From positions 4,456,501-4,520,500 of the forward strand of contig NZ_CP133480.1 in the NCBI RefSeq assembly GCF_031195445.1: a DNA stretch of 64,000 nt, written 5' to 3'. The first letter of the stretch is position 1. Every line of letters begins with the position of its first letter. The position numbers and the translations under genes were made by a program. The DNA comes from Acuticoccus sp. MNP-M23. GTDB taxonomy: Bacteria; Pseudomonadota; Alphaproteobacteria; Rhizobiales; Amorphaceae. Shown here piece by piece: positions 1 to 64,000 of this stretch. The notes beneath the pieces were generated by a model. That model did not search any database. It saw only the letters and a list, made by a program, of their open reading frames with translations, and was not told where the DNA came from.

Positions 1-994
1 GATAGGCGATGTCGGACGCGAAATAGGTATAGCTGCCATCAGACTTCATCAACGCACGGTCGATGTCGTCGCCGAACGCGGAAGAGCGGAACAGCGTCTG
101 CTCGCGATCCTCCCAGTCCTCCGACTGGCCCTTCGGCGGCGGCAGCGTCCCCTCGTAGACGAGGTCTTCGTTCCGCAGCCGCGCCACCATTGCGGCGACC
201 TTGTCCAGAGGCTGCTGCAACGTGCGCTCGGAGAAGAACGTGTCGTGGACAATGTTGAGCGCGCCGAGATCATCGCGGATCATCGCCATCATGCCGTCGA
301 TCGACCGGTCCCGGACGAGCGGCAGCCATTCGGCCTCGTCCATGGCCTTGAGGCTCTCGCCGAACTCGGCTTTCAGACCCTCGCCGATGGGAACGAGATA
401 GTCGCCGGGATAAAGCCCCTCGGGGATGGTGATCGTCTCGCCGAGCGCTTCGAGATAGCGCAGGTAGGCCGAGCGGGCGAGGACATCCACCTGCGCCCCG
501 GCGTCGTTGATGTAATATTCGCGCGTCACCTCGTGGCCGCGCACCTCCAGAATGGAGGCGAGCACGTCGCCCACCACCGCACCGCGGGCGTGACCCACGT
601 GCATGGGGCCGGTGGGGTTGGCCGACACATATTCCACGTTCACCCGCCGCGGCGTGTCCGTGCGCGCAAGCGCCGTGTAGGCCGCACCGTCCTGCGCGGC
701 GCGGACCACCGCCGATGCCGCATCCGCCGTAATGGTGAGGTTGATGAACCCGGGGCCCGCCACGCTGACCTTCTCGATCAAAGGATCAGCCTCAAGGCGT
801 GCGGCAATCATTTCCGCCAGCTCGCGCGGCTTGCGCCCGGCAGACTTGGCCAGAACCATGGCGACGTTGGTGGCAAAGTCCCCGTGGGTCGGATCACGCG
901 GCGTCTCGACCGCAACGCGCGCCAGGCCCTCGGAGAGGCCCTCGGCCTCGGCGATGGCGATGATGCGTGTCCTGAGCGTATCGATAAGGTGCAT
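1..994 (-). CDS. argS: Arginyl-tRNA synthetase (N-terminal part, runs off left edge)
   Basis: This class I aminoacyl-tRNA synthetase charges tRNA-Arg with arginine. About 331 N-terminal residues are present; the C-terminal half lies beyond the left edge. The reading frame shows the HIGH-type ATP motif in the context [12 protein letters not shown], and an N-terminal domain with GDFATNVAM, as in bacterial ArgS. I chose the ATG at 994 because it puts the first residues ([11 protein letters not shown]) in register with known family N-termini. An in-frame ATG at 1033, with a weak AGGCG upstream, is an alternative. It follows dgt on the same strand, an arrangement common in alphaproteobacteria, so the two are probably co-transcribed. 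Confidence 0.93.
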
Positions 995-1135
995 GAAGTG
1001 GTCCGGCGGTTGGCGATCAAAGTGCGCTCGCATAGCGCGTTCGCCTGCCAAGCGCGAGGGGCATGTGCTGCACGCCCGCCATGCGGGCTGCGCGCGGCAG
1101 GCCGTGCCGATCCCGCCGTGCGCCTTGCGAACGCC

Positions 1136-2326
1136 CTACCCGACCGAACGCCATTCCTTCAACTGCGGGGTGTTGCCCACCAGGCGGCTGTGTTCGCCAA
1201 GGGCAAAGCGGTCGGTCATCCCGGCAATGTAGTCGCACGTGCGGCGCAGGCGCCTTGGTGCTTCGTCGGCCGGATCGCGCCAGCTATCGGGCAGCAACGC
1301 AGGATCGTTCGCAAACACCTCGAACAGGTCCGCCACAACCTGCCCGGCCTTGTCGCGGGCCTGCAGGACGTCCACGTCCGCATAAAGTTCGCGGTGAAGG
1401 GTTCGCTTCAATGCCTTTTCCGCGGCGGCCATCTCGCCGGAAAACGCCACCATCGGACCGGGCTGCGCGGCAACGTCGTCAGCGCTCGCGACCCCGGCGC
1501 CGGCAATGCGGCGGATGGTTTCGGCAATGGCATCCTCGATCATGCGGGTCAGAAGACGGCGGGCCAGCTCATGGGTCTGGCGGATCGGCTCCAGCCCCGG
1601 CGCTTCCGCCTCCACCTCGGCCACAATATCGGCAATGAGGTCCACCTCGCGCAGCGCGTCCAGCGACAGGATGCCGGAGCGCAGGCCATCGTCGATATCG
1701 TGGCTGTCATAGGCGATATCGTCCGACAGGGCCGCAATCTGCGCCTCAAGCCCTGCCTGATCGACCAGGTTGAGGTCCGCCAGTTCGGGATCGCCGTAAA
1801 AGGGGCTGGTGCGGTCGTCGCCGGGCGGCCCGTTGTGCTTCACCAGACCCTCCAGCATCTCGTAGGTCAGGTTCAGGCCATCGAAATGGGCGTAGCGGCG
1901 TTCAAGCCGCGTCACGATCCGATAGGCCTGGACATTGTGATCGAAGCCGCCGTGGTCCGCCATCATCCGCGCCAGAACGCGTTCGCCCTCGTGGCCGAAC
2001 GGCGTGTGGCCAAAGTCGTGCGCCAAAGCCAGCGCCTCGGCCAGATCCTCGTCCAGCGACAGGACGCGTGCGATGGAGCCGGCAATCTGTGCCACCTCAA
2101 GGCTGTGGGTCAGGCGGGAGCGGAAATGGTCCCCGTCGGTGGTGATGAACACCTGCGTCTTGTGGGTCAGCCGGCGGAAGGCGGAGGAATGGACGATCCG
2201 GTCGCGGTCCCGCTGGAAGGGCGTGCGGGTGGCGGACACCGGCTCGGCAATGCGGCGCCCTCGCGAGCGCGCAGGGTCGGTGGCGAACGGGGCAAGAAGC
2301 CGCGGCGACGGTCGCACGTTCTGCAC
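1136..2326 (-). CDS. dgt: dGTP triphosphohydrolase-like protein (dGTPase)
   Basis: This cytosolic HD-domain enzyme of 396 residues splits dGTP, and possibly other dNTPs, into nucleoside and triphosphate. The metal-binding HD signature is clear: the His in RLTHSLEVAQIA, the pair in ALAHDFGHTPFGHEGE and the later Asp in YDSHDIDDG. The N-terminal substrate-loop motif RTPFQRDRDRI is also present. Length fits the family. The start is a GTG with GGAG seven bases upstream. It lies 140 bases upstream of argS on the same strand and is divergent from erpA, with about 100 bases between them. Confidence 0.93.
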   Translation of the reverse strand: MQNVRPSPRLLAPFATDPARSRGRRIAEPVSATRTPFQRDRDRIVHSSAFRRLTHKTQVFITTDGDHFRSRLTHSLEVAQIAGSIARVLSLDEDLAEALALAHDFGHTPFGHEGERVLARMMADHGGFDHNVQAYRIVTRLERRYAHFDGLNLTYEMLEGLVKHNGPPGDDRTSPFYGDPELADLNLVDQAGLEAQIAALSDDIAYDSHDIDDGLRSGILSLDALREVDLIADIVAEVEAEAPGLEPIRQTHELARRLLTRMIEDAIAETIRRIAGAGVASADDVAAQPGPMVAFSGEMAAAEKALKRTLHRELYADVDVLQARDKAGQVVADLFEVFANDPALLPDSWRDPADEAPRRLRRTCDYIAGMTDRFALGEHSRLVGNTPQLKEWRSVG

Positions 2327-2427
2327 GGAAAGACTCCAGACTCCGGTAGCGAATCGGCATTAGGTGGCGCGGCAACGATCCGCCCTATATGAAGGCGTGT
2401 AAATCCTTTGCCACTGTGGAGCATGTC

Positions 2428-2760
2428 ATGGCCGAAACCACATTCGAGGTCACGTCCCGCGCATTCGCCCGCGTCTCCAAGATCCTGTCCGCCGAGGAAG
2501 CGTCCGCCCTTCGCGTTTCGGTGGAAGGTGGCGGCTGCTCGGGCTTCCAGTACAAGTACGATCTTGTGGAAGGTCCGGCGTCCGACGATCTCGTCCTTGA
2601 GGGCGGAACCGCCACCGTTGTTGTGGACCCGGTCTCCCTCCCCTTCCTCGCCGGAGCACAGCTTGATTATGTGGACGACCTGATGGGCCAGTCCTTTCAG
2701 ATCAAGAACCCCAACGCCCAGTCGTCCTGCGGCTGCGGCACCTCCTTCTCACTGCTCTGA
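2428..2760 (+). CDS. erpA: Iron-sulfur cluster insertion protein, HesB/IscA family
   Basis: This A-type carrier passes iron-sulfur clusters to apo-proteins. The three conserved cysteines are present: Cys37 in GGGCSGF and Cys101 and Cys103 in SCGCGTSF close to the C-terminus. The product is 110 residues long, the usual size. A longer reading frame begins at 2389, but the ATG at 2428 is preceded by GGAG at a good distance and gives the normal family N-terminus. It is divergent from dgt, and xth starts 7 bases after its stop, so erpA and xth are likely one operon. ErpA and IscA cannot be separated with full certainty from sequence alone. Confidence 0.93.
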   Translation: MAETTFEVTSRAFARVSKILSAEEASALRVSVEGGGCSGFQYKYDLVEGPASDDLVLEGGTATVVVDPVSLPFLAGAQLDYVDDLMGQSFQIKNPNAQSSCGCGTSFSLL

Positions 2761-2767
2761 GGTTTTC

Positions 2768-3550
2768 GTGCGGATCGCCACCTGGAATATCAACGGCGTC
2801 AAGGCGCGGATCGACAGCCTGACCCGCTGGCTTGAGGAGAGCGCGCCGGACATTGCGTGCCTGCAGGAGATCAAGTCCCAGGACGAGACCTTTCCGGCCG
2901 AAGCCATCGAGCGGCTCGGCTACAACATTGCCACGCATGGGCAAAAGGGCTTCAACGGCGTCGCGCTTTTGTCCAAGCGGCCGCTGGAAGACGTGATGCG
3001 CCGCCTGCCGGGCGACGATGCAGACGAGCATTCGCGTTATATCGAGGCCACGGTCTCCACCGATACCGGTGCCGTGCGCGTGGCCAGCATCTACCTGCCC
3101 AACGGCAACCCGATCGACACCGAAAAATACCCCTACAAGCTTGCGTGGATGGACCGTCTCCTCATCCACGCCGAGGGGTTGCTCGCCACCGATACGCCCA
3201 TCGTGCTGGCCGGCGACTACAACGTGATCCCGCTGCCGGACGACGCCCGCCACCCGGACCGTTGGACCGACGATGCACTGTTCCAGCCGGAAAGCCGCGC
3301 CAAACACCGCGCTCTGGTGAACCTTGGCTACACCGACGCCCAGCGCGCCGTGGACAATTCGGACGGGATCTACACCTTCTGGGACTATCAGGCCGGGGCG
3401 TGGCAGAAGAACAACGGCATCCGCATCGACCACCTGATGCTCTCGCCCCAGGCCGCCGACAGGCTGACGGGTGTCACGGTGGAGAAGCAAACGCGCGGCT
3501 GGACCAAGCCGTCGGACCATGTGCCGGTGGTCGCAACGCTCGACCTTTAG
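2768..3550 (+). CDS. xth: Exodeoxyribonuclease III
   Basis: This is an AP endonuclease and 3'-5' exonuclease of the EEP superfamily, acting in base-excision repair. It has 260 residues. Recognisable motifs in order are MRIATWNINGVKAR, CLQEIKSQ (metal-binding Glu), IYLPNGNP, the GDYNV metal/nucleophile motif, the RIDHLM stretch and the terminal SDHVPV with the catalytic His. The start is GTG with GAGG six bases upstream. It directly follows erpA. A hairpin with a T tract begins at its stop codon. Confidence 0.95.
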   Translation: MRIATWNINGVKARIDSLTRWLEESAPDIACLQEIKSQDETFPAEAIERLGYNIATHGQKGFNGVALLSKRPLEDVMRRLPGDDADEHSRYIEATVSTDTGAVRVASIYLPNGNPIDTEKYPYKLAWMDRLLIHAEGLLATDTPIVLAGDYNVIPLPDDARHPDRWTDDALFQPESRAKHRALVNLGYTDAQRAVDNSDGIYTFWDYQAGAWQKNNGIRIDHLMLSPQAADRLTGVTVEKQTRGWTKPSDHVPVVATLDL

Positions 3551-3577
3551 CGGCCTGTGGCAGCCCGCCCCTTTTTT
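3550..3577 (+). terminator. Probable rho-independent terminator of erpA-xth
   Basis: Directly at the xth stop codon, bases 3550-3557 pair with 3561-3568 (GCGG and CTG arms with one C-C mismatch, loop TGG), followed by a run of six T at 3572-3577. This is the normal terminator layout for the plus strand. Confidence 0.5.
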
Positions 3578-3589
3578 GCCCGCCAAACG

Positions 3590-3645
3590 CAAACGGGCCG
3601 CACGAGCGGCCCGCTGAAACGGAAAAGGGCCGCTTGCGCGGCCCT
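3590..3645 (-). terminator. Tandem GC hairpins, likely minus-strand terminators
   Basis: Two perfect 8-bp hairpins lie in a row: 3594-3601 with 3606-3613 (loop 4) and 3626-3633 with 3638-3645 (loop 4). Both stems contain the same GGGCCGC/GCGGCCC core. Read on the minus strand, the second is followed by TTTT and the first by TTTGCGTTT, so they point to termination of a minus-strand transcript ending here, probably that of the small gene at 3694-3774. Confidence 0.45.
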
Positions 3646-3693
3646 CCGTGGAATGTTCGCGGACGGATTAAGTCCGGCGTAACACCCGATCTG

Positions 3694-3774
3694 TCAGCAA
3701 GATTCCAGAGGTTGCCCCAGAGTCCGCCGATTCGATCCAGACGTCGCCGTCCGCATAAGAATCCCACTCGACAT
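3694..3774 (-). CDS. Possible 26-residue peptide behind a perfect Shine-Dalgarno
   Basis: An ATG at 3774 opens a 26-residue frame ending at 3694. It is supported almost entirely by context: a 14-base exact match to the full Shine-Dalgarno sequence at ideal spacing (3776-3789), and terminator-like hairpins about 50 bases downstream. The peptide itself is not recognisable. The overlapping frame from 3775 to the TAA at 3668 reads like a real acidic peptide (contains EWDSYADGDVWIES) but has no start codon. Either the coding frame is that one, with an unusual start, or this is a regulatory RNA rather than a gene. Confidence 0.25.
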   Translation of the reverse strand: MSSGILMRTATSGSNRRTLGQPLESC

Positions 3775-3775
3775 T

Positions 3776-3789
3776 GGATCACCTCCTTT
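3776..3789 (-). promoter_or_regulatory. Full-length Shine-Dalgarno / complement of 16S rRNA 3' end
   Basis: The minus strand reads AAAGGAGGTGATCC seven bases ahead of an ATG when counted from GGAGG. The plus strand at 3775-3790 reads TTGGATCACCTCCTTTC-like sequence that matches the 3' terminus of alphaproteobacterial 16S rRNA. A match this long is far beyond an ordinary ribosome-binding site. Confidence 0.6.
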
Positions 3790-3945
3790 CGATGCGTTGA
3801 ACACAGCACCAAGATTGCCATGATTCGCGCGAACTTCAAGCCAATTGCGTCCGCAGGTCACACCGCCGCACAAGCCTGCTGCCGCATGGCCACAGTGCAT
3901 CACGTCCAGCACCCGAAAAATCACCGGTTCGTCAGAATTTGCTGG

Positions 3946-3951
3946 TATACT
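3946..3951 (+). promoter_or_regulatory. Extended -10 promoter candidate for the EAL gene
   Basis: TATACT preceded by TGG gives an extended -10 box about 85 bases upstream of the EAL gene start. No good -35 box is seen 16-18 bases further up, which fits an extended -10 promoter. Confidence 0.35.
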
Positions 3952-4036
3952 GGGTGGTTACAAGGTCGTACGAACGGCCGCTTGGGATAAGACTTGCACA
4001 CGGCAAGAGCCAATATTTGAAGACGGACGACATTCG

Positions 4037-5617
4037 ATGATTCTCCGGCGCCTGCGCATCATTGCAATTGCCGTCGCGCTTGCGCTTGTGGGCGCCATCC
4101 TGCCGCTTGCCGCAATGTCCTACGTTTCGTGGCGCACTGCCGTCTCCGCAGCCCAGGAAACCATGAGCGAATTTGCCAGCGAGCTGCTGGAGCGGGCTGA
4201 ACGGACCATCGACGGGTTGGACGCGGCTCTCGTCAGCCTCAACGATTTTACCGGAGAGGCCTGTTCGGACGGCCACATCGGTTTGATGCGCCATCTGACC
4301 GCACGCACCCTGCCCATCTATCAGCTCTATTTTTTCGAGAACGATACGATCCGCTGCACCCCGTGGAACAGGACGTTCGAGACCCTCAACCTGGGCGAGC
4401 CTGACTTCGTGACCGATGCAGGCCTTGAGATTTTCCGCACACCGCCCGGTGTCGACGGTCCGGACACCGAGGCAGCGGACCCGATGCTGATGGTCCGCTC
4501 GGGCAACTATGTCGCCGAGCTGGACCCGGACCAATTCGTCGATTTCATCGGCACGCGCTCGACCATTCTCATGCTGGGCACCACGGACGGCACGCTGCTC
4601 AGCCTCCGGGGCGCGGTCGACGCAGCGCCGGTGAAGGCCCTCACCACCGCACCGGACGTTGGCGTGGCGAAGGGCTACATCTACGGGTCGGCCCGCAAGG
4701 CGCGCCTGGCAGCGCTCGCGGCCAAGCCGCTTGCCAGCATTCACGCCGCCGTGCGCCGCGAACAGGTCCAGCTCCTGCCGTGGGGGGCCTTCATTGCGCT
4801 GTTTGTCATGGGCCTCACAATCTGGGTCCTGCGGCGGCACCTGTCCCCCAGCGCCGAAATGCTGAGCGCCATCCGCAAGGGAGAGCTGACGGTCCACTAC
4901 CAGCCGCTCGTCGACATGAAGAGCGGCCGCTGCATAGGCGCAGAAGCCTTGGTGCGCTGGCACCGCCAGGACGGCCGGACGATCGCGCCCGACGTGTTCA
5001 TCCCCTTCGCCGAGGCGCACGGCGTGATATCGGCCGTCACCGATTCGGTGATCGCCAGCGTGGTGCGGGAGTTGAAACGCTTCCTGCGCGACCGGCGCGA
5101 CCTGCACATCGCCATCAATCTTGGCGCCCGCGACATTGAAGGCGGACGCGTCCTGCGCGTTCTCGAAAAGGCGCTGCACCGCAGCGGTATCGAGAACCAG
5201 CAGATCTGGCTCGAAGTCACCGAGCGCGCCTTCCTCGACGCCGAAGTGGCGAAGGCCGGACTGGACGACGCCCGCAACCGCCAGCACACCATTGCCATCG
5301 ACGATTTCGGCACGGGCTACTCCAGCCTGTCCCACCTTCAGAACCTGCCGCTGGACGTCCTGAAGATCGACAAGTCGTTCGTCGACACCATCGGCTCGGA
5401 CTCGGTGACCAGCCTGGTGACGCCGCACATCATCGCGCTTGCCAAAACGCTGAAGCTGCGCATCGTCGCCGAAGGGATCAGCACAGAGGAACAGGCGGCC
5501 TACCTGCGCGATGAAGGCGTGGATTATGGCCAAGGATACCTTTACGCAAAGCCGATGCCGGCGCGCGATTTCATCGCCTTCGTCACCGCCAGCGACAAGG
5601 CACTGCGCACCGGCTGA
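4037..5617 (+). CDS. c-di-GMP phosphodiesterase, CSS-motif + EAL domain, membrane-bound
   Basis: This 526-residue protein has a transmembrane segment at about 8-28, a periplasmic CSS-type sensor domain (cysteines in EACSDGHIG and TIRCTPW), a second transmembrane segment at about 248-268 and a cytosolic EAL domain from about 285. EAL catalytic elements are intact: EAL in GAEALVRW, INL, LEVTE, AIDDFGTGYSS, LKIDKSF, AEGIS and YGQGY. It should therefore degrade c-di-GMP in response to periplasmic redox or thiol conditions, as proposed for PdeB/C/D-type proteins. The frame is open back to 3845, but the ATG at 4037 gives the normal signal-anchor start. It stands alone between terminator-like hairpins. 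Confidence 0.88.
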   Translation: MILRRLRIIAIAVALALVGAILPLAAMSYVSWRTAVSAAQETMSEFASELLERAERTIDGLDAALVSLNDFTGEACSDGHIGLMRHLTARTLPIYQLYFFENDTIRCTPWNRTFETLNLGEPDFVTDAGLEIFRTPPGVDGPDTEAADPMLMVRSGNYVAELDPDQFVDFIGTRSTILMLGTTDGTLLSLRGAVDAAPVKALTTAPDVGVAKGYIYGSARKARLAALAAKPLASIHAAVRREQVQLLPWGAFIALFVMGLTIWVLRRHLSPSAEMLSAIRKGELTVHYQPLVDMKSGRCIGAEALVRWHRQDGRTIAPDVFIPFAEAHGVISAVTDSVIASVVRELKRFLRDRRDLHIAINLGARDIEGGRVLRVLEKALHRSGIENQQIWLEVTERAFLDAEVAKAGLDDARNRQHTIAIDDFGTGYSSLSHLQNLPLDVLKIDKSFVDTIGSDSVTSLVTPHIIALAKTLKLRIVAEGISTEEQAAYLRDEGVDYGQGYLYAKPMPARDFIAFVTASDKALRTG

Positions 5618-5643
5618 AGCGCGCCAGCGACCGCGGCCTGAGG

Positions 5644-5669
5644 GGGCCGGCAGCTGACACCGCCGGCCC
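5644..5669. terminator. Bidirectional hairpin between convergent genes
   Basis: GGGCCGGC at 5644-5651 pairs perfectly with GCCGGCCC at 5662-5669, loop of 10. It sits between the 3' ends of the EAL gene and thiC, which converge. No long T tract is present. Confidence 0.45.
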
Positions 5670-5676
5670 GTCCCAT

Positions 5677-7700
<2,024 letters not shown>

Positions 7701-7707
7701 AGCGTCG

Positions 7708-7737
7708 ATGATCGCCGTTGTGCCCCGGCCCTGTCAA
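7708..7737 (-). promoter_or_regulatory. Promoter of the thiC riboswitch transcript
   Basis: TTGACA (-35) at 7732-7737 and GATCAT (-10, four of six matches) at 7708-7713 are separated by 18 bases. Predicted transcription starts at about 7700, exactly where the riboswitch begins. Confidence 0.5.
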
Positions 7738-7761
7738 TTGTCCGAATGAAAGATCGCCGGG

Positions 7762-7935
7762 TCAGCCCCTGCGCTCTTGGGCATTCATCTTGCGGAGCGC
7801 GCCCTTGCAGCGCTCCGAGCAGGTTTTCACGTTGTCCCAGTCGCGCGCCCATTTGCGCCGCCAGGCGAACGGCCTGCCGCAAGCGGCGCAGACCTTCTGC
7901 GGCAGGTTGCTCTTGGTGTAGCGCTTGTCCGTCAC
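7762..7935 (-). CDS. DUF2256 family small zinc-ribbon-like protein
   Basis: This 57-residue basic protein has four cysteines in two pairs (VCAACGRPF and TCSERCKG) around the family hallmark WRRKWARDWDNVK. The N-terminal KSNLPQKVC is also typical of DUF2256. The cysteine spacing suggests metal binding; the function is unknown. The GTG start overlaps the photolyase stop (GTGA), so the two are translationally coupled. Similar genes are known to sit beside photolyases, which suggests a supporting role in light-dependent repair (inference). Confidence 0.85.
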   Translation of the reverse strand: MTDKRYTKSNLPQKVCAACGRPFAWRRKWARDWDNVKTCSERCKGALRKMNAQERRG

Positions 7936-9461
7936 AGGCTGTCCAGAAAGGCGGCTGCGCTCTGCGTGATCCGCTCCTGCTCGTCCCCGTCAAACCTGTC
8001 ATAGGTCCGCACCATCTGCTTCATGCGGGGGTTGTTGCCGATCCTGTTCCGGTTGCGGGATACGAAACCCCAGTAAAGCGCGTTGAACGGGCAGGCCTCC
8101 GGCCCGGTGCGCTGCTTCACGTCGTACCGGCAGTTTCCGCAATAGTCGGACATGCGGTTGATGTAGGCCCCGCTCGCCGCGTAGGGCTTGGACGCCAAGA
8201 GCCCGCCATCGGCAAACTGGCTCATCCCGATGGTGTTGGGCATCTCCACCCACTCATAGGCATCGGCGTAGACGCACAGGTACCACTCGTGCACCTCTGC
8301 CGGGTCGACCCCCGCCAGCATTGCGAAGTTGCCGGTCACCATCAGCCGCTGGATGTGGTGCGCGTAGGCCAGCTCCTTTGTCTGCGTGATCGCTTCGCGC
8401 AGGCACATCATGTCGGTCTCTGCGGTCCAGTAGAAGTCCGGCAGCGGGCGCTTGTGGCCGAAGAAATTGCTGGCCTCGTAGCCGGGCATCTTCAGCCAGT
8501 AGATCCCGCGGACATATTCGCGCCAGCCGATGATCTGGCGAATGAAGCCCTCTGCGGCGTTGAGCGGCACGTCCCCCGCCCGCCAGGCGTCCTCCACCGC
8601 CGCGCACACCTTAAGCGGATCAAGAAGCCCGGCATTGATGTAGAGCGCGATGACGGAATGGTAGAGGAACGGCTCGCCGGCGAGCATTGCGTCCTGATAG
8701 TCCCCGAACCTTGGTAGCGCCTTGTCGACGAACGCTGCGAATGCGTCCTCGGCGTCCCCCCGCGTCACGGCGAAGGTGAATGGCGCGAGGTCGCCGAAAT
8801 GATTGTCGAACCGGTCGGCAACCAGCGCCAGGACACCCTGCGTGGTTTCGTCCGGCGCAATCTCGTTCGGGCGGGGCATGAAAAGATCGGTCTTTGCGGG
8901 CTTTCTGTTGTCGTGGTCGAAATTCCACTTGCCGCCGGCAGGTTCGCTCCCGTCCATCAGAAGCCCGGTCTTCTTGCGCATCTCGCGATAAAAATACTCC
9001 ATGCGGAGCTGCTTGCGCCCGTCCGCCCACGCGGCGAAGGCCTCGATCGACGACAGAAACCGATCGTCCGGAAGGATATCGACGGGCACGCAAAAGCGCT
9101 CCTCCCACCCCTTTATCATCGCCGCGACGCGCCACTCGCCAGCCTCGGTGACGACAATCCGCTCCGGCCCGCGCGCTGCCACCGCCCGCTCAACCTCGCC
9201 GGTGAAGCTGCCGGTGTTGCCGTCTGCATCAAGCGTGACGTAATCGACCTGCCAGCCAGCCTCGCGCAGCTCGGCTGCAAAGTGGCGCATGGCGGAAAAC
9301 AGGAATGCAATCTTCTTCTTGTGGTGGCGCACGTAGGTGGCTTCGTCGTGCACTTCGGCCATCAGCACGCGGTCGCGCGCCGGATCGCCCGCAGCAATGC
9401 TGGACAGCCCGCGCGTGAGCTGATCGCCCAGAACGAGAATGAGGTTTCGCACGCCGGTCAT
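7932..9461 (-). CDS. phrB: FeS-type cryptochrome/photolyase (PhrB/CryB family)
   Basis: This product of 509 residues fits the FeS-BCP class of light-driven DNA repair enzymes, whose studied members repair (6-4) photoproducts. The N-terminus LILVLGDQL and the Rossmann-type first domain are typical. The FAD-binding helical domain contains a cysteine cluster (YCGNC, ACPFNALYW) and an earlier MMCLREAI, which together would ligate the 4Fe-4S cluster. The frame is open back to 9521, but the ATG at 9461, with GGGGAG upstream, gives the family start. It overlaps the DUF2256 gene by four bases. Confidence 0.9.
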   Translation of the reverse strand: MTGVRNLILVLGDQLTRGLSSIAAGDPARDRVLMAEVHDEATYVRHHKKKIAFLFSAMRHFAAELREAGWQVDYVTLDADGNTGSFTGEVERAVAARGPERIVVTEAGEWRVAAMIKGWEERFCVPVDILPDDRFLSSIEAFAAWADGRKQLRMEYFYREMRKKTGLLMDGSEPAGGKWNFDHDNRKPAKTDLFMPRPNEIAPDETTQGVLALVADRFDNHFGDLAPFTFAVTRGDAEDAFAAFVDKALPRFGDYQDAMLAGEPFLYHSVIALYINAGLLDPLKVCAAVEDAWRAGDVPLNAAEGFIRQIIGWREYVRGIYWLKMPGYEASNFFGHKRPLPDFYWTAETDMMCLREAITQTKELAYAHHIQRLMVTGNFAMLAGVDPAEVHEWYLCVYADAYEWVEMPNTIGMSQFADGGLLASKPYAASGAYINRMSDYCGNCRYDVKQRTGPEACPFNALYWGFVSRNRNRIGNNPRMKQMVRTYDRFDGDEQERITQSAAAFLDSL

Positions 9462-9622
9462 CGAGCAAGGGCTCCCCGCCGGCCGGGGTTGCTGGCAAAC
9501 GCTGAATTCATGCCGGGACATTTGCCCGGCAGCGACGCGCCGCCAAGAGCGCTGGCCTGTGACGTGAGATCGCGCCGCCCCGTCCGGCAGCGCGTCTCTG
9601 TCAGCCTGTCGCAGTCAGGCGG

Positions 9623-11170
9623 TCATTCCCACTCGATGGTGCCGGGCGGCTTCGACGTCACGTCGTAGACTACGCGGTTGACGCCGCGAACCTGGTTGAC
9701 GATGCGGCTTGCGACGCGGGAGAGGAACATCGGGTCGAACGGGTAGACGTCGGCGGTCATCCCGTCGGTGGAGGTGACGGCGCGCAGCGCGAGGACGTGC
9801 TCGTAAGTGCGCGCGTCGCCCATCACGCCAACGGTCTTTACAGGCAGCAGGACGGCAAAGGCCTGCCAGATCTTGTCGTAAAGGCCGGCCGCGCGGATTT
9901 CCTCGATATAGATGGCGTCGGCGCGGCGCAGGATGTCGAGGCCCTCGCCGGTGATCTCGCCGGGACAGCGGATCGCAAGGCCGGGTCCGGGGAACGGGTG
10001 GCGGCCGACGAATGTCTCGCCAAGGCCGAGCTCGCGGCCAAGCGCGCGCACCTCGTCCTTGAAGAGAAGCCGCAGCGGCTCCACCAGCTTGAGGCCCATG
10101 CGCTCCGGCAGGCCGCCGACATTGTGGTGCGACTTGATGGTGACGGAGGGGCCGCCGGTGGCAGAAACGCTCTCGATCACGTCCGGGTAGAGCGTGCCCT
10201 GTGCAAGGAAATCGCCGCCAACGGCCTTGGCTTCCTTCTCGAACACCTCGACGAACACGCGGCCGATGACCTTGCGCTTCTGCTCGGGGTCGGTGACGCC
10301 GGCAAGCTCGGAGAGGAAGGCGTCCGAAGCGTCGACCTTGTTGAACACCACATCGTTGCGGCCGGCGAACATCGCCTCCACTTCCGCCGCCTCGTTCTGG
10401 CGCAAAAGGCCGTGGTCGACGAAAATGCAGGTGAGCTGGTCGCCGATCGCCTCGGCAATCAGAACAGCGGTGACGGTCGAATCGACGCCGCCCGAAAGCC
10501 CGCAGATCACCTTGCCGTCGCCCACCTGTGCGCGGATGCGGGCCACCGCCTCCTCACGGAAGGCGGCCATGGTCCAGTCGCCGGTGGCGCCTGCGATCCG
10601 GCGCACGAAATTCTCGATGAGGCGCGCACCGTCGGGGGTGTGGACCACCTCGGGGTGGAACATCAGGCCGTAGGCGCGGCGCTCCTCGTTGGCAATCAGC
10701 GCAAACGGCGCGCCGGGGGAGCGGGCGATCACCTCGAACCCGGGGGCCGGCTCGACCACGCGGTCGCCGTGGCTCATCCACACGGTGTGGCTCTCGCCGG
10801 GGGACCAGATGCCCTCGATCAAGGGGCTCTTACCGACCACCTCGATTTCGGCGCGGCCGAACTCGCGGTGGTCGTCGGCCTCGGCGCGGCCGCCCATCTG
10901 GGTGGTCATCGTCATCTGGCCGTAGCAGATGCCGAGGATCGGCACGTCCGCGTCAACGATTTCCTGCGGTGCGCGGGGGCTGCCTTCGGCGTGGGTGGAG
11001 CCCGGACCGCCGGAGAAGATCACGCCGGCCGGCTGGTGCTCGCGGAACGCGGCGGCGGCTTCGGAGAACGGGGCGATGACGGAGAAGACGCCCGCCTCCC
11101 GAACGCGCCGCGCGATGAGCTGCGTCACCTGGCTTCCGAAATCGACGATCAGGATGGTGTCGTGGCTCAT
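9623..11170 (-). CDS. guaA: GMP synthase (glutamine-hydrolysing)
   Basis: It converts XMP to GMP using glutamine and ATP. All parts are present in 515 residues: a class I glutamine amidotransferase domain with the nucleophile Cys82 (GICYGQ) and the His/Glu pair in MFHPEVVHT, the PP-loop ATP pyrophosphatase motif [11 protein letters not shown], and the C-terminal dimerisation domain ending [14 protein letters not shown] precedes the ATG. It is the last gene of a four-gene run with guaB, so both GMP-forming steps are in one cluster. Confidence 0.97.
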
Positions 11171-11204
11171 CGGTTTCCCTTGGGCGTGTTGGTGCTGGCG
11201 CGGA

Positions 11205-12494
11205 TCAATCGGTCATCCGTTCGAGGACTGCGAGAAAGAAGCCGTCGGTGTTGGTGGCGGCGGGGGTCATGGTGAGGCTCATGCCGTCGGCGCTCCACGG
11301 CTTGGGGCCGCCGACGCCGAAGAGGTCTTCCCACGCCTCGCCGGCGGAAACCGGGGCAAACTCGGGCGAATGCTCCAGGAAGCTGTCGATGGCGCCTTCG
11401 TTCTCCTGCGGCAGCATCGAGCACGTGACGTAGACGATGTAGCCGCCCGGCCGCACGAAGCTGCGGGCGCGCTCCAGGACTTCGGCCTGGTCTTCCATCC
11501 GCCGCTCCAGCGTTTGCTCAGAGAGCCGCCACTTGGTCTCGGGCCGGCGCCGCCATGTGCCGCTGCCGGAGCATGGCGCGTCGATCAAAACGCGGTCCAT
11601 CTTGCCTTCCAGCGCCGAAAGGTCGTCCCGCGCGCCGTGGATCTGGACGTTGCGCGCCCCTGCCCGCTTCACCCGCTCGAAAATGGGGGCGAGCTGGCCG
11701 GCGTCGGCGTCGGTGGCGTGGATCTGGCCGCGGTTTTCCATGTGAGCGGCCAAGGCCAGCGTCTTGCCGCCAGCGCCTGCGCACAGGTCGAGCACCTGGT
11801 CGCCGGGTTGCGCGTAGACCAGAAGCGCCGCGGCTTGCGAGCCCTCGTCCTGCACCTCAACATGGCCGCGCTGGAAAATCTCCTCGCGCTGGATGTTGGG
11901 GGCCCGCTCCCAGCCCGCGCGGGCCGGAAGGCGCACGGCGACGGGGCTGATCCGGCCCGCCGTGGCGCCAAAGCGCTTGAGCTGGTGGAGCACCTTTTCG
12001 CGGTCAGCCTTCAGCGTGTTGACGCGAAGGTCGAGCGGCGCGCGTGCGGCGAGCGCCGCGGCCTCGTCCGGCCACTCCTCGGCGAAGTTTTCTTCGAACG
12101 GGCCTGCGAGCCAGTCGGGAATGTCCACCTGTACCGGGGTGGGGGCTGTGGACAGGCGGTCCTCGGCGAGCGCTGCGGCCTCAGCCCCGGTGGGTGCGCC
12201 GAAGCCGAAGCCCTCGGCGCCGAGGGTGGCGAGGTCGTCCGGGCCGACGCCCCAGCGAAAGCGCAGGGTGCCGAGCACCACGCCGCGGGGCGTGTCATTG
12301 TCGGCGCGCCACGCCGAGGAGCGTTTCCAGCGCACCGCGTCATAGACGAGGTTGGCGATGGCCGCGCGGTCGCCGGAGCCGGCAAAGCGGTGCGACAGGC
12401 CCCAGTCCTTGATGGCGTCGGCGACCGGGCGCTCCCGGCGGCTGAGCTCCTCCAGCACTTCGATTGCGGCCTGAATGCGCCCTGGTGTCCGCAC
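11205..12494 (-). CDS. RsmB/NOP-family rRNA cytosine-C5 methyltransferase
   Basis: This SAM-dependent RNA m5C methyltransferase has 429 residues, with a probable 16S rRNA target. Motifs are the SAM loop [14 protein letters not shown], the motif IV cysteine in [12 protein letters not shown] and the catalytic cysteine in [12 protein letters not shown]. The N-terminal region is a helical RNA-binding extension typical of RsmB-like proteins. The GTG start at 12494 is preceded by GGGAGG, which lies inside the end of the DUF2306 gene three bases upstream. Position between guaB and guaA makes it part of a nucleotide/translation operon. Confidence 0.88.
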
Positions 12495-12497
12495 CGC

Positions 12498-12896
12498 TCA
12501 GCCTCCCACGACGACGTTGTGCATGACCCGGCCGGGCATCAGCGTGAATGCCCCCGCCACCACCAGCGCACCCAGATAAATCAGCGTCATCGCCCGGCTG
12601 TGCCGCCCGATGTTGCCGCTGCGTGCGGCAAGCACGGCGCGCACCAACAGCGCCAGCGTCGCAATCGACAGAAGGTGGATCGGGCTCCACTGCCCCCAGA
12701 TTTGCAGCGTGTGAATGAAGAGGCCGGTCACCGCGACATAGGCGAGCCCGACCACGAAAACCCAACCCAGCACCCGGTGCCGCAGCGTACCCTTCGGCAG
12801 CGCGAACTGCGCAATGCCGATCACCGTCCCCGCCATCGCGGCAAAGGCATGGGAGGGGATCGGCGGGACGGCAGCAAGGAGCGGCGCAAGATTCAT
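12498..12896 (-). CDS. DUF2306-like integral membrane protein
   Basis: This is a small membrane protein of 132 residues with four predicted hydrophobic segments. The opening HAFAAMAGTVIGIAQF and the RHRVLGWVFV loop are typical of DUF2306 proteins. Function is unknown; the histidine next to the membrane has led to ideas of haem or metal binding, but nothing here proves that. It starts three bases after guaB stops and ends three bases before the methyltransferase start, so it is translated in the operon. Confidence 0.75.
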   Translation of the reverse strand: MNLAPLLAAVPPIPSHAFAAMAGTVIGIAQFALPKGTLRHRVLGWVFVVGLAYVAVTGLFIHTLQIWGQWSPIHLLSIATLALLVRAVLAARSGNIGRHSRAMTLIYLGALVVAGAFTLMPGRVMHNVVVGG

Positions 12897-12899
12897 GGA

Positions 12900-14399
<1,500 letters not shown>

Positions 14400-14495
14400 G
14401 GTGAGACCTCCCATTTGCGCCCGGCATCAGCCGGGGGCCCGCCGGCGCCCGGCATCGCGCGGGCAGCGGCGTTACGGTCCGCGCGGGTTGCGCCA

Positions 14496-14523
14496 TGTAT
14501 ACGGGCGACCGCTGCCGTTTCAA
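14496..14523 (-). promoter_or_regulatory. Promoter of the guaB operon
   Basis: TTGAAA at 14518-14523 and TATACA at 14496-14501 are 16 bases apart on the minus strand. The implied leader is about 90 bases. The spacer region also carries the divergent MFS gene on the plus strand. Confidence 0.5.
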
Positions 14524-14648
14524 TGGAGCGCGTGTCAATCGTGCTATGCATTTCGCCATTGCACACAGCCGTTCACGTGCGGGGCGCTGTTTGCGGCGGG
14601 TCAAACCATGCCATACAGTTGGGGCACCCGCCCAATCCAGAGCCTGCC

Positions 14649-16064
14649 TTGACCCGTCCGCAATTGACCGCGCTCATCATCGCTTCGGCGCTGCTGATGG
14701 AAAACGTCGATTCGACCGTCATCGCCACGGCCCTTCCGACCATCGCGGCAGACATCGGCACCGATCCGATACGCCTCAAGCTTGCCATCACCGCCTACCT
14801 TCTCAGCCTTGCCACGTTCATTCCGATTTCGGGGTGGGCGGCGGACCGGCTGGGCGGACGGCTGGTGTTCCGCTGCGCCATAGTGGTGTTCATGCTGGGG
14901 TCGATCCTGTGCTCGATGGCCGGCTCGCTGCCCGAATTCGTGATCGCGCGGATCATCCAGGGCGCTGGCGGGGCGATGATGACGCCCGTCGGCCGCCTCG
15001 TGCTTTTGCGCACAACGCCCAAGTCCGAGCTTTTGTCGGCCATGGCGTGGCTGACCGTGCCAGCGTTGATGGGACCGTTGTTCGGGCCGCCGCTGGGCGG
15101 TTTCATCGCCACCTATTTTGACTGGCGGTGGATCTTCTGGATCAACATTCCGGTCGGAATTGCCGGGATCATCCTCATCTCGATCTTCATCGACGATGTG
15201 AAGAGCCTTGACCGCAGGCCGCTCGACCTTGTGGGCTTTGCCCTCTCCGGCATCGGGCTGTCCGGTCTGGTCTTCGGCCTTTCGGTGCTGGGGCAGAACA
15301 TGCTGCCCCTTCCCATCACCCTTGCGATGATCGGCACCGGCGCCATCTCGACGGCGCTCTACCTTGCGCATGCCCGCAAGGTGGCGGCGCCTCTGCTGGA
15401 CCTCACGCTGTTCCGCCTGCCGACATTTTATTGCAGCGCCGTCGGCGGATCGCTGTTTCGCATCGGCATCGGGTCGATCCCGTTCCTTCTGCCGCTGATG
15501 CTGCAGATCGGGCTCGGCCTGTCCGCCTTCCAGGCAGGCGGGCTCACCTTCTTCTCCGCTGCCGGTGCATTGTTGATGAAGTTCACCGCAAAGCCGCTGG
15601 TCTATCGCTTCGGCTTTCGCAGCGTGCTCATCTGGAACGGGCTGATTTCCAGCGCGGCGCTTCTTGCCATGGCACTGTTTGCCTACAACGTGCCGGCCAT
15701 CCTGATGGTGTCGGTGCTGTTGGTGGGCGGGTTCTTCCGTTCGCTCCAGTTCACCTGCCTCAACTCCATGGCCTACGCCGAGGTGGAGCAGGAACGGATG
15801 AGTCTGGCCACCAGCCTCTTCAGCGTGGCGCAGCAGGTGTCGCTGGCCGCCGGGGTGGCGATCGGCGCGGCCGTGATCGAGTTTCAGCGCGCCATGCGGG
15901 ACGGCCACGAGATTCTGGTGACCGACTTTGTGTCCGCCTTCGCCACGGTCGCGCTGATTTCGCTGTGCTCGGTGATCTTCTACCTTCGCCTCCCCGCCGA
16001 TGCGGCGGCGGAGATGGCGCAGAAGCCTCAGGTGCCGCCGCGAAAGCCCGTCGCCAGCATGTAG
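14649..16064 (+). CDS. MFS drug/proton antiporter, DHA2-like
   Basis: This multi-pass inner-membrane transporter of about 471 residues is of the major facilitator superfamily. The opening LMENVDSTVIATALPTIA and the motif GWAADRLGGRLVF (motif A), followed by RIIQGAGGAMMTPVGR, place it near the EmrB/QacA (DHA2) exporters. The substrate cannot be told. No ATG is suitably placed; the TTG at 14649 matches family N-termini (TRPQLTALI), while an in-frame ATG at 14523 would add an untypical extension. Its 3' end overlaps that of rlmE (convergent) by 37 bases. Confidence 0.85.
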   Translation: MTRPQLTALIIASALLMENVDSTVIATALPTIAADIGTDPIRLKLAITAYLLSLATFIPISGWAADRLGGRLVFRCAIVVFMLGSILCSMAGSLPEFVIARIIQGAGGAMMTPVGRLVLLRTTPKSELLSAMAWLTVPALMGPLFGPPLGGFIATYFDWRWIFWINIPVGIAGIILISIFIDDVKSLDRRPLDLVGFALSGIGLSGLVFGLSVLGQNMLPLPITLAMIGTGAISTALYLAHARKVAAPLLDLTLFRLPTFYCSAVGGSLFRIGIGSIPFLLPLMLQIGLGLSAFQAGGLTFFSAAGALLMKFTAKPLVYRFGFRSVLIWNGLISSAALLAMALFAYNVPAILMVSVLLVGGFFRSLQFTCLNSMAYAEVEQERMSLATSLFSVAQQVSLAAGVAIGAAVIEFQRAMRDGHEILVTDFVSAFATVALISLCSVIFYLRLPADAAAEMAQKPQVPPRKPVASM

Positions 16065-16768
16065 GTTTCGGGCGATTTGGGCCGCGAGGACGGCGGCTTG
16101 ACGTGCCGCACGATCGCAAAGTCCCGGCGCATGGCGGCCAGAAGGTCCGCCTCCGCCCCGCCCTGAAACACCTTGGCAAGGAACGATCCGCCGGGCGCCA
16201 GCGTCTGACGCGCAAAATCGTGCGCCAGCTCCACAAGGTGCACCACGCGCAGGTGGTCGGTCGCGCGGTGGCCGATGGTTTCGGGCGCAAGGTCGCTCAG
16301 CATCACGTTGGGGCGGCGACCGCCCAGCGCGTCGATCAGCATCTGGGGCGCTTCGTCTGCGGTGAAATCCTGGTGGAGAATTTTCACGCCGGTCATCGGG
16401 TCCATCGGCAGGATGTCGATGGCCACCACAGGCAACATCGCGGTGGCATTGCAGCGCTGGACCGCCACCTGGCACCAGCCGCCGGGCGCCGCGCCAAGAT
16501 CGACCACGGTCTGCCCGCGCTTGAGGATGTTGTAGCGCTCGTCGATCTCGATCAGCTTGTAGGCCGCGCGCGAGCGGTAGCCATCCGCCTTCGCGCGCTG
16601 CACGTAGGGGTCGTTCAGCTGGCGCTGGATCCACAAGGTGGACGAGAGCTTGCGCCCCTTCGCGGTTTTGACGCGGGTGTGCATCTGGCGGGGGTTTGCA
16701 CCCGTGCCCGAGCCTTTGCCGCCGGCGCCGCTCTTGGCGCCGCCGGTCTTGCCTTTTCCACTTGCCAT
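16028..16768 (-). CDS. rlmE: 23S rRNA (uridine-2'-O) methyltransferase, RlmE/FtsJ
   Basis: It methylates the 2'-hydroxyl of the A-loop uridine (U2552 in E. coli) on the 50S subunit. The 246-residue protein starts with a Gly/Lys-rich tail, then shows the family core: RAAYKLIEID (catalytic Lys), VVDLGAAPGGWCQ (SAM loop), LSDLAPETIG (Asp) and GSFLAKVFQG (Lys). It starts four bases after ppx stops, so it is co-transcribed with ppx. Its end overlaps the convergent MFS gene. Confidence 0.95.
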   Translation of the reverse strand: MASGKGKTGGAKSGAGGKGSGTGANPRQMHTRVKTAKGRKLSSTLWIQRQLNDPYVQRAKADGYRSRAAYKLIEIDERYNILKRGQTVVDLGAAPGGWCQVAVQRCNATAMLPVVAIDILPMDPMTGVKILHQDFTADEAPQMLIDALGGRRPNVMLSDLAPETIGHRATDHLRVVHLVELAHDFARQTLAPGGSFLAKVFQGGAEADLLAAMRRDFAIVRHVKPPSSRPKSPETYMLATGFRGGT

Positions 16769-16772
16769 AAGA

Positions 16773-17939
16773 TCAGGCGTGGATCGGAACGCGGTTGGCG
16801 CTCCGCCGCTGCCGGCGGCTGCGCTGCGCGGCCAGCCGGTCGCGCTCGATCAGTTCCATCAACATTCCTTCGCGCAGGCCACGGTCGGCCACACGCAGTC
16901 GCTCGCAGGGCCAACGCCGGCGAATCGCTTCGAAAATGGCGCAGCCGGCGAGGACGAGATCCGCACGGTCGGCACCGATACAGGGATTGGCCACCCTGTC
17001 GTCGAACGACATGCCCAACAGTTGCGCTATGAGCGTGTCGACCTGCCGGTTGTCAAGCCACGTTCCGTCCACCTGCCGCCGGTCGTAGCGCTTGAGGCCC
17101 AGAAACAGCCCCGCCAGCGTGGTGACGGTGCCCGACGTGCCGAGGAGATGCACCCCGCCCCGCGAAACCGCCTCGGAGAGGACGCCGCGGCTGTCGATCT
17201 TGGCGAGGAGGCCGAGCACGTCGTCCACCATGGCGGCGAACTTCTTCTCGTCCACGTCCTTGCCGCCATGCCGTTCGGCCAGCGAGACAACCCCGATGGG
17301 CAGCGATGTCCATGCGCGGATGCAGTGGACAAGGCCCGTGCCGCGCAGATTGTACCGGCTCCTGAGGTCGAGCCACACGATTTCGGAGGAACCGCCACCG
17401 ATGTCGAACAGCAGCACGCCTTCCGCGTCGTCGTCCACCAGCGGGGCGCAACCGGCGACGGCGAGGCGCGCCTCTGTCTGCCGGTCGACCACCTCAAGGT
17501 CGAGGCCGGTCTCGTCCAGCACGCGGCTGGTGAAACGCTCGCAATTGGCCGCAGCGCGGCAGGCTTCGGTGGCGATGGTGCGGGCGTGGGCAACGCCGGA
17601 ATTGGCAAGTTTGGACGCGCAGATCTGGAGGGCCCCGATGGCGCGGTCCATCGCCTCTTCGGACAGGGCGCCTTCCTGGGAAAGGTGCTCGCCCAGCCGC
17701 ACGATGCGCGAAAACCCGTCCACCACGCGAAAGCCGCCGCGGCGTGCCTCCGCGATCAGCAGGCGGCAATTGTTGGTGCCAAGGTCGAGCGCGGCATAGC
17801 GGCGGGCGGTGGCAGGGCGCGCCTCGCTGGCGACAGGGTAAGGGCGGCGGGCCCGGCGCGTATCTTCGCCCACGGATCGTGCCATCGCTTCTGCGGGCAT
17901 GCAGCGCGGCTCTCGCTCCGTATTGCTCAGGACGTCCAT
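16773..17939 (-). CDS. ppx: Ppx/GppA exopolyphosphatase family protein
   Basis: It probably hydrolyses polyphosphate or the pppGpp gamma-phosphate. Key elements in the 388-residue protein are the ATPase-fold phosphate loop AALDLGTNNCRLLIAE, the catalytic region TEACRAAANCERF and the second phosphate loop FDIGGGSSEIVW. The frame is open to 18041, but the ATG at 17939 has GGGAGG six bases upstream. Lower-complexity residues 1-45 precede the domain. The ppx-rlmE pairing is common in related bacteria. Confidence 0.9.
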   Translation of the reverse strand: MDVLSNTEREPRCMPAEAMARSVGEDTRRARRPYPVASEARPATARRYAALDLGTNNCRLLIAEARRGGFRVVDGFSRIVRLGEHLSQEGALSEEAMDRAIGALQICASKLANSGVAHARTIATEACRAAANCERFTSRVLDETGLDLEVVDRQTEARLAVAGCAPLVDDDAEGVLLFDIGGGSSEIVWLDLRSRYNLRGTGLVHCIRAWTSLPIGVVSLAERHGGKDVDEKKFAAMVDDVLGLLAKIDSRGVLSEAVSRGGVHLLGTSGTVTTLAGLFLGLKRYDRRQVDGTWLDNRQVDTLIAQLLGMSFDDRVANPCIGADRADLVLAGCAIFEAIRRRWPCERLRVADRGLREGMLMELIERDRLAAQRSRRQRRSANRVPIHA

Positions 17940-18074
17940 GCGTCGCCTCCCTAACTCGCGATGACCCTCGTCTTCTCTCCTGCTCTCGGCGATGCAGCAT
18001 TTCTGCTGCGCACCGAGCGTCTCCAAACCGTTTGGCACCATCGGGCTGCCATTGGTTTGCCGTCGTCAGATCCA

Positions 18075-18102
18075 AACATAACAAGATCGAGGCCAAGTTC
18101 AA
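18075..18102 (-). promoter_or_regulatory. Promoter candidate for ppx-rlmE
   Basis: TTGAAC at 18097-18102 and TATGTT at 18075-18080 are 16 bases apart on the minus strand, in the otherwise gene-free 260 bases between yhaN and ppx. The implied leader is about 130 bases. Confidence 0.4.
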
Positions 18103-18199
18103 ATTTTCGACCGGCCGCAGCGACAAATCTGTCATGCGTGTCACCGCGGGGCCACGACGCGCCAAACACCGCGCCCCAGTCGCCCTCCCCGAAAATTAC

Positions 18200-21100
18200 C
18201 TAGAGTTTTACCACATTGATTTCGCTGGAGATCGCATCGCGCGCGACAGCCTCCAGATGGTCGTGGTGGGTAAGGTAAAACACCTGCCGGCCCTCGGCCA
18301 GATTGGCGAGGGCGCGAAAACCGTGGGCAGCGCGCGCATCGTCGGCATTTACAAACAGATCATCGGCAATAAAGGGGAGCGCGCTGTCCTGCGCTGCGGC
18401 GAATCGCACCGATGCAACAAGCTGGTCGCGCGTTCCGGCGGACATCTGGCGCACGTTGACGTCGATATCGTCGTCGACCCTGTGGGCAAGGACGAAGGCA
18501 TCGTCCCCCGTTCCGGCCTCGATCCGGTCGTAGGCGCCGCCGGTAAAGCCGGCAAACACCGCAGAAGCCCGCTCCAGAATGGGCGAACGGTATTCGCGGG
18601 CGAAAAGATCCTGCGCGGCGGAAAGGACGGCAAGTTCAAGCCGCAGGCGGATGGCGGCCGCTGCAGCCTCCGCCGTCTCGCGCTCGATGGCGGTGTGCTC
18701 CATGCGCGCGCGGGCTGCCGTGCCTTCGCGGCTCGCCTCCTCGCTCCGGTGAAGCTCCTGCCGGGCGCGAACCGCCTCGTCATTCGCCGCCCTTTCGGCA
18801 GCTTCCGCCTGGTTCAGGCGGTCCTCTGCGCCGGCAAGGGCGGTTGCGCGCCCAGCATCGTCAGTGTCCTTCAACGCCTCGGCCAGTGATTCGGGCGAGA
18901 GGCCGGCAATCTCAAGGGCGGAGAGACGCTCGTCGCGCTCGGCGTGCAACGCACGGCGACGGTCGCTGGCCTCCGCCGCGGCGGCCAGCGCTTCAGAAGG
19001 CGCGTCCTGCGCCAGACCGGCAGCGTCGATATCGGCGGCAAGACCGCTGCGGACCCGCGCTCTGGCCTCCACAGCCGTGTCCCGGTCGGCCACCGCCGTG
19101 TCCAGCCTTAGCGTCAGCTCCATCCGGCGGCGTTCGGCGTCACGCGCCTCGGTCAGGCGCGCGCGCAATGCGGCAACCACCGGGCCATAGGCATCTGCGG
19201 CAACACCCAACGCGCGGCCAAGGCGGGCAGCGTCGTCGGCCAGCGCATCCTCGAAACGAGTGATCCGCTCTGCTTCCGCCGTACCGTCGGCCACCTGCTT
19301 GGCGGCGGCAACGATGTCGCCATAGGCGTCGAAGAGATCGTCGAGCCGTGCCGGCGTAATGTCAGCCTCAAGGTTGCAGCGGGCCGCGAGCCCCTCCCAG
19401 CGGGTGCGCCATGCGGCCCGCTCTGCCTCGCTCTGGGCCAGAACCTCGCGCAGCCGCGGCAGATTTGCCTGCTCGGTGGCAAACGCCTTGTGCGCTGCCT
19501 TTGCCTCCGCCTCGGCTCTTTGCGCCGCAGCCATCGCGGCCCGCGTTTGCGCAGCAAGCCGGTCCAGCTCTGCCGCGGGTACTTCGTCGCCCGTCTCGCC
19601 CAGCGCGGCGACAGAGGCGTCAACAGCCGCTTTCATCCGCGCCGAGAAGGCATCGCGGCGCCGGGTGGCGTCTGCCGCACTTCTGGCGGCGTCGGCGCGG
19701 TCGGCGCGGCGGCGGTGCCAGGCGGCATAGTCCTGGGGCACGGGCGACAGGCCGGCGCCTGCCAGGGTCTCTGTCCAGTTCGCAACGAGGTCGTCCACCA
19801 CGGCGCAGCGGGCATCCCGTGCGGCCTCGCGCTCCGTCAGGATGCTCTGGGCCTCTCTGGCCTCGACGCGGAGCTGCTCGGCGGTGGCAACGGCCTTGCT
19901 CTGGACAAAGCGCTCGTCCGCCAGCTTGTCGGCCGCGCTCACCTCCGCCTCGTAGGGTGCGGCAGCCTCGGCCAGCGGGCGCCCCGCCACAATTTCCCGC
20001 CACAGCGTGTCGCGGCCCGTTCGCGCCGCCTCGATGTCGGCGCTGCTCGGGATTTTCAGCGCGCGATGGGCATCCACAGCCGCCTTGCGGCGGGCGTGGT
20101 CTAAGCGCGCAGCCTCCACCGCGGCCTCAGCGGCGCGCAGGTCTTCGCGGGCGGCGTCGATCGCCTTCTCGCGGCGCACGCCTTCGGTGTCGGCGGGCGG
20201 GTTGTCGGCAACGGGGTCGGCGGCGGCAGCGCGTGTGGCAGCGGCAAGCGCGCCCTCCGCCGCGTCGACGGCAGCATCCAGCATCTGGAGGTTCGCGCCA
20301 TAGTCGCCCAGCCGTGCAATCTCGTCCAATGCCCGGACGAGAGGTTCGGGCGGCGGCTCGGGCGCGTCTGGCGGGGTGATTTCTTCGGCGCGGGCGAGCG
20401 CTGCGGCAGCGGTCTGGACGGCACGGTCGTGCTCGGCCCGCTCCGCCAGGGTGCGGCGAGCGTCATTGCGGTCGATGGCCGGTGGCAGATTTTCTGCCAG
20501 ACGGGCGACGTCGCCCTCCGGCACCGCAAGGCCCACATCGGCCGCGCGGCGGATTGCGGCCAGACGGGCCGCTGCCGCATTGTCCCGGCATTCGCCGCGG
20601 CGCGCATCATGCTGCGGCATGGCGGCCGCGCGGGTGGCCAGCGCCTCGATCTCCCCCGCAGCAGCAAGAATATCGGCGTCCACGATCACCGCGTCACGGG
20701 CGGTCGTCTCGCGTGCAACGTCGGCCGTCAGCCGGCGCACTTCGGCCGCCGCAATCGCCTCCTCGGACAACAGCGCACCGACCCGTGCAACGGCACCCGG
20801 CGCCATGACGGTCCGCGGCAACGCATTGAGCGCGCTCGCAATGGCGACAAGGCGGGCGCCGGTGCCGGCATGGTCGCGAATGCGCGTGTGGCGGACCACC
20901 TCGGCGCGGGCCTCCTCCAGCGCACGGCGCAGGCTCGTTTGCGCAGCCTCCGCGTCGCTCACCTCACGCATCAGCTGCGCGTAGGTGCCGGTGTCGAGCC
21001 GTGCTGCCTGATAGCGGGCGTCGGCCGCCTCCCGCCTTGCCTCCAGCTGGCGAATGAGGTTCTGCTTGTTGCCCTTGTGCCGCACGAAAAGGCTGGCAAG

Positions 21101-21595
21101 ATCCTTCTCCAGCCCACGCTTGACGCTCTCCACATGGACGAGCCCTCCCGCCGCCTTTTCCAGAAGCGTGCGCAGATCGCCGGACTGATCGAACAGCGCG
21201 TCCGCGTGCTCACGCATCTCGTCGTGGGAGAATGCCTGGCTCAGCAGGAACGTGTCCGCCGTGACATCCGCCGCGCGGAGCGCTGCATCGAGCACGGCGG
21301 CAACGGCCTTGTCCTTCAACGTGCGGCTGGCGCCGGCACGGTCGACCCGCACATTTGCGCTGCCGATCGTCAGTTCGGCGGAAAGCCTTGGCGTGCCGCG
21401 AAAACCGTAGGCATTGCCGCGGGGAATGCCGAAAAGCGCATGGATGAGTGCGTGCTTCAGCGTTGTCTTGCCGGCCTCGTTGCGGCCGATGACCAAATGC
21501 AGATCCGGCCCTTTCGGGCGCGCGAACGCAAAGGTCCGGTCCTCGAAGATCCCGTAAGGGGCGAGCCCGATGCTGGAGAACCGCACTGCCGTCAT
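18200..21595 (-). CDS. yhaN: SbcC/YhaN-like AAA ATPase with long coiled coils
   Basis: This large (1131 residues) ABC/SMC-type ATPase is the probable partner of the YhaO nuclease in DNA double-strand-break processing. The N-terminus has the Walker A GRNEAGKTT at 37-45 and GTPRLSAELTIG. The middle is about 800 residues of Ala/Glu/Arg-rich coiled coil. The C-terminus has the signature region RQMSAGTRDQL and Walker B LPFIADDLFVN, then a HYDHL-like switch (YLTHHDHLEAVA). Its start overlaps the yhaO stop by four bases (ATGA). The long antisense frames over this gene are composition artefacts. Confidence 0.88.
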   Translation of the reverse strand: MTAVRFSSIGLAPYGIFEDRTFAFARPKGPDLHLVIGRNEAGKTTLKHALIHALFGIPRGNAYGFRGTPRLSAELTIGSANVRVDRAGASRTLKDKAVAAVLDAALRAADVTADTFLLSQAFSHDEMREHADALFDQSGDLRTLLEKAAGGLVHVESVKRGLEKDLASLFVRHKGNKQNLIRQLEARREAADARYQAARLDTGTYAQLMREVSDAEAAQTSLRRALEEARAEVVRHTRIRDHAGTGARLVAIASALNALPRTVMAPGAVARVGALLSEEAIAAAEVRRLTADVARETTARDAVIVDADILAAAGEIEALATRAAAMPQHDARRGECRDNAAAARLAAIRRAADVGLAVPEGDVARLAENLPPAIDRNDARRTLAERAEHDRAVQTAAAALARAEEITPPDAPEPPPEPLVRALDEIARLGDYGANLQMLDAAVDAAEGALAAATRAAAADPVADNPPADTEGVRREKAIDAAREDLRAAEAAVEAARLDHARRKAAVDAHRALKIPSSADIEAARTGRDTLWREIVAGRPLAEAAAPYEAEVSAADKLADERFVQSKAVATAEQLRVEAREAQSILTEREAARDARCAVVDDLVANWTETLAGAGLSPVPQDYAAWHRRRADRADAARSAADATRRRDAFSARMKAAVDASVAALGETGDEVPAAELDRLAAQTRAAMAAAQRAEAEAKAAHKAFATEQANLPRLREVLAQSEAERAAWRTRWEGLAARCNLEADITPARLDDLFDAYGDIVAAAKQVADGTAEAERITRFEDALADDAARLGRALGVAADAYGPVVAALRARLTEARDAERRRMELTLRLDTAVADRDTAVEARARVRSGLAADIDAAGLAQDAPSEALAAAAEASDRRRALHAERDERLSALEIAGLSPESLAEALKDTDDAGRATALAGAEDRLNQAEAAERAANDEAVRARQELHRSEEASREGTAARARMEHTAIERETAEAAAAAIRLRLELAVLSAAQDLFAREYRSPILERASAVFAGFTGGAYDRIEAGTGDDAFVLAHRVDDDIDVNVRQMSAGTRDQLVASVRFAAAQDSALPFIADDLFVNADDARAAHGFRALANLAEGRQVFYLTHHDHLEAVARDAISSEINVVKL

Positions 21596-22857
21596 GACCG
21601 GTCCGGTCCGGCAAGGCGGCCTGCCACCGTCGCGGCGGCCGCCTCGGTCAGCGCCGAGAGGTCGCGGAAATTCTCGAATGCCGCGATCTCGGGCAACAGT
21701 TCCAGAAGCGCAGCCCGCGCCTCCCCGGAGCCGGCATTTTCGAGGATGGCGAGAATGTCGTCCTGGGCGCCCTTCGCAACAGCAGGATCGGCCGCGGCGC
21801 GTGCCAGGAAATCGTCAAAATGGCTTGGGAGGTGGGGGGTGCCTTCGGCCGCCGGCGGGGTGGTGGCGATGCGCACCCGCTCCACCAGAAGGCGGCCGTT
21901 GGCAAGGCCGCTGGCGGCAAGGCGCGCGTCGTCCAGAAGCGCACGCTGCCGGGCCAGAAGCGCAAAATGGTGCTCGCTTGCGCCGGTGAGGACAAGGCGA
22001 ACCGGCACGATCTCCGCCGTCGCGCCGGTCGCAACACGCTCCAATGCGGCCCGGATCGCGCTTTCGACCGGCTCGGATGTCACGTCGACCGTTTCCTCGA
22101 ACCACTCCACATGGGCAAGGTCGATCTCGGCAAGGTGGACCCGCTCGCCCTCCACCGTGCCGTGGAGCGCGCCCTTGACGCCGGGTTCGCGCACATGACG
22201 GCCCTGCAGGACACCGCAGTAGGCGATCGTGCCCCCCAGCGTTGCGGTGTTTTCCTGCAGCGTCTCGCGGGCATGGATGTGGCCGAGCGCCCAGTAATGG
22301 TAGCCCTTGGCCGAAAGCTCGGCGAGTGAGCATGGCGCGTAGCGCGCATGGCCGCGCGGGTTTTCAAGACCCGTATGCAGGAGGCCGATATTGATTCGCC
22401 CCGGCCAGGCGGGCGGATAGCGGACGGCGAGGTTGTCCACCGTCTCGCGCCGGGCAAAGCTCATCCCGTGGATCACCGCCTCGCCGCATTCGACGGATGA
22501 GGGGCGGTCGGTTCCGAACAGTGTCAGCTTGTCGAAGTGGCGGATCCGGTCGGTGATGTGACTGGCGGCATCGTGGTTGCCGAGAATGGCGAACACCCCG
22601 ATCCCGGCATCGGCAAGCCGCGCCACCTGCCGCTGCACGAAAAGCCCTGTGCCGACGTCCTGCCAGTCCCCGTCCCACAGGTCGCCGGCAATGAGGAAGG
22701 CGTTCACCCCGCGCTCGATGGCCATGTCCACCAGCTCGGCGAATGCCCGGCGCCCGGCGCGGGCAATCTCGACCGCGCGCTCGTCCTCCATCGACACCAG
22801 CCGCGTGAGCGGACTGTCCAGATGAAGGTCGCCGGTGTGAATGAAGCTGAACGCCAT
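21592..22857 (-). CDS. yhaO: SbcD/YhaO-like metallophosphoesterase (DNA repair nuclease)
   Basis: This 421-residue calcineurin-type nuclease is a predicted Mre11-like partner of YhaN. Metal-binding motifs are in order: FIHTGDLHLDSP, IAGDLWDGDWQ, ILGNHDAASH, and the later GLLHTG and WALGHIHARE. The frame is open to 22911 but the ATG at 22857 follows GGAGG with good spacing and gives the canonical start MAFSFIHTGDLH. It is the first gene of the two-gene yhaO-yhaN operon. Confidence 0.9.
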   Translation of the reverse strand: MAFSFIHTGDLHLDSPLTRLVSMEDERAVEIARAGRRAFAELVDMAIERGVNAFLIAGDLWDGDWQDVGTGLFVQRQVARLADAGIGVFAILGNHDAASHITDRIRHFDKLTLFGTDRPSSVECGEAVIHGMSFARRETVDNLAVRYPPAWPGRINIGLLHTGLENPRGHARYAPCSLAELSAKGYHYWALGHIHARETLQENTATLGGTIAYCGVLQGRHVREPGVKGALHGTVEGERVHLAEIDLAHVEWFEETVDVTSEPVESAIRAALERVATGATAEIVPVRLVLTGASEHHFALLARQRALLDDARLAASGLANGRLLVERVRIATTPPAAEGTPHLPSHFDDFLARAAADPAVAKGAQDDILAILENAGSGEARAALLELLPEIAAFENFRDLSALTEAAAATVAGRLAGPDRS

Positions 22858-22998
22858 GACCCCTCCGCACCGGCTTGTCCCGCGCCCTGCCCCGGCAACG
22901 CAAGATGGCAATATGCCGGCTCAACAGCAAAGTTTGCGGCGGTTGCGGCATCAGGGCTGACGCTGCGTCATGTCGGAAGGCTGGGGCGTGCCGGGGGA

Positions 22999-23073
22999 TG
23001 GTGGGCGCGACAGGGATTGAACCTGTGACCCCCTCGGTGTGAACGAGGTGCTCTCCCGCTGAGCTACGCGCCC
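22999..23073 (-). tRNA. tRNA-Val (anticodon CAC)
   Basis: A full cloverleaf is present on the minus strand: acceptor GGGCGCG/CGCGCCC, D-arm TAGCTCAGCGGGAGAGC, anticodon stem CCTCG/CGAGG around loop TTCACAC, and T-arm ACAGGTTCAATCCCTGT. The discriminator A is followed by an encoded CCA (22999-23001). The anticodon CAC reads GUG valine codons. Confidence 0.97.
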
Positions 23074-23089
23074 CCAAGGCCCGGCTGAC

Positions 23090-24589
23090 TTATCCCGTCG
23101 CTTTGGCGGGCGCAAGGGGCTGATGCGAACCTTCCGCCGCTAGCCCCCGCAAAATGTCGTGCCGGACCTTGCCGAGCGCCGTCAGCGGCAAGCTGTCCAC
23201 AACGCGGATGTCCCGCGGCACCTTGTAGCGCGCAAGCTGGGCCGCCATGTGCGACACCAGCGCATCGGGATCGATGCCGGTGCCGACCACGAAGGCCACC
23301 GGGGTCTCCTGCCAGTGCGGGTCCGGCTTGCCGACCACGGCGCAGGCGCTGACGGATGGATGGGCGGACAGCACGCGCTCGACCTCGGCAGGATAGATGT
23401 TCTCGCCGCCCGAGATGATCATGTTCTTCTTGCGCTCGTGAACGGTGAGCGTGCCGTCGGCGGCGATGCTGCCAATGTCGCCGGTGCGGAAATGGCGGCC
23501 GGCAAACGCCGCTGTCGTTGCCGCATCGTCGTCGAAATAGGCCGACAGGATGGGGCCTGCCACGGCAATCTCGCCGTGGGTGCCGGTTGGCTGCGACGTG
23601 CCCTGATCGTCGAGAATGACAATGTCGCTGAGGAGGCCGGAACGTCCCGTGCTGCCTTTGGTGCGGGGTGTGCCATAGCGGTCGTAGGCCGCAATGGGTG
23701 TCGTTTCCGTGGCGCCGTAGATGCACAGCACTGGAATGTTGCGGGCCTCGAAGGCTGCGCACAGCGGCTCGGGCACGATGGTGGAGCCGGTGGCGATGGC
23801 GCGCAGGGACGAAAGGTCCGCCGCCTCGAACGCCGGGTGCGCCAGAAGCGCCTTCATCACGGCCGGCACGAAGACGCTCAGCGTCGGCCGGTCGGCCGCG
23901 ATGGCGCGGAGCGTTTCGCCGGCGTCGAACCTGTCGTGGAGGGTCACTGTGGCGCCGGCCATCAGGGCGGGTGTGGTCTGGATGTTGAGGCCGCCGACAT
24001 GGAACATCGGCAGGACGGTGAGGACGTGGTCGGCCGCCGTCATCTGATGCATGTGGTGGGACTGGATGGCATTGAAGAGAAGCGCCGACTGCGGCAGCAG
24101 CGCCCCTTTCGGCCGCCCGGTGGTGCCGGAGGTGTAGACCAGAAGGCACGGCCGGTCTGCCCCGCCCGAAGCCGCCAGAGGCCGGCGTACAGCGGCAAGA
24201 TCACCCGCCTTGCCCATGCACCTGCGCTCACCTGCCGGCATCAGTGCCGCGGCGGTTGCAGCAAGCGCCTCGTCATGCACCAGCAGCGACGGGCGCGCGT
24301 GGGCGATGGCCCAGAGCAGCTCCGCCTCCGCAAGGCGCCAGTTGAGAGGAACGAGGATCGCGCCGAGCCGAGCCGCGGCATACAGCAGCGCCAGCGTGTC
24401 GGGATGGTTGTGGGCGAGCACCGCAATCCGGTCGCCCGGTGCCACACCGGATGCTGCAAGGCCCGACGCCACGGCATGAACTCTGGCGACGAAGTCGGCG
24501 TAGCGCACCGCCTCCCCGCCGAACCGGATCGCAACCCGGTCAGGATCGAACGCTGCGTTGCGCTCGACGGGGGTGAAGAGATCGCTCAA
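23090..24589 (-). CDS. AMP-forming acyl-CoA synthetase
   Basis: It activates a carboxylic acid to its CoA thioester with ATP. The 499-residue ANL-superfamily enzyme has the P-loop LLVYTSGTTGRPKG, the motif IYGATETTPI, the hinge region TGDIGSIAADG and the catalytic C-terminal Lys in LPLTALGKVRHD. The frame extends upstream, but the TTG at 24589 overlaps the stop of the upstream acyl-CoA dehydrogenase (ATTGA), which gives translational coupling and the normal N-terminus SDLFTPVERNA. The natural acid substrate cannot be told; long- or medium-chain acids are plausible given the dehydrogenase partner. Confidence 0.88.
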   Translation of the reverse strand: MSDLFTPVERNAAFDPDRVAIRFGGEAVRYADFVARVHAVASGLAASGVAPGDRIAVLAHNHPDTLALLYAAARLGAILVPLNWRLAEAELLWAIAHARPSLLVHDEALAATAAALMPAGERRCMGKAGDLAAVRRPLAASGGADRPCLLVYTSGTTGRPKGALLPQSALLFNAIQSHHMHQMTAADHVLTVLPMFHVGGLNIQTTPALMAGATVTLHDRFDAGETLRAIAADRPTLSVFVPAVMKALLAHPAFEAADLSSLRAIATGSTIVPEPLCAAFEARNIPVLCIYGATETTPIAAYDRYGTPRTKGSTGRSGLLSDIVILDDQGTSQPTGTHGEIAVAGPILSAYFDDDAATTAAFAGRHFRTGDIGSIAADGTLTVHERKKNMIISGGENIYPAEVERVLSAHPSVSACAVVGKPDPHWQETPVAFVVGTGIDPDALVSHMAAQLARYKVPRDIRVVDSLPLTALGKVRHDILRGLAAEGSHQPLAPAKATG

Positions 24590-25860
24590 TCGTCGTCTTC
24601 GCCCGGCTCGTAGAGGGCCGCCTTGCCCAGACGGTCGAGGCACAGCTCCGCGGTCCATGGCAGCATCAGCGCCCCGCACCGGCTGTCACGGTAGATCCGC
24701 TCCAGCGGCAGGCGCTTCAGCATCGACTGGCCGCCACATGTGCGGATGGCAAGGCGCGCAATGTCGTTGGCAAACTCCATCACCGTGTACTGGGCAGCCC
24801 AGGCGCGCATCACCTGGTCCTTGGACGGGCGCGGCCCGGCCTCGCTGATGGCCTGGAACCACAGCGTCTTTGCCTGCTCCAGCTTGATCTTCATCTCGGC
24901 CACCGCAATCTGCTTGGTGGCGTACTGGCGGCGCTTGACCGGCGGGGTCCCCGGCATCTCGCCGCGCAGATATCTCACGGTGAAGTCGTAGGCTGCCTGC
25001 GCAAGGCCCATGTAGGCCGGCGAAAGCGTCATGAACATGTGCGGCCAGTTGGATGCGGCCTGAAAGTAGACACCGCGCGGCATCAGCGCCGCCTCCTCCG
25101 CCACGAACACATCCTCGAAGATGAGCGTGCGGGAGACTGTGCCGCGCATGCCGAGCGGGTCCCACTCGCCCACCACGGACACGCCCTCGGCGTTGGCCGG
25201 GATGGCGAGATAGAGCGTGTTGCGGCGGCTTTTCTGGCCTGACCCGTCGGTTTCGGTGCACAGGACACCGTAATAATCGGCGCTGCCGGAGAGCGACGCG
25301 AAGATCTTCTTGCCGCGGACGATCCAGCCGCCGTCCACCGGCTCCGCTTCGGTGGCAAATGCCACGGCGCCGGACGCGGCCGCCCCGCCTTCGGAGAAGG
25401 GCTGCGCGTAGATCGCACCATCCTCGACGATGCGCTTGTAATGGACGCCGCGGCGCGCCTCGTGGGTGGCGCGGGCCTCGTCGTCCATGTCGAGATCATC
25501 GGCGAGCGGGCCGGACCACAGCGTGGAGCAGACGTGCATGTTCCAGGTCAGCGCCGTTGCGCCGCAATAACGGCCGATTTCGGCGGCGGTCAGCGAATAG
25601 GCGCGATAGTCCGCCCCCTCCCCGCCAAACCGCTCGGGAATGCAGATGCCGAGAAGTCCGGCGCGGTGCATGTCGTCGAAATTCTCGGTCGGAAAGCGGG
25701 CCTCGCGATCAATGACGAAGGCACGCTCTGCAAACGTGGGACCGAGCGCACGAGCCCTTGCCGCCAGTTCCGCCTCGAAGGGGGTGAGGCGGAAGGCGGC
25801 AGGGTCGAACATCGGCGCATCCAGCACCGTGTCCGCGACGGGTGGCTGCGCGATGTTCAT
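24586..25860 (-). CDS. Acyl-CoA dehydrogenase family protein
   Basis: This FAD enzyme of 424 residues introduces a double bond into an acyl-CoA. N-terminal helical domain, beta-barrel segment (GGWIVRGKKIFASLSGSADYY) and C-terminal helical domain (RTCGGQSMLKRLPLERIYRD) are in the usual order. The loop that normally carries the catalytic Glu is not obviously conserved, so a related activity (for example a flavin monooxygenase of the same fold) is possible. It is coupled to the acyl-CoA synthetase by a stop/start overlap and preceded by a GST gene three bases upstream. Confidence 0.82.
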   Translation of the reverse strand: MNIAQPPVADTVLDAPMFDPAAFRLTPFEAELAARARALGPTFAERAFVIDREARFPTENFDDMHRAGLLGICIPERFGGEGADYRAYSLTAAEIGRYCGATALTWNMHVCSTLWSGPLADDLDMDDEARATHEARRGVHYKRIVEDGAIYAQPFSEGGAAASGAVAFATEAEPVDGGWIVRGKKIFASLSGSADYYGVLCTETDGSGQKSRRNTLYLAIPANAEGVSVVGEWDPLGMRGTVSRTLIFEDVFVAEEAALMPRGVYFQAASNWPHMFMTLSPAYMGLAQAAYDFTVRYLRGEMPGTPPVKRRQYATKQIAVAEMKIKLEQAKTLWFQAISEAGPRPSKDQVMRAWAAQYTVMEFANDIARLAIRTCGGQSMLKRLPLERIYRDSRCGALMLPWTAELCLDRLGKAALYEPGEDDD

Positions 25861-25863
25861 GGC

Positions 25864-26514
25864 TTATTTCACTTCGTCGTGGGCAAGAACCCAGCTTTCC
25901 TTGACCCCTTCGTCACGCCACTTCTTGAAGCTGGCGTTGTCCAGAAGTGCGTCCACGTACTTGCCGGTCTCGTCGTTGAGGGGCCAGGCATAGGTGCGAA
26001 GACGTGTGGCGAGCGGCGTGAACATCGCATCCACCGCACCCCATTTGCCGAACAGGAACGGGCCGCCGGAGCGCATCATCCGGTCCCGCACGATCCCCTC
26101 GAAACGCTCGACGTCCTTGCGGGCCTGGGCGCCGCCGCGCTCCTTGTAGGGGAAGGATTTGCGCAGGTTCATCGGGCAGGCCTTGCGCAGGCCCGGGAAT
26201 CCGGAATGCATTTCAGCCGACAGGGTGCGCGCGCGGCCACGCTCCTGCATGTCCTCCGGCCAGATCCCCGCGTCCGGCTTCACCTCGGCCAGGTATTCGA
26301 TGATCGCAAGGCTGTCCCAGACGGCATAGGAACGGTCGACCAGGATCGGGACCTTGGCTGCCGGAGAATAGGTCAGCAGAGTTGCGCGGGTCTCGGGCGT
26401 ATCGAGAGGGACGAGTTCTTCCTCGTACTCGAAACCGAAGTGGTCAAGCACCAGCCACGGCCGCAGCGACCAGGAGGAATAGTTCTTGTTGCCGACGACA
26501 ATCGTGTAACGCAT
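25864..26514 (-). CDS. Glutathione S-transferase family protein
   Basis: This 216-residue GST has an N-terminal thioredoxin fold (IVVGNKNYSSWSLRPWLVLDHFGF) with the SxxR-type glutathione site NYSSWSLRP and the cis-Pro loop AKVPILV, followed by a helical C-terminal domain. The substrate is unknown. It ends three bases before the acyl-CoA dehydrogenase starts, so the GST, dehydrogenase and synthetase probably form one operon. Confidence 0.85.
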   Translation of the reverse strand: MRYTIVVGNKNYSSWSLRPWLVLDHFGFEYEEELVPLDTPETRATLLTYSPAAKVPILVDRSYAVWDSLAIIEYLAEVKPDAGIWPEDMQERGRARTLSAEMHSGFPGLRKACPMNLRKSFPYKERGGAQARKDVERFEGIVRDRMMRSGGPFLFGKWGAVDAMFTPLATRLRTYAWPLNDETGKYVDALLDNASFKKWRDEGVKESWVLAHDEVK

Positions 26515-26721
26515 AGCCTGTCTTTGTCTCTTCCATGGTTCGGTGAACGGCGCCGGAGCGTCGTCACCGCGCCGGTGCGGGCGCGTGGATCACGCCAGGA
26601 GCTGCAATCATTGCGAAGATGATGCCAAAGGTCCACGCCCCCGGCACCGAAAACACTGCACAGCACGTTTGCGCAGCCTCACCCTGAGTGTGAGGCCGCG
26701 TGACAACGCAGGGCCGATGGA

Positions 26722-27549
26722 TCAGACGAGATCCCAGTCGGGCGCAAAGGCGGGGTCGATCAGGCGGCCGGCCTTGGAGCCCAGCGCGTCGATCCGGCGC
26801 ACGTCCTCAGCGGAAAGTTCGATCTCCTGCGCGCCGAGGTTGGCTGCAAGACGCTCCGGAGACTGGCTCTTGGGGATCGCCAGCACGCGCTCCTGCTGGA
26901 GGAGCCACGCCAGCGAAATGATCGCCGGGTTGGTGCCGTGCGCCGCCGCAATCTCCTTCAGCACCGGATCGTCCATCACCTTGCCGCGGCCGAGCGGGCT
27001 GTAGGCGGTGACGCCCATGTTCAGGCTTTCGGCGGTCTTCAGAATGTCCGACTGGTCGAGGAAGGGGTGATATTCCACCTGGTTCACCGCAAGGGGCACT
27101 TCGGCGAGGCTGGCGGCCTCACGCATCAGTGCCGGTGGAAAATTGGAAATGCCGACCGCACGGGCAAGGCCGCGCTTCTGGACTTCGCAAAGCGCAGGCA
27201 CCGATTCGGAAAGCGGGGTCGTCTCTCCCGGCCAGTGGATGAGGTAAAGGTCCACATAGTCGAGGCCGAGGCGGCCGAGCGATGCTTCGCAGGTGGCGGG
27301 CAGAACGTCTGCTGCCAAGTGGTCGTGCCAACCCTTGGTGGTGACGAAGATCTGGTCGCGCGGGATGCTGGCGGCGCGAATGCCGGCGCCCACCGCTTCT
27401 TCGTTCTCGTACCGCTCGGCGGTGTCGACGTGGCGGTAACCGGCATCGATCCCGGACGAGACGGCCTTGATGCACACGTCGTCATGGAGTTCGAACGTGC
27501 CGATCCCGAGCTTGGGGATCGTCACGTTCGCGGTCTTGAAGTTCAACAC
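26722..27549 (-). CDS. Aldo/keto reductase
   Basis: This NADPH-dependent carbonyl reductase of 275 residues has a (beta/alpha)8 fold. The catalytic tetrad is visible: Asp and Tyr in HVDTAERYENE, Lys in VTTKGWHD and His in LYLIHWPG; the cofactor site is near IPKSQSPERL. It resembles the 2,5-diketo-D-gluconate reductase subgroup. The start is GTG with AAAGGG upstream. About 200 bases separate it from the GST gene; they hold a 7-bp hairpin at 26676-26696 (GCCTCAC/GTGAGGC) and nothing else obvious. Confidence 0.88.
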   Translation of the reverse strand: MLNFKTANVTIPKLGIGTFELHDDVCIKAVSSGIDAGYRHVDTAERYENEEAVGAGIRAASIPRDQIFVTTKGWHDHLAADVLPATCEASLGRLGLDYVDLYLIHWPGETTPLSESVPALCEVQKRGLARAVGISNFPPALMREAASLAEVPLAVNQVEYHPFLDQSDILKTAESLNMGVTAYSPLGRGKVMDDPVLKEIAAAHGTNPAIISLAWLLQQERVLAIPKSQSPERLAANLGAQEIELSAEDVRRIDALGSKAGRLIDPAFAPDWDLV

Positions 27550-27588
27550 GTCGCTACCCTTTCGTTGCCGAACGGGCGGTGCTGCACG

Positions 27589-28194
27589 CTAGCCGAGGTC
27601 TTCGACCCGGCTCACGATCTTGCCGACGAGCCCGTAATCGATCGCCTCGTCCGCACCCATCCAATAATCACGGTCGGTATCGGTCTCGATGCGCTCCAGC
27701 GGCTGGCCTGTCGCATTGGCGAACAGGTGGTTCAGCCGTTCGCGCATCTTGATGATCTCGCGTGCCTGGATCTCGATGTCGGACGCCACGCCGCCTGCGC
27801 CACCGGAGGGTTGGTGCAGCAGGAAGCGCGTGTTGGGTGTGCAGTAACGCCGTTCCTTGGGAACGGAGATGTAGATCAGTGCACCGGCGGAGGCGACCCA
27901 CCCCATGCCAAGAATGTTCACGTCCGGCTTGATGAGGCCGATCGTGTCATGGATCATGTCGCCGGACTCAACGTGTCCGCCGGGTGAGGAAACAATCAGC
28001 GTGATCGGGTCACTCGACACGTGAGCGAGCGCCAGAAGGCGCTGACACACGTCCCGTGCAAGGTCCATCGTGATCGGGCCGACGATCATCACCTGGCGCG
28101 CCTCGAAGAGGTGCTTGTCGACCGGGATCGACTGCTGTGCCTTGACCTTCTCGTCGTCGTCATCTTCGTCGTCGAAACGGGGGATTAGCGGCAT
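27589..28194 (-). CDS. ClpP-family serine protease, atypical short paralogue
   Basis: This 201-residue protein belongs to the ClpP/crotonase-like protease family. The catalytic triad can be placed: Ser in MGWVASAGA (where typical ClpP has GQAASMGA), His in LLHQPSGG, and Asp in [13 protein letters not shown]. The N-terminus carries an acidic run (DDEDDDDEK) instead of a normal processed propeptide. The main ClpP gene usually sits next to clpX, which is absent here, so I take this as a divergent second copy. The ATG at 28194 is used; GTG just before it is an alternative. Confidence 0.82.
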
Positions 28195-28331
28195 CACATC
28201 CTGTCCTGGAAATATGGCTCGCTATCTATGGAATGTGGCCGCCAAACGCAAACACCATCGCGCTCTGCAACCACAAAGGGATCAAAACCGGCGTGTGAAC
28301 CGTTGTCGCAGTTCAACGAATGGAGCGATCG

Positions 28332-28982
28332 GTGACGACTGTGGAGCAAAAACCCAAGACCGCCTGGGAACAGATCAACAAGCGCAAGCTGTTCGAGCGC
28401 TTTGCGATCGAGATCGGCCCGGCGCTCGCCTTCGTCATTGCCCTGCAAATTCTGGGACTGAATCAGGCCACGTTGTTCTTCATTGTCGCAACCCTCGGCA
28501 CAGCTCTCTACTCGTGGTTCGAGAAGCGGCATTTTCCGTACATTCCGTTCGGAATGGTGGTGCTTGCGGCGGTGTTCGGCGCGGCCACGATCGCGTTCGA
28601 CAACGCGGCATGGATCGAGTTTCGTGCAACCCTCGTTAACGCTGGGGGCGCGGTCGCGCTGCTGGTCGGCCTGTTGATGGGCAAGCTCGTCTTGAAGAAC
28701 TCGCTGCAGGACGGTTTCCGCCTCACCGATGGCGCCTGGTGGGTGCTGACGCTGCGGATGATCATCTTCTTGTCGATCATGGCCGCTGCCAACGAATTCA
28801 TGCGCCTCACGTTCAGCACCGAAACCTGGGCAATCTTCAAGACCGTGACGCCGGTGTTCAACCTGGTGTTCCTGGCGCTGAGCTGGCGCACTATACGCGA
28901 CAATCTGTCAGGCGAGCACGGCGTCCAGCTGACCGAAACGCCGCCGGTGGGGCCGAAAACCGCACTCCACCCAGCGCATTGA
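28332..28982 (+). CDS. yciB: Inner-membrane septation protein A (YciB)
   Basis: This multi-spanning membrane protein of about 216 residues is implicated in envelope maintenance and cell division. Five or so hydrophobic stretches and the conserved LALSWRTIRDNLSGEHGVQ-like end agree with the YciB/IspZ family, with core phrases FFIVATLGTALYSWFEK and DGAWWVLTLRM. I prefer the GTG at 28332 because GGAG lies six bases upstream; an in-frame ATG at 28320 has no ribosome-binding site. It is divergent from the ClpP-like gene. Confidence 0.9.
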   Translation: MTTVEQKPKTAWEQINKRKLFERFAIEIGPALAFVIALQILGLNQATLFFIVATLGTALYSWFEKRHFPYIPFGMVVLAAVFGAATIAFDNAAWIEFRATLVNAGGAVALLVGLLMGKLVLKNSLQDGFRLTDGAWWVLTLRMIIFLSIMAAANEFMRLTFSTETWAIFKTVTPVFNLVFLALSWRTIRDNLSGEHGVQLTETPPVGPKTALHPAH

Positions 28983-29047
28983 CCCTGTCGGCGGCCGCAG
29001 CTTGGGATAAGGTCCCCCCAACGCAACCGGCAGGACAGGCAACGCAG

Positions 29048-29368
29048 ATGGCGTACATCACCATGAACCGCTTCAAGGTGAAAAAGGGCAGCGAGGCAGA
29101 GTTCGAACAGGTCTGGCTGACCCGCGATTCGTATCTCACCGAGGTGCCGGGCTTCGTGGAATTCCAGCTTCTGAAGGGACCCGAGAAGGACGACCACGTC
29201 CTCTACGCCTCCCACTCGGTCTGGCAGAACGAGGCGGTGTTCCTCGACTGGACGCGCTCCGAGAGCTTCCGCAAGGCGCATGCCGGCACGGGAAGCACCA
29301 AATCGATCTATGTCGGCCACCCGGAGCTGGAGACGTTCACCTCACTCCAGCGTGTCGCAAAGGATTGA
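29048..29368 (+). CDS. Antibiotic biosynthesis monooxygenase (ABM)-fold protein, HmoA/IsdG-like
   Basis: This 106-residue ferredoxin-like alpha/beta-barrel protein has the features NRFKVKKGSEAEFEQVW, VPGFVEFQLL and a late HPELETFTSLQRV. Related proteins are haem-degrading or haem-binding monooxygenases (HmoA/IsdG) or quinol oxidases. No haem-uptake genes are near, so the specific role is open. It starts about 65 bases after yciB. Confidence 0.8.
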   Translation: MAYITMNRFKVKKGSEAEFEQVWLTRDSYLTEVPGFVEFQLLKGPEKDDHVLYASHSVWQNEAVFLDWTRSESFRKAHAGTGSTKSIYVGHPELETFTSLQRVAKD

Positions 29369-29401
29369 CGGAAGGGCGGCCCGCGCGGGGCCGCCGCTCG
29401 C

Positions 29402-30898
29402 CTATTCCATCACCGGCATGGAGAATTCGGCGCCTTCCTTCACGCCGCTCGGCCAGCGCTGGGTGACGGTCTTCGTGCGGGTGTAGAAGCGGATCGAATC
29501 AGGGCCGTGCTGGTTGAGATCGCCAAAGCCGGAGCGCTTCCAGCCGCCGAACGTGTGGTAGGCCAGCGGCACCGGGATCGGCACGTTCACCCCCACCATT
29601 CCCGTGACGACCTTCGACACGAAGTCCCGCGCAGTATCGCCGTCGCGCGTGTAGATCGAGACGCCGTTGCCGTACTCGTGCTCGGTCGGCAGCCGCAGCG
29701 CCTCATCGTAATCCGCCGCACGCACCACCGAGAGGACGGGGCCGAAGATCTCCTCGCGGTAGATGGTCATGTCCGGCGTGACACGGTCGAACAGGCACGC
29801 CCCCATGTAGAAGCCGTCTTCGTAGCCCTGCATCTTAAAGCCGCGGCCGTCGACCACCAGCTCGGCCCCCTCCTCGACGCCCTTGTCCACGTAGGAGCGC
29901 ACCCGGTTCACCGCGGCGCGGGTGACGAGCGGGCCGAAGTCCGCGTCCGGGTCTTCCGACGGGCCGATCCGCAGCGCCTCGACCTTGGGGACGAGCCGCG
30001 CCATCAGCGCCTCCGCCGCCTTCTCGCCCACCGGCACCGCAACGGAGACGGCCATGCAGCGCTCGCCGGCCGAGCCGTAACCGGCGCCGATGAGGGCGTT
30101 TGCCGCCTGCTCCATGTCGGCATCCGGCATCACGATCATATGGTTCTTCGCGCCGCCGAAGCACTGGACGCGCTTTCCGTGCGCAGCGCCGGTGGCATAG
30201 ACGTAGGCGGCAATGTCGGACGAGCCGACGAAGCCCACTGCCATCACGTCGGGTTCGGTCAGCAGCGTGTCCACCGCCTCCTTGTCACCGTTGACCACGT
30301 TGAGGATGCCGGCGGGCAGCCCGGCTTCCATCATCAGCTCGGCAAGGCGCATGGGGACGCCGGGGTCCCGCTCGGACGGCTTCAGAACGAAGGCGTTGCC
30401 GCAGGCGATCGCCGGGCAGAATTTCCACATCGGGATCATCGCGGGAAAATTGAACGGGGTGATGCCCGCCACGACCCCCAGCGGCTGCCGGACGGAGTAG
30501 ATGTCGATCCCCGGCCCGGCCCCTTCGGAAAATTCGCCCTTCATCAGATGCGGAATGCCGACCGCAAACTCGGCGACCTCGAGCCCGCGCTGAATGTCGC
30601 CTTTCGCGTCGGGCACGGTCTTGCCGTGCTCTGCGGCCAGAAGCTCGGCCAGCTCCTCCATGTTCTCGTTCAGGAGCGCAACGAAGCGCATCATCACCCT
30701 GGCACGCCGCTGGGGGTTGGTGGCAGCCCAGGCCGGCTGCGCCTCGGCTGCGTTGGCGATGGCCGCGCGCACCTCGTCTGCGCTGGCAAGGGCCACACGG
30801 GCCTGAACTTCGCCGGTTGCCGGGCGAAACACGTCCGCCTGCCGTCCAGAGGTTCCCGCCACAATGGTCCCGCCGATGAAATGGCCAACCTCACGCAT
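29402..30898 (-). CDS. mmsA: Methylmalonate-semialdehyde dehydrogenase (CoA-acylating)
   Basis: It oxidises methylmalonate semialdehyde to propionyl-CoA with NAD and CoA, the last step of valine (and thymine) breakdown. In 498 residues the ALDH fold shows GITPFNFPAMIPMW, the Glu/Cys region with catalytic Cys in SAGERCMAVS, and the FGGWKRSGFGDL end. The family trait is the lack of the general-base Glu used by hydrolytic ALDHs. The frame is open to 30958 but the ATG at 30898 follows GGGAG. The upstream steps may be supplied by the genes at 56.6-58.9 kb. Confidence 0.92.
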   Translation of the reverse strand: MREVGHFIGGTIVAGTSGRQADVFRPATGEVQARVALASADEVRAAIANAAEAQPAWAATNPQRRARVMMRFVALLNENMEELAELLAAEHGKTVPDAKGDIQRGLEVAEFAVGIPHLMKGEFSEGAGPGIDIYSVRQPLGVVAGITPFNFPAMIPMWKFCPAIACGNAFVLKPSERDPGVPMRLAELMMEAGLPAGILNVVNGDKEAVDTLLTEPDVMAVGFVGSSDIAAYVYATGAAHGKRVQCFGGAKNHMIVMPDADMEQAANALIGAGYGSAGERCMAVSVAVPVGEKAAEALMARLVPKVEALRIGPSEDPDADFGPLVTRAAVNRVRSYVDKGVEEGAELVVDGRGFKMQGYEDGFYMGACLFDRVTPDMTIYREEIFGPVLSVVRAADYDEALRLPTEHEYGNGVSIYTRDGDTARDFVSKVVTGMVGVNVPIPVPLAYHTFGGWKRSGFGDLNQHGPDSIRFYTRTKTVTQRWPSGVKEGAEFSMPVME

Positions 30899-31026
30899 AA
30901 TGTCTCCCGCCGCCTGCGTCGCTTTTGAGCAAATATCCTGCACAATTTGGCGACACATGCCAGCCGATCACGGCGAACCGGACGCTTCGCGTTGCGCTGT
31001 CCAATGCCGGGCGCTAGAGACGCCGG

Positions 31027-31830
31027 ATGCAGCAACATACCCCGTCCCGCAGCGCCGCAGCCGAAGCCAGGGCGGGGTTCCTCATGATCCTGCCGCTGCT
31101 GGGTGCGGTCACACCGTTTGCACTGGTGTTCGGCACGCTTGCCGCCCAGAAAGGCATGACCGTTGCCGACGCGACGCTCATGTCCCTCACATTCTTTGCC
31201 GGGGCGAGCCAGATGGCGGCGGTCGAGCTTCTCGGCACAAACGTGCCGATGTGGACCATCCTCCTGTCGGTCCTCGCCGTCAATTTCCGCCACCTCCTCT
31301 ACTCCGCATCGCTGACGCCGATCATCAGCGGGCAGCCGGCCTGGGCAAAAGCGCTCGTGTTCCTGCTTCTGGTCGACCCGCAATTCGCGCTGACCGAGAA
31401 GCGCGCGGAGGAAGGCAAGCCATTCTCGCTTGCCTGGTATCTGGGGCTCGGGCTGCCGATGTATTTCATCTGGGTCGCGCTGACGGCGGCCGGTGCCTTT
31501 GCCGGGCGGCTGATTGCCCATCCCGAGGCTCTCGGCATCGACATGCTGCTGCCGATCTACTTCGTCGGCCTCGTCATGGGATTTCGCAAGCGCGCTCGCT
31601 GGGGGCTTGTGGTCCTCACCAGCGGCGCGGTGTCGCTTCTGGTCTACAACGCACCGCAGATGGGCATCGAGTGGCTGGGCGCCCCCTGGCACGTCACCAT
31701 CGGCGGGCTGGCGGGCGTGGCCGCGGCCGCCATCTGGCCGCCAGCCGGGCCGCACCGCAGCATGCTGCGCGTTGCCGAGGGCGAATACGTGCCTGCCATG
31801 GGCGCAGAGGAGCCAGCCCATGACCGTTGA
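31027..31830 (+). CDS. azlC: AzlC family branched-chain amino acid exporter subunit
   Basis: This multi-pass membrane protein of 267 residues forms an amino-acid efflux pump together with AzlD. Typical features are VTPFALVFGTLAAQKGM, FFAGASQMAAVELL and SVLAVNFRHLLYSASL. The substrate is inferred to be branched-chain amino acids from the family. The azlD gene overlaps its 3' end by 11 bases, and the two are one transcript. It is divergent from mmsA. Confidence 0.92.
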   Translation: MQQHTPSRSAAAEARAGFLMILPLLGAVTPFALVFGTLAAQKGMTVADATLMSLTFFAGASQMAAVELLGTNVPMWTILLSVLAVNFRHLLYSASLTPIISGQPAWAKALVFLLLVDPQFALTEKRAEEGKPFSLAWYLGLGLPMYFIWVALTAAGAFAGRLIAHPEALGIDMLLPIYFVGLVMGFRKRARWGLVVLTSGAVSLLVYNAPQMGIEWLGAPWHVTIGGLAGVAAAAIWPPAGPHRSMLRVAEGEYVPAMGAEEPAHDR

Positions 31831-32116
31831 TCTCCTGCCGCTCATCCTTCTTGGCGGCCTTATCACCTATGGCGCGCGCGCTGGCGGCTACATTTTCCTG
31901 TCGCGCTTCAAATCCGTTCCGCGGCGGGTGGAGGTGGGTCTCGATGCAGTGCCCGCGGCAGTGATGACCGCGCTTGCCGCCCCGGCCCTCATCTCGGGCA
32001 CATGGCGCGAGGCTGTGGTGATTGTCTTTGCCGCGCTCGTCTCGTTGCGGTTCGGCTTTGCCATCGTGGTTTTTGCGCCGGTCTTCCTGTTGATTGCTCT
32101 TCGCGCCTATACCTGA
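31820..32116 (+). CDS. azlD: AzlD-like membrane protein
   Basis: This 98-residue membrane protein with three to four hydrophobic segments (LLPLILLGGLITYGARAGGY, VEVGLDAVPAAVMTALAAP) is the small subunit of the AzlCD amino-acid exporter. The ATG at 31820 lies inside the azlC coding region, a typical overlap. Confidence 0.88.
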   Translation: MTVDLLPLILLGGLITYGARAGGYIFLSRFKSVPRRVEVGLDAVPAAVMTALAAPALISGTWREAVVIVFAALVSLRFGFAIVVFAPVFLLIALRAYT

Positions 32117-32242
32117 AGGACTTGCGCCGGCGGGAGACCGCGCCGACGGTTGCTCTGCGCCCTGTTGTGGCGCGTCGCTTGCCTCTGCGGCCTCCGCCGG
32201 CGATGACCAGTCCGGCAAAGGCGCGAACGGGACGGATTGACG

Positions 32243-33466
32243 ATGCAGAATCTGAAAATCGACGGCGAGCGGCTGTGGGACAGTCTGATGGAGACCGCCC
32301 GCTTCGGCGCGCTCCCGCTGGGCGGCATCCGCCGGCTCGCCCTGTCGGATGAAGACAGGATGGTGCGGGACTGGTTTCGCAGCGCCTGCGAGGCAGCGGA
32401 CCTCACCGTCACCGTCGACGGGGTGGGCAACATGTTCGCAACCCGCCCCGGAACCAATCCGGCTGCCAAGGCAGTCGCCTTCGGCAGCCACCTCGACACG
32501 CAACCCGCAGGCGGCAAGTTCGACGGCATCCTGGGCGTTCTGGCGGGGCTCGAAGCCATCCGCACGCTGAACGATGCCGGCTACGTCACCGAACACCCCC
32601 TCACCCTCGTCAACTTCACCAACGAGGAAGGGGCACGCTTCAGCCCCGCCATGATGTGCTCCGGTGTCTACTCCGGCGACCTGCCGCTGGCCCCCGTCCT
32701 GGCCGGCGTCGATGGCGACGGCCATACGTTCGAGGACGAGCTCACGCGGATCGGCTACGCCGGCGACGAGCCCATCGGCGAGCGGCGCTTTCACGCCTTT
32801 GTGGAGCTGCACATCGAACAGGGGCCGCTTCTGGAGGCGGCGGACGAGACCATCGGCGTCGTCACCGGCGGCCAGGGCCTCCTGTGGTTCGACGGCACGA
32901 TCACCGGGCAGGACAGCCACGCCGGCACGACGCCGATGACCCTCCGGCGCGATGCGATGACCGCCCTTGCCGCCGTCACCCTCGCCATCGAGGACATTGC
33001 GCGCCAGCACGGCCCCGCAGGCGTCGGCACCGTCGGCGAGGTCCGCGTCCTGCCGGGTTCGCGCAACACCATTCCGGGCACCGCCACGTTCAAGGCGGAA
33101 TTCCGCCATCCGGACAATGACGCGCTCAGCGCGATGGAAACGGAACTTGCCACCCGCATCGCGGCGATCGCTGCGGAACGGCGCGTGACGATCGAGACCC
33201 GCCGCAGCTTCCGCAAGGATCCGACGACGTTCGACAAGCTGGTGGTGGACGCCATCGAATCCGCAGCGAAAGACCTGCCGCACCGCAAGATGATTTCCGG
33301 CGCCGGGCACGATGCGTTCTACATGGCATCCACCTGCCCCACCGCGATGATCTTCATCCCCTGCAAGGACGGGATCAGCCACAACGAGCTTGAAAGCGCG
33401 ACGCCCGGCCACTGTACCGCCGGCGGCCAGATCCTGCTCGATACCATCCTCCGCCTCGCCCGCTGA
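32243..33466 (+). CDS. Zn-dependent amidohydrolase: N-carbamoyl-amino-acid hydrolase / allantoate amidohydrolase / beta-ureidopropionase type
   Basis: This M20-family metalloenzyme of 407 residues hydrolyses N-carbamoyl groups. Metal ligands and active-site motifs are intact: SHLDTQPAGGKFDG (His, Asp), FTNEEGARF (Glu), GQDSHAGTTPM and the last His in SHNELESATPGH. Fine substrate choice (carbamoyl-beta-alanine, allantoate, carbamoyl-L-amino acid) is not clear. The ATG at 32243 is preferred over a TTG six bases up. It is followed 54 bases later by an amidase, suggesting a nitrogen-salvage unit. Confidence 0.88.
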   Translation: MQNLKIDGERLWDSLMETARFGALPLGGIRRLALSDEDRMVRDWFRSACEAADLTVTVDGVGNMFATRPGTNPAAKAVAFGSHLDTQPAGGKFDGILGVLAGLEAIRTLNDAGYVTEHPLTLVNFTNEEGARFSPAMMCSGVYSGDLPLAPVLAGVDGDGHTFEDELTRIGYAGDEPIGERRFHAFVELHIEQGPLLEAADETIGVVTGGQGLLWFDGTITGQDSHAGTTPMTLRRDAMTALAAVTLAIEDIARQHGPAGVGTVGEVRVLPGSRNTIPGTATFKAEFRHPDNDALSAMETELATRIAAIAAERRVTIETRRSFRKDPTTFDKLVVDAIESAAKDLPHRKMISGAGHDAFYMASTCPTAMIFIPCKDGISHNELESATPGHCTAGGQILLDTILRLAR

Positions 33467-33520
33467 TCAACGCCACCCTTCGAAGATCAGGCGCACCCTC
33501 TGCCGCCCAGGAAAGCCAAG

Positions 33521-34891
33521 ATGCCCGAACTTACCCCCGACGCTGCCGCTGATCTCTCGGTCGCAGCGCTCGCGCGCGCCTATCGCCTTGGCGAAGCCGA
33601 CCCGGTCGCCGTTACCGAAGTGTGCCTGTCGCGCATTGCGCAGGCGAGCGGCGCCTCCGTCTTCCTTGCCGTGACCGAAGACCGGGCGCGGCGCGAGGCG
33701 GAAGCATCGCGCGCCCGCTACGCCGCCGGGCGCCCTGCTTCCCCGGTCGACGGTGTGCCGGTGGCCTGGAAAGACCTGTTCGACATGGAAGGCGAGGTCA
33801 CCACCGCAGGGTCGGCCCTCCTGCGCCATGCCCCGCCGGCCGAGGCCGACGCGCCGGTGGTTGCGCAGCTGTCCGCTGCCGGCATGGTGGCGGTGGGCAA
33901 GACCAACCTCACCGAATTTGCGTTCTCCGCGCTCGGCCTCAACCCGCATTACGGCACGTGCGCCAACCCGTGGGATTCCGAAACGCCGCGCTGTCCGGGC
34001 GGCTCTTCGTCCGGCTCGGCGGTGGCGGTGGCCGCCGGGCTGGTGCCCGTCGCCATCGGCTCCGACACCGGCGGCTCGGTGCGCGTGCCCGCAGCCTTCA
34101 ACGGCCTTGTCGGCGCCAAATCGTCCGAGGGGCGGATCAGCACCCGCGGCGCCTACCCGCTGTCCTACACGCTCGACACTGTCGGACCGCTCTGCCGCAC
34201 CGTGGAAGACGCTGTGCTGACGGACGCTGCCCTGCGCGGCACGTCGCCGACCGTGACCCGCGGCAACCTGTCGGACCTGAAGCTGGTGGTGGCCGAAGGG
34301 CTGCCCATGGACGATTGCGACGAGGTTGTGCTCACCGCGTTCGAGGCTGCGGTGGAGCGGCTGGCTAAGGCCGGCGCCACCATCGAGCGGCACGAATTTG
34401 CCGAGCTTGCCGAGGCGAGCCAGATGCTGGCCACCCACGGCACCATCGCCAACGCGGAGGCCTATCACTTCCACAAGGAGCGCGTGGACGGTCCGGACGT
34501 GGAGGAGATCGACGGCCGCGTTGCCGCCCGCATCCTGCGCGGCAAGACCATGAGCGCGGACGACCTTCTGGAGCTTCAGATCGGCCGGCGTCGTCTGGCA
34601 GCCAGCCTTGCCTCAACGTTGAACGGCGCGCTCCTCATCTACCCCACGGTCGCCCACATTGCGCCGGAGATCGCGCCGCTGGACGCTGACCCGGCCCTCT
34701 TCAACGACGTGAACATGCGTTCGCTGCGCAACACGATGGTGGGCAACTTCCTCAACCTGCCGGGCGTGGCGCTGCCCGCCGCAAGCCCCTCGCCCATGCC
34801 GGTCAGCCTTCTGGTCTCCGGCCTTGCAAACACCGACGAGACGGTGCTGTCCGCCGCATGGGCCATGGAAAACATGGTGCGCGGCGGTTGA
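33521..34891 (+). CDS. Amidase (amidase signature family)
   Basis: It hydrolyses C-N amide bonds. The 456-residue protein has the Ser-cisSer-Lys triad: Lys in GVPVAWKDLF, cis-Ser in PGGSSSGSAVAV and nucleophile Ser in GSDTGGSVRVPAA. The substrate is unknown. It lies downstream of the carbamoyl hydrolase on the same strand, so the two may act on the same nitrogen source. GGAAA is upstream of the ATG. It converges with ubiG, 18 bases apart. Confidence 0.9.
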   Translation: MPELTPDAAADLSVAALARAYRLGEADPVAVTEVCLSRIAQASGASVFLAVTEDRARREAEASRARYAAGRPASPVDGVPVAWKDLFDMEGEVTTAGSALLRHAPPAEADAPVVAQLSAAGMVAVGKTNLTEFAFSALGLNPHYGTCANPWDSETPRCPGGSSSGSAVAVAAGLVPVAIGSDTGGSVRVPAAFNGLVGAKSSEGRISTRGAYPLSYTLDTVGPLCRTVEDAVLTDAALRGTSPTVTRGNLSDLKLVVAEGLPMDDCDEVVLTAFEAAVERLAKAGATIERHEFAELAEASQMLATHGTIANAEAYHFHKERVDGPDVEEIDGRVAARILRGKTMSADDLLELQIGRRRLAASLASTLNGALLIYPTVAHIAPEIAPLDADPALFNDVNMRSLRNTMVGNFLNLPGVALPAASPSPMPVSLLVSGLANTDETVLSAAWAMENMVRGG

Positions 34892-34909
34892 TGATCGCGC
34901 CCTTTCCGC

Positions 34910-35668
34910 TCAGGCGGCGGGAAGGGCCTTGGCCTCCGGGCGCAGGCCGATGATCATGTAATTCACGTCGCTGTCCTTTGAGAGCGACCAGGCATCCTTG
35001 ACCGGATTGTAGACCACCCCGATGGGCTCCTGCGGGGTGATCCCGTTGGCGGTGAACGCGCGTTCCAGCTCGCGTGGCTTTACCAGCCGATCGTAGTTGT
35101 GGGTGCCGCGCGGCAGCCAGCGCAGCACGTATTCGGCGCCCACGATGGCGAGCGCCAGCGCCTTCAGCGTTCGGTTGATGGTGGCGAACACGGTGATCCC
35201 GCCCGGCCGCACCATCGTGCAGCACGCCGCCACGAAGGCATCCACGTCCGACACATGCTCGACGATCTCCATCGCCAGCACCGCATCGAACTCTTCGCCC
35301 GCGGACGCCAGCGCCTCGGCGGTCGTCGCCCGGTAGTCGACCGGCACGCCGGTCTGCTCGGCATGGCGCTTTGCGATCTCGATGTTGGTGGGCGCAGCGT
35401 CCGCCCCCACAACATCTGCCCCCATGTTGGCCAGCGGCTCCGACAACAGCCCCCCGCCGCAACCGATATCGAGGATGCGCAGGCCCTCCAGCGGCCGCTC
35501 GGCACGGGGGTCCCGGTCAAAGTGGCGGCACAGTTTTTCGCGCAGGAAACGCAGGCGCACCGGGTTGAACTTGTGCAGCGGCTTGAACTTGCCGTTCGGG
35601 TTCCACCACTCGGCGGCCAGGCGGTCGAACTTGTCCACCTCGCGCGCGTCGATCGTTGTCTCGCTCAT
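34910..35668 (-). CDS. ubiG: Ubiquinone biosynthesis O-methyltransferase
   Basis: This SAM-dependent methyltransferase of 252 residues carries out both O-methylations in ubiquinone synthesis at the inner membrane. The N-terminal [23 protein letters not shown] and NPVRLRF are diagnostic for UbiG; the SAM loop is [17 protein letters not shown]. The ATG at 35668 gives the normal start [11 protein letters not shown]; a GTG three codons upstream is an alternative. It is divergent from lysC, with about 80 bases between, so promoters overlap. Confidence 0.96.
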
Positions 35669-35751
35669 GGCACCCACCGCGGTTGTTTGATGTTCCTTAG
35701 GCTGCTAGCTAGCGGTTCCTGCCGATCGCGCAATCCTTCGAAGTCGTTCCA

Positions 35752-36981
35752 ATGCCTCGCCTCGTCATGAAATTCGGCGGTACGTCCGTCGCCGACCTGT
35801 CCCGCATCCGCCATGTGGCGGCCCACGTCGCCCGCGAAGTCGAGGCCGGCAACGAGGTTGCCGTGGTGGTCTCGGCCATGGCCGGGGAGACTAACAAGCT
35901 CGTCTCGCTGTGCCGCGACGCCTCCCCGCTGCACGATGCGCGGGAATATGATGCCATTGTTTCTTCTGGGGAAAACGTCACCTCAGGGCTCCTTGCCATC
36001 GTTCTGCAGTCGATGGGCATCGACGCGCGGTCCTGGCAGGGCTGGCAGATCACCATGCGCACCGACGACGCGCACGGCGCTGCGCGGATCGAGGACATCG
36101 ACGCCAAGGTGGTGCTGGAGCGCCTTGCCATGAAGCAGGTGGCGGTGGTCGCCGGCTTCCAGGGCCTATCGCCGCAGAACCGCATCACCACGCTCGGCCG
36201 CGGCGGCTCCGACACCACGGCCGTCGCGCTGGCGGCGGCACTCGATGCCGACCGCTGTGACATCTACACCGACGTCGACGGCGTCTACACCACCGATCCG
36301 CGGATCGTGAAGACCGCCCGCCGCCTGCCGAAGATCTCGCACGAGGAGATGCTGGAGATGGCGTCCCTCGGCGCCAAGGTCCTGCACGTGCGCTCCGTGG
36401 AGCTTGCCATGCTCTACGACGTGCCGCTGATGGTCCGCTCCACCTTTACCGACCCCGCCGTCGCACCGCCCGGCACGCTCATCACAGGCGAAGATATCAT
36501 GGAACAAGAAGCCGTCACCTCCATCGCCTACGCCCGTGACGAGGCGCAGGTGACCCTGCGCGACGTGTCCGATGCGCCCGGCGTTGCGTTCCGCGTGTTC
36601 GGCCCGCTGGCGGCGGCCAACATCAACGTGGACATGATCGTCCAGAACATTTCCGACGACGGCACCTCCACCGACATCACCTTCACCCTGCCGGAAGCCG
36701 ACTACGACCGCGCCATGGCGACGCTGGAAGCCGCGAAGGACGACATCAAGTTCGACAAGCTCAGCGGCGACAAGGACGTGGTGAAGGTCTCCGTCATTGG
36801 GGTCGGCATGCGCAGCCACGCCGGCGTTGCGGCGACTGCGTTCAAGGCGCTGGGCGAAAAGGGCATCAACATCCGCGCCATCACCACCAGCGAGATCAAG
36901 ATCTCGGTGCTGATCGATTCAGCCTACACCGAGTTGGCGGTGCGAACGCTCCATTCGATTTATGGGCTGGACAAGAGCTGA
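35752..36981 (+). CDS. lysC: Aspartate kinase
   Basis: It phosphorylates aspartate, the first step to lysine, threonine and methionine. The 409-residue protein has the kinase signature VMKFGGTSVAD, a GRGGSDTTAVALAAAL loop and two C-terminal ACT domains (APGVAFRVFGPL and SHAGVAATAFKAL), which mediate feedback inhibition. It is followed, after an unusually long gap of 763 bases, by ptsP, a neighbourhood often seen in Hyphomicrobiales. Confidence 0.96.
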   Translation: MPRLVMKFGGTSVADLSRIRHVAAHVAREVEAGNEVAVVVSAMAGETNKLVSLCRDASPLHDAREYDAIVSSGENVTSGLLAIVLQSMGIDARSWQGWQITMRTDDAHGAARIEDIDAKVVLERLAMKQVAVVAGFQGLSPQNRITTLGRGGSDTTAVALAAALDADRCDIYTDVDGVYTTDPRIVKTARRLPKISHEEMLEMASLGAKVLHVRSVELAMLYDVPLMVRSTFTDPAVAPPGTLITGEDIMEQEAVTSIAYARDEAQVTLRDVSDAPGVAFRVFGPLAAANINVDMIVQNISDDGTSTDITFTLPEADYDRAMATLEAAKDDIKFDKLSGDKDVVKVSVIGVGMRSHAGVAATAFKALGEKGINIRAITTSEIKISVLIDSAYTELAVRTLHSIYGLDKS

Positions 36982-37744
36982 CAGACACGCCTAAGTTGCA
37001 CCGAGATTCGGAGCAACGACGATGCAATCAGAACTGCAAGGCGCGATAACCCGCCGCCACACTGATCTTTCGCGGCTGTGGCCGGATTCGAGCCCCGGCC
37101 GGAAATTTGCTGCGATGCGACCGGAACTCGATGCTGACACGGCAATCTGGCGTGCGGCTTGCTTCTGTGGTTCTATGGCGGTGCGCCCGGTTTAGCGGAC
37201 GCATCAGCCTGACATGCGCCGCAGAAGCGCAGCCAGCCCGCTGATTCAATTTTTGGTTTAACGGTTTTTTCAGCGCACCTTGCGTGATCCATGAATCGCG
37301 GACGATTGCGGCAGTTTCGTTTCGTGCACAGCTGTTATCCGGGCGAGCGAACGTGCCGCTCCGCTTGACCGTGCATGCCGGTAAAAATACCCACCGAGAG
37401 GTGAATATCGTGCAGTTTTATCAAAGTGTTGACCCTCAAATGCCGATGCCGGCATTGCACCGCGCCAAGGCTGCCCCCACCTCCCCGTCATGGCGCGACG
37501 TGCTGACGCACCAGCTCCGGGACGGGTCGACCGTCATACGATCAGATAAATGGCATCGGTCAGAGAACCGGGCCGATGACGGACCCGGTGTCATCAGGGC
37601 GACACCGGGAGACGGCATCGGACCAAGTGCCCAAAGGCAAACAGCCACACGGCACCGGCAGGTTTACCCGTGCATTTCGCAACAAGCGGAATGCACGGGA
37701 ACGCCGGTGACCGGGATGGACGTTTAGGGAGCGGGGAGAAACGG
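36982..37744 (+). other. Long spacer between lysC and ptsP, no clear gene
   Basis: This 763-base stretch has no gene I can support. An open frame at 37284-37727 (+) would encode up to 147 residues; a GTG at 37411 with AGAGG upstream could give a shorter product beginning MQFYQSVDPQMPM, but the composition is not convincing. A 6-bp hairpin is at 37080-37100 (GGCCGG/CCGGCC) and a T-rich stretch (two runs of five to six T) at 37249-37271 might end a small transcript. It may contain an sRNA or a regulatory leader for ptsP. Confidence 0.3.
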
Positions 37745-40009
37745 ATGCGCGATACACTCGCCGGTCCGAGACAGCTGATCAAACAGCTTCACGCCGTCAT
37801 GGCCGCCCCCCTGCAAGCGCAGGCGCGGCTGGACGGAATTGTGCGGCTGATCGCGAACAACATGGTCGCCGAGGTCTCGTCCCTCTACGTCCTGCGGTCC
37901 GACGCTGTGCTCGAACTTTATGCCACCCACGGGCTCAATCCGTCTGCCGTTCACCGCGCGGGGCTGCGCGTCGGCGAAGGCCTCGTCGGCCGCGTCGCGA
38001 AAACCGCGCAGCCGCTCAACATCACCAATCCACGCTCGCACCCGAGCTTTGCCTACCTGCCGGACGTGGGTGAGGACGACTACAACACCTTCCTCGGCGT
38101 GCCGGTCCTGCGCGCTGGACGGATGCTGGGCGTCCTCACGGTGCAGAACCGTGCTCCCCGCCGCTATGACAACGAGGAAGTGGAGGCACTTCAGACCGTT
38201 GCCATGGTGATTGCCGAAATTGCCGGCACCGGCGACCTCGACCAGATTCCCCAGAACGTCGCAGCGCTCGACATCAAGCGTCAGCTCCATGTCTCGGGCG
38301 CGATGCTGAACGAGGGCGTCGGCCTCGGCCGCGCCGTCCTGCACGAACCGCGCGTCGTCATCACCGAGCTTCTGTCCGACGATGTGGACCACGAGCTGTC
38401 GCGCCTCGAAACCGCCCTCGACAAGGTGCGCGGCAACCTCAAGCAGCACCTGTCACGGCAGGAGGTGAACACGCGCGACGAGAGCCGCGACGTGCTGGAA
38501 GCCTTCCTGATGATCGCGCAGGACCGCGGCTGGGCCCGCAAGATGGCCGACGTCATCCGCTCCGGCCTCACCGCCGAAGCCGCGGTGGAGCGCGTCCAGT
38601 CCGACAACCGCGCCAAGCTCCTGCGCTCGACCGACCGGATGGTCCGCGAGCGCCTGCACGACCTTGACGATCTGGCCAACCGGCTCCTGCGCGAACTTCA
38701 GGGCCGTCACTCCACCGCCATGGCCGAGATCACGGGCGATGCCATCATCGTCGCCCGCTCCATGGGCCCTGCCGAACTCCTGGACTACGACCGCGCGCGC
38801 GTCCGCGGCCTCGTTCTGGAGGAAGGCACGCCCGCAAGCCACGTGGTGCTGATTGCCCGCGCGCTGGGAATCCCGGTGGTCGGCCAGGCGCACGGCGTCA
38901 CGTCCATGGTGGAGAGCGGCGAAGCGATCATCATCGACGCTGACGGCGGCGACGTGCACATCCGCCCCTCCCCGGACGTGGAGAACGTGTTCGCCGAGAA
39001 GGTGCGTTTCCGCGCCCGCAGACAGGCCCAGTACCGCCGCCTCAAGGACCTCCCCGCCATCAGCCGTGACGGGCTCGACGTCACCATGTCGATGAATGCC
39101 GGGATGCTGGCGGACATGCCGCATCTGCCGGAAAGCGGCGCAACCGGCATCGGCCTGTTCCGGACCGAGATCCTGTTCATGGTGGCGCCGTCGCTGCCGC
39201 GAATGCAGGCGCAGGAGCAGCTTTACCGGCAGATCTATCAGCTGGCCGGCGACAAGCCCGTCGCCTTCCGCTCGCTGGACATCGGCGGCGACAAGATCCT
39301 CCCCTACCTCTCCACGCTGGAGGAGGAAAACCCGGCCATGGGCTGGCGCGCGATCCGCCTCGGCCTCGACCGGCCGGGCCTGTTCCGCACCCAGGTGCGC
39401 GCCCTCCTGCGCGCTGCAGCCGGCCGCGAGCTGAAGCTCATGTTCCCGATGATCGCAACGGTTTCGGAATACAACGCCGCACGCGCGCTGGTCGACAAGG
39501 AACGCCGTTTCCTCAAGTTGCACGGCTATCCGGTGCCTGAATCGACGCAGCTCGGCGCCATGGTGGAAACCCCCTCGCTCCTGTTCGAGCTGGAGGAACT
39601 CCTTGCCGTGACCGACTTCATTTCCGTCGGCACCAACGATCTGTTCCAGTTTGCCATGGCGGCAGACCGGTCCAACGTGCGTGTGGCCGGCCGGTTCGAC
39701 AATCTGGGCCAGTCATTCCTCAGAATGCTGAAGCGTATTGCCGACGGCGCGCGCGAGGCCAATGTGCCGGTCACCGTGTGCGGCGATATCGCAAGCCGGC
39801 CGCTGGAGGCACTGGCGCTCGTAGCGCTCGGCTTCACCAACCTGTCGATGCCGCCCGCCGCCATCGGCCCGGTCAAATCCGCAATCCGTGCGGCCGACAT
39901 CGGCCGCCTGCGCGCCCGGCTCCTGCCGCGCCTGGAGCCCGGCCGCGGTAACGACGACGTGCGCCATCTCCTCGCCCGCTTCGCCGACGCCAACGACATT
40001 CCGGTCTGA
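37745..40009 (+). CDS. ptsP: Phosphoenolpyruvate-protein phosphotransferase EI-Ntr (GAF domain)
   Basis: It is enzyme I of the nitrogen-PTS: it autophosphorylates from PEP and passes the phosphate to NPr. In 754 residues it has a GAF domain (about 15-165), the EI N-terminal domain, the phosphohistidine loop GTPASHVVLIARALGIP and the PEP-utilising C-terminal domain with GIGLFRTEILFM and the catalytic Cys in VTVCGDIASRP. The GAF domain suggests allosteric control, by glutamine or 2-oxoglutarate in studied homologues. GGGGAG lies before the ATG. The frame is open upstream to 37670, but without such a site. Confidence 0.95.
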   Translation: MRDTLAGPRQLIKQLHAVMAAPLQAQARLDGIVRLIANNMVAEVSSLYVLRSDAVLELYATHGLNPSAVHRAGLRVGEGLVGRVAKTAQPLNITNPRSHPSFAYLPDVGEDDYNTFLGVPVLRAGRMLGVLTVQNRAPRRYDNEEVEALQTVAMVIAEIAGTGDLDQIPQNVAALDIKRQLHVSGAMLNEGVGLGRAVLHEPRVVITELLSDDVDHELSRLETALDKVRGNLKQHLSRQEVNTRDESRDVLEAFLMIAQDRGWARKMADVIRSGLTAEAAVERVQSDNRAKLLRSTDRMVRERLHDLDDLANRLLRELQGRHSTAMAEITGDAIIVARSMGPAELLDYDRARVRGLVLEEGTPASHVVLIARALGIPVVGQAHGVTSMVESGEAIIIDADGGDVHIRPSPDVENVFAEKVRFRARRQAQYRRLKDLPAISRDGLDVTMSMNAGMLADMPHLPESGATGIGLFRTEILFMVAPSLPRMQAQEQLYRQIYQLAGDKPVAFRSLDIGGDKILPYLSTLEEENPAMGWRAIRLGLDRPGLFRTQVRALLRAAAGRELKLMFPMIATVSEYNAARALVDKERRFLKLHGYPVPESTQLGAMVETPSLLFELEELLAVTDFISVGTNDLFQFAMAADRSNVRVAGRFDNLGQSFLRMLKRIADGAREANVPVTVCGDIASRPLEALALVALGFTNLSMPPAAIGPVKSAIRAADIGRLRARLLPRLEPGRGNDDVRHLLARFADANDIPV

Positions 40010-40016
40010 CATCAGC

Positions 40017-40047
40017 AGCTTGCGCGGCGTTTCTGCGCCCGCAAGCT
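40017..40047 (+). terminator. Hairpin at the end of ptsP
   Basis: AGCTTGCG at 40017-40024 pairs with CGCAAGCT at 40040-40047, extended by GGCG/CGCC with a one-base bulge. It lies eight bases after the stop. No T tract follows, so it may work with Rho or only stabilise the transcript. Confidence 0.45.
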
Positions 40048-40149
40048 CGCTTCAGCCTATGGCTCCGGTGCGGAACGCACGCGTGCGCTCCGAAGAATGG
40101 TTTGCATCCAGAATGACCGTTCGCAGCGCGCGGGATTGGTTACAGCGCC

Positions 40150-41080
40150 GGTCCGCGCTTTCGGCTTTTGCGCTGCCAGACGGTTTAGTGCGGCTGTGTG
40201 CCCCCACACCTTCGCCGCCGCTGCCGGCTGCCTTGCCCTTCCTGCCCACGCCGGCGCAGCCGACGCGAAAGCCCTGATCGCCAAGCATGCCGAGCTCACC
40301 ACCTACACCGCCCCCAGCAAGGCCTACGACACCAAGGCGTGCACGGCGCGCAGGAACATCTGCGCGATCGCGCTCATCGACAGGCAAGGTGGCATCCCGC
40401 CCGAATTCCTGGCCTCGCAAATCATTGGAGCACGCAACCCCAGTGTGAAGGTCACCACCGGCCACAACTAAGGCGCTTCACCCAGACCCCGCGCGACTAA
40501 CTCGACGGTTCCACCAACACCGACCACGTGACGGTGGGCGAAATTATCGCGCCGTGAACGATCGCCCAGACGAATGGCAACTGAGACGCGCTGATGCTGA
40601 GCCTGGGCGAGCTCATCCGGGCGGCCCCTTGCGCGATGCGATCATCGCCTTTTTCGCGGAGAACTGCTGGGAATGCACCAAACGATACGTCAACGAGCCG
40701 GTGGGCCGACCGGGCAACAAAAACGCAGCCTGCCCGTGCAGAAGGCGCTGCTGGCAGCCCCCTCGATCAACAAAGCCGCTGACCGCAGGCGAGATTATCG
40801 GCGCCATCGATCCTGTTCCAGACGCCGGCCATCTCATTTCAGGTCAAGGAGCGGGGTGAGACCGCCATCATCGTCGGCTGCAACCCACCCGGCTGCGTGC
40901 GCGCATCCGTTGCCGACTTGGCATCCTAGGATGACCGCGAGATTTTGCCGCGCAAACGCTCCGGCGACGTGAAAGAAGGCACGCCGCATCGGCAATCTGC
41001 GCGATGTCGGCCGCCATTATGCCGTGGTGAATTCGCTGAGAGACCTGATCATCGCGTTGACGCAGGTGGAACCGGCCTGA
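40150..41080 (+). pseudogene. Decayed sugar-type periplasmic binding protein gene
   Basis: A readable start survives as a signal-peptide-like stretch (about 40200-40260, ending LPAHAGAAD) followed by ELTTYTAPSKAYDTKACTARR and a downstream piece ending in a stop at 40471. That pattern resembles the N-terminus of sugar ABC transporter binding proteins, where a TAPGxxFD segment precedes the core. After 40471 protein-like scraps continue in other frames (RRFTQTPRD at about 40473-40500, ETAIIVGCNPPGCVRASV near 40857-40917, VNSLRDLIIALTQVEPA up to 41080), broken by frameshifts and stops. I read it as one inactivated gene; the family assignment is by eye only. Confidence 0.35.
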
Positions 41081-41084
41081 GGCC

Positions 41085-41783
41085 TCAGAGGGACTGGAAG
41101 CCGCCCTGCGCCAATGCCGGTCCGGTCGGCGCGCCGGTGGGTGAGCCGCCTGCGGGCTCGGCCGTCACCACAAGTTGCGCGTTGCGCAGCACCGCATCGC
41201 TCTCGCGCGGCAATTTGATCCGGCTGCCCTCAGCAGAATTGAGCAGCCCCAGAGACACCGGGGCCGTGCCATCGATCACCAGCCACAGCTCGGGGTCGCG
41301 CTCATCGGACACGGCCGCGCCGAACGGCGCAGTTACCAAAGTGCCGTCGCGTTGCAGCCGGGCCAGGGTGATCCCGCCGTCTTCGCTGCCGACGATTGCC
41401 GCGACGAGCGCCTCCTGGCTGAGGATCACGCCCGGCCGGACGATGAGGATCGCAGCCAGAGCAAACCCGCCGACGGCCGCTGCGCCCAGCATGGTCGCCG
41501 CAGTGCGCCAGAACGCCAGCGCAACCGGCGTGCCGCGGCGCTTTGAAGCACCGGAGGTTCCTAAAAACAGGCTCTTCTCGACATTGCCGAGGACCCGCGC
41601 CGATGGCTTGCGTGCGGGCAGCGCTTCGGCCAGCGGTGCGAGTTCAGCTTCCGCGCGCCAGACCTCGGCAGCAAGCGCCGGGTCGTCGAGCAGGGAAAGC
41701 TCGAACTGGCGCCGCTCGTCCTCGCCGGTCAGACCGAGGACATATTCCATGGCATCGATCTTGTCGTCGTCGGTCACATTCAC
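41085..41783 (-). CDS. Anti-sigma factor, RskA/anti-sigma-K type, single-pass
   Basis: This 232-residue membrane protein holds the adjacent ECF sigma factor. It has an N-terminal cytosolic anti-sigma region (MEYVLGLTGEDERRQFE, as in the RskA family), one transmembrane helix at about 88-112 (AATMLGAAAVGGFALAAILIV-like) and a periplasmic C-terminal RskA domain with DPELWLVIDGTAPVSLGLL. The GTG start overlaps the sigma stop (GTGA), so the two are made in balanced amounts. The inducing signal is unknown. Confidence 0.85.
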   Translation of the reverse strand: MNVTDDDKIDAMEYVLGLTGEDERRQFELSLLDDPALAAEVWRAEAELAPLAEALPARKPSARVLGNVEKSLFLGTSGASKRRGTPVALAFWRTAATMLGAAAVGGFALAAILIVRPGVILSQEALVAAIVGSEDGGITLARLQRDGTLVTAPFGAAVSDERDPELWLVIDGTAPVSLGLLNSAEGSRIKLPRESDAVLRNAQLVVTAEPAGGSPTGAPTGPALAQGGFQSL

Positions 41784-42319
41784 TGGCTCACGCACCCTTT
41801 CAGGTCTGCAAGTGCGCGGCGCATTCGGCTCTTTACGGTCCCAAGCGGAACGTTGTCGCGCTCCGCCAGCGCCGCGTAGGTCACACCGCCGAAATACGCC
41901 ATTCGCACGAGCCGGGCGTAGGGATCGCCAAGCCCATTGATGCAATTGAGAAGAACGCGGGCAAAGCCGTTCGCCATCGCCTTCTCGTCGGGACGCAACG
42001 TGGTGTCGGCTACCCGCTCGGCCGCATCGAGCGCCGCGGACGGTGCCTTGCGGGCGCGCAGCCTGTCGATCGCGACATTGCGAACAATGGCGGCCATCCA
42101 CGTCATCGGGGCAGCCTTGCTCGCGCTGAACCGCTCAGCATAGCGCCAGATCTTAACGTATGCGTCCTGCAAGGCATCCTCCGCCTCATTGCGCTCTTGA
42201 AGGATACGCAGCGCAACGGCGAATAGTTTAGGGGACGAGCGATTATAAAGGGTGCGGAACGCAGCGCGGTCGCCGAGAGCAGTGCGCTCGATCAGGGTGT
42301 TGAAGTCCACGTCGTTCAT
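41780..42319 (-). CDS. ECF-type RNA polymerase sigma factor (SigK-like)
   Basis: This sigma factor of 179 residues has region 2 (about 15-85, with NEAEDALQDAYVKIWRYAERF and WMAAIVRNVAIDRLR) and region 4 (about 125-175, with TYAALAERDNVPLGTVKSRMRRAL, a helix-turn-helix). The RskA-like partner downstream is translationally coupled. It has a promoter 25 bases upstream that looks housekeeping-like. It may control genes outside the window; no shared promoter motif was recognisable among its neighbours. Confidence 0.9.
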   Translation of the reverse strand: MNDVDFNTLIERTALGDRAAFRTLYNRSSPKLFAVALRILQERNEAEDALQDAYVKIWRYAERFSASKAAPMTWMAAIVRNVAIDRLRARKAPSAALDAAERVADTTLRPDEKAMANGFARVLLNCINGLGDPYARLVRMAYFGGVTYAALAERDNVPLGTVKSRMRRALADLKGCVSQ

Positions 42320-42344
42320 CCGGCGATCCCGCTGTTATCGGCGA

Positions 42345-42373
42345 GACATACGCGCGGCCCGCCGAACTGACAA
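42345..42373 (-). promoter_or_regulatory. Promoter of the sigma/anti-sigma operon
   Basis: TTGTCA at 42368-42373 and TATGTC at 42345-42350 on the minus strand are exactly 17 bases apart, giving a leader of about 19 bases before the sigma ATG. It looks like a sigma-70 rather than an ECF promoter. Confidence 0.45.
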
Positions 42374-42563
42374 TTGCGGGGGGATCGAGTTTATCGCCAC
42401 CCGAGCTTAAAAAGCGTCAAGTTGCCACAGACCCGGCGAAGATTGCAGATCGTCGCCGTCATTCAGGCCGTGGATGACCTTGCCGACGGAACAGAGCGAC
42501 GTGGCAGCGGGGCGACGAATGCAAGGCCGTGCGTTTGTACGGAAGGATGGGCATCCAGATGCG

Positions 42564-42872
42564 TCAGGCGACGCGGGACGGTCCCTCGTCGGCGGTGCGG
42601 GCCGGGGTCTTGCTGAACATCGGCGGCAGAAAGGCTTCCACCGGAGCATCGAGCGCCTTACCGAGGTTGCACAGGCGCAGGACCGAGATGTTTGCCTCTC
42701 CATGCTCCAGCTGCGCAATGAACCGCTCCGAAAGGCCTGACGTGTCGGCCAGCTTGCGGCGCGACAGCCCGGCGTCGGTGCGCATTCGTTTCACGCGCTC
42801 ACCCAGCTTAAGCAGGAACTCGCTCTCGGCCTGATTTCTGATCGGAGAATCAATCTTGTTCAGCGAGCTCAT
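42564..42872 (-). CDS. XRE-family helix-turn-helix regulator
   Basis: This 102-residue DNA-binding protein has a Cro/C1-type HTH from about 22 to 80 (GERVKRMRTDAGLSRRKLAD, then ERFIAQLEHGEANISVLRL). It lacks any extra sensor domain; the C-terminal tail is short. A strong GGGGAGGGG lies just before the ATG. It stands between the sigma/anti-sigma pair and small orphan genes, in an AT-richer stretch. The target operator was not found. Confidence 0.88.
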   Translation of the reverse strand: MSSLNKIDSPIRNQAESEFLLKLGERVKRMRTDAGLSRRKLADTSGLSERFIAQLEHGEANISVLRLCNLGKALDAPVEAFLPPMFSKTPARTADEGPSRVA

Positions 42873-42890
42873 TCAGACCCCTCCCCACAT

Positions 42891-43037
42891 TCACGCTACA
42901 TTTTTAAGGTACAAGCGCCATTCTTGCTTCATTTTGTTAAGCACATAAGCGGCCTGAAGGAAATGCGACCAATAGTGATGAACAGCCGTTGACAGAGCGA
43001 TCTGCTTCTCAATCCGGTTAAGGAGCTTGTTTCCCAT
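42891..43037 (-). CDS. Possible small orphan protein (48 aa)
   Basis: An ATG at 43037 opens 48 residues with a protein-like helix-rich composition (LLNRIEKQIALSTAVHHYW, KMKQEWRLYLKNVA). It ends 18 bases before the XRE gene on the same strand and would be co-transcribed. No Shine-Dalgarno is seen, base use is AT-rich (25 G or C in 60 bases at 42901-42960), and I do not recognise it. Confidence 0.3.
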   Translation of the reverse strand: MGNKLLNRIEKQIALSTAVHHYWSHFLQAAYVLNKMKQEWRLYLKNVA

Positions 43038-43089
43038 ACGGATTTGCAAATTGGGTCTAGAATTACGAATTGTGGAAATTCTTGCCGCC

Positions 43090-43317
43090 CTATAAGAGAT
43101 TGTGCAATGTTCTGCCTGACGGCATCGCAGTGCTCTGGATCTCGCGGGGCTGAGACGACAGCGCGTCCACCGCACGCGAGATCAATGCGGCGCAATAGGC
43201 CTCGCCGTGGCGGTCTGCTTCGGCCATGGCATATTCAAGCAGACGGGTCAGCACCTCGTAGTCGTCCGGCATGACCGCATCGTTGGAATTGTTTCCGATA
43301 ATTGTCGGCGCATTCAT
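43090..43317 (-). CDS. Small hypothetical protein (75 aa)
   Basis: The ATG at 43317 has GGAG six bases upstream and opens 75 residues, with a helical middle (PDDYEVLTRLLEYAMAEADR, then HGEAYCAALISRAVDAL). This helix-pair pattern occurs in many unannotated small alphaproteobacterial proteins. I do not recognise a function. It is divergent from the BTAD-type regulator gene, about 225 bases apart. Confidence 0.6.
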   Translation of the reverse strand: MNAPTIIGNNSNDAVMPDDYEVLTRLLEYAMAEADRHGEAYCAALISRAVDALSSQPREIQSTAMPSGRTLHNLL

Positions 43318-43464
43318 TTTGATCTCCGCTTTCGTAGCGTTTGCATGGCCTTTGTAATGTGGCATCGTGATTTCATCGTGAAAGTGAAATCTGACTGCAA
43401 TTGCTTGCATTTGATGACCGGCAAAGCCTGCCTTTCGGAAAACCGGCATCAATTGGCCACAAAA

Positions 43465-43492
43465 TTGACAGGTTCTGCCGAGGCGTGCCTCG
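43465..43492 (+). promoter_or_regulatory. Promoter/operator candidate of the BTAD regulator gene
   Basis: TTGACA at 43465-43470 is followed at a spacing of about 19 by TCGAAT. Between them lies the palindrome CGAGGC-GT-GCCTCG at 43479-43492. A repressor bound there would block the promoter; autoregulation is a possibility. Confidence 0.3.
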
Positions 43493-43542
43493 AATATGGC
43501 AACCCGATGGCAGAATTAATGTCTCGATGAAAGCGAGTTGTG

Positions 43543-45543
43543 ATGGAGCGTTGCGCGGTAAGGGTTCAGCTTCTGGGACAGCCGGTGTTCACCCTCAATG
43601 GCGGCATCGATTTCCCATCGCGTAAATCGCACGCACTTTGCGTATATCTGGCCGCCAACAGTGCAAGACGCATTGATCGGGGCCAGCTGAGCGCGTTGCT
43701 CTGGGGGGACGTGGACGAGGCGCAGGCCAGAGGCTCGCTGCGCAAATGCCTCAGCGTCATTGGCGGCAACCCCTGGACGGCTTCGCTGATTGCGCGAGAC
43801 CGGAGCAGCGTCTGGTTCGCAGGCGATCCGAGCCGGGTGGATGTCGCCCGCTTCAACGCGGCAATCAGCCGCCGCACAACAAGCGGCTTCAGGGAAGCGC
43901 TCACGTACTGGACCGGCGAACCCCTCGCCGGCATGGAAAACGGCGCCATCAATTTTGACGATTGGGTTTCGCAGTACCGTGCACAAACGCTGCACTTTTC
44001 GCACAACTACCTGACCGACGCGCTGAACCAGCTGGCCGATGAGCCGCTCGACACGCGCTCCGACATGTTGATCGCCCTGTGTGAGCTGATGCTGCGGATC
44101 GAGCCGGCCGACCATCGTGCGGGCGAAATGCTGATCGGCGAGTATGCGCGGATCGGCAACGTTGTGGCAGCCGCGCGGCAGTATCGCGCCCTGGGCAATG
44201 CGCTGCGCGACCTCGACATGCCGGTGCCGCGCCGCCTGATCGCGCAAGCTGAGGGGCTTGGCATTGCAGCCTCGAGTGCGACGGTCGAGTTTCGCAGCAC
44301 GGCTTCGCGGAACCCGGAGGCTGACCGCGGCACGCCGACCGTGATGCTGATGCGCCCGCAAGGCATCCAGACCTCGGCGGATCTCTTCACTTTCGCCCAG
44401 TCCGAGGTGATGTGCCAGCTTGCACGGTTCCGCTCGATCCGCGCCTACGAGGACCTTTCAGGTTTCGGCGAGAACACGGCAGCTGGCGAGAAAACCGGGC
44501 AATCCGTCCAGCAGATCGGGATCGACCCGGATAAACCGGATCACGATTACCGGCTGCTGTTGTGGAACGAACCGAATGTGCGGTCGCTCTACCTGCGCTG
44601 CGTCAATACGCGGCGGATGAACACCGTGTCTTGTGTCAGGCTGGATCAGGATCTGCTGGCCGACCGCTCGCGCACCGAAGAGGCCATCGCGACTGCCATC
44701 AACACAATCGAACGTGACATCCTCAACGACGAGGCCCTGCCGCCAGGGACCGTGTTTGCAAGGTGGCTGAGCGCCTACCGGGAATTGCAGACGTTCACGA
44801 CACAGGGCGACCAGGTGGCGCTCGAAATCCTGGAAGATCTTGCGGCAAGCCCGGACGGGGCCCGGTTCAGTCTTGTGCACTCGTCCATCGGCGCGATCAC
44901 GATGAAGCGGAACCTTTACTCACCGGTCCTGTTCGCAAATGAGGAGCTGAGCTTCGCCAAGGCGCGCCACTGCGTCGAGCGTGCCCTCAGCCTCGATCCA
45001 CTCGAGCCGTTCAATCACAGCATCGCCGGATGGCTGGAACTTCAGTCCGGCCAGCATAGTCGTGGGCTGGCAGCCTTTCAGAACGCACTTTCCCTGCAAC
45101 CCTACTCCAACCGAACGCTGATTTCGGCTGCGGAGGGGCATGCCTATTGCGGCCATCTGGAAACCGCACGGGACCTTGCGGCAAGGGCGATGAACATTTC
45201 GGGCCGATATGCACCAGCCTACTTTCACAGTTACCTCGCCACCATCGCCTATCTCTCGGGCGACCTGGAGGAATGCGTCCGCCGGTTGAACCGAGCCCCG
45301 GTGAACATCCAGACATCGCTCCTCGCCGTGGCCGCCAACGAAGAGCGCGGCGACGAGACCGGCATCGCCGAAGCCCGCGTCCAGTTCGAGCGCGAACTGC
45401 GCCGTCTGGAGCCGCCCCGGTCGTTCGACCTTGCCGCCCTGTCGCGCTGGATCGTCAAATCCAACATGACCAAGGACGACACCACGCGGCGGCGCATGTT
45501 TGCCTCACTGGAAAGAGCCGGCGTCGCGGCCAGTGCGCACTAG
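43543..45543 (+). CDS. BTAD/SARP-type transcriptional regulator with TPR region
   Basis: This 666-residue protein has an N-terminal winged-helix segment at about 1-95 (RVQLLGQPVFTLNGG, SRKSHALCVYLA, QLSALLWGDVDEAQARGSLR), a bacterial transcriptional activation domain at about 100-235 (YWTGEPLAGMENG, LMLRIEPADHRAGEMLIGEY), a middle region like TolB/adenylate-cyclase-type regulators, and TPR-like repeats at about 475-600. Such proteins activate biosynthetic gene clusters in response to an unknown signal. It is 29 bases from the 3' end of the converging NHLP peptide gene. The ATG at 43543 is used; GTG three bases before is possible. Confidence 0.85.
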   Translation: MERCAVRVQLLGQPVFTLNGGIDFPSRKSHALCVYLAANSARRIDRGQLSALLWGDVDEAQARGSLRKCLSVIGGNPWTASLIARDRSSVWFAGDPSRVDVARFNAAISRRTTSGFREALTYWTGEPLAGMENGAINFDDWVSQYRAQTLHFSHNYLTDALNQLADEPLDTRSDMLIALCELMLRIEPADHRAGEMLIGEYARIGNVVAAARQYRALGNALRDLDMPVPRRLIAQAEGLGIAASSATVEFRSTASRNPEADRGTPTVMLMRPQGIQTSADLFTFAQSEVMCQLARFRSIRAYEDLSGFGENTAAGEKTGQSVQQIGIDPDKPDHDYRLLLWNEPNVRSLYLRCVNTRRMNTVSCVRLDQDLLADRSRTEEAIATAINTIERDILNDEALPPGTVFARWLSAYRELQTFTTQGDQVALEILEDLAASPDGARFSLVHSSIGAITMKRNLYSPVLFANEELSFAKARHCVERALSLDPLEPFNHSIAGWLELQSGQHSRGLAAFQNALSLQPYSNRTLISAAEGHAYCGHLETARDLAARAMNISGRYAPAYFHSYLATIAYLSGDLEECVRRLNRAPVNIQTSLLAVAANEERGDETGIAEARVQFERELRRLEPPRSFDLAALSRWIVKSNMTKDDTTRRRMFASLERAGVAASAH

Positions 45544-45572
45544 CACACTGGCCGGCGAACGGTGGGCAGCGC

Positions 45573-45878
45573 TCAGCTGAGAGGGCGCAGGCACCCCAGG
45601 ACCGCCATGGTGCCGAGCATCTTGAGATATTCGTGGTCGTTGGCGCGCAGGCGGTTCTGATCCACCGCACTGGGCAGGACGAGGTGGATCGTGTCGTCCT
45701 CGTCTTCGTGAAGCACGATCTTCAGCCCTTCCAGGTCCTTGGGCGCGACGCCGGCCGCCTTCAGATAGGATTCCGGGTCATTGCGAAACGCTTCGCGCTG
45801 TAGCGGATCGTTCGCCGCCTCGCCAAATGCCTTGCCGATGGCCGGGACCGCCGAACGGTTGACCGCAATTCTCGCCAT
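45573..45878 (-). CDS. NHLP leader peptide family RiPP precursor candidate
   Basis: This 101-residue peptide has a nitrile-hydratase-alpha-like leader: GKAFGEAANDPLQREAFRND, ESYLKAAGVAPKDLEGLK and the late strand VLHEDEDDTIHLVLPS. That pattern is diagnostic of NHLP precursors of modified peptides. The C-terminal 30 or so residues are the putative core. They contain one Cys (96), two Ser/Thr and no Gly-Gly cleavage site, which is unusual. The ATG at 45878 has a GGGG run upstream; the frame is open to 45968 and further. It is divergent from a YcaO gene, 88 bases apart, and is the likely substrate of that enzyme (inference). Confidence 0.78.
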   Translation of the reverse strand: MARIAVNRSAVPAIGKAFGEAANDPLQREAFRNDPESYLKAAGVAPKDLEGLKIVLHEDEDDTIHLVLPSAVDQNRLRANDHEYLKMLGTMAVLGCLRPLS

Positions 45879-45922
45879 ATTCCCCCCGCGCTGATCGCGC
45901 TTAACCAAACCTTCGAGATGAT

Positions 45923-45945
45923 CTGCGACATCAAAAGGATCGCAG
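45923..45945. promoter_or_regulatory. Inverted repeat in the NHLP/YcaO intergenic region
   Basis: CTGCGA at 45923-45928 and TCGCAG at 45940-45945 form perfect 6-bp arms, 11 bases apart, in the middle of the 88-base divergent spacer. The spacing would fit a dimeric regulator, with the BTAD protein an obvious candidate. No clear -35/-10 pair was found. Confidence 0.35.
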
Positions 45946-45966
45946 TCGATTTTTGCTTCGTAGAAC

Positions 45967-47241
45967 ATGAATGATGACCTGTTCGCTTTTGTTGACCGCT
46001 GGAGCGTGTCCGGCAGCGCAGTCACTATACCTATAGTTGATTTTCCAAATCAAGCGTTTGAGCTCGAGCGCTTTTCATATCTGATCGAAGATTGCCCGGC
46101 TCACTTTCATTTTTGCTTCCCAAAACGGCTCCAGCCAGCAGCGCCAGCCTGGATGATCGATTGGAGAGCAGCCGCTGGCCGCGCATTTTCCGCCAATAAT
46201 TCCGCTATTTACAGTGTTTTTGAAGCCATCGAGCGCGCGTGTCTCATCTCAGGGTGGGACAACGATCCGCGGATAAATGAAAGCCAAAACGACACAGATG
46301 CCACTGCCTCGACGCTGGAGCTCACCAATTTCAGTGCAAGGCAACGCGCCGAGCTGCAATCGGCCACCGCCGCGTTATCAACCATAGATTTTACACCGCC
46401 GCATCACGCGAGACGCGTGGTTGCGCAGAGTCTGTTGGCTAACGAACGCACAAGTCTCCCCGCCCGGTCGGTCCTGTTCGGGGAAGATGTTCGCGACGGG
46501 TTGCCTCCGGTGTTCTCATCGTCCTCAGGCGCGGCGCTCCGCGGGACGCGCGCGGACGCAGCACGCCACGGCACACTGGAGCTGGTGGAGCGAGATGGCG
46601 TCGCGATCTGGTGGTACAACCGCCTCATTCCAAAGCGGCTTGCGGTGGATGCGGCGGCGGCCGCCCTCCCCGCCGACCTTGCCGCCTTTCTGGCAGCGCG
46701 CCGGCGGCAGACCTGGCACCTTGCCCTCCCCAGCGACCTGGGGGTGCCGGCCATCGTCGCGCTTTCGGCCCGGTCCGATGGCAGCGCCCCCGCCATCGGT
46801 GCGGCCGCCGCGCTGGATCCGGCCGACGCCGTGCGCTCGGCAACGCTCGAACTCCTTCAGGGCGAAATCAACCTGTCGCTGATGCGGCAGGCGCAGCGTG
46901 CACCGAACCCGCCGCCCGTCCCGCCGCTTCTGGCATGGTCAGCGTCCACCAATGCCCTCGCCGACCCCGCGCTTGCCGGGGTGGGCACCACCGACCCCAC
47001 TCCGGCAACGCGCTGGGACACCCTTCTGGGCACCTTCGCGGAAAAGGGGATCGATCTTTATGCGGTGGACCTCACGCGCGCCGAATTTGGTGTCCCGGTG
47101 GTCAAGGCCGTCTCCCCGCAACTGCGGGACTGGTTGCCGCGGTTCGGCCCCGGCCGGCTCTACGAGGTGCCCGTTGCCCTTGGCATTCAAACCGCCCCCA
47201 CCCCGGAGGACGCGCTCAATCCGGTGCCCTTCGTCATCTGA
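45967..47241 (+). CDS. Stand-alone YcaO-domain protein
   Basis: This 424-residue ATP-dependent peptide-backbone-modifying enzyme family member has ATP/Mg-binding elements at 79-93 (SAIYSVFEAIERACL), 198-213 (AARHGTLELVERDGVA) and 283-298 (LDPADAVRSATLELLQ), and a C-terminal tail NPVPFVI comparable to the Pro-rich tail of YcaO cyclodehydratases. No E1/ThiF-like partner, TfuA or flavin dehydrogenase lies near, so azoline, thioamide or amidine formation are all possible. Only about 70 residues precede the domain. The 5' part of the gene is AT-rich and its 3' part GC-rich. Substrate is inferred to be the divergent NHLP peptide. Confidence 0.85.
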   Translation: MNDDLFAFVDRWSVSGSAVTIPIVDFPNQAFELERFSYLIEDCPAHFHFCFPKRLQPAAPAWMIDWRAAAGRAFSANNSAIYSVFEAIERACLISGWDNDPRINESQNDTDATASTLELTNFSARQRAELQSATAALSTIDFTPPHHARRVVAQSLLANERTSLPARSVLFGEDVRDGLPPVFSSSSGAALRGTRADAARHGTLELVERDGVAIWWYNRLIPKRLAVDAAAAALPADLAAFLAARRRQTWHLALPSDLGVPAIVALSARSDGSAPAIGAAAALDPADAVRSATLELLQGEINLSLMRQAQRAPNPPPVPPLLAWSASTNALADPALAGVGTTDPTPATRWDTLLGTFAEKGIDLYAVDLTRAEFGVPVVKAVSPQLRDWLPRFGPGRLYEVPVALGIQTAPTPEDALNPVPFVI

Positions 47242-47346
47242 TCTCGGCGCAACAGCACCACCGCGTTGACAACGGGGCGCGTCCCGTTCAGCGTCCCCGC
47301 GGATCCGGGCGCGCGCTGCGACGCGGCCCACCGTGGGAAACCCGTC

Positions 47347-49509
47347 ATGCGCGCACTGAGCTATGAGACGGCCGGGGGCGTCCTCGTCCGCCGGCAGGAC
47401 CATCAAACCGAGTATGATGGCGCGCTTCTTCGCTGGCTGAAGCGTCTCGACACCGAGCGCGGCGTTGCGCTGGCCTCCAGCTACGAGTTCCCCGGCCGCT
47501 ACACGCGGTGGGAGTTTGCACTGGCGAGCCCGCCGCTGGCCGTGGAAAGCCGCGGCCGCACCGTCACCGCCACCGCCCTCAACGACCGCGGCGTGCCGCT
47601 TCTGGCGGCCGCCCGCGCCGCGTTCGAGGGGGCCGGGCTCACCGCGATCCAGGGTGTGAACAGCGTCGCCACCACCGTGCCGGAGCCGGACGGCGCGCTC
47701 ATGACCGAGGAAGACCGCAGCCGCCGTCCCTCTGTCTTCACCGCACTGCGGGCCTTGCGGGACTTTTTCGCCAGCGAGGCGGACGGCCAGCTCGGCCTCG
47801 TCGGCGCGTTCGGCTACGACCTTGCCTTCCAGTTCGACCCCATCGACGCGAAACTCGACCGCCCCGCCACCCAGCGCGACATGGTCCTCTACCTGCCGGA
47901 TGAAATTCTGGCCGTGGACCACCACGCCCGCCAGGCCACCCTTGCCCGCTTCGAATTCTCCTTTGGCGGCGAAAGCACCGAGGGCCGGGCCGCCAACAGC
48001 GAGCCGACGCCGCGTCCCGTTGCCGCCAACCACGTGCAGAACGACCACGAGCCCGGCGAATATGCCGAGACCGTGCGCCGCGCATTCGCGCATTTTGCGC
48101 GCGGTGACCTCTTCGAGGTGGTGCCCGGTCAGGTCTTCCGTGACGCGCTGTCCGATGCCCCGTCCGAAATCATGAAGCGGCTGTCGTCGATCAACCCCTC
48201 GCCCTACGGCTTCTTCGTCAACCTTGGCGAAGGGGAATATCTGGTCGGCGCCTCGCCTGAAATGTTCGTGCGCGTGACCGGAGCGCGGGTGGAAACGTGC
48301 CCCATTTCCGGCACCATCGCGCGGGGGCGCGATGCCATCGAGGACGAGGCGCAGGTCCGCAAGCTCCTCAACTCCGAAAAGGACGAGACGGAGCTGACCA
48401 TGTGCTCCGACGTGGACCGCAACGACAAGAGCCGCGTGTGCGACCCCGCCTCCATCCGCGTCCTCGGCCGGCGCCAGATCGAGATGTACTCCCGCCTCAT
48501 CCATACGGTGGATCACATCGAAGGCACCCTCCTGCCGGACCGCGATGCGCTGGATGCCTTCCTCTCCCACGCCTGGGCGGTGACGGTGACGGGCGCCCCC
48601 AAACGCCGCGCCATGCAGTTCATCGAGGACCATGAGCGCAGTCCGCGCGCCTGGTACGGCGGTGCCGTCGGCGTCGTGCACTTCAACGGAGACCTCAACA
48701 CGGGGCTGACGCTGCGCACCGTCCACATCAAGGACGGGATCGCCAACGTGCGCGCCGGTGCCACCGTACTCGCCGACTCCGATGCTGAAGCCGAAGAGCG
48801 CGAGACCGTGCTGAAGGCGTCCGCCATGCGCGCCGCCATCCGCGGCAATACCGGCGCGGCCGACGCCGCAGCCACATTGCCACCGCCCGGCACCGGCCGC
48901 CGCGCGTTGCTGGTGGACCACGACGACAGCTTCGTTCACACGCTGGGCGGCTATCTGCGCCGGTGCGGGCTGGATGTGACCACCGTGCGCGCGCCGCTCA
49001 CCGCCGCCATGCTGGACCGGTTCGGACCCGATCTTGTGGTCCTGTCGCCCGGCCCCGGCACCCCGGCCGATTTCGACTGCACCGCCGGCATCCGCCTCGT
49101 GCAGGCACGCGGCCTGCCGCTCTTCGGCGTCTGCCTCGGGCTTCAGGCCATCGTGGAAGCTTGCGGCGGTGAGCTTTCCCAGCTCGACGTGCCGATGCAT
49201 GGCAAGGCATCCGCCATCACCCTCAGCGGCAACGGCGCCCTGTTTGATGGCATTGATGGCGAGGTGGTGGTCGGCCGCTACCACTCGCTGGTGGCCGACC
49301 GCAGCCGACTGCCGTCCGTTCTGACCGTGGTGGCCGAAAGCGATGACGGCGCCGTCATGGCCATCGAGCACCGCGACGAGCCGATGCTTGCCGTGCAGTT
49401 TCACCCCGAAAGCATCATGTCGCTCGGCGGCAACGTCGGCATGCAGATTATCGAGAACGCCGTGCGCACGCTCCTGCGCGAGCCGAACCGGCAGCGCAAT
49501 GCCGCCTGA
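47347..49509 (+). CDS. trpE(G): Anthranilate synthase, fused TrpE-TrpG
   Basis: It makes anthranilate from chorismate and glutamine in tryptophan synthesis. The 720-residue fusion has a chorismate-binding domain ([44 protein letters not shown]-like region) followed by a class I glutamine amidotransferase with [12 protein letters not shown], nucleophile Cys in [10 protein letters not shown] and His/Glu in [10 protein letters not shown]. This fusion is typical of rhizobia and relatives. The ATG at 47347 gives the normal N-terminus; the frame opens at 47266. The usual Trp-rich leader peptide and attenuator are not seen upstream. Confidence 0.95.
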
Positions 49510-49536
49510 AACCGCGGGCGATCCGGTGCATCACCC

Positions 49537-50715
49537 ATGAGTGGCGGGGGCGCCGGGCGCCCTAAATTCGTCGTCCATGCCGGAATGCACAAGACCGGCT
49601 CCAGCGCGGTGCAGGCATTTTGCCGCAAGCATCCGCGGGTGCTGAAACGGCTCGGCATCGCCTACCCGCGGGCGTTCTACCAGAACCACAAGTTCGGCAC
49701 GATCTCGCTGTTCATGGACGAGCCGGCCAAACCGCGCGAGGATGTCAGCCATCGCCCGCGCGGCTATGCGCCGGACGACCTGAAACACGCCTTCGACGCT
49801 TTCCTCGAGCGCGCTGCGAAAAAGCGGCAGCATGTGCTTTTGTCCAGCGAAACGGCGGTGAACCTGTCCCCTGACGGGCTTCGCCGGCTGGACGAGGCTG
49901 CGGCCCCGTCCTTTGCGCCGGTGGAGATCGTCGCGCTCCTGCGTCCGCCGCTCTCCTTTGCGCAGAGCGCAAGCCAGCAGCGGCTGAAGGGCGGCATGTC
50001 GCTCGGCCGCCTCGAAGAACGCCTGCCGCTCCCCGAATATGAACGCCGTTTCGAGCACATGCTCGCCCACTTCGGGCCTGAGCGGCTGCATCTGGCGCCC
50101 TACCACCCGTCGACGCTGGTGGGCGGCGACGTGTTTCAGACCGTGGTCTCGCTGATGGGCCTCGACCCCGCCCCCGCCGCCGCACACCGCACGGAGCGGC
50201 GCAATACCGCCATGAGCCTCACCGCGGCGAAGGCCCTGTCCGTCTTCAACGCATGCATTCGCGAAAACGCAATCACCGCAGATGTGCCGGCTTCGCTTGC
50301 CGCCCGTTTCGACGATCCGGTCATGCACCGCTTCCATGACGGCTTTTCGATCAGTTTCCAGCGGCACGACACGCCGATGCGCCTGCTCCTGCCGGTCTTT
50401 ACCGGAATTTCCGGGCCGCCCTACCGCCTCACCGGCACGATGATGGACAACGTCACAGCCGCCTCCCGCAGCGATTGCGAATGGCTCTCCCGCAATTTCG
50501 ACATCGACATCCAGGCCTTCGACATTGCGCCAGACGAGGCAGTGCCGGCGGAAAGCCTCACGACTTTCGAGCCGGACGAGCTGGCGCGCATTGAAGCCGC
50601 GCTCGATGCGTTCATCGCCAATGCCGAAAACACGCTGCTGGAACTTGAGGAGCAGACGGCAACGCCGCTGTCTCGGGCGCGCAAGCTCTTCCGCGCCGTC
50701 ACAGGTATCGGCTGA
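49537..50715 (+). CDS. Sulfotransferase-like protein
   Basis: This 392-residue protein begins with a PAPS-binding-like P-loop, FVVHAGMHKTGSSAVQAFCR, the 5'-phosphosulfate loop pattern (GxxKTGS/T). A later Arg/Ser stretch (VEIVALLRPPLSFAQSASQQR) may correspond to the 3'-phosphate-binding motif. The acceptor is unknown; cell-surface sugars or small molecules are typical. It starts 27 bases after trpE(G), so it may be read from the same transcript without a shared pathway. The start shown is GTG/ATG-level certain within a few codons. Confidence 0.7.
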   Translation: MSGGGAGRPKFVVHAGMHKTGSSAVQAFCRKHPRVLKRLGIAYPRAFYQNHKFGTISLFMDEPAKPREDVSHRPRGYAPDDLKHAFDAFLERAAKKRQHVLLSSETAVNLSPDGLRRLDEAAAPSFAPVEIVALLRPPLSFAQSASQQRLKGGMSLGRLEERLPLPEYERRFEHMLAHFGPERLHLAPYHPSTLVGGDVFQTVVSLMGLDPAPAAAHRTERRNTAMSLTAAKALSVFNACIRENAITADVPASLAARFDDPVMHRFHDGFSISFQRHDTPMRLLLPVFTGISGPPYRLTGTMMDNVTAASRSDCEWLSRNFDIDIQAFDIAPDEAVPAESLTTFEPDELARIEAALDAFIANAENTLLELEEQTATPLSRARKLFRAVTGIG

Positions 50716-50736
50716 CCGCGGAGGCCAGACGCGCCG

Positions 50737-51030
50737 TCAGGACAGCGGGCAACTTTCGCGCTCGAAACGCCAGACCGGGGTATTTTGCGACATGCCGCAA
50801 CGCGCCAGCCGGTTGCGCCCGCTGACGGAAAGACAGACGCGCTCGCCCATCTCCACCCTTCGGCCCCTGGTGTCGGTGCAATAGCAATCGGGGTATGCAA
50901 ACCCCTCCTTGGCCGGCGGCGGAACGAACGGCGCAAGGCCCTTGGCATTCTGCGCAAGGCTCTCAGAAGCCGTCGCGAGCAGAAAACCGCCAAAGATCAG
51001 AGCAATAAAGCAATAAGCAATGCGGGCCAT
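50737..51030 (-). CDS. Small secreted Cys-rich protein
   Basis: This 97-residue protein has a signal peptide (IAYCFIALIFGGFLLATASESLAQ region, cleavage probable after SLAQ) and a short mature part with five cysteines: PDCYCTDTRGRRVEMGERVC, LARCGMSQ and ERESCPLS. Similar small periplasmic proteins occur in Hyphomicrobiales, but the function is unknown. The only in-frame start, the ATG at 51030, lies inside a perfect 13-bp hairpin and has no Shine-Dalgarno. It is downstream of the phytase-like gene on the same strand. Confidence 0.7.
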   Translation of the reverse strand: MARIAYCFIALIFGGFLLATASESLAQNAKGLAPFVPPPAKEGFAYPDCYCTDTRGRRVEMGERVCLSVSGRNRLARCGMSQNTPVWRFERESCPLS

Positions 51031-51054
51031 GGACGATTATTGTCCATGGCCCGC
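51022..51054 (-). promoter_or_regulatory. 13-bp perfect hairpin over a start codon
   Basis: GCGGGCCATGGAC at 51022-51034 pairs with GTCCATGGCCCGC at 51042-51054, loop of seven. On the minus strand the ATG of the 97-residue protein is buried in the 3' arm. A T-rich stretch follows, so the hairpin could also terminate the phytase-like transcript. Confidence 0.65.
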
Positions 51055-51101
51055 ACCCGTGGCAAGTCTTATGTGCCAATCACGAGGCTACCGGCGGCGT
51101 T

Positions 51102-53273
51102 CTATTTCAGATCGAAGGACCAGAAAAAGGTTTCGCCGGAGGAATCGTCCGTCCCGTCATTGTCGGTGACGGCGTAGGCCTTGCCGTTGGCATCGATGGC
51201 GAAGCCCTCAAGCTTGTCGACCGTGTAGCCGTTGTAGGCGGCAAGGTCCGGCAGGAAATCGCGCACCAGCGTCTTGTTCACGACTGGCAATTTTGCGCCC
51301 AGCTCGGCCGGCACCATCTCGGCAGTCGGCACGCTGTAAAGGCGCTTTACGCGGGCGTTGCCGCCAATCTGGTTGTCGCGCTCGACAATCAGAACGCGCT
51401 CGCCGTCAGCGGTGATTTCCGAAAGGCCCATCCACCCGGTCTCCGGCGTTTCGAGCGGATAGTGCACCGCGCCCCAGGCCCCGCTTTCAAGGTTGTAGCT
51501 GACGAGCTTGACGAGGCCCTTCTCGTCGTCTTTCCACTCGCGCTGCATGGCAATCCACAGCGTCTCGCCGATCTTCGTCACGCCTTCGGCGCCAAAGCGG
51601 ATCTCGTTGGCCAGCAGCGTATCGGGAAACGCCACCTCTTCGAGGATCGCACCGCTCGCATCCACATGGAGCAGCGCGTGAGGGATCTCCCGGTCGGTCC
51701 GCCCTTCGGATGCCAGCCAGAAGCCGCCTTCACCGTCGGTGCTGATGCCTTCGAGGTCGATCTTTTCGGCCGGGGCACCGTCACGCGTGACGGTCATGGC
51801 ATCGACGATGGCCGCCGGCGTCTGGGCGGCATCGATGACCAGGATCTGCGGGTTCGTGGAATAGAACGAATCCGTCACCGCATAGAGCCTCGCCGGTGCC
51901 GTATCGTCGGCAGCAAGGCCGGACAGCGCGCCCCAGGCAATCGGCGGCAGGTCGCCCTTGGTGGCCGACGCGATTGTCGGGTACACCGGCGCTGCATCCT
52001 GAAGCGCGTAGATCATCACATGCGCGCGGGGGCCGTTGTCTTCGCCGAGGTCGGCCTCGTTGGCGGTGACGAACAGGCCGCGCGCCGGGATCGCCACCGC
52101 CCCCTCAGGCGCAATGCCCGACGGGAGGAGCTGCTTCAGCGTCGGCACGCCGTCCGCCACCGTGTAGACCCCTGCCATGGAGCCACGCTCGGACAGGACG
52201 AAGGCGTACTGCGTCTCGCCGAACGTGCCGACCGCGAGACCCTCCGGCTCGACACCCTTGTTGCCCGAGCGCTTTTCCGGATAGTGCCCCGCCGCCGCAA
52301 CCGCATATTCGAACGACAGGCCGGAATCGAACACTTCGGTCCCGTCCATGTTGAAGACGGTGAAGCCGCGCGACCCGCCCTCATAGTCGCCCTCGTTGGC
52401 GATGATGAAGGTGTCGTTGTCCAGCCACTTCACCGCGTCCGGCTCGCGTTTCACGTCCGCCAGCGAACCGGCGAAATTGATTGCGCCCTCTTCCGCGGTC
52501 TCCACGTTATCGAGCGAAACGGCCCCGGCGGAGAAGTGGTTGAGCACCTTGCCGGTGCGGTCGAGCACGGCAATGTGGTTGTTCTCCTGCAGCGTCACGA
52601 CAATCTGGCCGTTGCCGTTGATGTCCACAAACTCGGGCTCGGGATCGCCGGGAGCAACGTCCGCAAGGCCGGTCACGTCGGCCTGGACCATGTTGTCGCA
52701 GTCGGGGGTGTTGTCTTCGAGCGGAATGATGGCGACCGAGCCGGCGGGCATCTGCGGGATGGCGCCGTCGTTCAGGTCTTCATCACGCTCGTTCTCGATG
52801 GCGATGGCGAGAAACGTGCCGTCCGGCGCCACTGCCGCCGAATCGGGCTGCCCGCCAAGGTCGCAGCTCTCCGTCACCGTGCCGGACGCGAGGTCGACGA
52901 TCTTCAGGATGCCGGAGGGGGCGGTAAAACTCTCGCTGGTGTTGACGGCGACGAACGCCTTGCCGGCGGAGAGAACGAGGGAGGTGGGCTCGCCATCCAG
53001 CATCACGGCGCCGCGGGGCTGGGGGGCGGCCGGGTCGGTGATGTCGATCATGCCGATCGCGCCGAGGGGGGAATCCGAATAGACCAGCATCATGCCGTCT
53101 TCGGTGGCGTCGATGATTTCCGGCGACGTTTCGGTCATCGGGTCTGCCTCGTCCGGCAGATTCTGCATGACCGCAAAGGATGCAATGCGGTTGAACGCGT
53201 CGGCATGGGCGTTTGTGGTGAGCGCCGTCGTGGCGAGAAGCGCAGCACCGAGCGCCAAGTGATTGATTTTCAT
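51102..53273 (-). CDS. Secreted phytase-like esterase / beta-propeller protein
   Basis: This exported 723-residue protein has a signal peptide at the N-terminus (MKINHLALGAALLATTALTT, then NAHADAF) and a repeated propeller-like body, with the C-terminal part matching the esterase-like activity of phytase family (KIDLEGISTDGEGGFWLASE, NEIRFGAEGVTKIGETLWI, VDKLEGFAIDANGKAYAVTD). The N-terminal part (MLVYSDSPLGAIGMIDI, GSVAIIPLEDN) is a choice-of-anchor/Cat-type propeller. Phosphate release from an extracellular ester is the likely role. GGGG lies just before the ATG at 53273. Confidence 0.82.
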   Translation of the reverse strand: MKINHLALGAALLATTALTTNAHADAFNRIASFAVMQNLPDEADPMTETSPEIIDATEDGMMLVYSDSPLGAIGMIDITDPAAPQPRGAVMLDGEPTSLVLSAGKAFVAVNTSESFTAPSGILKIVDLASGTVTESCDLGGQPDSAAVAPDGTFLAIAIENERDEDLNDGAIPQMPAGSVAIIPLEDNTPDCDNMVQADVTGLADVAPGDPEPEFVDINGNGQIVVTLQENNHIAVLDRTGKVLNHFSAGAVSLDNVETAEEGAINFAGSLADVKREPDAVKWLDNDTFIIANEGDYEGGSRGFTVFNMDGTEVFDSGLSFEYAVAAAGHYPEKRSGNKGVEPEGLAVGTFGETQYAFVLSERGSMAGVYTVADGVPTLKQLLPSGIAPEGAVAIPARGLFVTANEADLGEDNGPRAHVMIYALQDAAPVYPTIASATKGDLPPIAWGALSGLAADDTAPARLYAVTDSFYSTNPQILVIDAAQTPAAIVDAMTVTRDGAPAEKIDLEGISTDGEGGFWLASEGRTDREIPHALLHVDASGAILEEVAFPDTLLANEIRFGAEGVTKIGETLWIAMQREWKDDEKGLVKLVSYNLESGAWGAVHYPLETPETGWMGLSEITADGERVLIVERDNQIGGNARVKRLYSVPTAEMVPAELGAKLPVVNKTLVRDFLPDLAAYNGYTVDKLEGFAIDANGKAYAVTDNDGTDDSSGETFFWSFDLK

Positions 53274-53428
53274 GGGTCCCCTCACAGAATTTCGGGGAAC
53301 CTAGCGCCGCTCGATGATGGGTTTGTGACAGGGGCCGCCCGCCCGGTGCCCAACCGCGCCTGCACCCGAATGGGGTTGGGGCCACTTCGGCAATTCCTTT
53401 TCCGGCCAATCCCGCCTAAATCATCCCC

Positions 53429-53857
53429 ATGAACGATCAGGCTGAATCCGCGCGGAAACTTGAAGACGCCTTGCGGGCCGAAGGCGTGCGGATCACGCGC
53501 CAGCGGGCAGCCATCCTGCGCGTTCTGGCCGAAGCCGAAGACCACCCGGATGCAACCGAGCTGCATCGCCGCGCCAGAGACATCGACGAGTCCGTGTCGC
53601 TGGCCACCATCTACCGCACGCTGGCCGCTCTCGAAGAACAGGGCATTGTCCACCGCCACACTTTCGAAGGCACGCCGTCCCGCTTCGAGACGGCGGAGGC
53701 AGACCATCACGATCACATCATCGACGTGGACACCGGCGACGTGGTGGAATTCCGCTCCGACAAGATCGAGCGGCTGCAGGCCGAAATTGCGGCGGAACTC
53801 GGCTATGACGTGGTGCGCCACCGGCTGGAGCTTTATTGTCGGCGCCGCCGCGACTGA
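53429..53857 (+). CDS. fur: Fur-family metalloregulator (Fur/Mur)
   Basis: This 142-residue repressor has an N-terminal winged helix ([37 protein letters not shown]) and a C-terminal dimer domain with the metal motif [18 protein letters not shown]. There is no CxxC pair in the C-terminal region, as in rhizobial Mur (manganese-responsive) proteins; I cannot tell iron from manganese response. It is divergent from the phytase-like gene. No obvious Fur/MRS box was found in its own upstream region. Confidence 0.9.
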
Positions 53858-54025
53858 GCCTATCCCATCGTCTTTTCGCGTTATCGCCGCCACCTTGGGC
53901 ATCGGATGCGCCGGTGGGGCTTGATAACAGGCCCATCGTTGCGCCACAGGTGAGGATGCGCGCATTGTGCGCAGCCGCCTTCTGCCGCGGCCCGTACCAG
54001 GGCGCCCCGAATTGAGGACCAATCG

Positions 54026-54601
54026 ATGAACCCCAGTCAGACTCTCCTTGCCGACCGCGTCTGGTCGCAGGGGCTTGTACGCAACATCACGCTTGCCATC
54101 GTCGGCTCGCTGGCCCTGTGGCTTTCGGCCAAGATCCACGTCCCCTTCTATCCCGTGCCGATGACGATGCAGACCTTTGCGGTGCTGGTGATCGGCATGG
54201 CCTACGGCTGGCGCCTCGGTGGCGCGACCGTGCTTCTGTATCTCGCCGAAGGTGCGTCCGGTCTTCCCGTCTTCTCCGGCACGCCGGAGCGGGGCATCGG
54301 GTTTGCCTACATGGTGGGGCCGACGGGCGGTTATCTTCTCGGCTTCGTCCTTGCCGCCGTCGTCACCGGGTTCCTCGCCGAGCGCCAGTGGGACCGCCGC
54401 GTCTCCACCACGCTGCTGGCCATGACGCTTGGCACCGCCATCATCATGGGCACCGGCGTGCTCTGGCTGGGCGCCGTGATCGGGTTCGACAAGGACGTTC
54501 TGGCACTTGGCGTGACGCCGTTCCTCCTGGGCGCCGTGTTCAAGATCGCACTGGCCAGCGCGGTCCTGCCGCTCACCTGGCACCTTTTGAAGCGACACTG
54601 A
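54026..54601 (+). CDS. bioY: Biotin transporter BioY (S component)
   Basis: This membrane protein of 191 residues is the biotin-binding S component of an ECF transporter. It has six predicted helices and the family phrases VPMTMQTFAVLVIGMAYGWR, YLAEGASGLPVFSG and GPTGGYLLGFVLAAVVTGFL. bioM/bioN are absent nearby, so it may work alone, as some solitary BioY do. GAGGA precedes the ATG. No BioR palindrome (TTATMKATAA) is seen in the 168 bases upstream. Confidence 0.93.
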   Translation: MNPSQTLLADRVWSQGLVRNITLAIVGSLALWLSAKIHVPFYPVPMTMQTFAVLVIGMAYGWRLGGATVLLYLAEGASGLPVFSGTPERGIGFAYMVGPTGGYLLGFVLAAVVTGFLAERQWDRRVSTTLLAMTLGTAIIMGTGVLWLGAVIGFDKDVLALGVTPFLLGAVFKIALASAVLPLTWHLLKRH

Positions 54602-54643
54602 GCGATCGGCTGCGGTGCCGCCCGTGGCACCGCAGCCACCATC

Positions 54644-55309
54644 ATGACCCGCACCCGCGTCAAAATCTGCTGCATCTCGTCAGCGTCCGAAGCAGGCATC
54701 GCCCTTGCTGCCGGCGCCGATGCGCTGGGTCTCGTGGGCGCCATGCCGACCGGGCCGGGGGTGATTGCGGACGACACCGTGCGCCACATTGCAGGTCAGG
54801 TGCCACCGCCGGTCACCCCGTTCCTTCTGACCTCCGAAGAGACCGCCGGCGGGATCCTCGCCCATGCCCGGCGCTGCGGTATCACCACCGTGCAAATTGT
54901 GCGGCATGTCGACCCTGCGGTGCACGACACACTGGCTGCAGAAGCACCGTGGCTGCGCCGGGTGCAGGTCATTCATGTGGAGGGGGACGACGCGCCGGCC
55001 CTGATCGGCCGCTACGCTGACCGGCCGCACGCATTTCTTCTCGATTCAGGACGCCCCGGCGCCGATGAGCTGGGCGGCACCGGCCGCCGTCACGACTGGG
55101 CGGTGAGCGCAAGGTGCGTCCGTGCCGCCGCGCGCCCGGTGTTTCTGGCAGGCGGGCTCAACCCGGACAATGCCGCCGACGCGATCCGCACGGTCCGCCC
55201 CTACGGCCTCGACATCTGCTCCGGCGTGCGCGATGCGGCGGGCCTCAGCGAAAACCTCGTCAGCGCCTTCATGGATGCGGTGCGAACGGCAGACGGCGCT
55301 GCGGCCTAG
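54644..55309 (+). CDS. Phosphoribosylanthranilate isomerase-like protein
   Basis: This TIM-barrel protein of 221 residues is of the TrpF family. Catalytic positions are conserved: Cys in VKICCIS and Asp in FLLDSGRPG; phosphate-binding loops are FLAGGLNPDNAADAI and GLDICSGV. The usual KICGIT is KICCIS and the next segment, after GADALGLVGAMP, lacks the Ser-Pro-Arg element of true TrpF, so substrate may differ. It is isolated from other trp genes except for trpE(G) 5 kb away. Its stop codon TAG lies in the arm of a palindromic repeat. Confidence 0.75.
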   Translation: MTRTRVKICCISSASEAGIALAAGADALGLVGAMPTGPGVIADDTVRHIAGQVPPPVTPFLLTSEETAGGILAHARRCGITTVQIVRHVDPAVHDTLAAEAPWLRRVQVIHVEGDDAPALIGRYADRPHAFLLDSGRPGADELGGTGRRHDWAVSARCVRAAARPVFLAGGLNPDNAADAIRTVRPYGLDICSGVRDAAGLSENLVSAFMDAVRTADGAAA

Positions 55310-55442
55310 GCTCCGGACCCAATCAGGGCAAGGCCTGCGCGCCGTTTCGGCTTGCCGTGGCAAGGCGCGTGGACGCAGGAAACCCGGCGGGTTTTCAAGG
55401 CCGCGCAACGCAGGCTCAGCCCTGATTGGATCCGGAGCCTAG
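55306..55442. repeat. 137-bp palindromic repeat element (REP/MITE-like)
   Basis: Terminal inverted repeats of 24 bases, 55306-55329 and 55419-55442, differ at only one base and begin and end with CTAG. The inner part holds further short inverted repeats (for example GCCTGCG and CGCAGGC, and GAAACCC/GGGTTTTC). It exactly fills the gap between two convergent genes; both stop codons (TAG) lie in its ends. No second copy was found in the window. Confidence 0.75.
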
Positions 55443-56659
55443 TCGTCGATATCCCGGTCGCGCCAGGCTCTGAGGCCAGCAAGCGCGCACACGACCACAA
55501 GGCCGACGATATTGGCCGCAAGGCCCGGAATGCCGAGGGGCACCGTGCCGATGGGTGCGATGCTGAAGGCGTAGATGCCCAGCGCGACGGCAGCGAGCCA
55601 GACGACAATGCCCCAGCTGGCGGCAAGCCACAGGCCGATGGACACCACCGGCGCCAGCACCGCCGACACCATCACCGCCAGCCACGGTCCTTCCGGCGCA
55701 TGCCAGGCGATGGTGAGATTGGCATCCAGATAGCCGATCAGCCGGCCCCAGATCAGCACCGTGACCGCAAGCCAGGCCACCCCGACGAGCCGCATGAGAC
55801 TGGCCTGAACCAGCCACAGCGCATCGCGTTCCTCCTCTTCGGCCGCCTCCAGCGGCGCTTCCTGGGAGGTCATCGACAGGATCGCCGCGCGGGAGGACGA
55901 CATCCGCGTTCGCGATCGGCCGAGATCCCACCTGGATTTCGCGCGGGCCGGCGAAGCAAATTCCGGCTCGCTGAGAGCCGGCGCCGGCAAGGCAACGCGC
56001 CCTGGGGCCGGACGCGCCTTGCGGGGCGCCTGCGGCGGCGTGGTCGTCGCTGGCAGCTGCGCCGGGCGGCCGGTTCGCTCCGCCGCGGGGCGCTGGGCCT
56101 TGGCTGGCGCGGTGGGGCGCCCCTTGGGGGGGCTGACCGGCACCACCGCATTTGATGGGCCGGACGACGGCGCAGGCCCGGCCTTCGCGCGCGGCGGGCG
56201 CTGGGCGGGCGCGGCGGTTTCCTGCGAGGGCACCGGCACAGTGCCGGCCGCCTTCGGCGCTTCGGCAGCGGGCGGCGGTTCGGCGGCTGCCTCAGTGCCC
56301 GTTTCGGGCGCTGCACCGGTTTCCTCCGCGGGCTCGTCTTTTTGCTGGGCTGCACCGGCGTTGACAGATTTGCGGAGCTTGGCAATGCGGCTGGCAGCGC
56401 TTTCGTAGCGCGCACGCTCGCTGCGCGGCACCATCTGCATCTGCACGGGGATCGCCTGCCCGGCAGGCGCGTTTTCCGCCTCGGCCTTGTTTTCGGGCGC
56501 ATCGCGGTCCGCATTTTCCGCGGCGTCCGGCGCCTTCGCTTCAGGCGCCCCGGCTTCGTCCAGCGCCTCAGGGGGCTCGGTCGACGTTGGTGCGTCCGGT
56601 GTCTTGTCGTCGTTCGGTTTTTCGGCGGGGTCGGCCTTCTTGCCGTCTCCTGCCGTCAT
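55439..56659 (-). CDS. Pro/Ala-rich protein with C-terminal membrane domain (DUF6163-like)
   Basis: This 406-residue protein has a long disordered N-terminal half (Ala, Pro, Glu rich, 1-255) with PVQMQMVPRSERARYESAASR as a short conserved-looking island, then four hydrophobic helices from about 285 to 395 (LVGVAWLAVTVLIWGRLIG, WLAVMVSAVLAPVVSIGLWL, GIPGLAANIVGLVVV). The membrane part resembles DUF6163 proteins of Hyphomicrobiales; the function is unknown. Its start overlaps the stop of the hydroxyisobutyryl-CoA hydrolase gene by four bases. Confidence 0.65.
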   Translation of the reverse strand: MTAGDGKKADPAEKPNDDKTPDAPTSTEPPEALDEAGAPEAKAPDAAENADRDAPENKAEAENAPAGQAIPVQMQMVPRSERARYESAASRIAKLRKSVNAGAAQQKDEPAEETGAAPETGTEAAAEPPPAAEAPKAAGTVPVPSQETAAPAQRPPRAKAGPAPSSGPSNAVVPVSPPKGRPTAPAKAQRPAAERTGRPAQLPATTTPPQAPRKARPAPGRVALPAPALSEPEFASPARAKSRWDLGRSRTRMSSSRAAILSMTSQEAPLEAAEEEERDALWLVQASLMRLVGVAWLAVTVLIWGRLIGYLDANLTIAWHAPEGPWLAVMVSAVLAPVVSIGLWLAASWGIVVWLAAVALGIYAFSIAPIGTVPLGIPGLAANIVGLVVVCALAGLRAWRDRDIDD

Positions 56660-57753
56660 CGTGCGGGCACCGTGGGGCTCGCAGGCTGGCTCTGCCCGGA
56701 CGGCAGATGCAGATCGCCGTGGCCGGGCTCGGCAAAGTGCGCCTCCACGAATTCCGGATCGACACCGTCCAGCGTGGCCGGCGACCAGCGGGGCGCGTGG
56801 TCCTTGTCGATCAGAACGGCCCTGATCCCCTCATAAAGGTCGTGCCCGTCGATGATCTGCGACACGATGCGAAACTCGGTGCGAATGGCGTCTTCGAACG
56901 GCAGACCTCTGGCGCGGCGGATTTCCTCGAATGTCACGCAAAGGCTGGTGGGTGATTTGGTGCGGATTGTGGCGGCGACCGATTTGGCGAAATCCCTCTC
57001 GGCTTCGGAGAAGGCATTTTCGGTGGCAGCCTTGCCGGTGGCAACATCGTCCAGCGCATCGAGAATGGCGCCAACGCCAGTGCCGCTGAAACAGCGTTCG
57101 ATCACCGCAGCCTGTTGCGGGTCTCGCGGCGCTGTCCGCTCGGGCAGCTCGTCCAGCGCGCGGTCGAGGTCGCGGGCATGGGCGGTGCGGTCGAGCGCAT
57201 CGTCCAGCCGGTCCGACAAGGTCGGGTGCGTGACAAGGCCGAGCGCTGCCGCATCGTCGCGCCCCAGCCGAGCGCCGGCCAGCGCCAGATACATGCCCGC
57301 CTCGCCCGCAAGGGCAGACAGGAGATGGCTCGCCCCAACGTCCGGAAACAGGCCGATCCCCACTTCGGGCATGGAAAAGACGATGTTTTCGGAGGCGATC
57401 CGGTGTGTGCCGTGCATGGAAACGCCAACCCCACCGCCCATGCAGATGCCGTCAATCAGCGCAACATAAGGTTTGGGGAACTGCTTCACCCGCGTGTTCA
57501 TCTGATATTCGGCGGCAAAGAAATCGAGCGCCCCTGCCCGCCGTTGGTGAACATCGCGCACATCGCCGCCAGCGCAGAACGCCTTGCCCTCGGCCCGGAT
57601 CGCAACGCGGTGGATGCGGTCGTCATCGGCCCATTCGTCCAGCGCGTCGCTCATTTCGAGGACCATCGGCTCGGACAGCGCATTCAGGGCCTTGGGGCGC
57701 GACAGGGTGATGAGGCCGGCACGGCCGACCGTCTCGAAGCGGATGTCGCTCAC
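56656..57753 (-). CDS. 3-hydroxyisobutyryl-CoA hydrolase (enoyl-CoA hydratase/isomerase family)
   Basis: It probably releases 3-hydroxyisobutyrate from its CoA ester in valine catabolism. The crotonase fold is clear: GLITLSRPKALNALS, the oxyanion loop FCAGGDVRDV, IDGICMGGGVGVS and FSMPEVGIGLFPDVGAS with the catalytic Glu. With 365 residues it is longer than hydratases (about 260), as HIBCH-type hydrolases are. It is coupled to the isobutyryl-CoA dehydrogenase-like gene (overlap of four bases), which supports the pathway assignment. Together with mmsA at 29 kb these give most of valine degradation. Confidence 0.88.
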   Translation of the reverse strand: MSDIRFETVGRAGLITLSRPKALNALSEPMVLEMSDALDEWADDDRIHRVAIRAEGKAFCAGGDVRDVHQRRAGALDFFAAEYQMNTRVKQFPKPYVALIDGICMGGGVGVSMHGTHRIASENIVFSMPEVGIGLFPDVGASHLLSALAGEAGMYLALAGARLGRDDAAALGLVTHPTLSDRLDDALDRTAHARDLDRALDELPERTAPRDPQQAAVIERCFSGTGVGAILDALDDVATGKAATENAFSEAERDFAKSVAATIRTKSPTSLCVTFEEIRRARGLPFEDAIRTEFRIVSQIIDGHDLYEGIRAVLIDKDHAPRWSPATLDGVDPEFVEAHFAEPGHGDLHLPSGQSQPASPTVPAR

Positions 57754-58898
57754 TGGCTGGACGCCCTGAGGAGGTGGCGGGCGATGATGACGCGCATGAT
57801 CTCGTTGGTGCCTTCCAGAATCTGATGGACGCGAACATCGCGCAGGAGCCGTTCCAGCGGGTAGTCGCGCAGATAGCCGTATCCGCCGTGGATCTGAAGG
57901 GCGGTGTTGACCACCGCAAACCCCGTGTCCGTTGCAAGGCGCTTGGCCATCGCGGCCAGCGGTGTTGCGTCCGGTGTGCGCCGCTCCACGGCCGAGGCCG
58001 CCTTGTGGAGGAGAAGCCGGGCCGCTTCAAGCTCGGTCCTCATATCGGCCAGCTTGAACTGGGTCGCCTGAAAATCGGCAATGGGCCGGCCGAACTGCTG
58101 GCGCCCGCCGGCATAATGTAAGGCATGGTCGAGGGCCGCTGCGCCCGCCCCCAGCGAGCACGCGCCGATATTGATGCGCCCGCCATCCAGCCCCGTCATC
58201 GCAATCTTGAAGCCGTCGCCCTCTTCGCCAAGGCGGTTTTCCGCCGGCACGCGGCATTCATCGAACATCACAGCGGCCGTGGGCTGGGAGTGCCATCCCA
58301 TCTTCTCTTCCTGCGCGCCGAAGGAGAGCCCCTTCGTGCCGGCCTCCACCAGCAGCGCGGTGACGCCGCCGGCGCCCGCGCCGCCGGTGCGCGTCATCAC
58401 CACATAAAGATCGGCCCGCCCGCCGCCGGAAATGAACGCCTTGGCGCCGTCGATCACATAGTCATCGCCATCGCGCCTTGCCCGGGTGGTCAGCGAGGCA
58501 GCGTCGGAGCCTGCGTTCGGCTCGGTCAGACAGTAGGCGGAAAGGCGCTCCATGGTGGCAAGGGCCGGCAGGTGGGCCTCGTGCTGCGCGGGCGTGCCGA
58601 ACCGCTCGATCATTCCCGCCACCATGTTGTGGATGGAAATGTAGGCCGCCGTGGACGGGCAGGCCCGCGAAAGTTCCTCGAACACGATCGCCCCGTCGAG
58701 CCGGGTCAGGCCGGAGCCGCCGTGGGCTTCGCTGACGAACATGGTGGCAAAGCCAAGGGCGGCCGCGTGGCGCAGAACGTCCACCGGAAACGTGCAGTCC
58801 CGGTCCCAGGCGGCGGCGAACGGGGCAATCCGTTCGGCCGCAAAATCGGCCGCCATCGCCTTGATCGCCTGCTGCTCTTCGGTGAACTCGAATTCCAT
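57750..58898 (-). CDS. Acyl-CoA dehydrogenase, isobutyryl-CoA type
   Basis: This 382-residue FAD enzyme oxidises a short branched acyl-CoA, probably isobutyryl-CoA. The fold is standard: FTEEQQAIKAMAADFA, YCLTEPNAGSDAASL, GFKIAMTGLDGGRINIG, the FAD loop QIHGGYGYLRDYPLERLLRD and catalytic Glu in QILEGTNEIMRV. The frame is open to 58982, but the ATG at 58898 has GGAG seven bases upstream. Pairing with the HIBCH-type hydrolase points to valine degradation (inference). Confidence 0.88.
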   Translation of the reverse strand: MEFEFTEEQQAIKAMAADFAAERIAPFAAAWDRDCTFPVDVLRHAAALGFATMFVSEAHGGSGLTRLDGAIVFEELSRACPSTAAYISIHNMVAGMIERFGTPAQHEAHLPALATMERLSAYCLTEPNAGSDAASLTTRARRDGDDYVIDGAKAFISGGGRADLYVVMTRTGGAGAGGVTALLVEAGTKGLSFGAQEEKMGWHSQPTAAVMFDECRVPAENRLGEEGDGFKIAMTGLDGGRINIGACSLGAGAAALDHALHYAGGRQQFGRPIADFQATQFKLADMRTELEAARLLLHKAASAVERRTPDATPLAAMAKRLATDTGFAVVNTALQIHGGYGYLRDYPLERLLRDVRVHQILEGTNEIMRVIIARHLLRASSQ

Positions 58899-59038
58899 CG
58901 CGCTACTCCGCTGGCCGGGACGTTCCATGGCGCAGCCCGCCCCGTCAACTCCCGCCTGTTGCCTGCGGTGCGGCAGATGCATGGACGGGACGGCACGAAT
59001 TATTCTAACGTCAGAAAAACCCTTGGGACGCGCGTATC

Positions 59039-60067
<1,029 letters not shown>

Positions 60068-60071
60068 CACC

Positions 60072-61310
60072 GTGGCCGACAGCGCCCCGGCGGTGACGCT
60101 GGCGACCATTCAGGATGCCGCAGGGCTCTTGGATGGCGTTATCATCCAGACGCCCTGTCTGCCCGCCCCGCGCCTGTCTGCGCTCACGGGCGCCAATGTC
60201 TGGGTGAAGTACGAGAACATGCAGGCGGTGGGCTCGTTCAAGGAGCGCGGCGCCTTCATCAAGCTTGCCTCGCTGACCGCGGCGGAGCGGGACGGCGGGG
60301 TGGCCGCCATGTCGGCCGGCAACCATGCGCAGGCGGTTGCCTACCACGCCACCCGCCTTGGCATCCGCGCCACCATCGTGATGCCGGAACGCACGCCGAT
60401 GGTGAAGGTCTCCGCCACCGAAGCCCATGGCGCGCGGGTGGTTCTGGCAGGCGAGACCATCGCCGAATCGGCCATTCACTGCGCCGAGCTGGTGGCACGG
60501 GACGGTCTGACGCTGATCCACCCCTATGACGACAACGACATCATCCGCGGCCAGGGCACCGTCGGCCTCGAAATGATGGCCGCCGCGCCGGATCTGGACA
60601 TGATAGTGGTGCCCATCGGCGGCGGCGGGCTGATCGCCGGCACCGCCATTGCCGCACAAGGCATCAAGCCCGGCGTGCGGATGATCGGCGTGGAGGCTGC
60701 CCTCTACCCGTCCGCCACTGCCGCGCTGGAGCGGCGCGACGGGCAATGCGGCGGCTCCACCATAGCCGAGGGCATCGCGGTCAAGACCGTGGGCACGCGC
60801 ACCCTTCCCATCATCGACGAGCGCGTGGAACGGATCGTGCTGGTGGACGAGCCGCACCTGGAGCGGGCCGTCAACGCCTACATCACCTTGCAGAAGACCA
60901 TGGCCGAAGGCGCCGGCGCGGCCGGCCTTGCTGCCATGCTGGCGGACCCTTCGTTCTTTGCCGGCCAGAATGTCGGCCTTGTCCTGTGCGGCGGCAACAT
61001 CGACCCGCGCATTCTGGCCTCGATCATGGTACGCGAGCTAGCGCGGCAGGGCCGCATCATTTCGCTGGAGGCCAATTATGCCGATGAGCCCGGCCTTCTG
61101 GCCCGACTCACCACCGCAATCGGAGCCGCCGGCGGCAATATTCTCGACGTTTCGCACAACCGGCTGGACCTCACCCACCTTGCTCGAGAAACCTCGATCC
61201 GCCTCGTCATCGAGACGCGGGACGACAGCCACACTGCCCGCGTGGTTGCCGCTGTGCAGGCGACCGGGCTTGCCGCACGCCTCACGGGCCATGTAGACGG
61301 CGGCTTCTGA
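60072..61310 (+). CDS. ilvA: Threonine ammonia-lyase with ACT domain
   Basis: This PLP enzyme deaminates threonine to 2-oxobutyrate, the first step to isoleucine. The 412-residue protein has the PLP-Lys motif VGSFKERGAF, the phosphate loop MSAGNHAQAV, a PIGGGGLIAG loop and a C-terminal ACT domain (about 335-410, YADEPGLLARLTTAIGAAGG), which may sense an amino acid. The GTG at 60072 is preferred because it follows hemB by five bases and gives the family N-terminus. The single ACT domain is shorter than in the E. coli enzyme. Confidence 0.9.
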   Translation: MADSAPAVTLATIQDAAGLLDGVIIQTPCLPAPRLSALTGANVWVKYENMQAVGSFKERGAFIKLASLTAAERDGGVAAMSAGNHAQAVAYHATRLGIRATIVMPERTPMVKVSATEAHGARVVLAGETIAESAIHCAELVARDGLTLIHPYDDNDIIRGQGTVGLEMMAAAPDLDMIVVPIGGGGLIAGTAIAAQGIKPGVRMIGVEAALYPSATAALERRDGQCGGSTIAEGIAVKTVGTRTLPIIDERVERIVLVDEPHLERAVNAYITLQKTMAEGAGAAGLAAMLADPSFFAGQNVGLVLCGGNIDPRILASIMVRELARQGRIISLEANYADEPGLLARLTTAIGAAGGNILDVSHNRLDLTHLARETSIRLVIETRDDSHTARVVAAVQATGLAARLTGHVDGGF

Positions 61311-61392
61311 TACAAGGCCCAGGCGGGCTATGTCTTTGACAGTGGCATACAGGATCGGCAAGAAACGCCGCCTTACAGAAGGGACACGATCC

Positions 61393-61413
61393 ATGGACCG
61401 AGCCGCCCATTGA
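61393..61413 (+). CDS. Possible six-residue leader peptide of the SLC13 gene
   Basis: ATG at 61393 with AGAAGGGA upstream opens a six-codon frame (MDRAAH) ending TGA at 61411-61413, which overlaps the ATG of the permease gene (TGATG). The permease ATG itself has no ribosome-binding site, so this mini-frame may deliver ribosomes to it by coupling. Confidence 0.35.
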   Translation: MDRAAH

Positions 61414-63215
61414 TGGAAAGCGACCTCGCGATGACGGCGACTCTCGTCATCATCGCCATCTCCACGTTTCTTTACGCCACCGAGCGCTACTCGATCGAAG
61501 CAATCAGCCTCGGCGTGATCGCCTCATACCTCCTCGTCTTCGTGGCCTTCGCCCTGCCGACGCAGGACGGCACGCTGGGGCCTGCAGCAATTCTGGAAGG
61601 CTTCTCCAACCCCGGCCTCATCACCGTGATGGCGCTTCTGGTGGTGGGTCAGGGCCTCTTTCACACCGATGCGCTGGAACGGCCGGCGCTCTACATTGTC
61701 CGCATCAACAGGAAACTGGGGGCCGTCGGGCTGGTCGGCACGTTCCTGATCATCGCGACACTCTCGGCATTCCTGAACAACACACCCGTCGTGGTGATGT
61801 TCATCCCCATCATCGCGTCTCTCGCCCACGCCATGAAAACGCCGTCCGCGCGGGTGATGATGCCGCTGTCGTTCGTCACCATCCTTGGCGGGATGACCAC
61901 GCTGATCGGCTCTTCGACCAACCTTCTGGCCGCCAACGTGGCAAGGCAGGCGGGCGCGGTGGACCTGTCGTTCTTCTCCTTCACGCCGCTGGCGATGATC
62001 CTGGCGTCCGTCGGCCTCGTCTATGTGCTGGGCGTGGTGCCGTTTCTGCTGCGCAAGCGCGAATCCATGGCCGAGGCCATGCAGTCCGGCGCCGGCAAGC
62101 AGTTCATTGCCGAAATTCCGATCCGGGCGGGGCACCCGCTGGTGGGCGCCACCGCCAACGCCGGGATGTTCCCTCAGCTGCGCGACATGACGGTCCGTCT
62201 GGTCCAGCGCGGCGAACGGCCTTTCCTGCCGCCGTTCGAGAACGTCACGCTGCGGCCCGGCGACGTGGTGATCGTTGCGGCAACCCGCACGGCTCTGGAG
62301 CGGGCACTGGCCGGTCACGGCAGCGTGCTGCGCGATGCCGAAGACGACCGGCCGCCCGGCGTCGTCACGCTGGCCGAAGCGCTGGTTGCCCCCGGTTCTC
62401 GCCTGATCGGGCGGACCATTTCGCAATCGGGTCTGCGCGGCGACACGGGCTGCGTCGTCCTTGCCATCGAGCGGCGCTCGCGGATGCCGCGGATGCCACT
62501 TGCCGATATCCGCATGGAGGCCGGCGATGTGCTCCTGTTCGCCGGACCGCGGCGGGGCATCGATGAACTTCGCGGCAACCGCGACATTCTGCTGATCGAC
62601 TGGACCGCGGTCGACATCCCTGCCCGGCAGCGTGCCCCCATAGCGCTGGCCGTGTTCGCCTCGGTGGTGGCGTTGGCGGCGACCGGGCTGGTGCCCATTG
62701 TGGTTGCCTCGCTGATGGGCGCCTTCGCCATGCTGGCCACACGCTGCCTCAACACCCGGCAGGCGGCGCGTGTGATCGACGGCCGCATCGTGATGCTGAT
62801 TGCCTCCGCCATTGCCTCCGCAACGGCGCTTCAGGCGACCGGCGGTGCGGAAATTCTGGCGAACGGGCTCCTCACGGCGCTGGCCGATGCGCCGCCGCCT
62901 GTTGTCATGTCGGCGCTTTTCATCATCATCGCGCTCACCACCAACATCCTGACCAACAATGCCGCGGCGGTGCTGTTCACTCCCATCGCCATCGGCGTTG
63001 CCGCCCGGCTCGGTCTGCCGGCCGAGCCTTTCGTCGTCACGGTGATCCTTGCGGCCAACGCCTCCTTTGCAACACCGGTCGCTTATCAGACCAATCTTCT
63101 GGTCATGGGACCGGGGCATTATCGCTACCGCGACTTTATGGTCGCCGGAGGGCCCCTCGTTTTGCTACTGTGGGGCACATTCTCGCTTGTGGCGCCATGG
63201 TGGTACGGTATTTGA
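61413..63215 (+). CDS. SLC13/DASS-type permease with two TrkA-C (RCK_C) domains
   Basis: This large inner-membrane anion transporter has 600 residues. The first transmembrane half carries the phrases LSAFLNNTPVVVMFIPI and TLIGSSTNLLAA; two RCK_C domains follow in the middle (about 215-300 and 315-400), then a second transmembrane half with TNILTNNAAAVLFTPIAIG and FATPVAYQTNLLVMGPG. The substrate is unknown (dicarboxylate, sulfate or other anion). The ATG at 61413 lacks its own ribosome-binding site and overlaps the mini-frame stop. Confidence 0.88.
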   Translation: MESDLAMTATLVIIAISTFLYATERYSIEAISLGVIASYLLVFVAFALPTQDGTLGPAAILEGFSNPGLITVMALLVVGQGLFHTDALERPALYIVRINRKLGAVGLVGTFLIIATLSAFLNNTPVVVMFIPIIASLAHAMKTPSARVMMPLSFVTILGGMTTLIGSSTNLLAANVARQAGAVDLSFFSFTPLAMILASVGLVYVLGVVPFLLRKRESMAEAMQSGAGKQFIAEIPIRAGHPLVGATANAGMFPQLRDMTVRLVQRGERPFLPPFENVTLRPGDVVIVAATRTALERALAGHGSVLRDAEDDRPPGVVTLAEALVAPGSRLIGRTISQSGLRGDTGCVVLAIERRSRMPRMPLADIRMEAGDVLLFAGPRRGIDELRGNRDILLIDWTAVDIPARQRAPIALAVFASVVALAATGLVPIVVASLMGAFAMLATRCLNTRQAARVIDGRIVMLIASAIASATALQATGGAEILANGLLTALADAPPPVVMSALFIIIALTTNILTNNAAAVLFTPIAIGVAARLGLPAEPFVVTVILAANASFATPVAYQTNLLVMGPGHYRYRDFMVAGGPLVLLLWGTFSLVAPWWYGI

Positions 63216-63266
63216 TGTGGTCAGGTTGATCGCAGGTCGAAACAGAGAGGGAGCTGAGCGGATTGG

Positions 63267-64000
63267 ATGATGAAATCTGAACACCGCTTCGCCAATGGCT
63301 CGAATCTCGATGCGTCGGCCGACCCAACCGCCGGTGACGATGCGCGGGAGACCGCCGCCGTCAGCCTGGACAAGCCGCCGCGGCAGCGCCGCCGCGTCAC
63401 CGTCCGCCGGTTGACCGAGCACCCGCAATTCTACCTGACATCCCCGTCCCAGTGCCCCTACCTTCCCGGACGGCTCGAGCGCAAAGTCTTCACGCATCTT
63501 GTGGGTGAGCGCGCCGAAGGCCTGAACGACGTTCTGACCCAAGGCGGCTTCCGCCGCAGCCAGAACATCGCCTACCGGCCGGCGTGCGATGGGTGCCGGG
63601 CATGCGTTTCGGTCCGCGTTGTGGTGGACGAGTTCGACTGGACCCGGTCGCTGAAACGGGTGGTGAAGACCAACAATCACATCGAGCGGATCGAGCGCCC
63701 GGCCCTCCCCTCGTCCGAACAATACGCCGTGTTTCGCGCCTATCTCGACACGCGCCACGCCGAAGGCGGCATGGCCGACATGACCGTGCTCGACTATGCG
63801 ATGATGGTCGAGGACACCCACGTCGATACCCGCGTCTTCGAGTACCGGGCACCAGGCACGGGGCACAACCGCGGTGCGCTGCTGGGCTGTGCGCTGACCG
63901 ACGTTCTGTCCGACGGGCTGTCGATGGTCTACTCGTTCTACGAGCCGGACGAGGTGGCAACCTCCCTCGGCACCTTCATGATTCTCGACCACGTGGCGCG
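63267..64000 (+). CDS. bpt: Aspartate/glutamate leucyltransferase (runs off right edge)
   Basis: This enzyme adds leucine to N-terminal Asp or Glu, marking proteins for ClpAP in the N-end rule pathway. About 244 residues are present and the C-terminus lies beyond the window. Motifs are [46 protein letters not shown] and [15 protein letters not shown], all typical of Bpt/ATE proteins. The first 40 residues are a weakly conserved extension. ATG at 63267 or 63270 both possible. It follows the SLC13-type permease by 51 bases. Confidence 0.92.

Follow-up and report, generated by a model that had tools for sequence, protein, structure and literature searches.

An NHLP-like precursor protein and a stand-alone YcaO enzyme, encoded divergently beside a BTAD/SARP-type regulator, occur together in several alphaproteobacterial groups, here mainly in Acuticoccus and in one other family of the same order. 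We consider it probable (roughly 0.6) that this dedicated, RRE-independent YcaO makes one modification, likeliest a thiazoline, at an invariant cysteine of its NHLP-like partner, and that it does so in a conserved physiological pathway. In the 64,000-nucleotide stretch of Acuticoccus sp. MNP-M23 DNA analyzed here (the window), the genes for the precursor (45573–45878, − strand; 101 amino acids) and the YcaO (45967–47241, + strand; 424 amino acids) are divergent and 88 bases apart, and the gene for the regulator, which has a C-terminal TPR region, converges on the precursor gene (43540–45543, + strand, starting with GTG at 43540 or ATG at 43543). All of these positions agree with the first-pass annotation, which had described a minimal locus of three genes. 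A fourth gene also belongs to the module, so the locus is larger than that; it encodes a 75-amino-acid protein at 43090–43317 (− strand), the ATG at 43317 having been picked by comparison with relatives in an ORF that is open to 43452 and beyond. Two further elements were added to the earlier description: a direct repeat at 43366–43381 and an in-frame extension of the precursor gene to 45968. A scan of the locus for promoters and terminators gave no signal above that of shuffled sequences.

The first-pass annotation had suggested searching other genomes for the three genes together, and the same layout of precursor, YcaO, and regulator genes recurs in seven of eight Acuticoccus genomes, one Rhodobiaceae MAG, and Arboricoccus pini. 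The eighth Acuticoccus genome (G001, an 89% complete MAG) contained neither the peptide nor the YcaO orthologue. Of the 87 genomes searched in a second family of this order (f41), 48 contained a strong peptide match together with a YcaO at module score, 39 contained neither, and none contained one alone; this pairing exceeds chance, although the genomes are related and the 87 are not independent events. The two genes were divergent in 48 of 48 f41 genomes having both, in pairs compiled by hand in which, among several peptide matches, the one adjoining the YcaO gene was taken. One f41 genome (G783) had its YcaO in two pieces scoring 213 and 105 bits, the better of which lay below non-module YcaOs at 260, 252, and 218 bits in the order sample, and two others (G841 and G843) had weak leader-only matches and no module-score YcaO. 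In the order sample, the peptide was found in 16 of 397 genomes, and the same 16 were the only ones with a YcaO of at least 501 bits, the next scoring 260 bits; this gap is partly built in, because the profiles used (A7 and A8) include module members, and 40 of the 48 f41 genomes lie outside them. The class sample (385 genomes) yielded the genome under study and three leader-only matches, with no YcaO at the two of these three loci that were inspected, and only the genome under study matched in the phylum sample (398 genomes). Because at most 12 peptide and 4 YcaO candidates per genome were scored at the order, class, and phylum levels, compared with up to 57 and 19 in f41, absences in those samples are weaker than in f41. 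The earlier concern that the peptide might be missing from most genomes with the YcaO orthologue was not borne out, as the peptide accompanied it in 16 of 16 genomes of the order sample and 48 of 48 in f41.

Ten other stand-alone YcaO loci, chosen from ten of 38 genomes, contained no homologue of the regulator or the small gene, and their best match to the peptide profile was weak (E = 0.0012, L209). The distances among peptides and among YcaOs were correlated (Mantel r = 0.93 across 17 loci, 0.71 within Acuticoccus, and 0.92 within f41), a correlation that also arises from shared ancestry alone, and such co-inheritance could reflect co-function without enzyme–substrate chemistry. Within Acuticoccus, the peptide was better conserved (61–80% identity) than the YcaO (45–55%). 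A tblastn search with one f41 YcaO found no match among 72,556 plasmid records.

The first-pass annotation had called the precursor an NHLP-type peptide, and this description held in part: the protein appears to resemble NHLPs in comparisons of profiles and models, yet by its sequence it falls outside TIGR03793 in its score, its lack of a Gly-Gly motif, and its core. It scored 16.3 bits against TIGR03793 (cut-off 50.9) and matched nothing in a Pfam search, and nine of ten relatives matched TIGR03793 at E values of up to 1 (best 3e-5). A profile of these ten relatives gave weak top matches in the PDB sequences to nitrile hydratase alpha chains (E = 0.0085) and the NHLP MprE7 (E = 0.038), and the CxxCSC metal site of the nitrile hydratase alpha chain is absent from the peptide. 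The predicted structure best matched, at low Z scores, the proteusin DprE2 (Z = 5.0), SonA (4.4), and Os1348 (4.0), and eight of the nine PDB entries among the matches listed were RiPP precursors or members of the NHLP clan, although such match lists leave room for other folds. No Gly-Gly cleavage motif was seen in 18 aligned Cys-type peptides, and the hypervariable Cys/Ser/Thr-rich core of the NHLP definition is replaced by a conserved end. This end carries the consensus D..Y[LF]..LG......C (45591–45638, − strand), a putative modification site in which D81, Y84, L88, G89, and C96 are invariant in all 18 peptides. The motif (residues 81–96) was the best conserved of five stretches, with a mean majority identity of 0.66 versus 0.48 for residues 8–49 and 0.59 for residues 50–80. 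It contains one cysteine (two in three peptides), and the cysteine lies 1 to 9 residues from the C-terminal end in 17 of 18 peptides. A point against RRE-independent modification is that the known NHLP–YcaO pair MprE7/MprC relies on an RRE (PMC12455567), which the module YcaO lacks; the module peptide nevertheless retains the aliphatic-(X)4-aliphatic pair through which the RRE is bound in that system. In f41, a paralogue without the Cys motif adjoins the peptide gene in all eight loci inspected. Two candidates for further precursors in the genome were rejected: C1:1151453-1151806 encodes a nitrile hydratase alpha chain (PF02979, 230.3 bits), and C1:2912196-2912585 reads by eye as another, with CTLCSC.

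The precursor may also be made in a 131-amino-acid form, through an in-frame N-terminal extension of 30 codons (45879–45968, − strand), the ATG of which (45966–45968) overlaps that of the YcaO gene (45967–45969). In five of seven Acuticoccus genomes, the frame is open and begins with an ATG at the corresponding position, where the other two have no ATG. Variable columns in four genomes numbered 13, 7, and 20 of 30 at the three codon positions (p = 0.0027), and 5, 1, and 11 of 20 in the first 60 nucleotides (p = 0.0019); in five genomes they numbered 20, 14, and 25 (p = 0.0099). This pattern points to coding, and the explanation that the stretch is merely conserved promoter DNA was rejected. 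The inner ATG is also preceded by a purine-rich site, so translation may begin at either start.

The YcaO assignment of the first-pass annotation was confirmed, with a score of 153.7 bits against PF02624 (cut-off 25.7); the score against TIGR03604 (SagD) was below the cut-off (142.3 versus 219.25 bits). The predicted structure matched LynD (4v1u) with Z = 34.7 across 383 residues, starting at residue 18, and the protein lacks approximately 400 N-terminal residues present in most relatives. From these comparisons, it corresponds to the D half of a cyclodehydratase of the TruD/LynD type, without the C/RRE half. Residues E86, E89, E205, E208, R209, and E295, which we take to be the ATP/Mg site positions of YcaO, are kept in all 17 module YcaOs and align with LynD/TruD, and Q298 is nearly invariant; a loss of the ATP-binding residues, raised earlier as a possible objection, is thus not seen at these six presumed positions. 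In a tree including 26 of the 80 loci collected, the 17 module YcaOs lay on one side of one branch (support 99/97), but midpoint rooting places the Arboricoccus YcaO with the fused enzymes, and the module YcaOs are therefore not claimed as one clade. The genome's second YcaO (C1:1908329-1909321), considered as a supplier for the pathway, was rejected because it is of another type, located beside a TfuA and a B12-binding radical SAM protein; it scored 247.7 bits against TIGR03266, below the cut-off of 365.

The first-pass annotation saw no E1/ThiF partner, dehydrogenase, transporter, or protease near the locus, and the flanking ORFs tested likewise revealed no E1/ThiF, dehydrogenase, peptide exporter, protease, or TfuA family; of these ORFs, 40097–40471, 42891–43175, 43090–43452, and 49537–50715 matched no Pfam family. 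ORF picks based on codon composition were set aside, because real and wrong frames were mixed. The other option in the first-pass annotation, that the missing functions are encoded elsewhere, found no support for the C partner, which profile searches did not recover from the genome: the score against TIGR03882 was 14.2 bits (cut-off 36.9), and a C-domain profile at E = 0.01 matched in none of seven Acuticoccus and none of four f41 genomes, the positive control being a Nostoc genome that is itself one of the 11 profile rows. In the Rhodobiaceae MAG, weak C-domain matches (1.6e-6) lie on another contig, so a remote partner is conceivable. In BLAST comparisons outside the module, just one gene family was common to the Acuticoccus and f41 neighbourhoods (two of seven and six of eight loci, respectively).

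The call of a BTAD/SARP-type regulator also stood, although the window protein itself lies just below the Pfam BTAD cut-off (21.1 versus 22.1 bits), with weak TPR matches; all six homologues tested exceed the cut-off. A regulator homologue was present in all 17 loci inspected, split across two frames in one (L145). The small-gene homologue is divergent from the regulator in all seven Acuticoccus module loci and all eight f41 loci inspected, and none was seen in the G032 and Arboricoccus loci. Its profiles from the two groups, built separately, matched each other (E = 2e-9 to 3e-6; in reverse 2e-7 to 4e-4, with one member at 0.07). Between the small gene and the regulator, CGTGA-N6-CGTGA (43366–43381, + strand), a direct repeat with an 11-bp period and a putative SARP-type operator, occurs in 14 of 15 four-gene loci; it matched 16 times in 380,671 bp, compared with 0–4 times for other spacers, and for a 19-base form, allowing three mismatches, 0.02 occurrences are expected across the window. 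The repeat is missing in one Acuticoccus genome (G007), G032, and Arboricoccus, and was not found before the peptide or YcaO genes in the loci scanned, so control of the pair by the BTAD regulator is not established. A common element in both intergenic regions was rejected, as the two shared a single 9-mer at one of eight loci and none at the others.

We propose that the RRE-less YcaO would recognize the folded helical domain of its NHLP-like partner directly, with no E1/C protein, and would consume ATP in activating the backbone amide that adjoins the invariant cysteine near the C-terminus of the partner. The likeliest product would be one thiazoline (−18 Da), presumably left unoxidized, as the module has no linked dehydrogenase. 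The BTAD regulator is likely to bind the repeat within its own promoter, thereby controlling itself and the small divergent gene. The target is conserved rather than variable and the enzyme lacks the docking half, so a built-in cell function looks likelier than an antibiotic; as a guess, the protein once modified, or a fragment from its C-terminus, may have a conserved physiological role as a signal or in metal or cofactor chemistry. A more speculative version, which we regard as rather improbable as a whole, is a housekeeping, non-combinatorial RiPP, in which a folded NHLP-like protein with one heterocycle, made by a YcaO that dispensed with the RRE, serves as an intracellular signal or cofactor bearer and is read by the BTAD regulator, forming a four-gene modify-and-sense circuit.

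Among the alternatives, it is conceivable, if unlikely, that the YcaO acts on the same protein by other chemistry, drawing sulfur or an amine from an external donor to form a thioamide or amidine near the C-terminus. The position of the cysteine close to the end would suit this, and a stand-alone D protein has been postulated for the bottromycin macroamidine in the account given in PMC4603692; nevertheless, an invariant cysteine is what azoline formation requires, the fold and the closest sequence relatives are those of azoline-forming TruD/LynD-type D domains, and the flanking ORFs tested include no TfuA. We give still less weight to a conventional NHLP pathway to an azol(in)e antibiotic, with its E1/C protein, dehydrogenase, exporter, and protease encoded elsewhere. 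Distant precursors and enzymes are described for this class (PMC2887384, PMC4603692), the search for exporter, protease, and dehydrogenase covered the flanking ORFs, and an MFS gene adjoins the second peptide of Arboricoccus, but such a pathway is at odds with the lack of a C domain over the cut-off in the genome, the conserved core without a Gly-Gly site, and the single gene family shared by the two sets of neighbourhoods. Least probable of all, in our estimation, is that the NHLP-like protein stays unmodified, it and the YcaO being partners or regulators (e.g., of the BTAD regulator) and the enzyme having another substrate. A C-terminus conserved as in a functional protein and the retained f41 paralogue are consistent with this, but the catalytic positions are kept in every module YcaO, and the invariance of the cysteine would need another reason.

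The known role of NHLP leaders is to deliver variable cores to modifying enzymes, through an RRE in the YcaO case studied. In several alphaproteobacterial groups, the YcaOs described here have kept a fixed presumed target with a single invariant cysteine, and they have no RRE. This two-protein system makes testable how an RRE-less YcaO finds a folded leader, and also the role of a conserved, apparently non-antibiotic YcaO partner protein.

In the open-access literature, we found no paper joining the YcaO of this module, NHLP, and BTAD. The MprC/MprE7 system, in which NHLP precursors meet an azoline-forming YcaO (Wakeel et al. 2025, PMC12455567), shares with the module an NHLP-type helical leader, the YcaO superfamily, and an aliphatic-(X)4-aliphatic pair before the core. 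As described there, leader helix 1 and L(X)4L are bound by an RRE carried on MprC, and the pathway comprises ten precursors and the oxidase MprD; in contrast, the module YcaO lacks the RRE/C half, mostly one Cys-type precursor is present per locus, no oxidase was seen, and the precursor has an invariant motif with a single invariant cysteine. TruD, LynD, and MusD share the D-domain fold (Z = 31.9–34.7; 21–28% identity in the structural alignment) and the aligned catalytic positions, and TruD and LynD also share a C-terminal N-P-x-P, but these are C–D fusions of approximately 780 amino acids, of which the module YcaO is the D half alone. Bottromycin, the thiazoline of which is suspected, according to PMC4603692, to form with no C protein involved, is similar in having a YcaO without a C protein; its clusters, unlike the module, have two D proteins, methyltransferases, and another precursor. 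The NHLP family as set out by Haft et al. (2010, PMC2887384), with Gly-Gly at the end of the conserved region, appears to resemble the module peptide in its similarity to the nitrile hydratase alpha chain without CxxCSC, whereas the module peptide has no Gly-Gly, no hypervariable Cys/Ser/Thr-rich core, and a score below the TIGR03793 cut-off, and the flanking genes tested include no ABC exporter. Finally, the SARPs of Streptomyces antibiotic clusters, as presented in PMC10972967, resemble the module regulator in what appears to be the same BTAD domain and in direct repeats with an 11-bp period at the promoter, whereas the module regulator is alphaproteobacterial, has a C-terminal TPR region, and carries the repeat at its own promoter.

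The three genes proposed in the first-pass annotation, namely those encoding an NHLP-type peptide (45573-45878, minus strand), a stand-alone YcaO (45967-47241, plus strand), and a BTAD regulator (43540-45543, plus strand), were confirmed at their positions. Upstream of this module, minus-strand genes encode an XRE-type regulator, an ECF sigma factor, and an RskA-type anti-sigma factor, followed by ptsP and aspartate kinase; downstream lie a fused anthranilate synthase, an ORF without a Pfam match, a phytase-like esterase, Fur, BioY, and TrpF. No known RiPP partner is among these flanking genes, in agreement with the annotation, which saw none nearby. The ECF, RskA-type, and XRE-type genes (41085-42872) adjoin the module in the seven Acuticoccus genomes that carry it. 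A 392-aa ORF 3' of trpEG (49537-50715) had no match in Pfam or NCBIfam.

The annotation also proposed searching other genomes for the three genes together and counting how often peptide and YcaO co-occur. The window's YcaO alone, searched against 101 genomes, gave eight strong matches including its own (E <= 1e-66), followed by a gap to 1e-23, and the peptide was present in the same eight genomes and in no other of the 21 searched. The same-genus relatives include A. mangrovi, A. kalidii, and A. yangtzensis. In tblastn searches with the window genes, the order and orientation of regulator, peptide, and YcaO were the same in seven other loci; the ECF, anti-sigma, HTH, and trpEG genes accompanied the module in the six other Acuticoccus loci and were not seen beside it in a Rhodobiaceae MAG. 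The trio likewise recurred in Arboricoccus pini and in all eight inspected loci of f41, a family of the same order, where the YcaO was divergent from the peptides and the BTAD gene converged (8/8). Arboricoccus also has a second Cys-type peptide with a long C-terminal tail (L054 14866-17805), adjoining an MFS transporter gene and a TPR-like ORF that scored below the Pfam cut-off. Across 87 f41 genomes, an 18-peptide profile matched 50 (48 strongly) and the YcaO profile matched 60 (48 at module-type score), and these two sets of 48 were identical. In all 48, peptide and YcaO were divergent on one contig, with 253-703 bases separating the aligned parts. Two f41 genomes (G805 and G829) had two peptide pairs each and a single YcaO above the threshold.

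The pairing was also specific within a 397-genome sample of the order. A ten-peptide profile matched 16 genomes (best 12 candidates per genome), eight of them in f41; the YcaO profile matched 54, of which only 16 reached 501 bits (best four candidates per genome). These were the 16 peptide genomes, and the next YcaO score was 260. At ten stand-alone YcaO loci among the other 38 genomes, no BTAD homologue or small gene was found within ~9 kb, and the best peptide match had an E-value of 0.0012 (L209). In an unrooted tree of 17 module YcaOs, 24 fused enzymes, and two other single-domain YcaOs, the module YcaOs all lay on one side of a single branch (99/97) present in all 200 bootstrap trees; the midpoint drawing placed Arboricoccus on the fused-enzyme side. 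By BLAST, neighbourhoods of different lineages had in common the module genes and overlapping antisense ORFs, and beyond these one gene family, far from the module in 6/8 f41 loci and matching two Acuticoccus loci.

A fourth, small gene next to the BTAD gene (43090-43317, minus strand) is common to the seven Acuticoccus and eight f41 loci; profiles built separately for the two groups recovered each other, one member at only E 0.07. Between it and the BTAD gene, CGTGA-N6-CGTGA (43366-43381 in the window) occurred in 6/7 Acuticoccus and 8/8 f41 loci, oriented toward the BTAD gene in 14/14. Two further matches lay elsewhere in the f41 loci, and CGTGA pairs with other spacers gave 0-4 matches. SARP sites are described as direct repeats of heptamers, classically with an 11-bp unit (PMC10972967), and we infer that this repeat is a putative operator bound by the BTAD protein.

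The peptide frame is open to an upstream ATG that overlaps the YcaO ATG as CATG in five of the seven Acuticoccus genomes. In the resulting 90-nt extension (45879-45968), compared among four genomes, variable columns numbered 13, 7, and 20 of 30 by codon position (p 0.0027); in the next 60 nt upstream, within YcaO and in the same frame, they numbered 15, 16, and 18 of 20. This variation by codon position indicates that a 131-aa form is probably translated, but the inner ATG, which gives a 101-aa form, is itself preceded by a purine-rich site.

In the model, the peptide has helices at 8-23, 25-33, and 35-41 as well as two short helices, and its C-terminal helix (82-94) lies directly before the Cys. 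Nine residues are invariant in 18 Cys-type peptides (M1, L39, D59, P69, D81, Y84, L88, G89, and C96), five of them in the last motif. Positions 72 and 77, aliphatic in 18/18, resemble the L(X)4L pair of MprE7, which is described as contacting the RRE (PMC12455567). At all eight inspected f41 loci (L145-L152), a paralogue that keeps the leader and lacks the Cys motif stands in tandem with the Cys-type peptide and could be its partner; in two such paralogues the leader contains a Cys, and in one the last residue is a Cys. Separately, the window's genome encodes two nitrile-hydratase-type alpha subunits, the first assigned by Pfam (L162 7379-8014) and the second by eye (L163 7128-8048).

The closest PDB relatives of the YcaO by sequence were TruD, LynD, and MusD (E 5e-56 to 2e-43, D domain only). 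An AlphaFold2 model from an 18-row alignment (pLDDT 88.7, pTM 0.90) superposed on LynD over 383 residues (Z 34.7, rmsd 3.4), starting at residue 18 (LynD 356). E86, E89, E205, E208, R209, and E295, which we take to be the ATP/Mg site, were invariant in 17/17 module YcaOs, and the Acuticoccus proteins end in N-P-[VIL]-[PG]-F-V-I. A C-half profile, built from the first half of 11 fused chains, recovered three fused enzymes (1e-147 to 2e-98) from a Nostoc genome and had zero matches at E 0.01 in seven Acuticoccus and four f41 genomes. In the Rhodobiaceae MAG, two weak matches (1.6e-6 and 2e-5) fell on a single contig (G032:C235:20380-21591), which is not the one that carries its module. The second YcaO of the window's genome (G000:C1:1899000-1918900; L043 7004-10574) is TIGR03266-like and adjoins genes for TfuA and for a B12-binding radical SAM protein, both assigned by Pfam, among ORFs resembling transposases and a resolvase by eye; it is a separate locus of the YcaO-TfuA type.

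Dedicated modification of the peptide, with thiazoline as the leading predicted chemistry, is the most likely reading (probability about 0.6). NHLPs as defined by Haft et al. combine a Gly-Gly with a hypervariable core (PMC2887384), whereas the window's peptide has neither and therefore falls outside TIGR03793. The annotated NHLP identity does not hold in that strict sense, although the peptide may work in the manner of an NHLP precursor. Its NHLP character shows in sequence and model as a weak but consistent signal. Most of the relatives found for the YcaO are single chains at least ~740 residues long, and the match to them usually begins near residue 400, whereas the module's enzyme stands alone. 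The module is a set of known parts in an unusual combination, with a distinct RRE-less YcaO group tied to one fixed-end NHLP-like protein and its own regulator.
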